Shown: piece after piece, positions 1 through 47,056 of the stretch | Layout: each line of letters starts with the position of its first letter | Numbering within the stretch: the stretch's first letter is position 1 | From: Acidobacteriota bacterium | GTDB taxonomy: Bacteria > Acidobacteriota > Terriglobia > Terriglobales > Acidobacteriaceae | Assembly (NCBI GenBank): GCA_021846945.1 | Contig: JAJZVZ010000016.1 | Location: 1-47,056 of the forward strand | Reading direction: 5' to 3' | Length of the DNA: 47,056 nt | Made by a program: the position numbers and the translations under genes | Notes under the pieces: generated by a model | Database searches by the model: none | Told to the model about the DNA's origin: nothing | What the model saw: the letters and a program-made list of their open reading frames with translations, nothing else

Positions 1-411
1 CCGCACCGGCTGCGCAAGTTTCTGCGCTTCAGTGAAGACGCGGCGCGGGCTTGCGGCATTACGCCGCAGCAGCACCAGTTGATGCTGGGCATCGCCGGTT
101 ACACCGGCACCGGCACGGCGACGATCTCGGAGATTGCCGAGTTTTTGCAGGAGAAGCACAACTCCGTCGTGGGCCTGGTTGATCGCGCCGTGCAGGGCGG
201 GCTGGTGGAGAGAACCACGGACGCCGCGGACCGGCGCGTAGTGCTGGTTTCGCTCACCGATCGTGGAGAAGACATTCTGCGCCGGCTTTCGCTGCTGCAC
301 CGCGAAGAGATCAAGCGCCTGCGCAAGGAGTTCCTGCATGCGGGGAAGAGAAGGAGCCGCACGAAACGAACAGCGCGCACTCACGCCGCCGCGAAAGGTT
401 CTTCCCATTGA
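1..411 (+). CDS. MarR-family transcriptional regulator, 5'-truncated by window edge
   Basis: The reading frame is open from base 1 to a TGA at 409-411, so the start lies outside the window. The visible 136 residues form a winged helix: a helix-turn-helix segment (TISEIAEFLQEKHNSVVGLV) followed by the wing (TTDAADRRVVLVSLTDRGEDIL), which is the classic MarR pattern with the conserved D-x-R-D/R-R-x2 wing and 'LT-x-G'. The C-terminus is short, basic and ends in a poorly conserved tail. The gene sits 16 bp upstream of a ClC gene on the same strand and may regulate or be co-transcribed with it; the ligand is unknown. Confidence 0.85.
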   Translation, partial: PHRLRKFLRFSEDAARACGITPQQHQLMLGIAGYTGTGTATISEIAEFLQEKHNSVVGLVDRAVQGGLVERTTDAADRRVVLVSLTDRGEDILRRLSLLHREEIKRLRKEFLHAGKRRSRTKRTARTHAAAKGSSH

Positions 412-427
412 ACAGCAAGGGAGCGCA

Positions 428-2236
428 ATGAAGAAAAGCAACAACACACGAGCCGAAGGCAACCGTCTCCTGCGGCATCCCCTGCTGCGGAAGTACGCCC
501 CGCTCGTCCATGAAGATCTGACGGCCGTCTATGCGCGCGACCTGCGCAAGTGGCTGGTGATTTCCCCGCTGATCGGCGTGATTACGGGCCTGGTCATTAC
601 GGCCATCGCGGTGATTATTCTCCACGACCTGTGGCCGCCCGTGCTCGGTTATTACCTGCGCCACCACTGGGCCATGGTTCCCGGGCTGCTACTCGGCTGC
701 TTGGCGACCGGCCTGATCATGCAGTACCTGACGCCCGACCCGGATGAGCACTCGACAGAGGAGGTTATCCGCTCCTATCACGAGCACCACGGCGACATCA
801 ACATGCGGCCGTTTCTGCCCAAGCTGCTCGCGGCCATCACGACGGTGGGATTCGGCGGCAGCGCGGCGCTCGAAGGCCCCAGCATCTACGGCGGCGGCGC
901 CATCGGTTCATGGCTGTGGAAGCGCCTGCGCCGCGCCACCAGCTTCCGTCTCGACGCGCGCGACCGGCGCGTCATGCTGATCTGCGGCGCGGCCGCCGGC
1001 ATGTCCGCCGTCTTTCGCGCGCCACTTACCGGCATCGTCTTCGCATTGGAGATGCCCTACAAGGACGACCTCGCCCACGAAGCGCTGCTGCCTTCACTGA
1101 TCGCGTCCGTCGTCTCGTTCATGACGCTCAGCTCATTTCTGGGCAGCGCCCCTCTCTTCGATTTCGCCGCGGAACCCTCCTTCACGCGCCACGATCTCGT
1201 CTGGTGCGCGCTGCTGGGGCTTCTGATCGGCCTGATCGGCATGGCATTCGTCACCACCTTCCGCCGCGCGCGCAGCTTCTGTGTTAACGCGCGCGCGCCG
1301 CACTGGGTCAAGCTCACCATCGGCGGGGGCCTGACCGGCGCGTGCGGTCTCGCCTTCATTCACTACTACAACGGACAGCTTGTTCCACTGGGCCCCAACT
1401 ACGAGGCGGTGGGGCTGATCCTCGGCCACGCGCACAGCAGCCTGGAACTGGTTGTCTTTGGCCTGCTCAAACTGGCGGCCACGGTCTTCACCCTGGGCGC
1501 GGGAGGCGTCAGCGCAATGTTCGTGCCGCTCTTCCTCACCGGCGGAGCCTTTGGCGTCGCCTTCGCGCAGTCCGTGGTGCACAGCGGGTCGCCCGCCCTG
1601 TACGCGGCCGTGGGCATGGCCGCCTTTATCGCGGCTGGATATAAAACTCCGATGGCCGCGGTCGTCTTTGTGGCTGAGGCGACCGGCGGCCACGCCTTCA
1701 TCATTCCCGCCCTGATCGGTTCCGCCGTGGCCTACGCCGTCTCCGGCGACGCCTCGGCCTCCGGAGACCAGCGCCTGCACGAGGTGGTCAAGGTGCATGC
1801 GCTCCAGGGGATTCCGGTCAGCGAAATCATGCAGAGTCACGTGCTCGCAGCCAAGGCATCGCTCAAGCTGCGCGAGTTCGCCGCCATGCTTTCGCCCCAC
1901 ACGCGCCATGAGGTATTTCCTGTCTTCGAGGGCGGAAAGCTGATCGGCACATGCAGCCTCTGGTCGCTGAGCCATGTTCCGCCGGAGAAATGGAACACCC
2001 TCACCGTGCGCGACATCACCGAGCCGCATATCCAGAACGTTTCTCCGCAAACCGATGCTTTGGAAGCGCTGCGCCTGCTGCTGGCCGAAGACGGCCAGCC
2101 TACGCTACTGGTCGTGGAAGAAAGCCATCACGTGAAAGGCATCCTGACCAAGACGGATCTGCTGCACGCGCTGCTGCCCTATCACCCCGACGCCTTCGGC
2201 GAAGAGACAGAGGAGGCGGTGCCGAGCCCGGCATGA
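428..2236 (+). CDS. ClC-type anion channel/antiporter with C-terminal CBS pair (variant selectivity motif)
   Basis: 602 residues. ATG 428 is chosen because AAGGGAG lies 4 nt upstream; earlier in-frame starts overlap the MarR gene and read as its shadow. The N-terminal ~440 residues are polytopic and ClC-like: GGSAALEGP (gating glutamate E149, the position of E148 in E. coli ClC) and a GAGGVSAMFVP block matching the GxFxP signature. The last ~130 residues are two CBS-like repeats, which usually bind adenine nucleotides. The family moves Cl- (or F-, nitrate) across the inner membrane as a channel or H+ antiporter. Oddity: the first signature, GSGIP, is not present; the corresponding stretch (about residues 106-113) reads DEHSTEEV. 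A second ClC gene follows 61 bp downstream. Confidence 0.9.
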   Translation: MKKSNNTRAEGNRLLRHPLLRKYAPLVHEDLTAVYARDLRKWLVISPLIGVITGLVITAIAVIILHDLWPPVLGYYLRHHWAMVPGLLLGCLATGLIMQYLTPDPDEHSTEEVIRSYHEHHGDINMRPFLPKLLAAITTVGFGGSAALEGPSIYGGGAIGSWLWKRLRRATSFRLDARDRRVMLICGAAAGMSAVFRAPLTGIVFALEMPYKDDLAHEALLPSLIASVVSFMTLSSFLGSAPLFDFAAEPSFTRHDLVWCALLGLLIGLIGMAFVTTFRRARSFCVNARAPHWVKLTIGGGLTGACGLAFIHYYNGQLVPLGPNYEAVGLILGHAHSSLELVVFGLLKLAATVFTLGAGGVSAMFVPLFLTGGAFGVAFAQSVVHSGSPALYAAVGMAAFIAAGYKTPMAAVVFVAEATGGHAFIIPALIGSAVAYAVSGDASASGDQRLHEVVKVHALQGIPVSEIMQSHVLAAKASLKLREFAAMLSPHTRHEVFPVFEGGKLIGTCSLWSLSHVPPEKWNTLTVRDITEPHIQNVSPQTDALEALRLLLAEDGQPTLLVVEESHHVKGILTKTDLLHALLPYHPDAFGEETEEAVPSPA

Positions 2237-2297
2237 CGAGCCGCGCCGGCCGCGGATAGAGGATCAGTTTGAAGACCAGTATCGAAAGGAGTTTCGC

Positions 2298-4139
2298 ATG
2301 GCCGATTTTTCCGTTCGTGAGGTCGCAGGTCATCCCGAAGAGGCGCCTGAGAAGAAAGGGCAATTCGGCGTCGCGCTCGAACCCGCCGCGCTGAAGATAT
2401 GCGGCTACGCACTGCTGGTGGGCCTGATCGGAGGCCTGGTCGCTCAGGGACTCCTTGAACTGATTTATCTCTTCACCAACATCTTTTTCTACGGCCGGTT
2501 ATCCTTCGCCATCACCAATCCGGCGCACAGTCATCTGCATCTCTGGGTCATTCTCATACCGCCCATCGGCGGGCTCGTGGTGGGCCTGCTCATCTACTTC
2601 TTCGAGCCCACGCTCAAGGGCCACGGGATTCCTGAAGCCATGGAGGCGGTCCTGTTCGGTCACAGCCGCATGCGGACGCGTGTGGCGATCCTCAAGCCAC
2701 TGGCGACGGCATTGGCCATCGGCACCGGCGGTCCCTTCGGAGCCGAAGGCCCGATCATCCAGACCGGCGGCGCATTCGGATCGCTGCTCGGCCAGTGGTT
2801 GGGACTGACGCCCTACAATCGCCGCGTGCTGCTGGCTTCGGGCGCCGCAGCCGGCATGGCGGCAACATTTACCGCGCCACTTTCCGGCATCCTGGTTGCC
2901 GTCGAGTTGCTGCTCTTCGAGTTGCGCGCCCGCTCGTTTATCCCGGTGGCGCTGGCTTCCGTGGTAGCCACCGGTGTCCGCGTCCACTTCGTTGGATGGG
3001 CGCCGCTCTTTCCCGCGCCCGAGTACAAGATCACCAGCACAACCGAGCTTTGGCTCTTCGCCGTCCTCGGCATCCTCATGGGCATCGTCGGCGTGGCCAT
3101 GATCCGGGCGCTGGCCTGGCTTGAAGACTTCTTCGACAACATGCCCATTCCCTACGCGGCCATCTGGTGCCCCGCCATCGGCGCGTTGATCCTGGGCGTC
3201 ATCGGCTACTTCTGCCCGCAGGTCTTCGGCACCAGTTATGACACCATTCGCGACATGCTCAACGACCGCCTCACCGCCGGCAGTCTCCTCGGCATCGGCG
3301 TGGCCAAGTTCTGGGCGCTGGTCATCTCGCTCGGATCGGGCACCACCGGCGGCGTCTTTGCGCCTTCGCTCGTTGTTGGTGGAGGACTGGGTGCGGTCTT
3401 TGGGATGGGCTGCCGGCATTTGTTTCCGCACCTTGTGAGCGACCCGGGATTCTACGCACTGGCGGCGATGGCGGGCGTCTTTGGCGGCATCGCGCGCGCG
3501 CCTTTCACCAGCATTGTCTTCCTCGCCGAACTGAGCCACAATCCCAACTCGCTGCTGCCGCTTACGCTCTGCGTCATGATCTCGGATGCGGTGGTGCGCC
3601 TGCTCAGCCGCGATTCGATCATGACCGTCAAGCTCGTCAAGCGCGGACTGATCATCCTCCAGGACTACTGGGTACCGGTTCTGATGCGCGCGCGCATCGA
3701 CCAGGTGATGCACAAGCAGTTCCGCGTTGTCCATGGTGACGAGGAACTGCGCGCCGTGATCCACGAGCTGTCGCAGAGCGATATTGGCCTGATCCCGGTT
3801 GTGAATGCCGCGGGCGAACTGCTCGGCATCGTCGAGGCGCACGACCTGCTGCGCATCGAGCCGCCCGATCATCACTTCACGATGCGCGAGCTGGCGCGGT
3901 CAGACTACGTCCTTGCATATCCAGGCGAAGCGGTCGACCGCGTGCAGCGCGAGATGATGCTGAAGAACGTCGAGAACGTCGTCGTGGTCGAATCCAGCCG
4001 CGCGCTCAAGCCCATCGGCATCGTCCGCGCCAACGACATCCTGCAACTGCGCCGCTGGCTGCTCGAAGAAGAGCAGGGCGAACTGCGCCGCACCACGCTC
4101 GACAAGCCCGAGGAGAGCCCCGGCGTGCAGTTGGGGTGA
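2298..4139 (+). CDS. ClC-type chloride channel/antiporter with CBS domains
   Basis: 613 residues; ATG preceded by AAAGGAG at 2284-2290. The membrane domain carries all three ClC signatures: GHGIP (residues 108-112, for GSGIP), GAEGP with gating glutamate E150, and GSGTTGGVFAP (GxFxP). About 10-12 hydrophobic segments are followed by two CBS domains from roughly residue 450 onward (VMHKQFRVV... and MRELARSDYVL...). Expected role is chloride/proton exchange or chloride conduction at the inner membrane, with possible nucleotide regulation through the CBS pair. It is distinct in sequence from the ClC encoded just upstream, so the pair is not a recent tandem duplication. A small imperfect GC hairpin follows near 4181-4198 but has no T-run. 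Confidence 0.93.
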   Translation: MADFSVREVAGHPEEAPEKKGQFGVALEPAALKICGYALLVGLIGGLVAQGLLELIYLFTNIFFYGRLSFAITNPAHSHLHLWVILIPPIGGLVVGLLIYFFEPTLKGHGIPEAMEAVLFGHSRMRTRVAILKPLATALAIGTGGPFGAEGPIIQTGGAFGSLLGQWLGLTPYNRRVLLASGAAAGMAATFTAPLSGILVAVELLLFELRARSFIPVALASVVATGVRVHFVGWAPLFPAPEYKITSTTELWLFAVLGILMGIVGVAMIRALAWLEDFFDNMPIPYAAIWCPAIGALILGVIGYFCPQVFGTSYDTIRDMLNDRLTAGSLLGIGVAKFWALVISLGSGTTGGVFAPSLVVGGGLGAVFGMGCRHLFPHLVSDPGFYALAAMAGVFGGIARAPFTSIVFLAELSHNPNSLLPLTLCVMISDAVVRLLSRDSIMTVKLVKRGLIILQDYWVPVLMRARIDQVMHKQFRVVHGDEELRAVIHELSQSDIGLIPVVNAAGELLGIVEAHDLLRIEPPDHHFTMRELARSDYVLAYPGEAVDRVQREMMLKNVENVVVVESSRALKPIGIVRANDILQLRRWLLEEEQGELRRTTLDKPEESPGVQLG

Positions 4140-4275
4140 ATCCCGCTGGCATTTTCGCTGCGTTTTTCGTTGATTCTTCCTGCCATCCTGGAGGGTGGCG
4201 AATCCTTGCATTCGGCCACCGCGCTTGTGGGGTGAAAAAACACCTGCCTCCACATCGTGCAGCATAGCGCTGACC

Positions 4276-4303
4276 TTGACTGCCCAAAAAAAGCCGCTAC
4301 ACT
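4276..4303 (+). promoter_or_regulatory. Predicted sigma70-type promoter for the lipoprotein gene
   Basis: TTGACT at 4276-4281, 16-bp spacer containing an A7 run, and TACACT at 4298-4303. Transcription would start near 4310, leaving a leader of about 125 nt before ATG 4435. The call rests on motif match only. Confidence 0.45.
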
Positions 4304-4353
4304 ATTCGCCAGACTATCAACGCGTCATTTTATGTCGCTTATGTCACGAGCCA

Positions 4354-4385
4354 CCGCATGCACTTCTATCCGGAAGCGCATGCGG
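4354..4385 (+). other. Hairpin in the 5' leader of the lipoprotein gene
   Basis: CCGCATGC (4354-4361) pairs perfectly with GCATGCGG (4378-4385). Inside, CTTC (4363-4366) pairs with GAAG (4373-4376), leaving an A/C mismatch and a TATCCG loop. The structure ends 49 nt before ATG 4435 and has no T-tract, so it is more likely a leader structure than a terminator. No known riboswitch class is recognised. Confidence 0.5.
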
Positions 4386-4434
4386 CGACCTTTCTGAAGA
4401 ACGTTGCACGATCGAAAGGTGTAGGGGGCTAGCT

Positions 4435-5946
4435 ATGGTTCCCGTGTCATCCGGTTTTTCCGTCAGGTCAATCGCATCTCAATTCCGCTCATGCGTGCCG
4501 GCCGTCGCCATGTTGGCTGTTGTTCTCGCGGCCGGCTGCGGCGGAGGCGGCGCCGGTACCACCTTCAGCGGCAATACGACAGTGACAATTCTGGCCACAG
4601 GCACTGAAAATAACCAGTGGACGAATTTCACGGCGGGTCTAGACACCCTCACGCTGACCAGCCAAAGCGGCACTTCAGTAAACCTGCTCAGCAAAACCGC
4701 AGGTACTGAGTTTACGCATCTGAACGGCACCGTCGAGCCCTTGCTTACGGTTAGTGTTCCGCAAGGTATTTACACCTCAGCCACGGCATCGCTGACAGGT
4801 GTCGGCTTTCTTTGCGTGGATCTCGCCCCGGGTGGCAACGGCATCGGAACCAGCATGTATGCCTATAACGTCCCGATACCCGCGACCAGCGCGACTGTCA
4901 CTTTGCCGAAGCCCATCACCATTTCCGGACAGAACATGGGCCTTCTGCTCGATTTTCAGGTGTCGAAGTCGCTGAACTTTCCCGGCGGCTGTTCCTCAAA
5001 TGACACGTCTTATACGGTCAAGCCGGCCTTTGTTCTTACGTCCATAGCCATACCCGCGCACGCCACCAACAGCGGGAACGGCAAGGCGCTTAACCATCAG
5101 GGGCTGATCGCATCGATTGAAAACGGCGGGACCACATTCAGCGTAACCACCGAGTACGGCCCCGTCTGGCAGGTCCAGTCAGACGCGAACACCGTTTATC
5201 AGGGCGTGACCGGGCCTTCGCAACTCGCGGCCGGTCTGCCGGTGGACATCGATGCGGCTGTGCAACCCGACGGCTCGATGCTGGCCACACGCATCGCGGT
5301 CTACGACACCAATACCACGGACCTGAGCGTCGACGTTGGGCCACTTCTGAGCACGAATATGCGCTGGACGGGGCTCTCGCCCTCCACGCATCTGCTTGCC
5401 GTCTCGGGCGGCGAGACATCATGGGGCGCCATACCATGGATGTCCCATTTCCCTTACTGGGACTACACGAATGCGGTTTTCCAAATCTCCGGTCAGCTCA
5501 CCAATCTGCAAAGCCTCCCGTTTACCGCCAGCTTTACTGCATCGACCATGGTCGCAGGACAACATGTAAGCCTGACGACACACGTTCCAACGATTCCGAG
5601 GATGGATCCTTGGGGCAACCCGCAGCCGCCTGTAACCACCGTTACGCTGGTTCCGCAAACGATCAACGGCACGGTCGAGGCGATCTCCAGCGACAGCGGT
5701 TTCACGACTTACATGGTTGCGCTCGGCTCCTACGAACTATTCCCTATCTTCGCCCCGCAGCCGAACCCTGTTTCCGTTGTTCACGATCCAGGCACGGTCG
5801 TTGTTTACGCCGACAGCAATACGCAAACCCTCAACACCACCGCCGTCTCCGCAGGCAGAGTGATGCGCTTCTACGGTCTGGTCTTCAACGACAACGGTAC
5901 GCTTCGCATGGACTGCGCCCAGATTAACGACGGCGTGCCGCAATAG
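4435..5946 (+). CDS. Secreted lipoprotein, DUF4382-like N-terminal and DUF5666-like repeats
   Basis: 503 residues from ATG 4435; upstream in-frame codons to 4195 are a non-coding extension, and an AGGGGG stretch lies 9 nt before this ATG. A lipoprotein signal ends in LAAGC with the lipidated Cys at residue 35, followed by a Gly-rich linker. The mature part is beta-rich and Thr/Ser-rich: a first module with the pattern '..LDTLTLTSQSGTSVNLL..EFTHLNGTVEPLLTVSVPQGIYTSATA', which resembles DUF4382, then repeated modules like DUF5666 (GLIASIENGGTTFSV, ATRIAVYDTN). Such proteins are frequent in Acidobacteriota; no biochemical function is known to me. It is likely anchored to the cell envelope. A predicted promoter and leader hairpin lie upstream, and the gene is convergent with the DHH gene. 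Confidence 0.8.
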   Translation: MVPVSSGFSVRSIASQFRSCVPAVAMLAVVLAAGCGGGGAGTTFSGNTTVTILATGTENNQWTNFTAGLDTLTLTSQSGTSVNLLSKTAGTEFTHLNGTVEPLLTVSVPQGIYTSATASLTGVGFLCVDLAPGGNGIGTSMYAYNVPIPATSATVTLPKPITISGQNMGLLLDFQVSKSLNFPGGCSSNDTSYTVKPAFVLTSIAIPAHATNSGNGKALNHQGLIASIENGGTTFSVTTEYGPVWQVQSDANTVYQGVTGPSQLAAGLPVDIDAAVQPDGSMLATRIAVYDTNTTDLSVDVGPLLSTNMRWTGLSPSTHLLAVSGGETSWGAIPWMSHFPYWDYTNAVFQISGQLTNLQSLPFTASFTASTMVAGQHVSLTTHVPTIPRMDPWGNPQPPVTTVTLVPQTINGTVEAISSDSGFTTYMVALGSYELFPIFAPQPNPVSVVHDPGTVVVYADSNTQTLNTTAVSAGRVMRFYGLVFNDNGTLRMDCAQINDGVPQ

Positions 5947-5976
5947 CCCTGAGGCGACTCTTCCGCGCGGCATCGC

Positions 5977-6966
5977 CTACTCCATCGGATTGTGCGCGCG
6001 CAATTCCGCGACGATCTCCGCCGCGGCCGCGCGGGCCTGCTGCTCCTGGTCCGGCTGAAAGCTGATCGCGCCCACGCGGGCGTGGCCCCCGCCACCGTAG
6101 CGCTCGCAGACCTTCGCCAGGTTCACCATCTTCGCCGGGTCAGCCTTGGTCCACGGATTCGAGCCCACCGCAACCTTGGTGCGGAAGCTCGACTTCGACA
6201 GCCCGATCGAGTAGGTTGCCTGCGGATGCAGGTAGTAGGGGATGAATTTGTTGAAGCCCTCCAGCGGATGGTCGGTGATGTCGAAGAAGATGGTGCCGCT
6301 GCGCTCTTCGCTGCGGCTGCGGATGAGCTCCAGCGCCTGCTGGTGGCGTTCGAGCAGCGGCGGCAGCAGGCCAGCCACAAAGGGCTGGCCCAGCAACTCC
6401 GCCAGAGGCATCTCGGTAAGCAGCGGAATCAGCCGCGGAATAAAGCGCTCGTCCTGCGTGGACTCGATGATGAGGGTCAGCTTCATCGCTGGGGCGGCCA
6501 TCTCTACCGCCGCCTCGGGGCTTTCGTAGCGCGCGCCGTCCACAATGTCAGCCCAGCGGATCAGCTCCGCCACCGGGGCCGTATCGAAGCCAAAGCGCGT
6601 CGAGCCGATGTGCGCCAGAAAGCTGGTGCACGAGGTGTAGTCGGGGTCGAAGAACTTGCGTGCGGCGCACGCCGGGTCTTGCTGGCAGGCAAGAAAATGC
6701 TCGTGGTCCGCGTTGGTAAGAAACGCTGACTGATGGTGATCGAACCACCACGTGATTCGGGGCGACGCCGAATACTTGAAATCCACAATGGCGTTCTCGT
6801 CGCCCGTAAACTGGCTCTCGTCAAAGAGCGCGCCGGCACGGTGTACCAGTCCGTGAAACTCGTAGCTGGCCGCACCGTTGATCTTTTCGCGATGAAAGCG
6901 CGCGAAAAGCGAGGCTGAGCATGCCCCGTCAAAGCATTTGTCGTGATAAAAGACACGAACCCGCAA
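5977..6966 (-). CDS. DHH-family phosphoesterase
   Basis: 329 residues. The start is taken as TTG 6966-6964 because AGGAGGGAC lies just upstream and the conserved N-terminus begins immediately (VRVFYHDKCFDGACSA). Metal-binding motifs are H8, D9, D13, then D76-H77-H78 (WWFDHHQS) and the C-terminal GGGGH of a DHHA1-type domain (YGGGGHARVGA). DHH proteins are Mn2+-dependent phosphohydrolases such as nano-RNases, cyclic-di-AMP phosphodiesterases and RecJ relatives. This one is short and single-domain, in the range of oligoribonuclease-like members, but the substrate cannot be told from sequence. An upstream open extension on the minus strand is low-complexity antisense of the CPBP gene and is not taken as coding. 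Confidence 0.85.
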   Translation of the reverse strand: MRVRVFYHDKCFDGACSASLFARFHREKINGAASYEFHGLVHRAGALFDESQFTGDENAIVDFKYSASPRITWWFDHHQSAFLTNADHEHFLACQQDPACAARKFFDPDYTSCTSFLAHIGSTRFGFDTAPVAELIRWADIVDGARYESPEAAVEMAAPAMKLTLIIESTQDERFIPRLIPLLTEMPLAELLGQPFVAGLLPPLLERHQQALELIRSRSEERSGTIFFDITDHPLEGFNKFIPYYLHPQATYSIGLSKSSFRTKVAVGSNPWTKADPAKMVNLAKVCERYGGGGHARVGAISFQPDQEQQARAAAAEIVAELRAHNPME

Positions 6967-7182
6967 AATTGACTGTCCCTCCTCAGCCGGGGATTTCGAA
7001 TCACCGGAACTGTTAAGGATCAAGGCCGCGGCCGATTGTGTCAAGAGATGGCTCGTGAACACGCAACCAACGATCGCCCGCAATGTGTTCGCGGCGATTG
7101 TCCGCGCTGTCACTGACCATCCTTGGCGTTTCTCCAGTAGAATGCAGCGAATAGGATTCTTCTTGAGATTGAAGGAGGCGTT

Positions 7183-8346
7183 ATGGAGCCGGAGATGCAG
7201 CCGCCGCAGGAAACCGCGCCGGAAGGGCCCGGAGCGCCGCTCGTGCCTGAGCCGGGCGGCGACGGCGCGGGCGAGATCGAGTATCGCGGGCTGCGCTGGA
7301 TCTTTATCGGCGGCCAGGGGCTGCGCGCGGGCTGGTCGGTATTTCTCTTCATTCTCCTCACGGCCTTCTTTCTGAGCGCCATGGCAATGGTTGTGCGCAT
7401 GGCTACCGGTCACGGGCGGCACGCGCGGCCTACAGGCCTCTCTCCCTTGACCGCCCTGGTTGCCGAGGGAGTCTCGCTGCTCGCGATTCTCTGCGCCGGC
7501 GCGCTGCTGGCGCTGATCGAGCGGCGCGGCATCCTCGATTACAATCTGCGCGGGCCGCGCCGTGCCGCGCATTTCCTTGCCGGTCTGGCGACCGGTTTTC
7601 TGGCCCTCTCGGCGCTGGTGGGCACGCTGGCCTGGGGCGGCTGGCTGCACTTCGGCCCGTTGGCGCTTTCCGGAACGCAGATTCTCGGCTTCGGCGCGTT
7701 GTGGGGAGCCGCTTTTCTGCTCACCGGCTTCTTTGAGGAGGGCAGCTTCCGCTGCTATCTGCAATACACGCTGACGCGCGGCATCAACTTCTGGTGGGCG
7801 GTGGGCATCGTCGCCGCGCTGTGCCTGGCCGTCACGCTCCGCGACAAGGGCAACGGCGTCTGGGGCGTCTATCTCATGGCGTTGCTGGGCGTACTTCCGT
7901 GCCTCATTCTGCACGTGAAGCGAGCGCCGGGCTCCGGCTTTTGGCAGGCTGCCTGGGTCACCTCAACCTTCTTCGGCTTTTTGCATACCGGCAACACCGG
8001 CGAGAACTGGATCGGCATTGCTGCCGCCGGAGCCATCGGCTTTGTCTTCTGCGTCAGCGTCTGGGTCACCGGCTCGGCTTGGTGGGCCATCGGCTGCCAC
8101 GCGGCCTGGGACTGGGCGGAAACCTACTTTTACGGCACCGCCGACAGCGGCCTCGTCCCCAAAGGACACCTGCTCACATCCACGCCCGCCGGAAATCCCT
8201 TTTGGAGCGGCGGCGCCGATGGTCCCGAGGGCAGCGTGCTGGTCTTTGCCGTGATTCTGCTTCTGCTGCTCGCCTTGATCGCGATCTACGGCCGCCGGCG
8301 GCCTGCCGAAACCGCCATTGCCGAATCGCAGCAGCCGGCGGAGTAG
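7183..8346 (+). CDS. CPBP-family intramembrane glutamic endopeptidase
   Basis: 387 residues, GGAGG 6 nt before the ATG. A Pro/Gly-rich cytoplasmic N-terminus (about 45 residues) is followed by roughly eight membrane segments. The Abi/CPBP motifs are visible: E185-E186 with R190 (FFEEGSFRCYLQ, motif 1), H268 (FGFLHTGNTGEN, motif 2) and H306 (GCHAAWDW, motif 3). These residues form the active site in Rce1-type enzymes, which cleave within or near the membrane; bacterial members are linked to bacteriocin immunity and stress, but the substrate here is unknown. Motif 1 is slightly divergent (EEGSFR for EExxxR, so the spacing is kept). The gene is divergent from the DHH gene, and a possible -10 (TAGAAT) lies at 7137. 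Confidence 0.88.
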   Translation: MEPEMQPPQETAPEGPGAPLVPEPGGDGAGEIEYRGLRWIFIGGQGLRAGWSVFLFILLTAFFLSAMAMVVRMATGHGRHARPTGLSPLTALVAEGVSLLAILCAGALLALIERRGILDYNLRGPRRAAHFLAGLATGFLALSALVGTLAWGGWLHFGPLALSGTQILGFGALWGAAFLLTGFFEEGSFRCYLQYTLTRGINFWWAVGIVAALCLAVTLRDKGNGVWGVYLMALLGVLPCLILHVKRAPGSGFWQAAWVTSTFFGFLHTGNTGENWIGIAAAGAIGFVFCVSVWVTGSAWWAIGCHAAWDWAETYFYGTADSGLVPKGHLLTSTPAGNPFWSGGADGPEGSVLVFAVILLLLLALIAIYGRRRPAETAIAESQQPAE

Positions 8347-8432
8347 GCAGCCCCGCGGCCGCTGCTCGCAGGTGACACGAAATGTGCCGCGCGTCCTGCC
8401 GAGTTCCCCGCGATTTATTCTGTTGTTGACTG

Positions 8433-10958
8433 ATGGTAAACGCGCATTCGTCAGACTCTAATTCGAAAAGGACCGCCTCTTGGTCGCGCAGCCGCAAGCG
8501 GCGCTGGCCGCGGATTCTCCTGTTGTCGGCGGCCTGCCTTGCGGCGTTTCTGCTGCTGGCCGCGGGCATCGTCACGCTCTGGCTGCGCTCGGCAGCTTTG
8601 GCCGCGCTGCCGGTGCTGGACGGCAGCGTGCATCTCGCGGGGCTCTCCGCGCCGGTGACGGTGCGGCGCGATGCGCATGGCGCGCCCCACATTGACGCCG
8701 CTACTCAGGATGATCTGTTCGTCGCGCAGGGCTATGTGACCGCACAGGATCGCCTCTGGCAGATGGACATGTACCGGCGCAACTCGGAAGGCAACCTGGC
8801 CGAGGTGCTGGGCCATTCCGCGGTCAATCACGACGAGATTCAGCGCGTGCTTCAGGTTCGCCGCGTCGCCGAGCGCATCTATGCGGCGCAGTCCGCCGCG
8901 AACCGCGCGCGTCTCGACGACTATGCGCGCGGCGTCAACCTGTACATCGCGCACTGCGAAAGAACAGGCACGCTTCCGCCGGAGTTCAGGCTGCTCTTCT
9001 ATCGCCCCCGGCCCTGGACCGGCGTTGACTCCATCAGCGTGGGCCTCATGATGGTTGAAACGCTCGACACCCACATCCGGACCAAGCTCGCGCGCGCGCA
9101 GGTCCAAGCCCGGCTGCACGATCCCCAACTGGAGGCCGATCTCTATCCCATCGGCTCGTGGCGCGACCATCCGCCAACCGGAATCCGCATCGACCTCAGC
9201 AAGCCTCATCCCGAGCCACCCGCCACAGACGACTCCAACGAAGAGGACAATACGGAGACGCGGGCCGTGCCGCACAACGCGCTGCCTGGCGCAGTGTTGC
9301 CCTACGACGGATCAGGCACCCTTCTGGCCCTGCTTGGAGCGCCCGCCTGCAACGGCTGCACCGCCGGCTCCAACAACTGGGTTGTCGCCGGAGCGCATAC
9401 GGCCAGCGGCAAGCCGCTGCTCTCAAACGACATGCACCTGGGCCTCACCGAGCCCAACATCTGGTACATCGCCGATCTGCGCGCGCCGGGCTTTCATGCG
9501 GCCGGCGTCACGCTCCCCGGCCTGCCTTTTGTCGTGGCCGGTCACAACGAGCACGTGGCCTGGGGATTTACCGCGCTCATGGCCGACGTGCAGGACCTCT
9601 ACGTGGAGAAGCTGGATGGCAAGGGCGATTACTACCAGGCCGCCGACGGCAGTTCTCCGGGTGGATGGAAGCCGCTCACCGTCGAGCATGAGCTGATCCG
9701 CGTGCGCGGCGGCCACGATGTCGCGCTCAATGTCGAGTTCACTGATCACGGCCCGCTGCTCGATCCGCTGCTCGACAAAGACAGCCGCCCCATCGCGCTC
9801 AAGTGGACGCTCTACGATCCCTCGCTCAACGCGATTCCGCTCTACGAGATGAATGTCGCCTCGAACTGGGCGGAGTTTTCCGCGGCGCTCGCCGCGTGGA
9901 GCTGGCCCACGCAGAATGCCGTCTACGCCGACGATCAGGGGCACATCGCCTACCACGCCGTGGGCAAGGTTCCGCTGCGGCCGGGCGGATTGATGGACGC
10001 GCCCATCGACGACACGCGGCACGAGTGGCAGGGCTACATCCCCTTTGACGATATGCCCACCGCGGTCGATCCGCCGTCGGGCTTTCTGGCCACTGCCAAT
10101 TCCCGCGTGACAGCAGATAATTCGCCTTATCCGCTCACCGACGAGTGGAGCGACCCCTACCGCATCGAGCGCATCTACAAGTTGCTCGACGGTCATGATT
10201 ACCTGACGCCCAAAGACATGCTGGCGGTGCAGACTGATATCTACAGCGCAATTGACCGGGAATGGGGCCAGCGCTTCGCCTACGCCATCGACCAAACACC
10301 GGGCGCGGGGGACCGCCTTCGCTATTCCGCTGACCTGATGCGCGGTTGGGACGGCCGCGTAGCGACCGATTCCGTGGCGGCATCACTGGTAACGCGGGCT
10401 CGCGCTGCACTATGGCCGCTACTCCTCAAGCCGAAACTGGGCAAGGATGTTGGCGAGTACCACTGGGAAGAATCCAACTACGCCGAAGAACAGATCGTGA
10501 TGGACGAAAAGCCGGGTTGGCTTCCACCCGGTTACAAGAACTGGAATGGGCTGTTGACGGACGCCGTGCGCCGAGCCATGAAAGACAATCATGCCCCGAA
10601 GGATCTCGCGAAGTGGACCTACGGAAGCTGGCATGTGGTCGACATCGAGCATCCGCTGGCGGCCTTTTTGCCGTTCCTTGGCCGATTTGCCGGAACCGGC
10701 CCGCAGCCGATGAGCGGCGATCGAACTACCGTGAAGCAGGTAGGCCGCACCTTCGGCCCATCGCAGCGCTTCACCATGGATTGGAGCAACATCGACGGCT
10801 CGACGGAGAATATAGTTTTAGGTGAGAGCGGCAACCCCTTTAGCCCCTACTTCCGCGACCAGTGGAACGACTGGTATGAAGGCAAGACATTTGCCCTGCC
10901 GTTCAGCAAGACAACCGTTGCCGCGCAAACCCGGCACACGCTGACGCTGCTGCCGTAA
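8433..10958 (+). CDS. Penicillin acylase family protein (Ntn hydrolase)
   Basis: 841 residues. A basic N-terminus and one hydrophobic segment (about residues 26-52) look like an uncleaved signal anchor or long signal peptide, placing the enzyme in the periplasm. The alpha-chain region is followed by the self-cleavage site: GSNNWVVAG, with Ser313 as the expected N-terminal nucleophile of the beta chain, then SGKPLLSNDMHLGL, typical of the family. Downstream blocks (NGLPFVVAGHNEHVAWGFTA-like and the N-A-V-Y-A-D-DQGHIAYHAVGK region) also match. Family members hydrolyse amide bonds of beta-lactams, acyl-homoserine lactones or related N-acyl compounds; which one applies here cannot be read from sequence. 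Its TAA stop is the first triplet of a TAAAGACAG heptad repeat element. Confidence 0.9.
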   Translation: MVNAHSSDSNSKRTASWSRSRKRRWPRILLLSAACLAAFLLLAAGIVTLWLRSAALAALPVLDGSVHLAGLSAPVTVRRDAHGAPHIDAATQDDLFVAQGYVTAQDRLWQMDMYRRNSEGNLAEVLGHSAVNHDEIQRVLQVRRVAERIYAAQSAANRARLDDYARGVNLYIAHCERTGTLPPEFRLLFYRPRPWTGVDSISVGLMMVETLDTHIRTKLARAQVQARLHDPQLEADLYPIGSWRDHPPTGIRIDLSKPHPEPPATDDSNEEDNTETRAVPHNALPGAVLPYDGSGTLLALLGAPACNGCTAGSNNWVVAGAHTASGKPLLSNDMHLGLTEPNIWYIADLRAPGFHAAGVTLPGLPFVVAGHNEHVAWGFTALMADVQDLYVEKLDGKGDYYQAADGSSPGGWKPLTVEHELIRVRGGHDVALNVEFTDHGPLLDPLLDKDSRPIALKWTLYDPSLNAIPLYEMNVASNWAEFSAALAAWSWPTQNAVYADDQGHIAYHAVGKVPLRPGGLMDAPIDDTRHEWQGYIPFDDMPTAVDPPSGFLATANSRVTADNSPYPLTDEWSDPYRIERIYKLLDGHDYLTPKDMLAVQTDIYSAIDREWGQRFAYAIDQTPGAGDRLRYSADLMRGWDGRVATDSVAASLVTRARAALWPLLLKPKLGKDVGEYHWEESNYAEEQIVMDEKPGWLPPGYKNWNGLLTDAVRRAMKDNHAPKDLAKWTYGSWHVVDIEHPLAAFLPFLGRFAGTGPQPMSGDRTTVKQVGRTFGPSQRFTMDWSNIDGSTENIVLGESGNPFSPYFRDQWNDWYEGKTFALPFSKTTVAAQTRHTLTLLP

Positions 10959-11043
10959 AGACAGAGATCAGGGAACAGAGCACAGAGAACAGGGCGCTGC
11001 GAACTGAAAGCTGACCGCTGAAACCTGAACGCTGAAGGCTTAC
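10959..11043 (+). repeat. Heptad intergenic repeat element, copy 1 (after the acylase gene)
   Basis: Begins at the acylase stop as TAAAGACAG, continues with an ATCAGGGAACAGAG-type arm and ends with an inverted arm of CTGA heptads (AACTGAAAGCTGACCGCTGA and onward). The two arms are only loosely complementary in this copy. Confidence 0.6.
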
Positions 11044-11063
11044 AACGAGGCTATTGAGCGAAG

Positions 11064-12887
11064 ATGGGTGCTGAAAGCTCCAGCCCGGCCTCCTGGACCC
11101 GTTTGGCGGGGCCGGCAATCGTCGTGCTGGCTGCCCTGGTGGCCATTACTCCACTTCTGATGGGCGGAGCCTCCTGCGGCCATGACTTTGATTTCCACGC
11201 GATTTCGTGGTTGGAAACCCTGAACAGTTGGCGCCAGGGAGTTTTCTTCCCGCACTGGGCGGATGCCCCAAACTATGGCGCGGGCGAACCGGCCTTTGTC
11301 TTTTATCCGCCGCTGACGCGGAGCGTGTGCGCGTTGCTGGGAGCAATCCTACCCTGGCCGTCGGTGCCGGCGGCTGTCACCTTTCTGGTGCTGGCGGGCA
11401 TCGGACTTGCCACCCGCGCGCTGGCCCGCCAGGCGATGGAAGACGGCCCGGCCACCTTGGCAGGATGCGTGGCGATCTTCTCGGGCTATGTGCTGTTTAC
11501 CGCCTATGAGAGGTCGGATTTTGCGGAATTGACGGGCGGAATCTGGCTTCCGGTCCTGCTTCTTCTCATGCTTCCACGCCGCACCCCGGAACATCTCCGC
11601 GGAGATGCCGGATCGCAACAGCCCGCGGCCTCCGGCAGCCTCTGGCGAAATGCCTTCGATGGTTCCGCGGTGCCGCTTGCCCTGGTGGTGGCGGCAGCGT
11701 GGCTCACCAATCCGCCGGTCGGCGTGATGGCTTGCTATCTACTCGCCGCATTGTCGCTGGCGTTGCTCCTTTTGACGAAGTCCTGGGCGCCCATTCTCCG
11801 CGCGGCCGCCGGTGTGGCACTGGGCGTGGGACTGGCTGCGATCTACCTGATTCCCGCGGCATGGGAACAGCGTTGGGTGGAGATTCAAAGGGCGATCAAC
11901 GACCCAATGGAAAAGATCCAGTACAACTGGCTCTTTGCCCGCCACGCCGATCCCACGCTCGCGTTTCACGACTCCGTGCTGTATCAGGCGTCGCTGATCG
12001 CCGTTGTCATGATCACGATAACGCTTGCCGGCCTTTGGCTAAGCTGGCGGCGTGGCAGCCTGCCCGGCAAAACGTGCTGGTGGCTCCCCTTGGCGGCGAT
12101 TCCAGTCGTGGTTCTTTTCCTGCAGCTTCCTGTCTCTAAGTTCGTGTGGAACCTGCCCAAGCTCCAATTCCTGCAGTTTCCGTGGCGATGGCTGGTGGCT
12201 GTGGAGGCGCCGATGGGCATCTTTTTTGCCTCCGCTGTCTGGACGAACCACCCGCGCCGGCGCAGGGTTGTCGTGTTGATCTGCGTCGCGCTTTTCCTGG
12301 CGGAAATCTGGGTGGCGAAGAGATACCTTTACACTCCATGCGAGCCAGAGGACTCAGTTCCGAGCTTACTCAGCAGTTACCGTACCGGAGTGGGCTTTGA
12401 TGGGAGCGATGAGTATACGCCCGTGGGAGCGGACAACTCTCTTGTTGCCCTGGGGCTCCCCGACGCCTGCCTTGTGACCGATCCAGCAACCCCGCTGGGC
12501 GCGCCAACGGAGGACAGCGACACGCTGTTCTGGCATCCTGCCCAGGGCAGTTGCGACGCCACATTCAGCGCCAAGGCGAACCCCGGAAAGCCGCGGGTTG
12601 AGCACTGGCTCTTCCATGCGATGACCCGTCATGCAGGCTTTCTGGTTCTGCGTCTCAGGGAATATCCAGCCTGGCGCATTCAGGTGAACGGCCAGTTGGT
12701 GCGCAGTCTGCCTGAGCGGAGCGATGGCCTCATCGCCGTGCCCGTGCCGCAGGGGACTGTCGTTCTGGCGGTGGATTGGACCACTACCACCGACGTCCTT
12801 GCCGGACGGTGGGTGAGCGCTCTTTCCGTACTCCTCCTCGCAGCCCTGGTCCTCCTGGAAAAAAAGCTTTCCCGCGCTCAGTTATGA
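11064..12887 (+). CDS. Polytopic membrane protein, '6-pyruvoyl-tetrahydropterin synthase related' (GT-C-like) family
   Basis: 607 residues with about 11 hydrophobic segments. After the first membrane helix comes a periplasmic-type loop with GHDFDFHAISWLE and the 'YPPLTR' stretch, which recalls PTPS-related/YfhO-like membrane proteins of GT-C architecture; the C-terminal ~120 residues are a soluble beta-rich domain followed by a last helix. GT-C enzymes use polyprenyl-phosphate sugars on the outer face of the inner membrane. Glycosyltransferase activity is inferred from fold resemblance only. The stop codon overlaps the next gene's ATG (ATGA), so translation is probably coupled to the polyprenyl diphosphate synthase downstream. 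The start has only a weak, distant GAGG. Confidence 0.65.
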   Translation: MGAESSSPASWTRLAGPAIVVLAALVAITPLLMGGASCGHDFDFHAISWLETLNSWRQGVFFPHWADAPNYGAGEPAFVFYPPLTRSVCALLGAILPWPSVPAAVTFLVLAGIGLATRALARQAMEDGPATLAGCVAIFSGYVLFTAYERSDFAELTGGIWLPVLLLLMLPRRTPEHLRGDAGSQQPAASGSLWRNAFDGSAVPLALVVAAAWLTNPPVGVMACYLLAALSLALLLLTKSWAPILRAAAGVALGVGLAAIYLIPAAWEQRWVEIQRAINDPMEKIQYNWLFARHADPTLAFHDSVLYQASLIAVVMITITLAGLWLSWRRGSLPGKTCWWLPLAAIPVVVLFLQLPVSKFVWNLPKLQFLQFPWRWLVAVEAPMGIFFASAVWTNHPRRRRVVVLICVALFLAEIWVAKRYLYTPCEPEDSVPSLLSSYRTGVGFDGSDEYTPVGADNSLVALGLPDACLVTDPATPLGAPTEDSDTLFWHPAQGSCDATFSAKANPGKPRVEHWLFHAMTRHAGFLVLRLREYPAWRIQVNGQLVRSLPERSDGLIAVPVPQGTVVLAVDWTTTTDVLAGRWVSALSVLLLAALVLLEKKLSRAQL

Positions 12888-13786
12888 TGAGTTTGATGGA
12901 AGCCAATGTGAAGTCGTTGATTCAGGAAGGCGCGGAGCTGACCGACCGGGCGCTGGAAGCGCTTTTACCGGGTGCTGAGACCGTGCCCGCCTCGATTCAT
13001 AGCGCCATGCGCCACTCCACATTTGCCGGAGGCAAACGCCTGCGGCCACTGCTGGCCATGCAGGCCGCCGTTACCATTGCCGGCAAGCTGCCGCCGGGTA
13101 TCGAGCGGCTGGGCGCGGCCATCGAGATGCTCCACACCTACTCGCTTATTCACGATGACCTTCCGGCCCTGGACAACGACGACCTGCGCCGTGGCAAGCC
13201 TACCTGTCACGTTGTTTACGGCGAGGCCATCGCTATTCTGGCCGGCGATGCCTTGCAGACACGCGCCTTTGAGGTGCTGGCCGATCTCGATTGCCCGCCC
13301 GCCGCGGCCGTCCAGATCATCGGCCTCGTTGCCAACGCCGTCGGCACCGTCGAGGGGATGATAGGCGGCCAGGTGCTGGATCTCGAAAGCGAACACATGA
13401 AGCCCACCCCCGAGCTTGTCGAGGCAATTCACCGCGCCAAGACCGGCGCGCTCATCCGGGTGAGTGTCGTGGCGGGCGGCGTTTTTGCCGGCGCCGACGC
13501 GGCGGATCTGGCCCGCCTCGACCACTTCGGCCGCAAGGCAGGGCTGGCCTTTCAAATCGTTGACGACGTGCTCGACATGACCGTGGATTCTGCGCACCTT
13601 GGCAAGACGGCGGGCAAGGATATGGCCACCGAAAAGGCGACCTGGCCTGCGGTATTCGGCATCGAGCAGAGCCGGCGCGATGCCGCGCATCTTATCGAGG
13701 AAGCCTTCGCCGTCCTGGAGCCGTATGGCAACCGCGCCGACGGGCTTAAATCCGTGGCGCGTTACCTGGTGGAACGGACAAATTAG
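12884..13786 (+). CDS. ispA: Polyprenyl (farnesyl/geranylgeranyl) diphosphate synthase
   Basis: 300 residues from ATG 12884, which overlaps the previous stop by 4 nt; ATG 12887 and ATG 12896 are alternatives, and the longer in-frame extension is a shadow of the upstream gene. The two aspartate-rich motifs are intact: DDLPALDNDDLRRG starting at D91 (first DDxxxxD, bacterial type) and DDVLD starting at D227. The 'GGKRLRPLL' substrate-binding block and the Lys/Thr of 'RAKTGALI' are also present. The enzyme condenses IPP with allylic diphosphates to C15 (possibly C20) for quinone, carotenoid/hopanoid and undecaprenyl synthesis. The length fits IspA; chain length cannot be fixed by eye. Confidence 0.93.
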   Translation: MMSLMEANVKSLIQEGAELTDRALEALLPGAETVPASIHSAMRHSTFAGGKRLRPLLAMQAAVTIAGKLPPGIERLGAAIEMLHTYSLIHDDLPALDNDDLRRGKPTCHVVYGEAIAILAGDALQTRAFEVLADLDCPPAAAVQIIGLVANAVGTVEGMIGGQVLDLESEHMKPTPELVEAIHRAKTGALIRVSVVAGGVFAGADAADLARLDHFGRKAGLAFQIVDDVLDMTVDSAHLGKTAGKDMATEKATWPAVFGIEQSRRDAAHLIEEAFAVLEPYGNRADGLKSVARYLVERTN

Positions 13787-13831
13787 GGCTGTGTCCACCT
13801 GATTTTTCAATCAATCCTTTAACCCTGGGTG

Positions 13832-13867
13832 CCCGGGTCTCGGCCGCCGCGGCGGATGAGACCCGGG
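13832..13867. other. Strong palindrome upstream of the SufT-like gene
   Basis: CCCGGGTCTC (13832-13841) and GAGACCCGGG (13858-13867) are perfect inverse complements. The loop itself contains the 12-bp palindrome CCGCCGCGGCGG (13844-13855). There is no T-run after it. It may be a REP-like intergenic element, or it may shield or terminate the ispA message. Confidence 0.6.
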
Positions 13868-13903
13868 AGGCCACAAAATCATACGGACGCGGTACTAAGC
13901 CTC

Positions 13904-14233
13904 ATGCTTTCCGAACCGGATATCCTCAACGCGTTGCGCGATTGCTACGACCCCGAAGTAAAGTTGAACCTCGTGGATCTGGGTTTGATCTACGCGATCG
14001 CAACCGGTCCCGACCCGGATTCAACACCCGCCTGGCCGCGCCAGTGGGTCAAGGTGACAATGACCCTCACCACCCCGCAGTGCCCCGCAAGCGGGCTGAT
14101 CGTCGAGCAGGTGCGCAACCGCCTCGCAGGGATCGAGTCGATCAGCAAGGTCGAAGTAGACCTGGTCTGGGAACCAAAATGGACCCCGCACCGCATCAGC
14201 GAGGCGGGCCGCCGGCAACTCGGTATCGGCTAG
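13904..14233 (+). CDS. SufT/MIP18-like (DUF59) Fe-S cluster assembly protein
   Basis: 109 residues from ATG 13904. The DUF59 core is evident: ILNALRDCYDPEVKLNLVDLGLIY at the start, then VKVTMTLTTPQCPASGLIVEQV with the conserved Cys of 'T-x-x-x-C-P', and VEVDLVWEPKW at the end. Family members (SufT, PaaD, the N-terminal part of some Mrp proteins) help deliver Fe-S clusters to client proteins in the cytoplasm. The Mrp-type carrier in this window (42264-43094) has no DUF59 domain, so the two functions are on separate genes. The TAG stop interlocks with the stop of the convergent minus-strand gene (14230-14233). Confidence 0.85.
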   Translation: MLSEPDILNALRDCYDPEVKLNLVDLGLIYAIATGPDPDSTPAWPRQWVKVTMTLTTPQCPASGLIVEQVRNRLAGIESISKVEVDLVWEPKWTPHRISEAGRRQLGIG

Positions 14234-14580
14234 TAGCCTTCCTGCTTGGCCAGGATACGCTGGATTCTCTCGCGCTTCTCCGAGAAATCGCGCACGCCCT
14301 CCTGCACTAACCCAAGCAGCTTATTGACCTCATCGAGATAGCCGGGGAGCGCGCGCCAGCATGCGCGGACGGCGTCCTGCTGGTCAAGCAGCGCCAGAGC
14401 GGCGCCTGAGGTCGCCGCCACAAGCCCGGCGCGGCGCTGCCCTGTCAGCAGCAGAATCGTGCTTGCCGCCAGTGCTCCAACCGCTGTAACCCCAATCCAG
14501 TTCGTAGACTCGTCCGGCTCCGCGCCACGAGTCGTCATCTCGGCATCATCTTCCGGCTTGGAAAGTGGCACAACCACCAT
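14230..14580 (-). CDS. Small membrane protein of unknown function
   Basis: 116 residues, with GGGAGAAG about 3 nt before ATG 14580. After a 27-residue polar N-terminus there are two closely spaced hydrophobic stretches (about residues 28-46 and 51-64) and then a charged, helical C-terminal half that includes DFSEKRERIQRILAKQ. No family is recognised. The composition suggests a small inner-membrane protein with a cytoplasmic amphipathic tail. It is the last gene of a minus-strand series starting with the zinc-ribbon gene at 15131, and it ends tail-to-tail with the SufT-like gene with overlapping stop codons. Confidence 0.65.
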   Translation of the reverse strand: MVVVPLSKPEDDAEMTTRGAEPDESTNWIGVTAVGALAASTILLLTGQRRAGLVAATSGAALALLDQQDAVRACWRALPGYLDEVNKLLGLVQEGVRDFSEKRERIQRILAKQEGY

Positions 14581-14633
14581 CTTCTTCTCCCTGCAGCGTT
14601 AAGCCATCGCCTCACAGGCTGAGGCCACGGTGT

Positions 14634-14777
14634 CTAGAGTATCGCCGGAATCCGCTCGAAATGGAAATATTCTTTGGGCCCCGGACGCTCGATCGTAATA
14701 GCCTCCCACCGGCGCTCCCGGCCCATGGGCGACAAGTGCTCCAGTGCAAAGCTCCAGTCAGATTGCCAGCTCGCCAT
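14634..14777 (-). CDS. Candidate 47-residue protein or gene remnant
   Basis: In the 242-bp gap between two minus-strand genes, the minus strand reads ATG 14777 to TAG 14634. The product begins MASWQSDWSFALEHLSPMG and ends FHFERIPAIL; it is balanced in composition, with aromatic and acidic residues rather than the Arg/Ala-rich look of antisense shadows here. The Shine-Dalgarno is weak (GGGCGG close to the ATG), and the frame stays open 8 codons further upstream. It could be a small gene or the C-terminal remnant of a larger one; no family is recognised. Confidence 0.4.
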   Translation of the reverse strand: MASWQSDWSFALEHLSPMGRERRWEAITIERPGPKEYFHFERIPAIL

Positions 14778-14822
14778 TCCGCCCAGCAGAGCTACACCGG
14801 ATCAGCCAGCGCCGTCCGACCT

Positions 14823-15131
14823 TCAATCCAAGTCGAAGTCGCGCAACGGCTTGCCCTCTGGTGCATTCTTGGCCTTGCGCATCGCTTCGGCAAACTTCTT
14901 TTCGAGCAGATCGGCCTTGTTCTTCTCGGCATCCACGCTCTGCCGGAAGATCGACTCCTTGCGCTCTTCCTGCTCGCGCATGGCCTTGGCGGCCGTCTCC
15001 AGATCCTCAAACATCCGCTTGCGCGGAGCCGGAATATGGCTCACCACCAGCCCGGTGACGGCATCAATCTTCAGCATCGCTCCGCAATCCGGGCAGGCAA
15101 CTTCAAAGGTCTTTTCTTTCACTTTCGCCAT
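14823..15131 (-). CDS. Small protein with zinc-ribbon-like CxxC and coiled coil
   Basis: 102 residues from ATG 15131, where the conserved-looking N-terminus begins (MAKVKEKTFEVACPDCGAML). There is one CPDC pair, then a predicted amphipathic/coiled-coil stretch rich in Glu, Lys and Ala (about residues 40-85). A longer frame upstream runs into the atp terminator and is rejected. There is no Shine-Dalgarno; a -10-like TACAAT at 15142-15147 sits only 10 nt upstream of the ATG, suggesting a nearly leaderless mRNA. Function is unknown; a single CxxC could bind metal as a dimer. Confidence 0.65.
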   Translation of the reverse strand: MAKVKEKTFEVACPDCGAMLKIDAVTGLVVSHIPAPRKRMFEDLETAAKAMREQEERKESIFRQSVDAEKNKADLLEKKFAEAMRKAKNAPEGKPLRDFDLD

Positions 15132-15141
15132 GACATACAGA

Positions 15142-15147
15142 ATTGTA
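15142..15147 (-). promoter_or_regulatory. -10-like TACAAT close to the start of the zinc-ribbon gene
   Basis: TACAAT on the minus strand ends 10 nt before ATG 15131, so the predicted transcript start would be about 3-5 nt from the ATG. No convincing -35 is seen. An inverted repeat TATGCA/TGCATA lies just upstream. Confidence 0.35.
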
Positions 15148-15215
15148 GGCTTTGCATATGCAGATTGCATAGCACGGCGCACGCTCCACCACGGCACTGA
15201 AGGCGGCGGGCGTAG

Positions 15216-15245
15216 AAAAAGCCCTGCTCCGGTAAGCAGGGCTTT
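15216..15245 (-). terminator. Intrinsic terminator of the atp operon
   Basis: On the minus strand, AAAGCCCTGC, an 8-nt loop and GCAGGGCTTT are followed directly by more T (T5 in all at 15220-15216). The 10-bp perfect stem lies 35 nt after the atpC stop. Confidence 0.85.
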
Positions 15246-15279
15246 GAGAGATTCAATATCGGAACGCGACGAGGCCGTT

Positions 15280-15723
15280 CTACCCCTTTTCCGCTGCCGA
15301 GGCAATCTTGGCTTCCGCTTCGGAGATAATTCGCAGGGCCTCGTCGTAGGCCTCCACGCTTTCGCCGGCCTGTTTCCAGAGCGTGAGTCCGTGGTCCAGT
15401 TGCTGTTCGGCGCGCCGTACGTCGATTTCCTCCGGCTTCATGGCGTCGGAGGCCAGGATGGTCACGCGATCCGGAAGCACCTCGACAAATCCCCAGCTCA
15501 CGTTATAGCGGATTTCGCTCTCGCCGCCCGCCTCGGCGATTGCCGCGCCGCGAATGTTTACGTCGCCCGCGCCCAGTTCGGCGACCAGCGGAGCATGGCC
15601 GTAGAGCACCTCGAGATAGCCCGACTTCGATGGCAGCTCAACGGTCTCCGCCGCCTGGTCGAAGAGCACTCGCTCCGGCGTAACCAGCCGGACGCGGAGT
15701 TGATTGGATGTCAGTTCAGCCAT
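15280..15723 (-). CDS. atpC: ATP synthase F1 subunit epsilon
   Basis: 147 residues. The N-terminal beta-sandwich is clear (LRVRLVTPERVLFDQAAETVELPSKSGYLEVLYGHAPLVAEL), and a C-terminal helical hairpin (IDVRRAEQQLDHGL...) follows. Epsilon sits on the gamma stalk and can inhibit ATP hydrolysis by extending its C-terminal helices. It is the last gene of the operon, followed by an intrinsic terminator. The start codon has no clear Shine-Dalgarno; the 3' arm of a heptad repeat (ending ACTGAGATCTGAATT) abuts the ATG. Confidence 0.95.
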   Translation of the reverse strand: MAELTSNQLRVRLVTPERVLFDQAAETVELPSKSGYLEVLYGHAPLVAELGAGDVNIRGAAIAEAGGESEIRYNVSWGFVEVLPDRVTILASDAMKPEEIDVRRAEQQLDHGLTLWKQAGESVEAYDEALRIISEAEAKIASAAEKG

Positions 15724-15820
15724 AATTCAGATCTCAGTTCTCAGCTTTCAGTTCTCAGTTGAACCGGTTGGGAGCGGCAAAGAAAGCTAACCGCCGTCAA
15801 CTGATCACTGACAACTGTCT
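15724..15820 (-). repeat. Heptad intergenic repeat element, copy 2 (atpD-atpC spacer)
   Basis: Read on the minus strand, the spacer begins at the atpD stop as TAAAGACAG, followed by TTGTCAGTGATCAGTTGA. After a unique middle it ends TCAACTGAGAACTGAAAGC and further CTGA units. TCAGTTGA and TCAACTGA are perfect complements. The whole 97-nt spacer consists of this element. Confidence 0.75.
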
Positions 15821-18478
<2,658 letters not shown>

Positions 18479-18589
18479 AGTTCAGTTCACAGTGATCAGT
18501 TGTCAGTGATCAGTCTTTCCATTCAGCCGCCAGCGATCGTGCTTCAGCAATCCTTCTGACAACTGACCACTGATCCCTGACCACCGCCT
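18479..18589 (-). repeat. Heptad intergenic repeat element, copy 4 (atpA-atpG spacer)
   Basis: On the minus strand it starts at the atpA stop as TAAAGGCGG, then GGTCAGGGATCAGTGGTCAG and TTGTCAG. The other arm, CTGATCACTGACAACTGATC, ends against the atpG ATG. TCAGTTGTCAG and CTGACAACTGA are an 11-bp perfect complement. Confidence 0.8.
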
Positions 18590-20122
<1,533 letters not shown>

Positions 20123-20301
20123 TGCGTTCCTTTAGGGATCTGGGTTCAGGGATCAGTTTTCCGCCATCGTGCACGGCACGTTCCCCAATACTTGACTCCC
20201 GAACTCCAAGATCCTGCTTGGTTCCGATTTCTTAATTCTCTGCAACAAACTTCCTGAAACTCTTCACGCGAGGCCACGCCCTTTTCTGACCCCTGATCCA
20301 T
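20123..20301 (-). repeat. Degenerate heptad repeat element, copy 5 (atpH-atpA spacer)
   Basis: On the minus strand the 179-nt spacer starts after the atpH TAG with ATGGATCAGGGGTCAG and ends with AACTGATCCCTGAACC before the atpA Shine-Dalgarno. GGATCAG and CTGATCC are complementary. The middle is unrelated to the other copies, so this is the most diverged copy in the operon. Confidence 0.5.
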
Positions 20302-20841
20302 CTAGCCAGCCGTCAGCGCTTCCTTCAGCCGCTCCAGCCGTCCGCGCACGGAGCCGTCATAGACCGTCGAGCCGATGCGCACCACCGCGCCGCCAAGCAG
20401 CGATTGATCGAGCTTGAAACTCGGCGCAACCTGCGCGCCGGCCAGCTTGCCCGCCTCGGCCACCAGCGCCTGACGTTCCTCTTCGCTCAATTCGCGAGCC
20501 GTCACAATCTCCGCGGGGCGGATTCCCATGCGCTCCTGCATCAGTCTGCGGTACGCTTCCGCTACATCGGCAACCTGGCCGATGCGGCCTTTATCGATGA
20601 GCACAGCCAGCAGATTGCGCAGTTGCTTCTGCATGCCCAGCTTTTCATTCAATGTGTCCAGAAACTTCACCTTCTGCGCCGCCGGGATCGACGGATTCAC
20701 AAAAAACGTGCGCAACTCCGCGCTCGCCTCCCATGTGGCCAGAAAGTCGCTGAGCTGGTGGTCGATCGCGCCGGTATCCAGGCCGGCGGAGGCGACCACG
20801 TCGGCAAAGGCGCGCGCGTAATGCGCAACAAAGGCCGGCAT
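20302..20841 (-). CDS. atpH: ATP synthase F1 subunit delta
   Basis: 179 residues. The OSCP/delta pattern is visible: N-terminal helical domain (FVAHYARAFADVV...), the 'FFVNPSIPAAQKVKFLDTL' hinge, and the C-terminal GGAVVRIGSTVYDGSVRGRLERLKEAL signature. Delta links the b/b' peripheral stalk to alpha. The ATG abuts the atpF stop (TAAATG). The Shine-Dalgarno (GGGGGG region) lies inside the end of atpF, so the two are translationally coupled. Confidence 0.96.
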   Translation of the reverse strand: MPAFVAHYARAFADVVASAGLDTGAIDHQLSDFLATWEASAELRTFFVNPSIPAAQKVKFLDTLNEKLGMQKQLRNLLAVLIDKGRIGQVADVAEAYRRLMQERMGIRPAEIVTARELSEEERQALVAEAGKLAGAQVAPSFKLDQSLLGGAVVRIGSTVYDGSVRGRLERLKEALTAG

Positions 20842-21588
20842 TTAGTTCTGCCCCCCTTTGTTTGTGCCATGATCTCCCACGCCGGCCAGAAATTCGGCAA
20901 TCAGCGCGCGGTCGGTTTCAGGCGTGAGTTTCATCTGCTGCGCCGCCTTGCCAATCGCCAGTTCGGCGGCGAAGTTGCGCAGCCCGCGCCGCGCATGAGC
21001 GGCCGCCGCGTCGATCTCCTGCTCCGCCGAGGCAATGATATGGGAGTGCTCTTCTTCAAGCGCCACTTTCATACGCGCTTCGTCGTGCTTCAGCTCTTCT
21101 TCCATATCCGCGCGGAGCTTCGCGATCTCGTCGTCAAGCTTTGAAAGCTTGGCCTCAACCGCGTTCAGCCTTGACTTTGCGTCCTCGGTCACCTTGCGGG
21201 CCGATTCGATGTCGTGGCGCAAGGTCTCGGAGCGCTTGCGGATCACCTTCGGCAGCAGGCGCGACAGGGGGATGAGGAGCGCCAGCGCGAGAATGACAAA
21301 GTTGATGGCCTCAAAGAGCCGCGCCGTCGTCTCCAGGGGCATATGTAGCGTTTTGGCCAGCGAACTCACAATCGGCGAATGCCGGTAGGCGTCGTCTTCC
21401 TCCGCCTCGGATTTGGACGCCTGAGCCGGGGCCGCGCTCTGGGCCGCGGAATCAGACGCTGTGGCGGCCGGAGCGGCCTGCATTGCCGCGGCATGCGCAG
21501 GCGCACCCGCCACCGCAATCAGTATTGCCAGCAGCAGGAATGGGAGAACCCTGAGAGAGGAAAACAGCAGCGAATTCGATCGTTTCAA
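20842..21588 (-). CDS. atpF: ATP synthase F0 subunit b with N-terminal signal-like extension
   Basis: 248 residues, against ~160 for a usual b subunit. Residues 1-33 resemble a cleavable signal peptide (hydrophobic core then AHA-A), followed by an Ala/Ser/Glu-rich linker (34-70). The true membrane helix is at about 91-110 (LFEAINFVILALALLIPLSR), and then a long charged coiled-coil stalk runs from 115 onward. The overlap with the upstream b' gene is ATGA, indicating coupled translation. It pairs with b' to make a heterodimeric peripheral stalk, as in photosynthetic and some other bacteria. The extension, if cleaved, would leave about 55 periplasmic residues before the membrane helix. Confidence 0.92.
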   Translation of the reverse strand: MKRSNSLLFSSLRVLPFLLLAILIAVAGAPAHAAAMQAAPAATASDSAAQSAAPAQASKSEAEEDDAYRHSPIVSSLAKTLHMPLETTARLFEAINFVILALALLIPLSRLLPKVIRKRSETLRHDIESARKVTEDAKSRLNAVEAKLSKLDDEIAKLRADMEEELKHDEARMKVALEEEHSHIIASAEQEIDAAAAHARRGLRNFAAELAIGKAAQQMKLTPETDRALIAEFLAGVGDHGTNKGGQN

Positions 21589-22043
21589 TGGGAACCCCCG
21601 GCAGCCATCGGCAGCACAGCACGCGCCACCTGATTGGCCAATTCCCCGGCAGAGGCCTGGAGCATCTGTTTGGCGGCGGCCGACTCGGCATCCAACTGAG
21701 CCGAGGCCTGCCTCACTTTCTGGCCGGCTGCCTGGCGCGCCGCCTCAAGGGCTGCTTCACGCTCTGCCTGCCATTGTTTGATGCGCTGTTCGCGCGCCCG
21801 GAAGACCTCGGCCCGCGCCTGCCGCAGCTTTTCAGCATATTCGGCCGCCCTGGCCTCAGCCTTGGCTATAGCCTTCTGGGCGTCGGCAACGGCGCCCTCG
21901 GTCAGGGCGCGGCGCTTTTCCAGGATCGCGGTCAGCGGGCCCTGCACCAGAATCTGGTAAGCCAGAACCACCACGATGAACAGCACGGCGGTCGGCACCG
22001 ACGCCACGAACAGATTGCCGAGTTGTTGGATGGTTTCCTGCAT
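21585..22043 (-). CDS. ATP synthase F0 subunit b' (second b-type subunit)
   Basis: 152 residues. One N-terminal membrane helix (about residues 14-32, VPTAVLFIVVVLAYQIL) is followed by a continuous Ala/Glu/Arg/Gln-rich coiled coil. This is the typical b/b' layout with normal length, in contrast to the extended atpF downstream. It is the first gene of the operon; genes for subunits a and c are not upstream. A predicted promoter lies at 22101-22129, giving a leader of about 50 nt; the ribosome-binding site is weak. Automatic annotators may call this atpF as well. Confidence 0.92.
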   Translation of the reverse strand: MQETIQQLGNLFVASVPTAVLFIVVVLAYQILVQGPLTAILEKRRALTEGAVADAQKAIAKAEARAAEYAEKLRQARAEVFRAREQRIKQWQAEREAALEAARQAAGQKVRQASAQLDAESAAAKQMLQASAGELANQVARAVLPMAAGGSH

Positions 22044-22100
22044 AGAATTTCGGGTTCACCCCGGTCTCGGGAGTGAGTTTTCCTCGGGGTAGCACACCCT

Positions 22101-22129
22101 TTTGTATCAGGGGCGAACCCCTAAGTCAA
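22101..22129 (-). promoter_or_regulatory. Predicted atp operon promoter with palindromic spacer
   Basis: On the minus strand, TTGACT (22129-22124), a 17-bp spacer and TACAAA (22106-22101) preceded by TG one base away (extended -10, TGATACAAA). The spacer contains the perfect palindrome AGGGG-TTCG-CCCCT (22123-22110). Transcription would start near 22094. Confidence 0.6.
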
Positions 22130-22156
22130 CGCATATAAAAGCGATTTGAAGGATAT

Positions 22157-22172
22157 TGTGACTGCGATCACG
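22157..22172. promoter_or_regulatory. CRP/FNR-family-like binding site upstream of the atp promoter
   Basis: TGTGACTGCGATCACG matches TGTGA-N6-TCACA except at the last base. Its centre (22164.5) lies about 70 bp upstream of the predicted atp start, close to the -71.5 register used by class I CRP sites. A further half-site, GGTCACA, lies at about 22188-22194. Confidence 0.45.
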
Positions 22173-22220
22173 AACCGGGGAAGCCGCGGTCACAAACGGG
22201 AAATGAGCACAAAAAAAGAC

Positions 22221-22248
22221 TTGATTTCAGACGAAACAAGCCTAAACT
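22221..22248 (+). promoter_or_regulatory. Candidate promoter for a plus-strand intergenic RNA
   Basis: TTGATT (22221-22226), a 16-bp spacer and TAAACT (22243-22248), preceded by an A7 run at about 22212-22218 that could act as an UP-like element. It points away from the atp operon and toward the 22280-22333 hairpin; start predicted near 22255. Confidence 0.35.
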
Positions 22249-22254
22249 AAAGAT

Positions 22255-22345
22255 ACCACCTAGACCCGGTCCAGGGTCCAGCGGGCAGGCGGTTTCGGGA
22301 AATACCCTCCACTCCCGAAGCCGTCTGTCCGCTTCTATATTTAGC
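22255..22345 (+). ncRNA. Candidate structured small RNA
   Basis: The core is a 21-bp uninterrupted stem: 22280-22300 pairs with 22313-22333 across a 12-nt loop. The only non-Watson-Crick positions are 285-328 (G-U), 289-324 (G-U) and 293-320 (U-G), all allowed in plus-strand RNA but A-C mismatches on the minus strand. A small hairpin, GACCC/GGGTC (22263-22267 with 22274-22278), precedes it, and TCTATATTT follows. No long ORF spans it and no known RNA family is recognised. It could also be a terminator of an unseen transcript. The rest of the 22044-22499 gap holds the atp control region and, at about 22413-22433, a GTTGATCC direct repeat. Confidence 0.35.
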
Positions 22346-22499
22346 GGTCTGCCAGATACACCCACCAACCTGCGAACGCGCCATTGTGCCCAGCGGAGCG
22401 AACCTGCTGCCGTTGATCCAATACTGTTGATCCGAAACCTCGATAAGCAGAAAGATTGCTCCGTAAGCACATCAGGGCAGGTGTTGTGTGGACATCACG

Positions 22500-23453
22500 C
22501 TACGGCTGTCCCACCACCGCCGCCTTGTCCACCGTCAGCAGCCCTTTGGCGCGCAGCCAGTTTTCCAGCAGGCTGGGCCACGCGTCCAGCGCCGGATCGC
22601 CCTTGCCGAGGCCCGATCCGTGGGCGCCGTTCGCGAAGACATGGTACTCGGTCTGCACGCCGGCCTTCACCAGCGCCTGGAAGAAGTCGAGACTCTGCTG
22701 CACCGGAACCGTCTGATCGTTGAAGGTGTGATAGATAAAAGTCGGCGGCGTCTCTTTGGTCACGTACAAATCAGGCGAATAGGCCTTGCGCAGTTCCTCG
22801 CAGCGGTCCATCACATGAAACAGCTTGCAATAGGTCAGGTGCGAAGTGTCCGGCGAGATGGCTCCGAGCCAGGGGTAGCCGAGCACCAGATAATCCGGGC
22901 GGCTTGAGACGCGCTCGGCCGGGTCGGCCGCATTCGGGTTGCCGGCCACAAACTGCGTGCCCGCCAGCGCGGCCAGGTGCCCTCCAGCCGAAAATCCGAT
23001 CACCACGATCCGGTCCGGAGCGATGTGGTATTCGCTCGCGTGTGACCGCACCAGCTGAATGGCGCGCCGCGCATCCAGCAGCGGTACCGGCAGCAGGTAG
23101 CCGTGCGAGGACAGCCGGTAGCTCAGGATAAAGGCGCGGAAGCCGCGAGTCGTGAACCAATCGGCAATCTGGCCGCCCTCCAGATCGCCCGCCAGGCCGA
23201 CATAGGCGCCGCCTGGGAAAATCAGGACCGCCGAGCCGTTGGCGCTGCCGTGGCGCGGCCCCACGATCGTCAGTGTGGGAATGTCCCAGCAGGTATCGCC
23301 CTTGGCCTCGGGAGCCTTCCCGGGCCACAGGCGGATGGTTTGAATATTCAGAAAGCCGTTGTCATTACCGGGTGTGGCGCACGGACTCAACTGCCCATAC
23401 GCCGCGGAGCAGGCCAGCAGGCCGGCGGCGAGCATTGCAAAAATGGGTTTCAT
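22500..23453 (-). CDS. Secreted alpha/beta hydrolase (acetyl-esterase/BD-FAE-like)
   Basis: 317 residues from ATG 23453, which has GAGG 7 nt upstream. The in-frame ATG 23471 is disfavoured because a TATAAT at 23480-23485 would put the mRNA start right on it. A signal peptide (MKPIFAMLAAGLLACSAAYG-Q) is followed by an alpha/beta-hydrolase fold: oxyanion segment FPGGAYVG, nucleophile elbow GFSAG (S155), acid D246 (TFNDQTVP) and H278 (NGAHGSGLG). This arrangement matches carbohydrate acetyl-esterases and related exported lipases. It probably acts in the periplasm or outside, for example removing acetyl groups from polysaccharide; the substrate is inferred from family only. Confidence 0.85.
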   Translation of the reverse strand: MKPIFAMLAAGLLACSAAYGQLSPCATPGNDNGFLNIQTIRLWPGKAPEAKGDTCWDIPTLTIVGPRHGSANGSAVLIFPGGAYVGLAGDLEGGQIADWFTTRGFRAFILSYRLSSHGYLLPVPLLDARRAIQLVRSHASEYHIAPDRIVVIGFSAGGHLAALAGTQFVAGNPNAADPAERVSSRPDYLVLGYPWLGAISPDTSHLTYCKLFHVMDRCEELRKAYSPDLYVTKETPPTFIYHTFNDQTVPVQQSLDFFQALVKAGVQTEYHVFANGAHGSGLGKGDPALDAWPSLLENWLRAKGLLTVDKAAVVGQP

Positions 23454-23479
23454 CAGGAACCTCACAGGCATTCGCGAGG

Positions 23480-23485
23480 ATTATA
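23480..23485 (-). promoter_or_regulatory. -10 element (TATAAT) of the esterase gene
   Basis: A perfect TATAAT on the minus strand sits 8 nt before ATG 23471 and 26 nt before ATG 23453. No good -35 is seen; that position is occupied by a heptad-repeat element. Confidence 0.45.
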
Positions 23486-23536
23486 ACGGCAGGGATCAGG
23501 GAACAGAAGAACTGCAAGCTGAAAGTTGAGCCGGGC
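23486..23536. repeat. Heptad intergenic repeat element, copy 6
   Basis: GGCAGGGATCAGGGAACAG followed by AACTGCAAGCTGAAAGTTGA: the same two arm types as in the atp spacers, here upstream of the esterase and overlapping its -35 region. Confidence 0.55.
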
Positions 23537-23749
23537 GCCGGGTGCCCCATGTGGCGATCTAGAGGCCGCAGCGACGATTCAGGCTTCCCGCGTCTCAGGG
23601 AACCGCTCAGACCGCCAATCCTCAGAGATCCTTCCTGTAAGATGAGCGCAAGCGCGTCTGATCGTCGCGTTCAGGAAACCATCATGGGAATCCTGGTTCG
23701 TATGCACTGTTGTCGGCACGTCAATCCAGGTATGAGAAGGAGGAAGCTT

Positions 23750-24442
23750 ATGAGAAAGTTGCTCGCCGTATTTGCCGTCGGAGTGCTCGCCTCTGCGACT
23801 TCCGCCGTAGCCATCGCGCAAGACCAAGTCCAAAATGAACTCAATGGATCGATTCAGATCATGAAAGAACTAACCGGGCCCCATACCACCGCTGGCATTC
23901 CCAATGACGTACTGAAAGGCGCGAAATGTGTTGCCGTGATTCCCAAGATGCTGAAGGGCGGATTCGTGTTGGGTATTCAACATGGCGCGGGCATCGCCAC
24001 CTGCCGCCTGGCCGGCGGACGCTGGAGCCCGCCGGCGCCGTTTGACCTTTCCGGAGCCAGTTTCGGCGCGCAAATTGGCGGCGAAGAGATGGGCTACGTG
24101 ATGATGATCATGAACGACAAGGGCATGCAGGCGCTGAACTCCGGCCATTTCAAACTGGGAGCGGGCGTGAATGCCGCAGCCGGTCCGGTTGGCCGCGATG
24201 CCAGCGCCTCCGGAGGCTGGGATGCCGCTATTCTGACCTATGCGCGCGCAAAGGGAATCTATGCGGGCGCAACGCTCAGCGGCGACGAACTGAACCAGGA
24301 CCACAAGGCCACGAAGGAGCTGTACGGCAAGGAAGAGCCGCTCAGCGCGATCCTCAACGGAAAGGTAAAGATGCCGGCACAGGGCCCGGCGCGAAAATTC
24401 GTCGAGACCATCAGTCACGACGTCCAGAGCGCGGCAAAGTAA
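23750..24442 (+). CDS. SYLF-domain (Ysc84-like) secreted lipid-binding protein
   Basis: 230 residues from ATG 23750, with GGAGG 7 nt upstream; an in-frame ATG at 23732 precedes that Shine-Dalgarno and is rejected. The signal peptide is MRKLLAVFAVGVLASATSAVAIA with cleavage before QD. The SYLF core is clear: LKGAKCVAVIPKMLKGGFVLG, the GGEEMGYVMMIMNDKGMQAL block, and the GPVGRDASA and SRAKG-like (YARAKGIYAGATL) segments. SYLF domains bind phosphoinositides in eukaryotes; in bacteria they are exported proteins of poorly known role, possibly lipid or membrane interaction. A paralog lies at 32544-33236. A hairpin terminator follows. Confidence 0.88.
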   Translation: MRKLLAVFAVGVLASATSAVAIAQDQVQNELNGSIQIMKELTGPHTTAGIPNDVLKGAKCVAVIPKMLKGGFVLGIQHGAGIATCRLAGGRWSPPAPFDLSGASFGAQIGGEEMGYVMMIMNDKGMQALNSGHFKLGAGVNAAAGPVGRDASASGGWDAAILTYARAKGIYAGATLSGDELNQDHKATKELYGKEEPLSAILNGKVKMPAQGPARKFVETISHDVQSAAK

Positions 24443-24465
24443 TCGCCGGCACACAGGAGCAAACG

Positions 24466-24494
24466 GGAGCGGGGCTTCGGCCCCGCTTTGCGTT
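24466..24494 (+). terminator. Terminator-like hairpin after the first SYLF gene
   Basis: AGCGGGGC (24468-24475), TTCG loop, GCCCCGCT (24480-24487), then TTGCGTT. Strong stem with a UUCG tetraloop, but only a short T-run. The rest of the 24443-24806 gap holds no gene, only the palindromes and repeat listed separately. Confidence 0.6.
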
Positions 24495-24513
24495 ACGCCC
24501 CGTCCGCGTGCCG

Positions 24514-24572
24514 GAATTTCAATGCGCACCAACCTTTCCCTCGGACGCCCAATCTTTCGCCACGGCGAAAGA
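24514..24572 (+). repeat. Dispersed intergenic repeat, copy A, with short palindrome
   Basis: Starts GAATTTCAATGCGCACCAA and contains the palindrome TCTTTCGC-CACG-GCGAAAGA (about 24552-24571). A related start, GAATTTCAATTCGCGCCAA, occurs in the same orientation at 26268. Confidence 0.4.
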
Positions 24573-24722
24573 AAACTGGGAGAGCATCATCGCGGACCAG
24601 CCACAGGAACAGTGATCCCTTACCTGGTATGGCCCGCCGCAAATTTGCGGGATTATCCGGTAGACGCTGGCGTAGAACGCGGCAAGGGCTAACGCCCCAA
24701 TTCTCGATATTTTGGATTTTTC

Positions 24723-24742
24723 GGCACGACTAAAGTCATGCC
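24723..24742. repeat. Short palindrome between the SYLF and lipoprotein genes
   Basis: GGCACGACT-A-AAGTCATGCC is a near-perfect inverted repeat. It is followed by no T-run on either strand, so it is more like a REP-type element than a terminator. Confidence 0.4.
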
Positions 24743-24806
24743 CTGTTACAACGCGTAAGAGATGAGATTTGCGGCGGCCTGCGCTAGTCGCACCGTGCCA
24801 GCGTAC

Positions 24807-26105
24807 TTAGGGCACGATGAAGGCTCCGCCCGTGCTGATGGATTGTACCGACGTCGGCGAAGTAAATAACTCAGGTACCGACTGCTCCCGCGAATTGAAC
24901 TGTAGTGGTGTGCCTGCGGTGGAGTAAAGGGTCCAAAATTCCCTGGCTCCGCTGGGCGGAACAGGGGTAAACCCGGCCAGCTTGGAAAGGTCCGGCACGG
25001 TAAACGTGGTGTTTGCCCCCAACCATGTGTTGGTGACAAAGGTATAGACGTTGTAGACCGTGTAATTCGCAGCCGGGGTCTGATACTGGGTCCACGATGA
25101 ATTGACGACCGGGCCCTGGACCGTGAAGCCACTGGCATTCGCAGCGAAGGTCGGAAAGGCGGCCGCTACCGGTGCGGTGAGCGAATTTGAGGGCGCAGGC
25201 AGCGCCAAGGTCACCGCGCTGGCAGTGTTGGACGAAACTACGGAGTGGATGTTTTGCGTGGGTAAGTTTGCAATTGCATGCACTAGATAAAAGTCCGTAG
25301 GTTGGCTTTGGCTGCTGGGGACGGTGGGATAAGTCGATTGCGGGACTCCATTGAATGGCGCGGGCAGAGTCACTGACAAGCCGCCAGACGTTTGATATGT
25401 GGTGTTAAAACCAGCGGTCGCACCTGAAGGTACGTTGGTAATTTTGGCTGGCGCAGCCCCTATCTCGTCCGCCGCTGTCATGGGCGGGAACGCGATGCTG
25501 GTGGAACCCGTCACATTGACGCCTCGCTGGATCTGGATCCCGAGAGCGCCGTTTGCGCCGACTGCCACCAGCGCAACGTCAAACGTCCCGGTTGGTACGC
25601 CGGAAAGAGATTGTGTTCCGGATGTACCGCTCATTTCGTCCGACCAGGAGCCTTCGTATAAGTCCGTTGACGTGGCGCCTGGAATCGCCGAGACATCAAA
25701 CGTCGCGCGTATGTTACCGGACAGCGAGGGGCACGCAAGCGAGAGGGCGGTCGTGTCCGCCGTGGTTGCCTGAATGATGGTTTCGTTCGAATAGGAATTG
25801 ACGGCGACAAATGTTGGGCACATATAGGCGAAGCCATACGCCGTGGTCCCAGAAGGCAACGTGAACGATACGCTCGAACCGGTAAGATTGAGCGCTTTGA
25901 ATGTGCCGGTCGTGCCAACCTGATATGCGGCGGCGCTGGGCCGCGTCGCGCCAGCAAACGAAGCGGTGACGGTGGTTCCCGTTGCGCCACTGTTCATGCT
26001 GCCGCCGCCACAGCCTGTCAGCGATGTCAGCGCCATTGCCGCCAGGAGCACAAAGGCGACTCGAGTTCCTGGAAAGTAACTATTTTTTTTGTTGGGCGCA
26101 ATCAT
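24807..26105 (-). CDS. Secreted lipoprotein of unknown function
   Basis: 432 residues from ATG 26105 (GGAAG upstream). Earlier in-frame ATGs lack a Shine-Dalgarno and would put a long polar stretch ahead of the signal. The lipoprotein signal ends LTSLTGC with Cys32, followed by GGGS. The mature protein is Ser/Thr/Ala-rich and beta-like with repeated 'F-x-V-x-x-I-P-G-A-T/ SGVPTGTFDVALVAVGANG' patterns, suggesting tandem immunoglobulin-like or beta-sandwich modules. An A8 run near codons 5-8 could allow slippage. No domain is recognised with confidence. It has noticeably lower GC than the flanking housekeeping genes, as does the adjacent GH79 gene upstream on the same strand. Confidence 0.7.
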   Translation of the reverse strand: MIAPNKKNSYFPGTRVAFVLLAAMALTSLTGCGGGSMNSGATGTTVTASFAGATRPSAAAYQVGTTGTFKALNLTGSSVSFTLPSGTTAYGFAYMCPTFVAVNSYSNETIIQATTADTTALSLACPSLSGNIRATFDVSAIPGATSTDLYEGSWSDEMSGTSGTQSLSGVPTGTFDVALVAVGANGALGIQIQRGVNVTGSTSIAFPPMTAADEIGAAPAKITNVPSGATAGFNTTYQTSGGLSVTLPAPFNGVPQSTYPTVPSSQSQPTDFYLVHAIANLPTQNIHSVVSSNTASAVTLALPAPSNSLTAPVAAAFPTFAANASGFTVQGPVVNSSWTQYQTPAANYTVYNVYTFVTNTWLGANTTFTVPDLSKLAGFTPVPPSGAREFWTLYSTAGTPLQFNSREQSVPELFTSPTSVQSISTGGAFIVP

Positions 26106-26267
26106 GACTCCATGCTTCCGATCGCCTCGCGGATACATCGACACCACAGGACGATGATGATCCGTGAGGACAGCTTTCCAAAGCGAATAACGATGCGCCA
26201 ATAGTATGCACCAGGATGGCCCGGAACGATGAAAAAAATGATTGACTCACACCGGGTGACGGGGGGC

Positions 26268-26330
26268 GAATTTCAATTCGCGCCAATCCTGTCATCTGGG
26301 CCCCCAGGCTCGCCGCGTCTTTGTTTTGCG
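26268..26330 (+). repeat. Dispersed intergenic repeat, copy B
   Basis: GAATTTCAATTCGCGCCAA followed by a GGGCCCCC-containing stretch; the first 10 nt are identical to copy A at 24514 and the next 9 differ at two positions. The rest of the 26106-26435 gap shows nothing else supportable. Confidence 0.35.
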
Positions 26331-26423
26331 GCCAGGTTGGGAAGCGACCCATTCGCCGTAATCGCAGAACCTGCCAGGCGGCCCATATCCCGATTGTGAA
26401 CGACGTTATTCCTCCAGTGCTTG

Positions 26424-26471
26424 ACATAAAAATTCGCGCAAGCCTCAGGATTTTACGCCCAAGGCTTGCGC
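26424..26471 (-). terminator. Intrinsic terminator of the GH79 gene
   Basis: On the minus strand, GCGCAAGCCT (26471-26462) pairs perfectly with AGGCTTGCGC (26445-26436) across a 16-nt loop. GAATTTTTATG follows, supplying the U-tract. It lies 17 nt after the GH79 stop. Confidence 0.75.
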
Positions 26472-26487
26472 GCCATTGATCGAGTTC

Positions 26488-28620
26488 TCAATGGGGAAAC
26501 ATGAGGGGAATCAACAAATAGGCGGTTGTTGGAGGTACGCGCACCGTCAATTGGCCGTTGGTGGCTGTCAGCACTGCTTGCACGTGGCCGTACCACGTGC
26601 CATTTGTATTGATCGTCGCGCCGCCGAGCATAAGGCCCGTGGAGTCGAAGAGGTTCGGCGCTGTCAAGCTGATTAACTCTACCCTGGAGACATCCGGCCC
26701 CAGGTTGACGCTTGCCGACACCGTGTCATTGACCTCCTTGTTGTTCAGCAGGGCGCTGATGGCGCCATTCACGCCCCGCACGCCATACGCGGTGAAATTG
26801 GCGCTTGTATCCAGCGTAACGGCGCCCGGAACGACGCGGCCCCCCTGCGGAATCAGCGAGAACATCTTCATCGCGTAAAATTCTGGCCCCACCGCCGTGA
26901 TGGTAGCTCCGTTGTTGTTAATGGGAGAATAAGGACTCTTGTCGCCACCATGGAAGTTGACGCCCTGGCCGCCGTCCTCCGCCATCGTGAACATGAAATC
27001 CAGCGACCAGAGCGCGGCGCCTAAGGCGTTGCTCACACCGAGTAATCCGCCACTGGAAAAGGAGCCACATTCTGTTATGCGGGCGCCGAGCATTTGGTTC
27101 CCATTGGCTGCTCCCACGATGTTGGTCACCAAATTGTCCAGGGTTGGGTTGGGGTGCTGCAGCATGACTTGCATGGTGCCGCCGGAGCCTACGTAGTAAT
27201 GTTGGGTCAAGAGCGAAGCAACGCCCGACTCATCGCGCGCAAAGGGGTCAGTGAATGTCGGTATTACTCCCTGTCCCGCGTCTGCGCCATCCATGATCCA
27301 GCCGTGCCTGCCGGTGCCCTGGTTCCAACCCGGCACGGTGGCCGTAATTTCGGACTCCTCCTGATCCCAGTTGTAATGGAAATTGTCATAGGTCGAATAG
27401 AATTCAGGTTCGTTCCCAAGTTCAAACCCTAACAATCTGAATCCCAGGTCTTTCGCCGCATAACCTGCTTCATCGGCGGCATTCGCGGGGGTGTTGGTTT
27501 TAAGATTGATTCCGTAAATCACAGACAAGTTCGGTGGCAGCTCTCTTACAAATTTGGCAAAAGCATCTACTTCGGACGGTGTAATTGCAGTTGCGCTCGA
27601 TGTCCCGTTCCAGTCCGTTAGATCCACAGTGCCACCGCCGATGCGCAAGACTGCAGGTCCTAGCATGCTGAACAGTTTGATCAGCGGAGTGTTCGTGGCG
27701 GAGAACAAACTCTTGGTCAATTCCGCCTTTTCATAGCTCAGCCCGACGAATGATGGGTTTAATGGCACTCCCGCGCCAGAGAAGCTGACCGTGGCCTTGA
27801 CCGGGTTAGTGCTGCGCATCCCGGTAGCTTCAAGCGTGAAGGAATTCCAATGAATTGCGCCGGGCGTAGTCAGAGTGTGTTGGGTAACTCCAACCGCGGT
27901 AATCTGCGGTTGAGTGGTATAGGTAAAATCTGGTCCTGCTTTAACTCCATCCACATGGCAAGATATAACCCATTGCGGGGCGGTCGTATCCAGGGTCAAC
28001 GTCAAGGTGTGGGTTCCCGGGCCTGCAGTGAAAAAACCATCCCGATTGAAGATTTGGTTTGTCCCGCTCGGGCCTGAGAAAAATTGCACGTTCCCGCTGG
28101 ATTCCGACAGGATTGCCCAATCGTAACCATTCACGCCGTTCTCATTGAACTGCGCATTGCCATTGCCGGGATACCAATAATTTTCGGCAAAGCCCGCTCC
28201 GATCCAGTTACCCGGATTACCGGTGAAGGTCACCGAGGCTGTCAAAGTGTAGATATAGCCGTCCTCGGGCGTAAACGGCAGCAGGACGCTATCCCCCTCG
28301 GTGGTGTTCACAGTACCGTTCGTATACAGCATTTTGGAGTTAGCCGCATCCTTCCAGATTGCGGAACTGGCAGCGCCCGCGTCGTTGGTTGCCACGGTGG
28401 GTGACTTCTGGTTGATGTTCACTGCCCCACCGTTGAATGTGTCCGAGTAAATGGTTTGAGTATGTCCAGGCGAAGAAAGGAGTAGAGGTATCATTCCTGC
28501 CAAAAGAAGATTTCTCATTGTTCTCATGGCTTGGTTAACTCTCACGGCCGGCGCCAGTAAGGCCGCAAACACTGCTGGACGCTGGAGGATGGAAGCGCAG
28601 GAGCGTTTTGCTTTTTTCAT
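26488..28620 (-). CDS. Secreted GH79-like glycoside hydrolase (beta-glucuronidase/heparanase clan)
   Basis: 710 residues. AGAGG lies 6 nt before ATG 28620. The N-terminus has two hydrophobic stretches; the second (MRNLLLAGMIPLLLSSPGHTQ) looks like the signal peptide proper. Residues ~55-250 form a concanavalin/LamG-like beta-sandwich (putative carbohydrate binding), and ~255-600 a TIM barrel. The barrel carries LRIGGGTVDLTDW, GFELGNEPEF (acid/base E404) and ARITECGSF (probable nucleophile E517). A C-terminal beta domain typical of GH79 follows. Such enzymes release glucuronic acid or related sugars from plant or microbial polysaccharides. The substrate is not readable from sequence. The gene ends at an intrinsic terminator. 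Confidence 0.8.
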   Translation of the reverse strand: MKKAKRSCASILQRPAVFAALLAPAVRVNQAMRTMRNLLLAGMIPLLLSSPGHTQTIYSDTFNGGAVNINQKSPTVATNDAGAASSAIWKDAANSKMLYTNGTVNTTEGDSVLLPFTPEDGYIYTLTASVTFTGNPGNWIGAGFAENYWYPGNGNAQFNENGVNGYDWAILSESSGNVQFFSGPSGTNQIFNRDGFFTAGPGTHTLTLTLDTTAPQWVISCHVDGVKAGPDFTYTTQPQITAVGVTQHTLTTPGAIHWNSFTLEATGMRSTNPVKATVSFSGAGVPLNPSFVGLSYEKAELTKSLFSATNTPLIKLFSMLGPAVLRIGGGTVDLTDWNGTSSATAITPSEVDAFAKFVRELPPNLSVIYGINLKTNTPANAADEAGYAAKDLGFRLLGFELGNEPEFYSTYDNFHYNWDQEESEITATVPGWNQGTGRHGWIMDGADAGQGVIPTFTDPFARDESGVASLLTQHYYVGSGGTMQVMLQHPNPTLDNLVTNIVGAANGNQMLGARITECGSFSSGGLLGVSNALGAALWSLDFMFTMAEDGGQGVNFHGGDKSPYSPINNNGATITAVGPEFYAMKMFSLIPQGGRVVPGAVTLDTSANFTAYGVRGVNGAISALLNNKEVNDTVSASVNLGPDVSRVELISLTAPNLFDSTGLMLGGATINTNGTWYGHVQAVLTATNGQLTVRVPPTTAYLLIPLMFPH

Positions 28621-29230
28621 CTTTACCTCTTTTTCGTTGTCATTTGTGTTTAGAACTTACTCAACGAACTGAAGAGCACCCTCGCCGCCGTATCGATAAA
28701 ACGACCGCGACAGGCCATCATGTTTGAGTTGCTTTGCTCTCGTCAGCTAATCGAACAGAACACAACGAAGAGCGGCGCCAGCAAGCCTGACCTGAAACTG
28801 GCCAGCCTTCCGCTGCCTTATCTGCAAACTGAGCAGGACGATCTACGATTGTGTGACCTGCGGGGAGGCTTAAGTCCGGCCGCGGCTCCAATTCTTTTGT
28901 TCAGCAGGAGAATTGAAAGCCAGCTAAGCATCGTTAAACCGAGCCTGCAAATTCAAGTGAATTCTCTGTGGCGCATACGGTGAGGACTACAGTCAGCCGC
29001 GGAATGCTACTGGATTGAAGGGTTTTCTCATGATTTACCCTCCGTTCAAATTCAAGGCGTATCGCGCATGCCGGCGCTCGCCCAAGCGGACGAGACATGG
29101 GAAACTGATATCCCTTTGCCGAAAATAACCCACCCCCGGCGCACAATTGCGAATGAGGAGCGCAACCTTCCGCCGGTGTCCGCCCTGGGCAGCCCGGCCA
29201 ATCCAGCCCACGCTCGCAAGCTGCCAGGCC
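28621..29230. other. 610-bp gap without a supportable gene
   Basis: Lies between the divergent GH79 and RHH-like genes. Short frames exist (for example 28720-28983 plus), but they have no Shine-Dalgarno and no family resemblance. No convincing sigma70 promoter was found for GH79; the sequence is of lower GC near 28620-28760. Confidence 0.5.
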
Positions 29231-29479
29231 ATGCCCAAAGTCACCATTACCCTCAGCGAAGCCGCCTACCGCGAGGCCCTCGCCTGGGCCGCTCTCAACC
29301 ACACTACCGTCTCCGCGGTCGTGCGCTATTGCATCGAGCGCCTGCCCGGCCTCCCCATCGCCCGCCAGGCCCTGGCTGAAACCGATGCGCGCTTTGCCCG
29401 CGTGCAGGCTGCCGCCAAGGCCGCTTCAACTCCTGCCAGGCCCGGTCCAACCTCCGCCAAAAAGCAGCCGCGCTCCTGA
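29231..29479 (+). CDS. Small ribbon-helix-helix-like protein
   Basis: 82 residues from ATG 29231. The N-terminal beta-strand plus two helices (MPKVTITLSEAAYREALAWA and HTTVSAVVRYCIERL) have the length and pattern of an RHH DNA-binding fold; the C-terminal third is Ala/Pro/Lys-rich. There is no obvious Shine-Dalgarno. It could be an orphan antitoxin or a small regulator: no toxin-like gene is adjacent. Two copies of GAAACTGTGAG lie downstream (29513 and 29588), each within a CACAG/CTGTG palindrome, and are possible operators. Confidence 0.5.
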   Translation: MPKVTITLSEAAYREALAWAALNHTTVSAVVRYCIERLPGLPIARQALAETDARFARVQAAAKAASTPARPGPTSAKKQPRS

Positions 29480-29508
29480 AACTCACGCCAAAGCAACAAA
29501 AAATCCAT

Positions 29509-29603
29509 CACAGAAACTGTGAGGTTAAACTATTCCAAGCAGAATCAACAGGATGCGGGACAGTTTGGCATCCTTCGCTGTTCCTGTGAAACTGTGAGCA
29601 CAG
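29509..29603. repeat. Paired palindromes with 11-bp direct repeat
   Basis: GAAACTGTGAG occurs at 29513-29523 and 29588-29598. The first lies in CACAG-AAA-CTGTG (29509-29521), the second overlaps CTGTG-AG-CACAG (29592-29603). The spacing is 75 bp start to start. Confidence 0.5.
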
Positions 29604-29683
29604 TCAAAAAAGGAGCTAAAAGCCCTCATAGGTCCGAATCCGGGAGGATCTCGGCCAGCAGCTCGTGAGCCATCCGCTTCAAG

Positions 29684-30115
29684 TTAATCCCGCTCGGGCG
29701 GACGCCCTTCTCGGAGTTGCTTGAAGAATTGTTTCAGGGCCTTCCGGCTTGCGGAGGCTTCCACCTTGCCTGCATAAGCCACGCCGGTTTTTGATGGAAC
29801 AAACTGTACTCCTACTCCATCCACGCCCTGACGAATGACCATGGCGTCAACCGCAATCCAGCTATTAGGCGCGCCATACTCTATGTCTGTCCGCTGCAGC
29901 GCCATCGAAAACATGGCGCCGGGATGCCAGCGCGCCACAGTGAGCAGGTAAAGGCCCTTTGAACTGATGTCTTTGATTTCCTCAGCCTTGGTTGTGGTGC
30001 CGGTCCAGTAATGGCCAGACAACGGGGGCTGTTCCAGCCGCCCCGCGTAGCGGCGATCCAGCAAAAACCACTTGAGCCGAGTCGTGAATGCCGTCAATCT
30101 GTTTTCGTTTGTCAT
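29684..30115 (-). CDS. PilZ-domain protein
   Basis: 143 residues from ATG 30115. The PilZ signature is visible: arginines in LLDRRYAGRLEQPP, then KDISSKGLYLLT (the D/N-x-S-x-x-G motif at about 49-54), followed by beta strands ending VRQGVDGVGVQFV-like. PilZ domains bind cyclic-di-GMP through the R-x3-R and D-x-S-x2-G motifs; here the arginine pair is RRYAGR, so binding is plausible. The C-terminal ~30 residues are basic and helical. No partner domain is present. A short frame downstream on the same strand (about 15 codons) is not taken as a gene. Confidence 0.65.
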   Translation of the reverse strand: MTNENRLTAFTTRLKWFLLDRRYAGRLEQPPLSGHYWTGTTTKAEEIKDISSKGLYLLTVARWHPGAMFSMALQRTDIEYGAPNSWIAVDAMVIRQGVDGVGVQFVPSKTGVAYAGKVEASASRKALKQFFKQLREGRPPERD

Positions 30116-30264
30116 CGTGCACCCCAGCCCCGCCGGGGGGAATTGACACTTAAGATACCCTGCAATCAAAGAAAGCACAATAACCCATTCTGGCGTGTAA
30201 AATTTTTGGCCTCTCCAGAAGGCGCACAGCCGCCAGCCATCCTCGGCAGGGCGATTGGCCGAAG

Positions 30265-30292
30265 GCTGATCGCTGATAGCTGATCGTTGATC
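30265..30292 (+). repeat. Heptad intergenic repeat element, copy 7
   Basis: Four tandem heptads: GCTGATC, GCTGATA, GCTGATC, GTTGATC. Only the CTGA-type arm is present. It ends 12 nt before the predicted -35 of the dCTP deaminase gene. Confidence 0.75.
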
Positions 30293-30304
30293 CGCCGAAT
30301 CCCG

Positions 30305-30334
30305 TTGTCAATTCCCACGGCTGTTTCGTAAGAT
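30305..30334 (+). promoter_or_regulatory. Predicted promoter of the dCTP deaminase gene
   Basis: TTGTCA (30305-30310), an 18-bp spacer and TAAGAT (30329-30334). The predicted ~75-nt leader has a GCAACAAG direct repeat and a CCGGAG/CTCCGG hairpin (30381-30386 with 30398-30403) ending 3 nt before the Shine-Dalgarno. Confidence 0.45.
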
Positions 30335-30415
30335 GAACCTTCGAGCCCGCAACAAGTGCGCAACAAGCAGGCGGCTTTCTCCGGAGAAGGATTGCCCCTC
30401 CGGAACAGGAGAACC

Positions 30416-30970
30416 ATGTCGATTCAGAGCGACCGTTGGATCAGGGAACAGGCCGTCAAGCACGGCATGATTGAGCCCTTCAGTGAAAAGCAGGTGGCCA
30501 GCAGTGTCATCTCCTACGGACTTTCGTCGTATGGCTATGACCTCCGCGTCTCTGACGAATTCAAGATCTTCACCAACGTCAACAGCGCCATCATCGACCC
30601 CAAGGCCTTCGACGAGCGCTCGTTCGTCACTGTCCAGGCCGAGTCGGTCATCATTCCGCCCAACTCCTTCGCCCTGGCGCGTTCCGTCGAATACTTCCGC
30701 ATCCCCAGGGAAGTGCTGACCATCTGCGTCGGCAAGTCCACCTATGCGCGCTGCGGAATCATCGTGAACGTAACACCGTTCGAGCCCGAGTGGGAGGGAT
30801 TCGTGACTTTGGAAATCTCGAACACCACGCCGCTTCCGGCTAAGATTTACGCCAACGAAGGGCTCTGCCAGATTCTCTTTTTCCACTCCAACGAGCCCTG
30901 TGAGGTCAGTTACGCGGATCGCAAAGGGAAGTACCAGAAACAGCAGGGAATTGTGTTGCCCAAACTTTAA
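30416..30970 (+). CDS. dcd: dCTP deaminase
   Basis: 184 residues from ATG 30416, with AGGAG 4-5 nt upstream; an in-frame upstream start at 30356 lies before this Shine-Dalgarno and is rejected. Family blocks: [16 protein letters not shown] near the N-terminus, [23 protein letters not shown] (the G-R/K-S-S/T-x-A-R loop) and TLEISN with the expected catalytic glutamate at 133. The enzyme deaminates dCTP to dUTP, feeding dTMP synthesis in the cytoplasm. The length and sequence resemble the compact ~185-residue bacterial type. Whether it is monofunctional or also a dUTPase cannot be decided by eye. Confidence 0.9.
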
Positions 30971-31068
30971 GGCGCCTGGGCACAACGGCTTTAGAACGAA
31001 AAGGATTGGAGCGCCATACACTGATCTATCCTGCATGCGGCTTCGTTAACGACGGACTGGAGTAGCAG

Positions 31069-31791
31069 TTGCCTTCAAATCAAAATCCGGGTCCGATCCG
31101 CATTGGGTTGGCATCGGATGAACCGATCCGGCTTGCGGGCCTCGCCAGCATCTTTGAGCAGCCGGCCCAGGCAGGAAAGCCCGGCTTGCTGCCCGTGCCG
31201 GGAACGATGGATGAGTTGCTGGCGAACGCATCGCTGGAATATCTGGTTGTCGACCTGCACTCGTACTCCAACGGCCTTGAAACTCTGGCTGCGATTCGCA
31301 AGGTCCGCCCCGGCCTCCGCTTGATCGTGATTGGTCCCGGCAATGATGACGAGCTGGTTTTGGAATCCATCGTCGCCGGGGCGAGGGCCTTTCTGGATCT
31401 GACCGCGGGGCCAGAGACGGTGCGCAAAGCCATCGAAGTCGTCACCGAGGGATCGATCTGGGCACCGCGAAGGCTGCTTTCCAGGCTGATTGACCGCTTG
31501 CTCCATTCTTCCGTTTCCAGCGCCTCTGATTCTGCTTCGCGGCTTACGGCCCGCGAGCATCAAGTGCTCGAGCTGATCCTGACCGCGCGCTCCAATCGCG
31601 AGATCGCATCGGAGCTTGGCATCGAGGAGCGCACCGTGAAGGCCCACGTCACGCGGCTCATGCGGAAGACCGGCTGTGACAGCCGGGTCAAGCTCTCCGT
31701 CTCCGCCGCCAAACTCACCCTCTCCTCGGGGAGAAGTGAGCCGTCCCTGCAAACCAGGAGCGGATTTGCCGCCGAAGTATCGAAAAAGTAA
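31069..31791 (+). CDS. LuxR/NarL-type response regulator with degenerate receiver
   Basis: 240 residues from TTG 31069, chosen because GGAG lies 6 nt upstream and the receiver's first beta strand begins at residue 10. The receiver keeps an acidic pair (D17, E18) and the phospho-acceptor position D62 (LVVDLH), but the conserved lysine block is replaced (ARAFLDLTAG instead of GYLLK). The C-terminal LuxR HTH is intact (LTAREHQVLELILTARSNRE...GIEERTVKAHVTRLMRKTG, about 159-203). No sensor kinase gene is adjacent, so it is an orphan. It is likely a DNA-binding regulator, possibly phosphorylation-independent. A strong terminator lies ~100 nt downstream. Confidence 0.82.
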   Translation: MPSNQNPGPIRIGLASDEPIRLAGLASIFEQPAQAGKPGLLPVPGTMDELLANASLEYLVVDLHSYSNGLETLAAIRKVRPGLRLIVIGPGNDDELVLESIVAGARAFLDLTAGPETVRKAIEVVTEGSIWAPRRLLSRLIDRLLHSSVSSASDSASRLTAREHQVLELILTARSNREIASELGIEERTVKAHVTRLMRKTGCDSRVKLSVSAAKLTLSSGRSEPSLQTRSGFAAEVSKK

Positions 31792-31830
31792 ACATTACGA
31801 TTACCAGAATGCATTGCCCTTAAGTACTCT

Positions 31831-31854
31831 TGTGAGAGGGCCTTTTTTCTCACA
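31831..31854 (+). other. Hairpin with T-rich loop after the LuxR gene
   Basis: TGTGAGA (31831-31837) pairs with TCTCACA (31848-31854) around a GGGCCTTTTT loop. It precedes the main terminator by about 35 nt. Confidence 0.45.
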
Positions 31855-31889
31855 CACTTATCTCAAGAAACAACGCAGATCTGGGGAAA

Positions 31890-31940
31890 GGAGTTCCCCG
31901 GCTGCATGATTTCATGAAGCCGGGGAACTCCTCTTTTTTG
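31890..31940 (+). terminator. Strong intrinsic terminator
   Basis: GGAGTTCCCCGGCT (31890-31903) pairs perfectly with AGCCGGGGAACTCC (31918-31931). The loop adds a CATG/CATG extension after one mismatch, and TCTTTTTTG follows. It ends the LuxR transcript or a small RNA from the 31792-31889 region. Confidence 0.85.
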
Positions 31941-32543
31941 TTCTTTCACAGCGCAACAGAATAGAAGAATTGATTCGCGGCTGAAGTGTCCAGCCCTCCC
32001 CAAACCCTATTCCTGCATCTGAACATTGAGAACGGCGAGTGTGGCCGCAAGATGTAAGTGTGCGCCGCGCAGCCGCCCGTTTTGCAGGCTTCCCGCACGT
32101 TTGCTGGCGCTTGGAGGTCGAAATTCCGGAACGCGCGTTCACGCTGGCGGGATTCGTGGTTCTGGTGCTGGCGCGATAAGCTATCGGTATACGCGGGCTA
32201 TCGCATTTCCAGGGATGATACGGCTCGAAAGCGATACGTCGAAGTAATAGATCGAGTCGACGCGACCACCGGGTAGCGGCGACTTTACAAAGTGCCGGAA
32301 GGGCCAGAGTATCTCTGAAAATGCAGTAGAGGTATTTCAAAACGGGACCAAAATCGGGCGAAGCCGTGCTGGCGGCGAAAGGGAAGTTTCCTTTCTCATC
32401 GGATCTTGGGTAAGAGCGGGATGCGAATCCAAACTTGAAACGTGAATCTATATCGGCAAGTGCGGGCTGGTGAGGTAATGTGCTTTTTCAACTTTCACTG
32501 ATCCGCGCCGGCCAAGGCGGCGGAACGGAAAGGATAGGGAATT
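31941..32543. other. 600-bp gap without a supportable gene
   Basis: Upstream of the second SYLF gene. Short frames on both strands are Arg/Ser-rich without Shine-Dalgarno or family resemblance. A clear sigma70 promoter for the SYLF gene was not found. Confidence 0.5.
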
Positions 32544-33236
32544 ATGAAGAAAATAGTTAGCGTGATCTGCCTCTCGTTGATGCTCACGTACACAGCGAAT
32601 GCGGCGACTTCCAAGCAGGATCTGCAAACTCGCATTGACTCGGCAAAGTTGGTGGTGGAGCAGATCATGTCCGCCAAGGACCGCAGTATTCCGCTGAACA
32701 TCCTGGAGCAGGCTACCTGCGTCGGCGTTGTTCCTGGCATGCTGAAGGGAGCCTTCATCTTCGGCGCGCAATATGGTCAGGGAATTGTCACCTGCCGCAC
32801 CGGCCATGGCTGGAGCGCTCCGGTCTTTATCCGCCTCGCCGGCGGATCGTTCGGATTTCAGATCGGCGGCCAGTCCACCGACCTGGTGCTGGTGGCCGTG
32901 AACGCCCGCGGCTTCCAGGATCTGCTGAAGAGCAAATTCAAGATCGGCGGTGATGCCTCGGCTGCGGCGGGACCCGTGGGCCGCAACGGAGAAGCCGCCA
33001 CGGACTGGAAGATGAACGCCGAGTTGCTTACCTATTCACGTGCCAAAGGCCTCTTTGCAGGCATTGATCTGAGCGGCACCAGCGTCAGCCAGAACGCCGA
33101 TGACACAAAGACCTACTACGGTGCCCCGCATACCTTCGAGTCGATCCTCAAGGGCAACGTGGCGGTTCCGCAGGGAGCTGTTCCGTTTGTCCGCACCGTC
33201 GCCCATGACTTTATCACTGCCAAAGACACTAAATAA
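32544..33236 (+). CDS. SYLF-domain (Ysc84-like) secreted protein, second paralog
   Basis: 230 residues, the same length as the paralog at 23750; AGGATAGGGA upstream. The signal peptide is MKKIVSVICLSLMLTYTANA before ATSKQD. The same core pattern appears: LEQATCVGVVPGMLKGAFIFG, GIVTCR, the FQIGGQSTDLVLV block and SRAKGLFAGIDLSG. The two Cys in T/K-C-V and T-C-R are shared by both paralogs and could form a disulfide in the periplasm. Identity to the other copy is moderate by eye, so this is an old duplication. Function as above, unknown beyond lipid binding in the family. A hairpin follows the stop. Confidence 0.88.
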   Translation: MKKIVSVICLSLMLTYTANAATSKQDLQTRIDSAKLVVEQIMSAKDRSIPLNILEQATCVGVVPGMLKGAFIFGAQYGQGIVTCRTGHGWSAPVFIRLAGGSFGFQIGGQSTDLVLVAVNARGFQDLLKSKFKIGGDASAAAGPVGRNGEAATDWKMNAELLTYSRAKGLFAGIDLSGTSVSQNADDTKTYYGAPHTFESILKGNVAVPQGAVPFVRTVAHDFITAKDTK

Positions 33237-33262
33237 GTCTGGCGAATTTACCGGAGAAGGAA

Positions 33263-33302
33263 GGCGTGGTTCGGCTGAAGCCGGATCACGCCGTTTGCTT
33301 TG
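33263..33302 (+). terminator. Terminator-like hairpin after the second SYLF gene
   Basis: GGCGTG (33263-33268) pairs with CACGCC (33287-33292); inside, CGGCT pairs with AGCCG. GTTTGCTTTG follows, a weak T-rich tail. Confidence 0.5.
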
Positions 33303-33475
33303 CGCGAGCCAAAGCCGCATTGGGAGGAGATAGCAAAGCCAGAGATGCGGTATGCGAAGGCGTAGCCTTCAAGCCGGCACGCCCCCAGAGAGCGGCAACC
33401 GGGCAAAGAACATAGAAGGGCGCATCAGGACACACCACTCCTGGTTTTGCCATAAACTGATCTTTGCCTTCAACG

Positions 33476-34375
33476 ATGCGGCAGAGATTCGAGTATTGGA
33501 CCGTAGTGGCCGTGGCGCGCTTGCTTGGCCGCTTGCCGCGTGCTTTGGCGCGTTTGCTGGCGGGGATGCTGGCGGTAAGCGTCTACTGCGCATTCAAACG
33601 CCTGCGGCGGGTGGGCACGCGCAACCTGCGGCTGGCCTTTCCTGATCTCTCCGACAAAGCCAGGAAGAAGATTCTGCGCGGCGTCTATCGACATCTTGGC
33701 TGGCAACTGGTCGAGTTCTGCCGTATGACCCGCTACACGGCTGAGAACACACGAAGCTGGATGCGCACGGAAGGCCTTGATCACTATCTGGCCGCGCAGG
33801 CTCGCGGCAAGGGCGTGCTGGTTGTTACGGGCCATCTGGGAGCATGGGAACTCTCCAGCTTTTATCACTCGCTGATGGGCCATCCCATGGGCATGGTCAT
33901 CCGCCGCCTCGACAATCGCCGGCTCGATGCTTTCGTCAACGGCATTCGTTGCATGCACGGCAATTTTGTGCTCCACAAGGACGACTTTGGCCGTGGTCTC
34001 CTGACGGCGATGCACGCGGGTGGCACCGTGGGCATCCTGATGGACACGAATATGACCCCGCCGCAGGGTGCGTTTGTGGACTTCTTCTGCGTTCCTGCCT
34101 GTACTGCGACGGGCCTGGCACATGTGGCGCGCAAAACCGGCGCAGCCGTGCTGCCGGGCTTCATGCTGTGGGAGCCAGCCGAGCGCCGCTACGTCCTGCA
34201 CTTCGGCCCGGAAATCGAGATTCCGCATACAGGCGACGTTGCCGGCGACATCCTGGAAGGAACACGGCGTTGCACGCAAGCTATCGAATCGTGGGTCCGG
34301 CGCTATCCTGACCAGTGGCTGTGGATCCACCGTCGCTGGAAGACGCGGCCGGCCGGCGAACCCGGCTTGTATTGA
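33476..34375 (+). CDS. LpxL/HtrB-type lipid A acyltransferase
   Basis: 299 residues from ATG 33476; a TTG 12 nt upstream is possible, and neither has a clear Shine-Dalgarno. An N-terminal membrane-associated segment (about 20-45) is followed by the acyltransferase motif GHLGAWE (H120 and E125, the HX4E version of HX4D/E) and DTNMTPPQGAFVDFF. This family adds a secondary acyl chain to lipid A precursors at the cytoplasmic face of the inner membrane. Its position 27 bp upstream of lpxD supports a lipid A role, although some members acylate other lipids. Specificity (laurate, myristate or other) cannot be told. Confidence 0.85.
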   Translation: MRQRFEYWTVVAVARLLGRLPRALARLLAGMLAVSVYCAFKRLRRVGTRNLRLAFPDLSDKARKKILRGVYRHLGWQLVEFCRMTRYTAENTRSWMRTEGLDHYLAAQARGKGVLVVTGHLGAWELSSFYHSLMGHPMGMVIRRLDNRRLDAFVNGIRCMHGNFVLHKDDFGRGLLTAMHAGGTVGILMDTNMTPPQGAFVDFFCVPACTATGLAHVARKTGAAVLPGFMLWEPAERRYVLHFGPEIEIPHTGDVAGDILEGTRRCTQAIESWVRRYPDQWLWIHRRWKTRPAGEPGLY

Positions 34376-34402
34376 AGCCATCGCTTAAAAGGGGAGTCGA
34401 GA

Positions 34403-35434
34403 ATGACACTGGGCGAATTGATCGAAGAGCTGGGAGGCACGCTGGCGCAGGGCAACCCGGAGATGGAGTTGGCCGGCGTGCAGTCCGCCAGCGCCGCTGA
34501 CAGCCTCGACCTGGTTTTTGCCGAGGATGCTGCTTCGGCTGCAAAAGCGCTGGCCAGCGAAGCGGGTGCGGTCGTGCTCAAGCGCGGCTGCCTCAACTCC
34601 TATGCTGCCAATCCCGAGATCGGCGTGGTTGAAACGGATCATGCCCGCTTGTGGTTCACGCGCGCGGCGCGGCTGCTCAAGCCCGCATCGCCTCCAACCG
34701 GCATACATCCGACAGCGGTCATTGGCGCGCTCGTCGAGTTGGGCGACGAGGTGAGCATCGGAGCGAATGCGGTGATTGGCGAGGGCGCAGCCATCGGCAA
34801 GGGCACGCGCATCGGGGCGTGCGCGGTGGTCGGACCCCATGTCAGCATCGGTCAGCAATGCCGCATCTATCCCCATGCGACCCTCTATCGCGGTACCACC
34901 CTCGGCAATCGCGTTGTCATCCACGCCGGAGCGGTGCTGGGCGCCGACGGTTTCGGCTATGTGCGCGATCCTGCGACCGGTTCTTACACGCAGTTTCCGC
35001 AGCAGGGAACACTGGTGATCGAGGACGACGTGGAGATCGGAGCCAACTCCACCATCGACCGGGGCGCGCTGGCCCAGACGCGCATCCGCAGGGGAACGAA
35101 GATTGACAACCTGGTCCACGTTGGCCACAACTGCGACATTGGCGAAGACGTGATCATGGTCGCACTGACCGGCGTTTCCGGCTCCAGTTCGATTGGCAAA
35201 GGCGCCCTTCTCGCCGGCCAGGTGGGTATCGGCGACCACGTCAATGTCGGCTCCGGCGTGATTCTCGGCGGGCAATCCGGCGTTTTTAACGGCAAGACAC
35301 TGACCAACGAAGGCGTCAAGCCCGGCACGATCTTCTACGGCACACCGGCGCGGCCTCTCAGGCAGGTTCTGCGTGAGCAGGCAGTGCTTGCGCGGCTGGC
35401 CAAGGAATCCCGCAAATCCAGGGCCGGAGAATAG
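34403..35434 (+). CDS. lpxD: UDP-3-O-acylglucosamine N-acyltransferase
   Basis: 343 residues, GGGGAG upstream. The N-terminal uridine-binding domain (to about residue 95) is followed by a left-handed beta-helix of hexapeptide repeats ([20 protein letters not shown] and onward) and a C-terminal helix. The catalytic histidine lies in HVGHNCDIG (H242; H239 is the other nearby His). It transfers an acyl chain from acyl-ACP to the amino group of UDP-3-O-acyl-glucosamine, the third step of lipid A synthesis. Its presence shows the organism makes lipid A. It forms an operon with the lpxL-like gene upstream and the P-loop gene 12 bp downstream. Confidence 0.95.
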
Positions 35435-35446
35435 GAAGTCGCGCTC

Positions 35447-35989
35447 ATGGTGACGATTGTTATTGGCGGCAGCGGGCGCGGCGTGGGCAAAACCGCTCTG
35501 GTCTGCGGCCTCATCGGCGCGCTGCCGGAATTCGGCTGGACGGCGGTGAAGATCACCAGCCACGGCCACGGCAAAGACCCGCAGGTATGGGAAGAGGCGG
35601 AAGCGGGGCAGGGAACAGACACTGCACGCTATCTGGCGGCGGGCGCGCGCCGCGCCTTTCTGATCACGGCCGAAGATGACGAACTCGAATCAATTGTGAC
35701 GCAATTCAGTGAGAAGCAGCCGCCGGCAGAACACCTCATCTTCGAATCAAATCGCATTCTGAGGCACCTTCATCCGGACCTTTGCCTGGCGGTTACCGGA
35801 GGACGGGCAAGCGAGCAGAAGCCATCATTTGCCGAAGTGCTGAAACGCATGGACGCGATGGTGCAGCTCGCAGAAGCGGACCGAGTTCTTTTCGTCACAC
35901 CCTTCGAGCGACCGCGCTTTCATCTCGCTTCATTCCAGCGCATCTCGCCGCAGATGCTGGCATGGCTTCGCGAGCGCCTGCATCTTTGA
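35447..35989 (+). CDS. MobB-like P-loop NTPase
   Basis: 180 residues. A Walker A motif is at the N-terminus (GGSGRGVGKTAL, about 7-18), followed by GWTAVKITSHGHG, reminiscent of MobB-type GTP-binding proteins that assist molybdopterin guanine dinucleotide formation. The rest keeps beta-alpha alternation (LFVTPFERP at the end). No molybdenum-cofactor gene is nearby; instead it follows lpxD by 12 bp in a lipid A operon. The family assignment is moderate, and the context suggests another role. It has no membrane anchor. Confidence 0.6.
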   Translation: MVTIVIGGSGRGVGKTALVCGLIGALPEFGWTAVKITSHGHGKDPQVWEEAEAGQGTDTARYLAAGARRAFLITAEDDELESIVTQFSEKQPPAEHLIFESNRILRHLHPDLCLAVTGGRASEQKPSFAEVLKRMDAMVQLAEADRVLFVTPFERPRFHLASFQRISPQMLAWLRERLHL

Positions 35990-36038
35990 TTCGGCAGAGA
36001 AGTAAGATAGAAAGGTCAAGCCTGAAAATTCGCGCCCG

Positions 36039-36068
36039 TTGACTTGGGCCCACGCTCGCATTTATACC
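36039..36068 (+). promoter_or_regulatory. Predicted promoter of the aldo/keto reductase gene
   Basis: TTGACT (36039-36044), an 18-bp spacer and TATACC (36063-36068). The leader would be about 20 nt and contains the AGGAGAGGAG ribosome-binding site. Confidence 0.5.
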
Positions 36069-36093
36069 CACAACCAACAGGAGAGGAGCAACT

Positions 36094-37107
36094 ATGGACC
36101 GGAGAGATTTCCTCAAGGCGGCGACGGCTGCCGCTGGCGCGGCTGCTACAGAGCCATTGCTGGCCTCAGCACTGCCCGCGGATACGAATACCCCGGAGAG
36201 TAACGGCATGATCTATCGAACCCTGGGCCGCACCGGCCAGCGCGTCTCCGCGATCGGCCTCGGCGGATACCACATCGGTAAACCGTCCCTCTCGGAAGAG
36301 GAATCGATTCAGCTTATCCGCCAGGCGATCGATCGCGGCATCACTTTCATGGACAACTGCTGGGATTACAACGGCGGCGTAAGCGAGATCCGGATGGGCA
36401 AGGCCCTGACCGGCGGCTATCGCAACAAGGTTTTCCTGATGACCAAGTTCGACGGCCGCACCAAAGATGCTGCTGCCGCGCAGATCGACCAGTCCCTCCA
36501 GCGACTGCAGACCGATCACGTCGATCTGATGCAGTTCCATGAAGTAATCCGGCTTGAGGATCCTGACCGCATCTTTGCCGAGGGTGGCGCCATGGAAGCG
36601 ATGCTCGCCGCCAAGAAAGCCGGCAAGGTGCGCTATATCGGCTTCACCGGCCACAAGGATCCTTACGTGCACCTGCGCATGCTACACGAAGCGCGCCAGC
36701 ACGATTTTCATTTTGATGCCGTGCAGATGCCGCTCAATGTGATGGATGCGCACTTCCGCAGCTTCGGCAGCGAGGTATTGCCAGTGCTCAACCGCGAAGG
36801 CATTGCGCCGCTGGGCATGAAGTGCTTCGGCGATCACTTCATCCTCCAAAGCAAGACGATCAAGCCTATCGAGGGCCTGCACTATTGCCTCAACCTGCCG
36901 ATCTCGGTGCAGATCACCGGCATCGACAGCCCGGCAATTCTCGATCAGGCTTTTGAGGCTACGCGCACCTTTCATCCCTTGTCGGCGGAGGAAGTCGCGA
37001 GCCTGCTGGCGCGGACCAGCACGGCCGCCAAGGGCGGCGAATACGAGCTGTACAAGACCACCGCGAATTTTGACGGCACCGCGCACAACCCAAAATGGCT
37101 GGGATGA
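36094..37107 (+). CDS. Tat-exported aldo/keto reductase
   Basis: 337 residues with a strong AGGAGAGGAG before the ATG. The N-terminus is a twin-arginine signal (DRRDFLKAA, then an Ala-rich stretch). The AKR barrel begins at residue ~40 (MIYRTLGRTGQRVSAIGLGG). The catalytic tetrad is intact: D87, Y92 (NCWDYNGG), K118 (MTKFDG) and H149 (QFHEV). The enzyme would reduce aldehydes or ketones with NADPH, presumably folding with cofactor in the cytoplasm before export, since Tat moves folded proteins. The substrate is unknown. It ends 13 bp from the convergent sirtuin gene. Confidence 0.88.
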   Translation: MDRRDFLKAATAAAGAAATEPLLASALPADTNTPESNGMIYRTLGRTGQRVSAIGLGGYHIGKPSLSEEESIQLIRQAIDRGITFMDNCWDYNGGVSEIRMGKALTGGYRNKVFLMTKFDGRTKDAAAAQIDQSLQRLQTDHVDLMQFHEVIRLEDPDRIFAEGGAMEAMLAAKKAGKVRYIGFTGHKDPYVHLRMLHEARQHDFHFDAVQMPLNVMDAHFRSFGSEVLPVLNREGIAPLGMKCFGDHFILQSKTIKPIEGLHYCLNLPISVQITGIDSPAILDQAFEATRTFHPLSAEEVASLLARTSTAAKGGEYELYKTTANFDGTAHNPKWLG

Positions 37108-37120
37108 GCGGCGGAAGCCT

Positions 37121-37837
37121 CTACTCCACCTCGAAGAGCCCCGGGAGCGCTTCGCCCGCCTTGCCCTCCACCACGTGAGTAAAGGCCGAAGCGTTCAGCG
37201 GCTCTTCCGGGCCCACGTAGACGGCGCGGGCGCCGCGCTGCCGCGCCCAATGCACAAAGCTGGCCGCGGGATAAACCGAACCGGATGTGCCCACCACCAG
37301 CATCAGGGTCGATTGATGGATCTCGTCCTGAATGCGCTCCATCTCCAGAGGAACTTCGCCGAAGAAGACGATGTGCGGACGCATGCGTCCGCCACAGGCA
37401 CAACGGCCCACTTCGTCCAGGCTGCGATAGATGGCGTGATCTTCGACCGGCGGCCGGCCACACTCACGCTCGCAGCGTGATTTGGCGAGCTCTCCGTGCA
37501 TGTGCACCAGCCGTGCCGAGCCGGCGCGTTCGTGCAGATCATCAACATTCTGCGTGCAGAGAAAGAAGCGATCGCCTAACTTCGCTTCCAGTTCCGCCAG
37601 CGCAAAGTGGGCAGGATTCGGTTTGGCTTTTTGCCCAGCCTCGCGCCGCGCCGAGTAAAACGCCCACACGCCGGCGGGGCTGCGCCGCCAGGCTTCCGGC
37701 GTGCACACGTCCTCGATGCGGTATCCGGCCCACAGCCCGTCCGAGGCGCGAAAGGTGGGCAATCCGCTCTCCGCGCTGATGCCCGCGCCGGTCAGGACAA
37801 AGACACGGTCCTGTGAGGCGATGGAAATCTTCGCCAA
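37121..37837 (-). CDS. cobB: Sir2-family NAD-dependent protein deacylase (class III-like)
   Basis: 238 residues from TTG 37837, with CAGGAG 6 nt upstream; ATG-starting extensions upstream run into repeat DNA and are rejected. Sirtuin motifs: GAGISAESGLPTFR (17-30), TQNVDDLHERAG, catalytic H114 in HMHGEL, and four zinc cysteines (C122, C126, C146, C148). FYSAR (Y61 and R64) matches the Tyr/Arg pair that gives class III sirtuins preference for succinyl or malonyl lysine. It acts on cytoplasmic proteins using NAD+. It lies downstream of qor, separated by heptad repeat element copy 8. Confidence 0.92.
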   Translation of the reverse strand: MAKISIASQDRVFVLTGAGISAESGLPTFRASDGLWAGYRIEDVCTPEAWRRSPAGVWAFYSARREAGQKAKPNPAHFALAELEAKLGDRFFLCTQNVDDLHERAGSARLVHMHGELAKSRCERECGRPPVEDHAIYRSLDEVGRCACGGRMRPHIVFFGEVPLEMERIQDEIHQSTLMLVVGTSGSVYPAASFVHWARQRGARAVYVGPEEPLNASAFTHVVEGKAGEALPGLFEVE

Positions 37838-37943
37838 TGTGAACTCCTGGCTACCAGCTTTCAGCTTGTTCTGTGCTCTGGCGGCGAAGGTTGTTCGGGC
37901 ACAATTTAGCTGAAAGCTGACGGCTGTTAGCTGATAGCTGCCT
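37838..37943 (-). repeat. Heptad intergenic repeat element, copy 8 (qor-sirtuin spacer)
   Basis: On the minus strand it starts at the qor stop as TAAAGGCAG, then CTATCAGCTAACAGCCGTCAG and CTTTCAGCT. The far arm is AGCTGAAAGCTG just before the sirtuin Shine-Dalgarno. CAGCTTTCAGCT/AGCTGAAAGCTG is a perfect 12-bp complement. Confidence 0.8.
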
Positions 37944-38912
37944 TTACGGCGTGAGCAAAATCTTTCCTGTTGTCTTGCGGGCTTCCATGTCAATTTGCGC
38001 CTGCGCCGCTTCGGCCAGAGGATAGGAGAACTCGGTTCGCAGCTTCAGCTCCCCCTTGGCCACCCAGCCCAGCACGTCGCCGGCGCGCTTCTCGAGCTCT
38101 GCCCGGGTTGCAACATAATGCCATAGCGTGGGCCGGGTGATGAACAGCGATCCCTTGCTGCTCAACTGGATCAGATCAAAGGGCGGCACCGGGCCGCTGG
38201 AAGCGCCGAACAGCGCCAAGAGCCCGCGCGGACGGAGGCAGTTCAGGCTGCCCTCGAAGGTATTTTTGCCGACCGAGTCGTAGACGACATCAACACCCTT
38301 ACCATTGGTCAGCCGCTTGACCTCCGCCACAAAGTCCTGCTGCGAGTAAAGAATTGTGGCTGCGGCTCCGGCCTCGCGGGAGAGCCCCGCCTTGGCGGGT
38401 GTGGAGACCGTGGTGATGACGCGCGCGCCAAGGCGTGTAGCGATCTGCGTCAGCAGCAGGCCCACGCCGCCCGCGCCGGCATGAACCAGCGCCGTGTCGC
38501 CGGCCTTGAGCGGGAAGGTGGAGTTGGCCAGATAATGCGCCGTCATGCCCTGCAGCATGGCGGCGGCGGCCTGCTCCGGCGTGATGCCCACCGGAACCTT
38601 CACCAGTTGCGCCGCCGGAACCAGCGCGTATTCGGCGTAGCTGCCGAGCACGCTTGTCGAGGCCACCAGGTCGCCGGCGGCGAATCCCGTCACGCCCGGC
38701 CCCAACTCCTCTACGGTGCCCGACGCTTCGCTGCCCGGCGTGAAGGGCAGTGAAGCTTTATACACGCCTTTGCGAAAGTAGATTTCAATGAAGTTGACCC
38801 CGATGGCTTCCACGCGGATCAACACCTGCCCCGGTCCCGGCTCGGGGATAGGCAACTCGGCCTGCTGAAGGACCTCGGGCCCGCCTGTTGCATGAATCTG
38901 GACTGCTTTCAT
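37944..38912 (-). CDS. qor: Zinc-independent quinone oxidoreductase (MDR family)
   Basis: 322 residues. N-terminal GroES-like domain (MKAVQIHATGGPEVLQQAELP... GVNFIEIYFRKGVY) and a Rossmann domain with GAGGVGLLLTQIATRLGA near 150-165. It ends VDMEARKTTGKILLTP-like. There are no zinc ligands, as in Qor/zeta-crystallin. The enzyme reduces quinones with NADPH in the cytoplasm. The stop TAA is the first triplet of a TAAAGGCAG repeat element. It is probably co-transcribed with the sirtuin downstream. Confidence 0.9.
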   Translation of the reverse strand: MKAVQIHATGGPEVLQQAELPIPEPGPGQVLIRVEAIGVNFIEIYFRKGVYKASLPFTPGSEASGTVEELGPGVTGFAAGDLVASTSVLGSYAEYALVPAAQLVKVPVGITPEQAAAAMLQGMTAHYLANSTFPLKAGDTALVHAGAGGVGLLLTQIATRLGARVITTVSTPAKAGLSREAGAAATILYSQQDFVAEVKRLTNGKGVDVVYDSVGKNTFEGSLNCLRPRGLLALFGASSGPVPPFDLIQLSSKGSLFITRPTLWHYVATRAELEKRAGDVLGWVAKGELKLRTEFSYPLAEAAQAQIDMEARKTTGKILLTP

Positions 38913-39002
38913 ATCAGGCTAAGAATGAACCTTGAGGCCGGGCTGCCGCAAGAGCTAAAGGTGGCACGCGGTGAAATGCCGCTCCAATTGCCCTTCAACG
39001 TT

Positions 39003-39035
39003 GAACCCCGCCCGGGCAGCGCCAAGGCGGGGTTC
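39003..39035 (-). terminator. Hairpin after the glycosyltransferase gene
   Basis: GAACCCCGCC (39003-39012) and GGCGGGGTTC (39026-39035), a 10-bp perfect stem 40 nt after the GT2 stop. No U-run, so factor-independent termination is uncertain. Confidence 0.5.
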
Positions 39036-39074
39036 GCAGTATCTTAGCTTGGAGTCTTTCCGGATAAATCGTCG

Positions 39075-40079
39075 CTAAAAATTGCCGTCGCGCCGGTCGG
39101 GCAGCAGGCTCTGCTCATCCGGAGACGCCAGCCGGACCAGGCGGTCGATGGTGTAGGGCGCGGTGTGCTGGCTGGTGTGATAGTGGCGCACCTGCAGCTC
39201 ACCAAGCAGGCCAAGCGCCAGCAATTGAATGCCTGCCACAATCAGCACTCCGCCGATTACGAACAGTGGCGCGTGCTGATCCATGACGTTCTGGTGCGGC
39301 TCCAGAATCTTCATTCCGAGCAGTGCTGCCGAAATAGAGCTGCCGGCCAGAATGCCCAAGGCGCCGAAGAGACCAAAAAAATGCAGCGGGCGGCTCATGT
39401 ACTTCAGCAGGAAGCGGATCGTCAGCAGATCAAAGAAGACGCGAAACGTGCGCCCGATCCCGTAATGGCTCTTGCCCCGTATGCGGTTTACGTTCTTGAT
39501 CGGGATCTCGCAGATCGACGCGCCGTACCAGCTTGCCAGCGCCGGAATAAAGCGGTGCATCTCTCCATAGAGCGGAATATTCTGGATCACTTCGCGGCGA
39601 TAGGCCTTGAAGGTGGTGCCGAAGTCGTGAATGTCCACGCCGGAGAGCTTGGCCATCAGCCAGTTGGCGCAGCGCGAAGGAATGCGCCGCAAGACGAAGT
39701 TGTCGATGCGATCCTTGCGCCAGCCGGAGACGACGTCGTAGCCCTCCTCCAGCTTCTCGATGAAGTGGGGAATCTCGTTAGGATCGTGCTGCAGGTCGCC
39801 GTCCATGGCAAGAATGAACTCGCCCGAGGCATGATCGAAGCCGGCGGCCAGCGCGGAGGTCTGTCCAAAGTTGCGGCGCAGCTTGACCACCAGCACGCGG
39901 CTGTCTACCGCGGCAATCTCTTCCAGCAGCTTGTAGGTGCGGTCGCTGGAGCCGTCGTCCACCAGCACCAGTTCAAAGCTCTCGCCCACCTGCTCCATTA
40001 CCTGCTTCAGGCGCGCGTAAAGAGCGGTAACATTTTCTTCTTCGTTGTGAAAAGGAACAACGATCGAATATTTAACCAT
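39075..40079 (-). CDS. Family 2 glycosyltransferase, DPM1/ArnC-like, with two C-terminal membrane helices
   Basis: 334 residues. GT-A domain motifs: SIVVPFHNEEENV, VDDGSSD (D41-D42) and AMDGDLQHD (D93-x-D95 metal site), then a C-terminal pair of membrane helices (about 230-255 and 270-295). This layout is shared by polyprenyl-phosphate glycosyltransferases such as ArnC and GtrB, which load a sugar on undecaprenyl phosphate at the inner membrane. The sugar is not identifiable. No Shine-Dalgarno is visible; a TACACT lies exactly 6 nt before the ATG, suggesting a leaderless transcript. Confidence 0.88.
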   Translation of the reverse strand: MVKYSIVVPFHNEEENVTALYARLKQVMEQVGESFELVLVDDGSSDRTYKLLEEIAAVDSRVLVVKLRRNFGQTSALAAGFDHASGEFILAMDGDLQHDPNEIPHFIEKLEEGYDVVSGWRKDRIDNFVLRRIPSRCANWLMAKLSGVDIHDFGTTFKAYRREVIQNIPLYGEMHRFIPALASWYGASICEIPIKNVNRIRGKSHYGIGRTFRVFFDLLTIRFLLKYMSRPLHFFGLFGALGILAGSSISAALLGMKILEPHQNVMDQHAPLFVIGGVLIVAGIQLLALGLLGELQVRHYHTSQHTAPYTIDRLVRLASPDEQSLLPDRRDGNF

Positions 40080-40085
40080 GACTCT

Positions 40086-40091
40086 AGTGTA
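40086..40091 (-). promoter_or_regulatory. -10-like TACACT 6 nt before the GT2 start codon
   Basis: TACACT then AGAGTC then ATG 40079 on the minus strand. The same 6-nt spacing occurs before the LytS-type and WalJ-type genes. Confidence 0.4.
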
Positions 40092-40188
40092 GACGCAAAT
40101 TTACTCAGGAAGATGCGGTTTAATTGCTGAAACTTGCGGTTTCCGGCGTGGGTACCGGTCTCGGCAAGTGCGGTCCTGACCGGGCCGG

Positions 40189-40500
40189 TTACCGCTCCAG
40201 TTCGTCGAGCATGCCCTGCATCTCGCTGAGAGCATGGCGATTACCGGTGCGAGCGGCGCACGAGATTCCGGCCTTGAGCCTCTCGATAGCCTCGGCCGTG
40301 CGCCCGGACGAAGAGAGGGTTTGGGCCGACATGAAGTAACCGGCCGTGTAGTCGGGGTCGTTGGCAAGCAGTGTGTCGAACTCGGCCAAGGCAGCGGCGG
40401 TCTCGCCCTGGGCGGCCAACTCCATGGCAATGCCGTAACGCGCAAAGCTGTTCTTCGCGTCCAATTCCAGAATCGCCTTGAGACCTGCGATCTTGTCCAT
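40189..40500 (-). CDS. Small TPR-repeat protein
   Basis: 103 residues from ATG 40500. Two to three tetratricopeptide-like helix pairs fill it (ILELDAKNSFARYGIAMELA, AALAEFDTLLANDPDYTAGYF, EAIERLKAGI). A longer frame begins at 40626 but its added residues are polar, Arg/Thr-rich and without a Shine-Dalgarno. It probably mediates protein-protein contact in the cytoplasm; partner unknown. It lies upstream of the GT2 gene on the same strand with a 109-bp gap. Confidence 0.75.
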   Translation of the reverse strand: MDKIAGLKAILELDAKNSFARYGIAMELAAQGETAAALAEFDTLLANDPDYTAGYFMSAQTLSSSGRTAEAIERLKAGISCAARTGNRHALSEMQGMLDELER

Positions 40501-40694
40501 CCTGTTTGTGTCCGTTTCTTTTGTGGTGTGGGTCCGGTGGGATTTGCGAATTTGGCGGGGATTGCCGAAACTGGAACTGTCTGCAATGCCGATCAGTCTC
40601 ACGCGATCATTCGCCGTTAGATTCATTGTATCCGGCGGCGATGGAGGCTTCGACAGCGGATCGAGCCAGATGAAGAAAAGGGAGTCATTCCAAT

Positions 40695-41240
40695 ATGAAT
40701 TCTGCCGGGAGCAACCCGCTTGTGCGCACCGTGGCCAGCACGCAGTCGGAGATGACGGAGATCATCCTGCCCAACGACACCAACACCCTCGGCCATCTGC
40801 TGGGCGGAAGATTGATGCACTTTATCGATCTCACAGGCGCCATGGCGGCCTACCGGCACTCGCGCACGCATGTCGTCACGGCGGCCATGGATCACATCGA
40901 CTTCATCCGCCCGGTGCATCTGGGCGATCTGGTGACGCTCAAATCGAGCGTGAACCGGGCCTTTGCCCACTCCATGGAGGTGGGCGTGAAGGTGTGGGCG
41001 GAAAACACGCGGACGGCCTCGATTGCGCACGTCGCCAGCGCCTACCTGGTCTTTGTGGCTGTTGACGAAAGCGGTCGCCTGCAGGCGGTGCCGCAACTGA
41101 TTCCGGAGACGCCCGACGAGATCCGCCGCTATGCGGACGCCCTGCGCCGCCGCAAGTACCGCGAAGCCGAAAGCGCCCGCCGCAAACAGGAGCGGCTGGC
41201 CACGGCTGCCCAGGAAGAGGCGGAGGCCGGCAAACCCTGA
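40695..41240 (+). CDS. Acyl-CoA thioesterase, hotdog fold (YciA/BACH-like)
   Basis: 181 residues. The hotdog core is clear: NDTNTLGHLLGGRLMHFIDLTGAMAA (the N/D-x2-N-x2-G-x2-H/G-G helix), VTAAMDHIDFIRPVHLGDLV, and AHVASAYLVFVAVD. The C-terminus (about 145-181) is a basic/acidic helical tail. The enzyme hydrolyses acyl-CoA thioesters in the cytoplasm; chain length unknown. GGGAG lies about 11 nt before the ATG. The stop is 3 bp before the next start, so the downstream BtuF-like gene is probably coupled. Confidence 0.88.
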   Translation: MNSAGSNPLVRTVASTQSEMTEIILPNDTNTLGHLLGGRLMHFIDLTGAMAAYRHSRTHVVTAAMDHIDFIRPVHLGDLVTLKSSVNRAFAHSMEVGVKVWAENTRTASIAHVASAYLVFVAVDESGRLQAVPQLIPETPDEIRRYADALRRRKYREAESARRKQERLATAAQEEAEAGKP

Positions 41241-41243
41241 GTC

Positions 41244-42146
41244 GTGACGCACAGCGACCGATGGATTGGATGCGAAGTGCAGTCAGCACAGGATCAATCA
41301 CCAACGCCCAAAGATTATCCTCGCCGGATCGTATGCCTGACCGATGAGACGACCGAGATCCTCTATCTGCTTGGCGAACAGGATCGTATCGTCGGCGTCT
41401 CGGGATTCACTACGCGCCCGTTAGAAGCGCGGACCAAGCCGCGCGTGTCAACCTTCCGCGACGCCGACTGCGAGGCCATTCTCGCCCTCCAGCCGGATCT
41501 GGTATTGACCTTCTCTGACGTGCAGGCCGAGATCACGCGCCAGCTCGTCTCGCGTGGGCTCACTGTGCTCAACTTCAACCAGCGCAGCATCGGCGAGATC
41601 TTCGACACCATTGCGCTACTCTCGCGCCTGGTAGGGAGGCAGAATGAGGGCCAGGCGCTCATCGAGCGCTTCAAGCAGGGTCTCGATGAAATCGCGGTAT
41701 CCACAAAGGCGTTCCCCTATCGGCCGCGTGTCTTCTTTGAGGAGTGGAATGATCCGCTGATCAGCGGAATCCGGTGGGTCGAGGAGCTGATCGAAATTGC
41801 GGGAGGTGAAGCTCTCTTTCCCGAATTGCGCGAGTGCGGGAAGGCACAGGACCGCATTGTGGAACCCACGGCCGTGGCGGCCCGCGATCCTCAGGTCGTC
41901 ATCGCTTCCTGGTGCGGAATGAAAGTGAAGAAGCAGGTGATCCTGTCGCGCCCGGGTTGGGAAGCGACCAGCGCCGTGCAAAGCGGGCATATCTACGAGA
42001 TTCCATCGGGTTGCATCCTGCAGCCGGGGCCTGCCGCGCTGACGGATGGAGTCCGGCAACTGCATGCAATCCTCGCGCGCGTGGTTGGCGTGGATGTCGC
42101 ACCCGAGCTAGGACCGCGCCCGGCAGGCCAGACGCATCTCCTGTAA
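41244..42146 (+). CDS. BtuF-like cobalamin/metal-chelate-binding fold protein without signal peptide
   Basis: 300 residues from GTG 41244. The helical-backbone metal receptor fold is visible: RIVCLTDETTEILYLLGEQDRIVGVSG at the N-terminus, LQPDLVLTFSDVQ, GEIFDTIALLSRLVG, and ARDPQVVIASWCGMK near the end. Family members bind vitamin B12 or siderophore-iron in the periplasm for an ABC importer. Here the fold begins at residue ~28 with a polar N-terminus and no signal peptide or lipobox, and no permease or ATPase gene is adjacent. It may therefore be cytoplasmic, or the true start/signal may be absent. The ligand is not known. Confidence 0.75.
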   Translation: MTHSDRWIGCEVQSAQDQSPTPKDYPRRIVCLTDETTEILYLLGEQDRIVGVSGFTTRPLEARTKPRVSTFRDADCEAILALQPDLVLTFSDVQAEITRQLVSRGLTVLNFNQRSIGEIFDTIALLSRLVGRQNEGQALIERFKQGLDEIAVSTKAFPYRPRVFFEEWNDPLISGIRWVEELIEIAGGEALFPELRECGKAQDRIVEPTAVAARDPQVVIASWCGMKVKKQVILSRPGWEATSAVQSGHIYEIPSGCILQPGPAALTDGVRQLHAILARVVGVDVAPELGPRPAGQTHLL

Positions 42147-42263
42147 AATTTAGCCAAGACCATTCCGCAAGATCGCTTCTTACGGCAAGTGGCCGGAGCT
42201 TCCCTGAGCAAGCCAGGCAGGATCCTCGTAAGACAGGACGTTGAAAAGGAGTAACTGAATCCA

Positions 42264-43094
42264 ATGGCTCATCCACATGCCATGCCCGCGCCGGTAGCGT
42301 TGCCCGGCGTTTCCAAAATCGTCGCAGTCGGCTCCGGCAAAGGTGGGGTAGGCAAGACCACTGTCGCCGTCAATCTGGCTATTGCGCTCTCCAAGCTGGG
42401 CCAGCGCGTGGGCCTCATCGATGCAGACATTTATGGCCCCAATGTCCCGCTGATGATGGGATCGAGCGAGCAGCCGAAGGTCGGCGACGGCAACGTGATT
42501 CTGCCCAACCTGACGCACGGCATCAAGACCATTTCCATCGGCTATATCTCCCCCGGCGACAAGCCGTTGGTGATGCGCGGCCCCATGCTGCACCAGATCA
42601 TCCGCCAGTTTCTGCAGCAGGTGGACTGGGGCGAGCTGGATTACCTGATTATTGATCTGCCGCCGGGCACCGGAGACGTGGTGATTTCCCTGGTGCAGAC
42701 CGTGCCGCTCACCGGCGCGGTGGTTGTTTCGACGCCCAGTGACGTGAGCCTTGAAGATGCGCGCAAGGCGTTGGAGATGTTTGCGCAGGTCAACGTCGAA
42801 GTGCTCGGAATCGTCGAGAACATGAGCCACTTCACCTGCCCGCACTGCAACCATCAGATTGACATCTTCTCAAAGGGCGGTGCGGAGCGGACGGCGAAGC
42901 GCTTCAGCATTCCTTTCCTTGGTTCCATCGAGCTGGTTCCCGCCATCCGCGAGGGTGGCGATCGCGGGTTGCCTGTCGCCCTGGCCGGGCCGAAGAGTCC
43001 GCAGGCAGCGGAATTTTATCAGATGGCCGAGAAGGTAAAGGAACAGGCCGAAGCCGCGGCGGCCTCCGCCACGGATGTGCTGGAGATCAGCTAA
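42264..43094 (+). CDS. mrp: Mrp/NBP35-family Fe-S cluster carrier ATPase
   Basis: 276 residues; AAGGAG upstream but about 13 nt away. Deviant Walker A SGKGGVGKTT (24-33), DADIYGPNVP, and DLPPGTGD are the family hallmarks. C192 and C195 (TCPHCNH) can bind a bridging [4Fe-4S] cluster in a dimer. It carries Fe-S clusters to target apoproteins in the cytoplasm. Unlike many bacterial Mrp proteins there is no N-terminal DUF59 domain; a stand-alone DUF59/SufT-like gene is at 13904-14233. Followed by a hairpin region and convergent ribA. Confidence 0.93.
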   Translation: MAHPHAMPAPVALPGVSKIVAVGSGKGGVGKTTVAVNLAIALSKLGQRVGLIDADIYGPNVPLMMGSSEQPKVGDGNVILPNLTHGIKTISIGYISPGDKPLVMRGPMLHQIIRQFLQQVDWGELDYLIIDLPPGTGDVVISLVQTVPLTGAVVVSTPSDVSLEDARKALEMFAQVNVEVLGIVENMSHFTCPHCNHQIDIFSKGGAERTAKRFSIPFLGSIELVPAIREGGDRGLPVALAGPKSPQAAEFYQMAEKVKEQAEAAAASATDVLEIS

Positions 43095-43136
43095 GATACG
43101 TCTCCTTCGCGGGCAATCCTTGCGATTTCAGCCCCG

Positions 43137-43169
43137 AAGTGGTGCTTCTTTGCGCGGGAAGCACCACTT
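43137..43169. other. Hairpin between mrp and ribA with a competing arm
   Basis: AAGTGGTGCTTC (43137-43148) pairs with GAAGCACCACTT (43158-43169), a perfect 12-bp stem and 9-nt loop. A second CACTTCGG (43178-43185) can instead pair with CCGAAGTG (43134-43141). There is no T-run on either strand. Confidence 0.55.
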
Positions 43170-43294
43170 GAATTCATCACTTCGGTCTACAGCGGCGGGC
43201 GAAGCGCCGCAGCGTCGATTCGAGCGGCGGATCCCCGAGGCAGGGAATCGCCGGCTTCCCTGAAGTCCCAATGGCTGTATCTGCGGAGAAGCCG

Positions 43295-43954
43295 CTAAGA
43301 GGCAGATTCGAAGGTTGATTCGAGGATGTGGCCCATCTTCTCGCGCTTGGTCCTGAGGTAGCGCTCAAACGTTTCCTGCGGCTCAACCTCAGCCGATACG
43401 CGCTCGACCACGGCGATGCCTGCCGACTCCAAAGCTGAGACTTTATCCGGATTATTGGTAATGAGCCGGACCTGAGAGACGCCCAACAGCTTGAGGACCT
43501 CGGCCGGCAGCTCGTACTCGCGGCAGTCGGCGGCAAAGCCCAGCTCGACGTTGGCGTCCACCGTGTCCAGGCCCTGGTCCTGCAACTCGTAGGCCCTGAG
43601 CTTGGCCATCAGGCCGATGCCGCGGCCCTCCTGCTGTTCATACAGCAGAATCCCCGCGCCCGCCACGGCGATCTTGCGCAGGGCGAGCTCAAGCTGCAAG
43701 CGGCAATCGCAGCGCAGTGAACCGAAGACATCACCGGTGAGGCATTGCGAGTGGATGCGGACCAGCGGCGCTGCGGCGTGGATGTCGCCCATGACGAGCG
43801 CAACCAAGCCCTCGGTTCGGCCGCCGTTTTGCTTCTCCGGACCGCAGTCAGGCCGCGCCGCGTCGGTCTGGCCCTCAAAGCCCAGAATGCGGAAGGCACC
43901 CCACCGGGTGGGAAAATCGGCCTCGGCGATCTTCTTCACGCATTCAAATCCCAT
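43295..43954 (-). CDS. ribA: GTP cyclohydrolase II
   Basis: 219 residues. The zinc site C71, C82, C84 (SQCLTGDVFGSLRCDC) and the catalytic loop YEQQEGRGIGL are intact, as is ITNNPDK. It opens GTP to 2,5-diamino-6-ribosylamino-pyrimidinone phosphate, the first committed step of riboflavin synthesis. A short polar insertion (about residues 28-48, with an extra Cys) precedes the core. It is a stand-alone enzyme rather than the fused RibBA type. It is convergent with mrp. Confidence 0.95.
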   Translation of the reverse strand: MGFECVKKIAEADFPTRWGAFRILGFEGQTDAARPDCGPEKQNGGRTEGLVALVMGDIHAAAPLVRIHSQCLTGDVFGSLRCDCRLQLELALRKIAVAGAGILLYEQQEGRGIGLMAKLRAYELQDQGLDTVDANVELGFAADCREYELPAEVLKLLGVSQVRLITNNPDKVSALESAGIAVVERVSAEVEPQETFERYLRTKREKMGHILESTFESAS

Positions 43955-44060
43955 AAACCTATTTTACTTCTTGGATCGTAACGCACTGCGATCCCCATCA
44001 CAGGAGGTGGGACGGGTCCGGCCAGCCTCCATCCATTAGCCGCTTCGCAGCGGGACGCGA

Positions 44061-44066
44061 TACATT
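44061..44066 (+). promoter_or_regulatory. -10-like TACATT 6 nt before the LytS-type kinase start
   Basis: TACATT, then GATTGC, then GTG 44073; no Shine-Dalgarno is present. Suggests a leaderless mRNA. Confidence 0.4.
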
Positions 44067-44072
44067 GATTGC

Positions 44073-45392
44073 GTGGAACATACCAACACGCTGATTCTGA
44101 TCACGCTGCTCGTCAAGCTGGGCGTGGCCGCCGCCGTGGCCAGCGCGCTGGCGCGGTCTCACACCTTTCAGCGGTTGCTGTTTGCCGAGCATCGCCGCTT
44201 CCGCGAAACCGCGGGCCTGCTGGCGTTTTTCCTGGTGCCGCTTACGCTGGGCGTATGGGTGCGCACCAAGGTGCAAAACTTCCTGGCTGCCGACATCTCC
44301 TTTGAAACAACGATTCTGCTGGGCCTGCTGCTCGGTCCTGGCTGGGCCATGCTGGGCGGTATGGTGCTGTCCATACCGGCCCTCTTTCACCACGAGTACC
44401 TGGCTCTGCCGTTCAACGCGGTCCTTGGTCTGGCGGCGGGCATTCTGGGCCGGTTTGTCGAGAAGGAGGAGATCTGGTCCTTCACGCCGTTTATTGATCT
44501 GAGCCTTTACCGGTGGGTACGCCGCAATCTCCGCAAGCCGCGCATCGACCGCCAGATCATGATGCTGTTTCTGATCGTGGCCATGGAGATCGCGCGCGAG
44601 TGGGTGGCGCGGAACCTTCCGCATGAGACCGGGCCGCGCTGGCTCTTTGCGCTCAACACGAACTCCTGGGGCTTGCAGGTGCTGGTGTGGCTGTGCGCGC
44701 CCATGGTGGTGGGCATCGCGCTGAAGGTGTGGAATGCCCTGCGCGTCGAGTTGTCGCTGGAGGAACAAAAGCGCCTGCTGCTGGAGGCCCGGCTGGACGC
44801 TCTGCAGCGGCAGATCAATCCGCACTTTCTCTTCAACACGCTCAACTCGATCGCCTCGCTGGTGCGAGTGCGTCCAGAGCTGGCCCGCGACATGACGGTG
44901 AAGCTGGCCAACATATTGCGCGCTCTGCTCAAGGATCACGACACCTACGTTCCGCTGAGCGAGGAGCTGAAGTTTACCGACGATTATCTGGACATCGAGG
45001 TGGTGCGCTTCGGCGCCGACAAGCTGAAGGTCGAAAAAGAGATCGATCCGCGCACGCTGGATCTCCTGGTGCCCAGCATCCTGCTACAGCCGTTGATTGA
45101 GAACAGCATCAAGCATGGGTTGGAGCCGCGCATTCACGGGGGCACTGTGACCGTGCGCAGCCGCCTCGAAGGCGACCGCATCCGGATCGAGGTGGCCGAT
45201 GACGGCGTGGGCATCAGCGCGCGGCCGGCTTCCGCACTGCAGCGCAGCGGCGCCGGCATCGGTATGAAGAATGTGCAGGAGCGGCTGGATGTGCTCTACG
45301 GCAACCAGGCGCGATTTAACGTGGTGAGCAGCCCCGGGCGCGGCACGCTGGTTTCCATCGAGATTCCGGCGATGCTGAGCAGCGTCGCCTGA
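44073..45392 (+). CDS. LytS-type sensor histidine kinase
   Basis: 439 residues from GTG 44073. The N-terminal half has about six hydrophobic segments with a cytoplasmic loop (residues ~126-160), resembling the 5TM/LytS sensor region. The His_kinase domain has QRQINPHFLFNTLNSI with phospho-accepting H251, the N-box LIENSIKHG and the glycine boxes ADDGVGI and GAGIGMKNVQERLD. LytS-family kinases sense cell-envelope signals and phosphorylate LytTR response regulators; no such regulator gene is adjacent in the window. Signal unknown. Confidence 0.87.
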   Translation: MEHTNTLILITLLVKLGVAAAVASALARSHTFQRLLFAEHRRFRETAGLLAFFLVPLTLGVWVRTKVQNFLAADISFETTILLGLLLGPGWAMLGGMVLSIPALFHHEYLALPFNAVLGLAAGILGRFVEKEEIWSFTPFIDLSLYRWVRRNLRKPRIDRQIMMLFLIVAMEIAREWVARNLPHETGPRWLFALNTNSWGLQVLVWLCAPMVVGIALKVWNALRVELSLEEQKRLLLEARLDALQRQINPHFLFNTLNSIASLVRVRPELARDMTVKLANILRALLKDHDTYVPLSEELKFTDDYLDIEVVRFGADKLKVEKEIDPRTLDLLVPSILLQPLIENSIKHGLEPRIHGGTVTVRSRLEGDRIRIEVADDGVGISARPASALQRSGAGIGMKNVQERLDVLYGNQARFNVVSSPGRGTLVSIEIPAMLSSVA

Positions 45393-45457
45393 GCCGCCCG
45401 AGGCAGCAGTCCCTGTTCGGTTACTGGAATGAAGGCCGCACGCAGAGCCATTCGCGG

Positions 45458-45463
45458 TATCCT
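45458..45463 (+). promoter_or_regulatory. -10-like TATCCT 6 nt before the WalJ-type gene start
   Basis: TATCCT, then CGAAAG, then ATG 45470; same spacing as at the LytS-type and GT2 genes, and no Shine-Dalgarno. Confidence 0.35.
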
Positions 45464-45469
45464 CGAAAG

Positions 45470-46453
45470 ATGGTGCGCTTCACGGTACTGGCGTCCGGCT
45501 CGAAGGGGAACAGTACGGTCATCACCGGTGGCCGCACGCGCATCCTGCTGGACGCCGGGCTGAGCTGCCGGGAGCTGTTCCGCCGCATGAAGCTGGCCGG
45601 CGAAGATCCAGGGACTCTGGACGCCATCGTCATCACCCACGAGCACCAGGATCACGTGAACGGACTGGCGGTGACGGCGCGCAAGCTGGGCGTTCCCGTG
45701 TACTTCACCGAGGCCACCCACCGCGCCTGGATGCGCTGGCTGACGCCGCGACGGCAGATGACCTATGCGCAGTGGCTGGAGGCCGCCGCGGCGGCCCGCA
45801 AACAGGCGGCTGAGCGGCAGTCCGGGGCCGATGTGGCCGCCGAAGCTGAAGAGCCAGAAGTGCTGGCGGCTGTCGAGGCCGAGGAGGCAACCGCTGCCGC
45901 TTCAGAGGCAAGTCTTCAGCAACCGCCATCCCGGAAAGAGGATCCTGCCTGGCTTCCAGCTACGGAGTACTTCCAGGCCGGTAATCCCTTTGAAATAGGA
46001 GATATTTCCCTGAATCCGTTTACCATTCCTCACGATGCCGCTGACCCGGTGGGTTTTGTCATTAGGGCCGAAGGGGTGAGGATGGGCTTTGCCACCGACC
46101 TTGGCTACATTCCGCCGAACGTGAAGGCGCAACTCAAGGGGCTGGCGTTGCTGTTGCTCGAATCCAATCATGACCTGGAAATGCTGCGCGACGGCCCTTA
46201 TCCCTGGTCGGTGAAGCAAAGGGTGCTTTCGCGGGTGGGGCATCTCTCCAATGAGGCTGCCGCAGGGTTCCTTGAAAGCGCATACGACGGACAGGCAACC
46301 TATATCATCCTGGCGCATCTTTCCCAAAGTAATAACCTACCGGAACTGGCGCGGTTGGCAGCGGAGCGAGCCTTAAGCGGAAAGGCAAGTTTGCTGGCTA
46401 ACCGGCTTTTACTGGCAGGGCAGGATGAACCGCTTTCTTCTGTCTGTTTTTAA
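45470..46453 (+). CDS. WalJ/YycJ-type metallo-beta-lactamase-fold hydrolase with insertion
   Basis: 327 residues, longer than the usual ~265. The fold starts FTVLASGSKGNSTVI, typical of WalJ/YycJ, and the metal motif is THEHQDH (H57, H59, D61, H62). Downstream metal-binding residues fit IPHDAADPVGF (H188) and FATDLGYI. An Ala/Glu-rich, low-complexity insertion occupies about residues 100-162. WalJ relatives are nucleases/phosphodiesterases of uncertain substrate, sometimes linked to cell-wall or DNA metabolism. The insertion may be a flexible linker or a regulatory arm. The 3' end is followed by a TAGAAT-containing gap. Confidence 0.85.
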   Translation: MVRFTVLASGSKGNSTVITGGRTRILLDAGLSCRELFRRMKLAGEDPGTLDAIVITHEHQDHVNGLAVTARKLGVPVYFTEATHRAWMRWLTPRRQMTYAQWLEAAAAARKQAAERQSGADVAAEAEEPEVLAAVEAEEATAAASEASLQQPPSRKEDPAWLPATEYFQAGNPFEIGDISLNPFTIPHDAADPVGFVIRAEGVRMGFATDLGYIPPNVKAQLKGLALLLLESNHDLEMLRDGPYPWSVKQRVLSRVGHLSNEAAAGFLESAYDGQATYIILAHLSQSNNLPELARLAAERALSGKASLLANRLLLAGQDEPLSSVCF

Positions 46454-46675
46454 TGAACTTAGTGTAGAATAGGCAGATACGGGCGTCACTCTGATTTGGG
46501 TAGAGTTGGCAAGGAAAGTGCCGCGGGAGATACCTTATGCCGCGACATGGCAGGTCGGCACAGAATCGCCGGGGACCAGTAACGCGTCAAATGAATGGAA
46601 GTTCCTTTAGCCTGACAGGCCGCGCGACGCTGAAGACGGCCAAACACATTCTTTGCAAAGCGAGTCTCTACATTT

Positions 46676-47056
46676 ATGGCAAGAACAAGATGCACTGATC
46701 GAGTCGTGGGCGCCATTCTGGCGAGCTGGCGATATGACATTTCGGGCATTTACCCGGAGATGCGTAAAGACTACGAGCATCATTTTGCCGAATGCCCCCA
46801 TTGCCGGGCGCGGCAGAAGTTTCATCGCACTCTGGATCTGACGCTGGCCGTTCTGACCTCGCTGTCGGTTCTCTTTTTCCTCTTTGCGCTTGCGGTTCTC
46901 AAGCACATCAAGCCCCTGGATCATGTCGCGTTCAGCGTTTTCGGGCTGGACATCTACGACATGTATCACATGCTGGTCTCAGCGGGTGTTGCGGGACTGT
47001 GTTTCTCGGTGATTGCGGTAGTGCTGGTATTTACCGCTACTCCGGTGCCGACGTAT
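46676..47056 (+). CDS. Membrane protein with CPHC motif, 3'-truncated by window edge
   Basis: ATG 46676 opens a frame that is still open at base 47056 (127 codons), so the stop is outside the window. The N-terminal ~50 residues are soluble with a zinc-finger-like H-H-x3-E-C-P-H-C (YEHHFAECPHCRARQKFH). Two hydrophobic segments follow (about residues 58-73 and 98-118). Resembles zf-HC2-type anti-sigma or small regulatory membrane proteins, but this is resemblance only. A -10-like TAGAAT lies at about 46464, ~210 bp upstream; the Shine-Dalgarno is unclear. Confidence 0.6.
   Translation, partial: MARTRCTDRVVGAILASWRYDISGIYPEMRKDYEHHFAECPHCRARQKFHRTLDLTLAVLTSLSVLFFLFALAVLKHIKPLDHVAFSVFGLDIYDMYHMLVSAGVAGLCFSVIAVVLVFTATPVPTY

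Follow-up and report, generated by a model that had tools for sequence, protein, structure and literature searches.

In the alpha-r14 sRNAs, the anti-Shine-Dalgarno (anti-SD) motif CCUCCUCCC lies in unpaired regions and the stems vary in sequence while the structure stays, and one of these RNAs, NfeR1 of Sinorhizobium meliloti, silences mRNAs at translation starts (PMC10746234). The 6C / B11 sRNA of actinobacteria is described as silencing G-rich mRNA leaders through C-rich loops (PMC10470900). For Acidobacteria, the Acido-1 RNA (RF01686) is listed as a noncoding RNA candidate (PMC2864571), and a 2022 review tabulates only 4 annotated sRNAs for the Acidobacteriota (PMC9029176).

The window studied here, that is the whole stretch of 47,056 nucleotides of Acidobacteriota DNA that was analysed, holds at 22221-22345 a sequence that an earlier note, made from the letters, had put forward as an undescribed plus-strand RNA. 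Among 12 loci searched, none has an Rfam match that reaches the family's cut-off, and at E values up to 10 the matches of four stretches are all far below cut-off. A literature search, most subscription journals being outside its scope, found no paper on this RNA, so that within the literature searched the word undescribed stands, and the RNA is a new family of a known kind.

The predicted RNA gene and its parts

The stretch is flanked on one side by atp genes (b', b, delta, alpha) and on the other by an alpha/beta hydrolase gene, all of them on the minus strand. The features of the locus, in order of position, are:

21585..22043, minus strand: ATP synthase b' gene, the first downstream atp gene (Pfam ATP-synt_B)
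22101..22106, minus strand: -10 element TACAAA of the atp promoter (extended TGATACAAA), conserved in an alignment of 62 genus loci
22124..22129, minus strand: -35 element TTGACT of the atp promoter, conserved in the same 62-locus alignment
22157..22172, no strand assigned: CRP/FNR-like palindrome TGTGACTGCGATCACG, between the two divergent promoters
22221..22226, plus strand: -35 element TTGATT of the sRNA promoter (CTTG-TTT in the genus, TTGAC- in many other genera)
22243..22248, plus strand: -10 element TAAACT of the sRNA promoter (genus form TANACT), after a 16-nt spacer
22255..22343, plus strand: predicted small RNA of about 89 nt, from conserved segments and covariation, with start and end inferred
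22255..22262, plus strand: open 5' segment ACCACCUA (in other genera often AUCACCUCC)
22263..22278, plus strand: hairpin 1, GACCC-GGUCCA-GGGUC, its 5-bp stem identical in 72/72 genus sequences and covarying in other genera
22280..22333, plus strand: hairpin 2, 21 bp with three G-U wobbles, terminator-like, from folding and covariation
22301-22312, plus strand: C-rich loop of hairpin 2, 12 nt
22334..22343, plus strand: T-rich tail TCTATATTTA (genus form TCTTA-TTT)
22500..23471, minus strand: alpha/beta hydrolase (BD-FAE) gene (Pfam), in whose place most other genera examined have hflX

Conservation extends, in this order, over promoter, 5' end, hairpin 1, hairpin 2 and tail, which form one predicted plus-strand unit. 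The genus consensus reads, in its 5' half, CTTG-TTT, 16 nt, TANACT and TAYCACCTAGACCC-GGTYCA-GGGTCCAGCGGGC, and in its 3' half a stem, a loop with TTCCACTCC, a stem ending in GCCCGC and TCTTA-TTT. The fold that the earlier note had drawn was recovered in each of its parts: a small upstream hairpin at 22263-22278, an uninterrupted stem of 21 bp in which 22280-22300 pairs with 22313-22333 on the plus strand, irregular only in three wobbles (22285-22328 G-U, 22289-22324 G-U and 22293-22320 U-G), and a T-rich tail at 22334-22343 that keeps its form in the genus. The promoter-like TTGATT-16-TAAACT, of sigma-70 type, likewise lies where it had been placed; it was missed by a consensus promoter scanner, since its hexamers match at 4/6 positions each, below the scanner's limit, and is conserved across the genus all the same.

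A scoreable promoter pair, the best-scoring one being chosen, was present in 173/177 loci, with L111 and L313, in which the hairpin-1 pattern is absent, excluded from the promoter, openness and 5'-form counts. The spacer is 16 nt in 143 of the 173 scored loci, and the distance from the -10 element to the 5' segment is identical in 137 and differs by one base in 27 more. We infer transcription of the RNA and its exact ends: the predicted +1 is the A at 22255, 7 nt past the -10 element, where conservation resumes in the genus alignment.

The earlier note had also held that no ORF covers the stretch, which proved incorrect, as a mechanically called ORF of 100 aa (22168-22470, minus strand) spans it. 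A Pfam search of this ORF gave no match, and the three minus frames run across the RNA without a stop in just 19, 41 and 8 of 72 relatives. On the plus strand, two frames are open in 61/72 and 57/72, with an ATG inside the predicted RNA in only 8/72. A protein-coding reading was rejected on these open plus frames mostly without ATG, on lengths that vary from 92 to 95, and on the lack of a Pfam match. A repeat element was rejected as well: the RNA stretch is single copy in its own genome, with one full match, and the other six matches there are chance matches of 14-19 bases. In one genome of the genus (L080, G063:C408:20695-20716), a second match of 22 bases to the 5' arm of hairpin 2 (E 0.008) is probably due to chance. 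Elsewhere in the window, inverted repeats lie around the atp genes at 17284-17402 and 18490-18572; they are formed by short words that recur (CTGAAGG, and CAGTGATCAGTTGTCAG with its complement).

Covariation and the coding strand of the RNA

On the plus strand the stretch folds at -52.5 kcal/mol (z -6.5), with 0/200 shuffles as good, and on the minus strand at -44.7 (z -1.8), with 7/200 as good. Folding energy alone gives no separation of the strands in the genus, plus being the more stable in 39/72; the genus consensus fold favours the plus strand (-34.2 vs -22.5 for minus).

Uncompensated substitutions on the two arms in relatives, which the earlier note would have taken as a refutation, were looked for, and the outcome was the opposite: the helices show compensatory changes. 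A1, an alignment made by sequence alone of 72 of the 73 genus loci (L072, with N and a local duplication, was dropped), has 78 double-changed cells against 27.2 when shuffled and at most 20 when partners are slid; 90.2% of its cells are paired against at most 51.4% with slid partners, and 13/26 pairs have changed on both sides (shuffled mean 9.3). For the wider alignments (A3 and A4) plus-strand models served as the guide, so that their counts, and a tree test made on A3, lean towards structure; read in that light, the family-wide alignment (75 sequences) has 22/26 pairs double-changed and 345 such cells (122.5 shuffled, at most 59 slid), the window plus 50 loci, mostly of other genera, has 20/26 pairs and 120 cells (27.4 shuffled, at most 46 slid), and parsimony on a tree of ATP synthase proteins (70 tips) places 150 double changes from one Watson-Crick pair to another in 22/26 pairs, together with 69 events that yield G-U, 30 that yield A-C and 80 that yield some other mismatch.

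The strand-specific wobble pattern, taken earlier as the trace of selection on an RNA helix, holds up, though less strongly inside the genus than outside. G-T and A-C cells stand at 120:69 in the genus, 118:54 family-wide and 132:18 in the window plus 50 loci, the values expected of independent arms with an unchanged column make-up being 146:92, 176:132 and 175:61. Set against these expectations, the observed ratios indicate a stronger avoidance of A-C than of G-U, a difference that is clear in the two wider alignments, and it is mostly these, along with the tree-inferred changes, that bear the wobble argument out; within the genus, column make-up alone gives nearly as large a G-U excess, and 30 of the A-C cells are located in the basal pair. 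Covariation, the keeping of G-U over A-C and the conserved plus-strand parts together support the reading as a plus-strand RNA, and we regard the presence of a structured RNA gene on this strand, as such, as nearly certain from the comparison of sequences.

Distribution and gene neighbourhood

A DNA match is present in 73/80 genomes of the genus, the window's own included, and in all 42 of those with at least 90% completeness and at most 5% contamination. The other genus loci have 73-90% DNA identity to the stretch, the adjoining b' protein being 55-72% identical at the same loci, and conservation of the stretch within the genus is beyond chance. A covariance model built from A1 (R1) detected the RNA in 107/300 genomes of the family, 21 from the genus itself and 86 outside it; these 86 are independent, apart from false hits, and three (L112, L116 and L117, of 60 fetched other-genus loci) were judged false by eye and dropped. 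With a second model (R2), searched in order genomes of at least 85% completeness, a match, usually in one copy, was obtained in 301/346 genomes and 60/72 genera, a count that is not independent because R2 was trained on part of the family. Three of the 301 positive genomes belong to a second family and the rest to the window's family; 45/346 had no match in this search.

In a sample of the phylum, 49/396 genomes had a match, 45 in the same family and four, weak ones, elsewhere. The weak matches in other families are those of G462, G487, G752 and G757 (E 1e-6 to 2e-5). An exact-pattern scan of named genomes returned 74 stretches, 72 under Acidobacteria names, including Terracidiphilus gabretensis, Occallatibacter savannae, Acidicapsa dinghuensis, Silvibacterium bohemicum and Edaphobacter aggregans. 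Two scan stretches, L236 and L237, lack the second hairpin on inspection and are likely chance matches. Acidobacteriota are common soil bacteria, and an RNA that occurs in most genera of the order sample and is easily found by a covariance model can be tested in cultured strains.

The RNA lies upstream of the b' start in all 73 genus loci. Neighbours were surveyed at 179 loci (72 of the genus, 107 of other genera), with families assigned by Pfam on one example each. The b' gene was inside the fetched flank at 72/72 genus and 94/107 other-genus loci, hflX at 78/104 other-genus loci with at least 1.4 kb downstream, and hfq at 59/73 with at least 2.4 kb downstream; the genus loci, with short flanks of about 1.5 kb, had hflX in 2/72 and hfq in 0/72, and in four genus genomes tested hfq is either 10 kb or more distant or placed on a different contig. 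Other genera usually have hfq-hflX first, next the RNA, which faces these two genes, and last atp, which points away. Many loci of the window's genus have the hydrolase gene where other genera mostly have hfq and hflX.

At 13/107 other-genus loci the flank holds no atp b' and the RNA is kept all the same: five of them have hflX (L113, L151, L278, L285, L314), and eight have none of b', hflX and hfq (L118, L119, L136, L269, L276, L305, L315, L316), several of these flanks being short. A clear TTGAC promoter is retained at L113, L136, L151, L278, L285 and L314, and a weaker one at L118 and L119. Since RNA and promoter persist without atp b' or without hflX, the RNA follows neither neighbour strictly, and its persistence without atp or hflX-hfq beside it points to a free-standing sRNA gene. 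Comparison between relatives shows the structure, strand, promoter, distribution and independence from neighbours of this predicted RNA.

The same loci bear on the reading in which there is no independent RNA, and the hairpin either terminates transcription in both directions, serving the convergent gene (hflX or hydrolase), or belongs to the atp leader. The hairpin often ends less than 100 nt from the hflX 3' end, and its stem folds on the minus strand too; but promoter, 5' segment and hairpin 1 are also conserved, the RNA persists without hflX or without atp, and A-C is avoided more than G-U, and we hold this reading to be very improbable. A plain terminator was rejected on the conserved promoter and 5' parts and the persistence without neighbours, and an atp leader because the conserved atp promoter sits beyond the RNA gene, between it and b'.

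That atp promoter, beside which the earlier note had placed the RNA, has the genus consensus TTGAC-17-TGATACAA on the minus strand. Its pattern occurs in 65/72 genus and 63/90 other loci, against 0.96 and 1.54 expected, and a GTGA-N6-TCAC palindrome occurs in 66/72 genus loci, against 0.14 expected, and in 3/90 other loci, the shuffles behind these expectations keeping base composition only. The palindrome centre is 69.5-71.5 nt upstream of the RNA +1 in 59/66 genus loci and 36-37 nt from the atp -35 element in 54/60 scored; in the window its distance to the RNA +1 is 90.5, two helical turns more. A near-fixed spacing between palindrome and promoter is the geometry of CRP-family activators, which makes joint control of both promoters plausible in the genus, and whether a CRP/FNR-family regulator controls the RNA together with atp there could, on this sequence evidence, go either way.

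A cis-acting regulator of atp, working through the divergent promoter or by pairing with atp mRNA, would also fit an RNA that adjoins atp in 72/72 genus and 94/107 other loci and shares a palindrome with it in the genus. Pairing of the 5' segment with b' starts (139 loci) gave no such signal, with a mean of -3.3 against -3.36 when shuffled and a better value, -4.06, for the reversed segment, and the RNA is kept at loci without atp in the flank; we consider cis action improbable, and a free-standing gene the better account.

Putative mode of action and likeness to known RNAs

The 5' segment is predicted to be open (mean unpaired probability 0.94 over 177 loci). In other genera it reads AUCACCUCC at 43/105 readable loci, AUCACCU without CC at 17 and ACCACCU at 16, and 29/105 fall outside these three commonest forms; in the genus it is ACCACCU (ACCACCUA) in 60/72 and AUCACCU in 7/72, with the exact AUCACCUCC in 0/72. 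CACCU is found inside the segment in 68/72 genus and 77/105 readable other loci. AUCACCUCC is the anti-SD sequence at the 16S rRNA end, a likeness that is only partial in the window's genus. Furthermore, the loop of hairpin 2 is C-rich (UCACCGCU, CUUCCACUCC), and Hfq is present in 15/15 genomes tested.

Because in many of the relatives its exposed 5' end resembles the mRNA-binding tail of the ribosome, the RNA may switch off the translation of other messages. We hypothesise that its own promoter would drive, away from the atp operon, an RNA of about 89 nt whose open 5' end is followed by a small hairpin, which is conserved, and then by a long one of terminator type, C-rich in its loop. The 5' end, perhaps aided by the loop, could pair with G-rich Shine-Dalgarno regions of certain mRNAs, and this antisense pairing would block ribosome binding, as in anti-SD-type sRNAs elsewhere; in this genus a CRP/FNR-family regulator would probably control the RNA jointly with atp. 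Silencing of mRNAs by anti-SD-like pairing is the mechanism we favour, by analogy, and we give it an even chance of being right. Towards the statement as a whole, that of a free-standing Acidobacteriaceae sRNA gene with its own promoter, anti-SD antisense pairing and CRP/FNR control in the genus, we lean slightly. If the rRNA-tail likeness is functional, the RNA would offer a simple example from nature of competition with the ribosome for its landing site.

A search for perfect GGAGGTGATA upstream of ATG returned 17 matches in 16 genomes, of which 8 are the RNA locus itself; among the others, inspection by eye revealed no shared gene. At L329 (G106:C10 near 2021350 and 2021612), two tandem similar ORFs of 46 aa, each behind a perfect GGAGGTGATA Shine-Dalgarno sequence, look like precursor peptides. 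Pairing of the 5' segment with hfq starts (55 loci) was no better than chance (-4.44 vs -4.18 shuffled; reversed segment better, -5.47), and 5' segment and loop taken as twin seeds shared a mean length of 3.89 against 4.06 shuffled (1993/2000 shuffles at least as high).

The lack of a target in the perfect-complement search and in the b' and hfq pairing tests would suit a housekeeping-type structured RNA of other function, binding for example RNA polymerase or a protein complex, in which the open C-rich segments are not seeds. Its wide presence, the single copy in nearly every genome with a match and a helix 1 identical in 72/72 genus sequences would suit it too. However, SRP RNA (12/13 genomes) and a 6S candidate (in the window's own genome, slightly below cut-off) are encoded elsewhere and no Rfam family matches, and we see only a small chance for such a role. 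SRP RNA (RF00169) and 6S RNA (RF00013) are, like this RNA, small, structured and one copy per genome, and differ in lying at other places of the same genome; both identities were rejected, the window genome's SRP match being on C119 (70.6 bits) and its 6S match on C301 (44.3 bits, below the cut-off of 46.4).

The likeness to the 16S rRNA end could instead serve protein binding: the RNA would imitate the 3' tail of 16S rRNA and bind a protein in place of mRNAs, examples being Era, ribosomal protein S1 or a factor of ribosome maturation. Era binds the 16S rRNA 3' tail; AUCACCUCC stands at the predicted 5' end in the 43 other-genus loci, 16S rRNA ends in the same letters (pattern GGCTGGATCACCTCCTTT in 5/15 genomes), and hflX, of a ribosome-binding GTPase family, is the neighbour at 78/104 other-genus loci. 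At the same time, ACCACCUA in 60/72 loci of the window's genus breaks the likeness and the tail pattern is absent from 10/15 genomes, single-contig ones among them, which leaves tail mimicry unlikely. A broader proposal, also rather unlikely, is that the RNA may start with a copy of the 16S 3' tail in many genera and act on the whole translation machinery, as a Shine-Dalgarno competitor of 30S subunits or a binder of rRNA-tail factors, its gene being grouped with hfq, hflX and the ATP synthase operon, and a shared CRP-type site linking it to energy status in one genus.

Returning to mRNA silencing by anti-SD-like pairing, the described RNAs offer several points of comparison. Acido-1, like this RNA a noncoding RNA candidate of Acidobacteria, belongs to another locus and was rejected as an identity: it has no match at the locus and none in the window's genome, it exceeds its cut-off in 1/23 genomes, at another place (G110:C1:235785, the predicted RNA being at 5145994), and four weak matches are likewise away from the RNA locus. 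With the alpha-r14 sRNAs this RNA shares an unpaired anti-SD-like motif and stems that vary in sequence while the structure is kept. In contrast to them it comes from another phylum, has two hairpins and not three each with CCUCCUCCC, and carries its motif at the 5' end, as AUCACCUCC or ACCACCUA, with a different motif in the loop; with two hairpins and another motif, it was not counted as a member. It resembles 6C / B11 in the C-rich loop, and differs in having one such loop plus an open C-rich 5' end, and no run of six C. By analogy with NfeR1 and B11, then, an open 5' segment, a C-rich loop and Hfq would equip this RNA for base pairing over translation starts.
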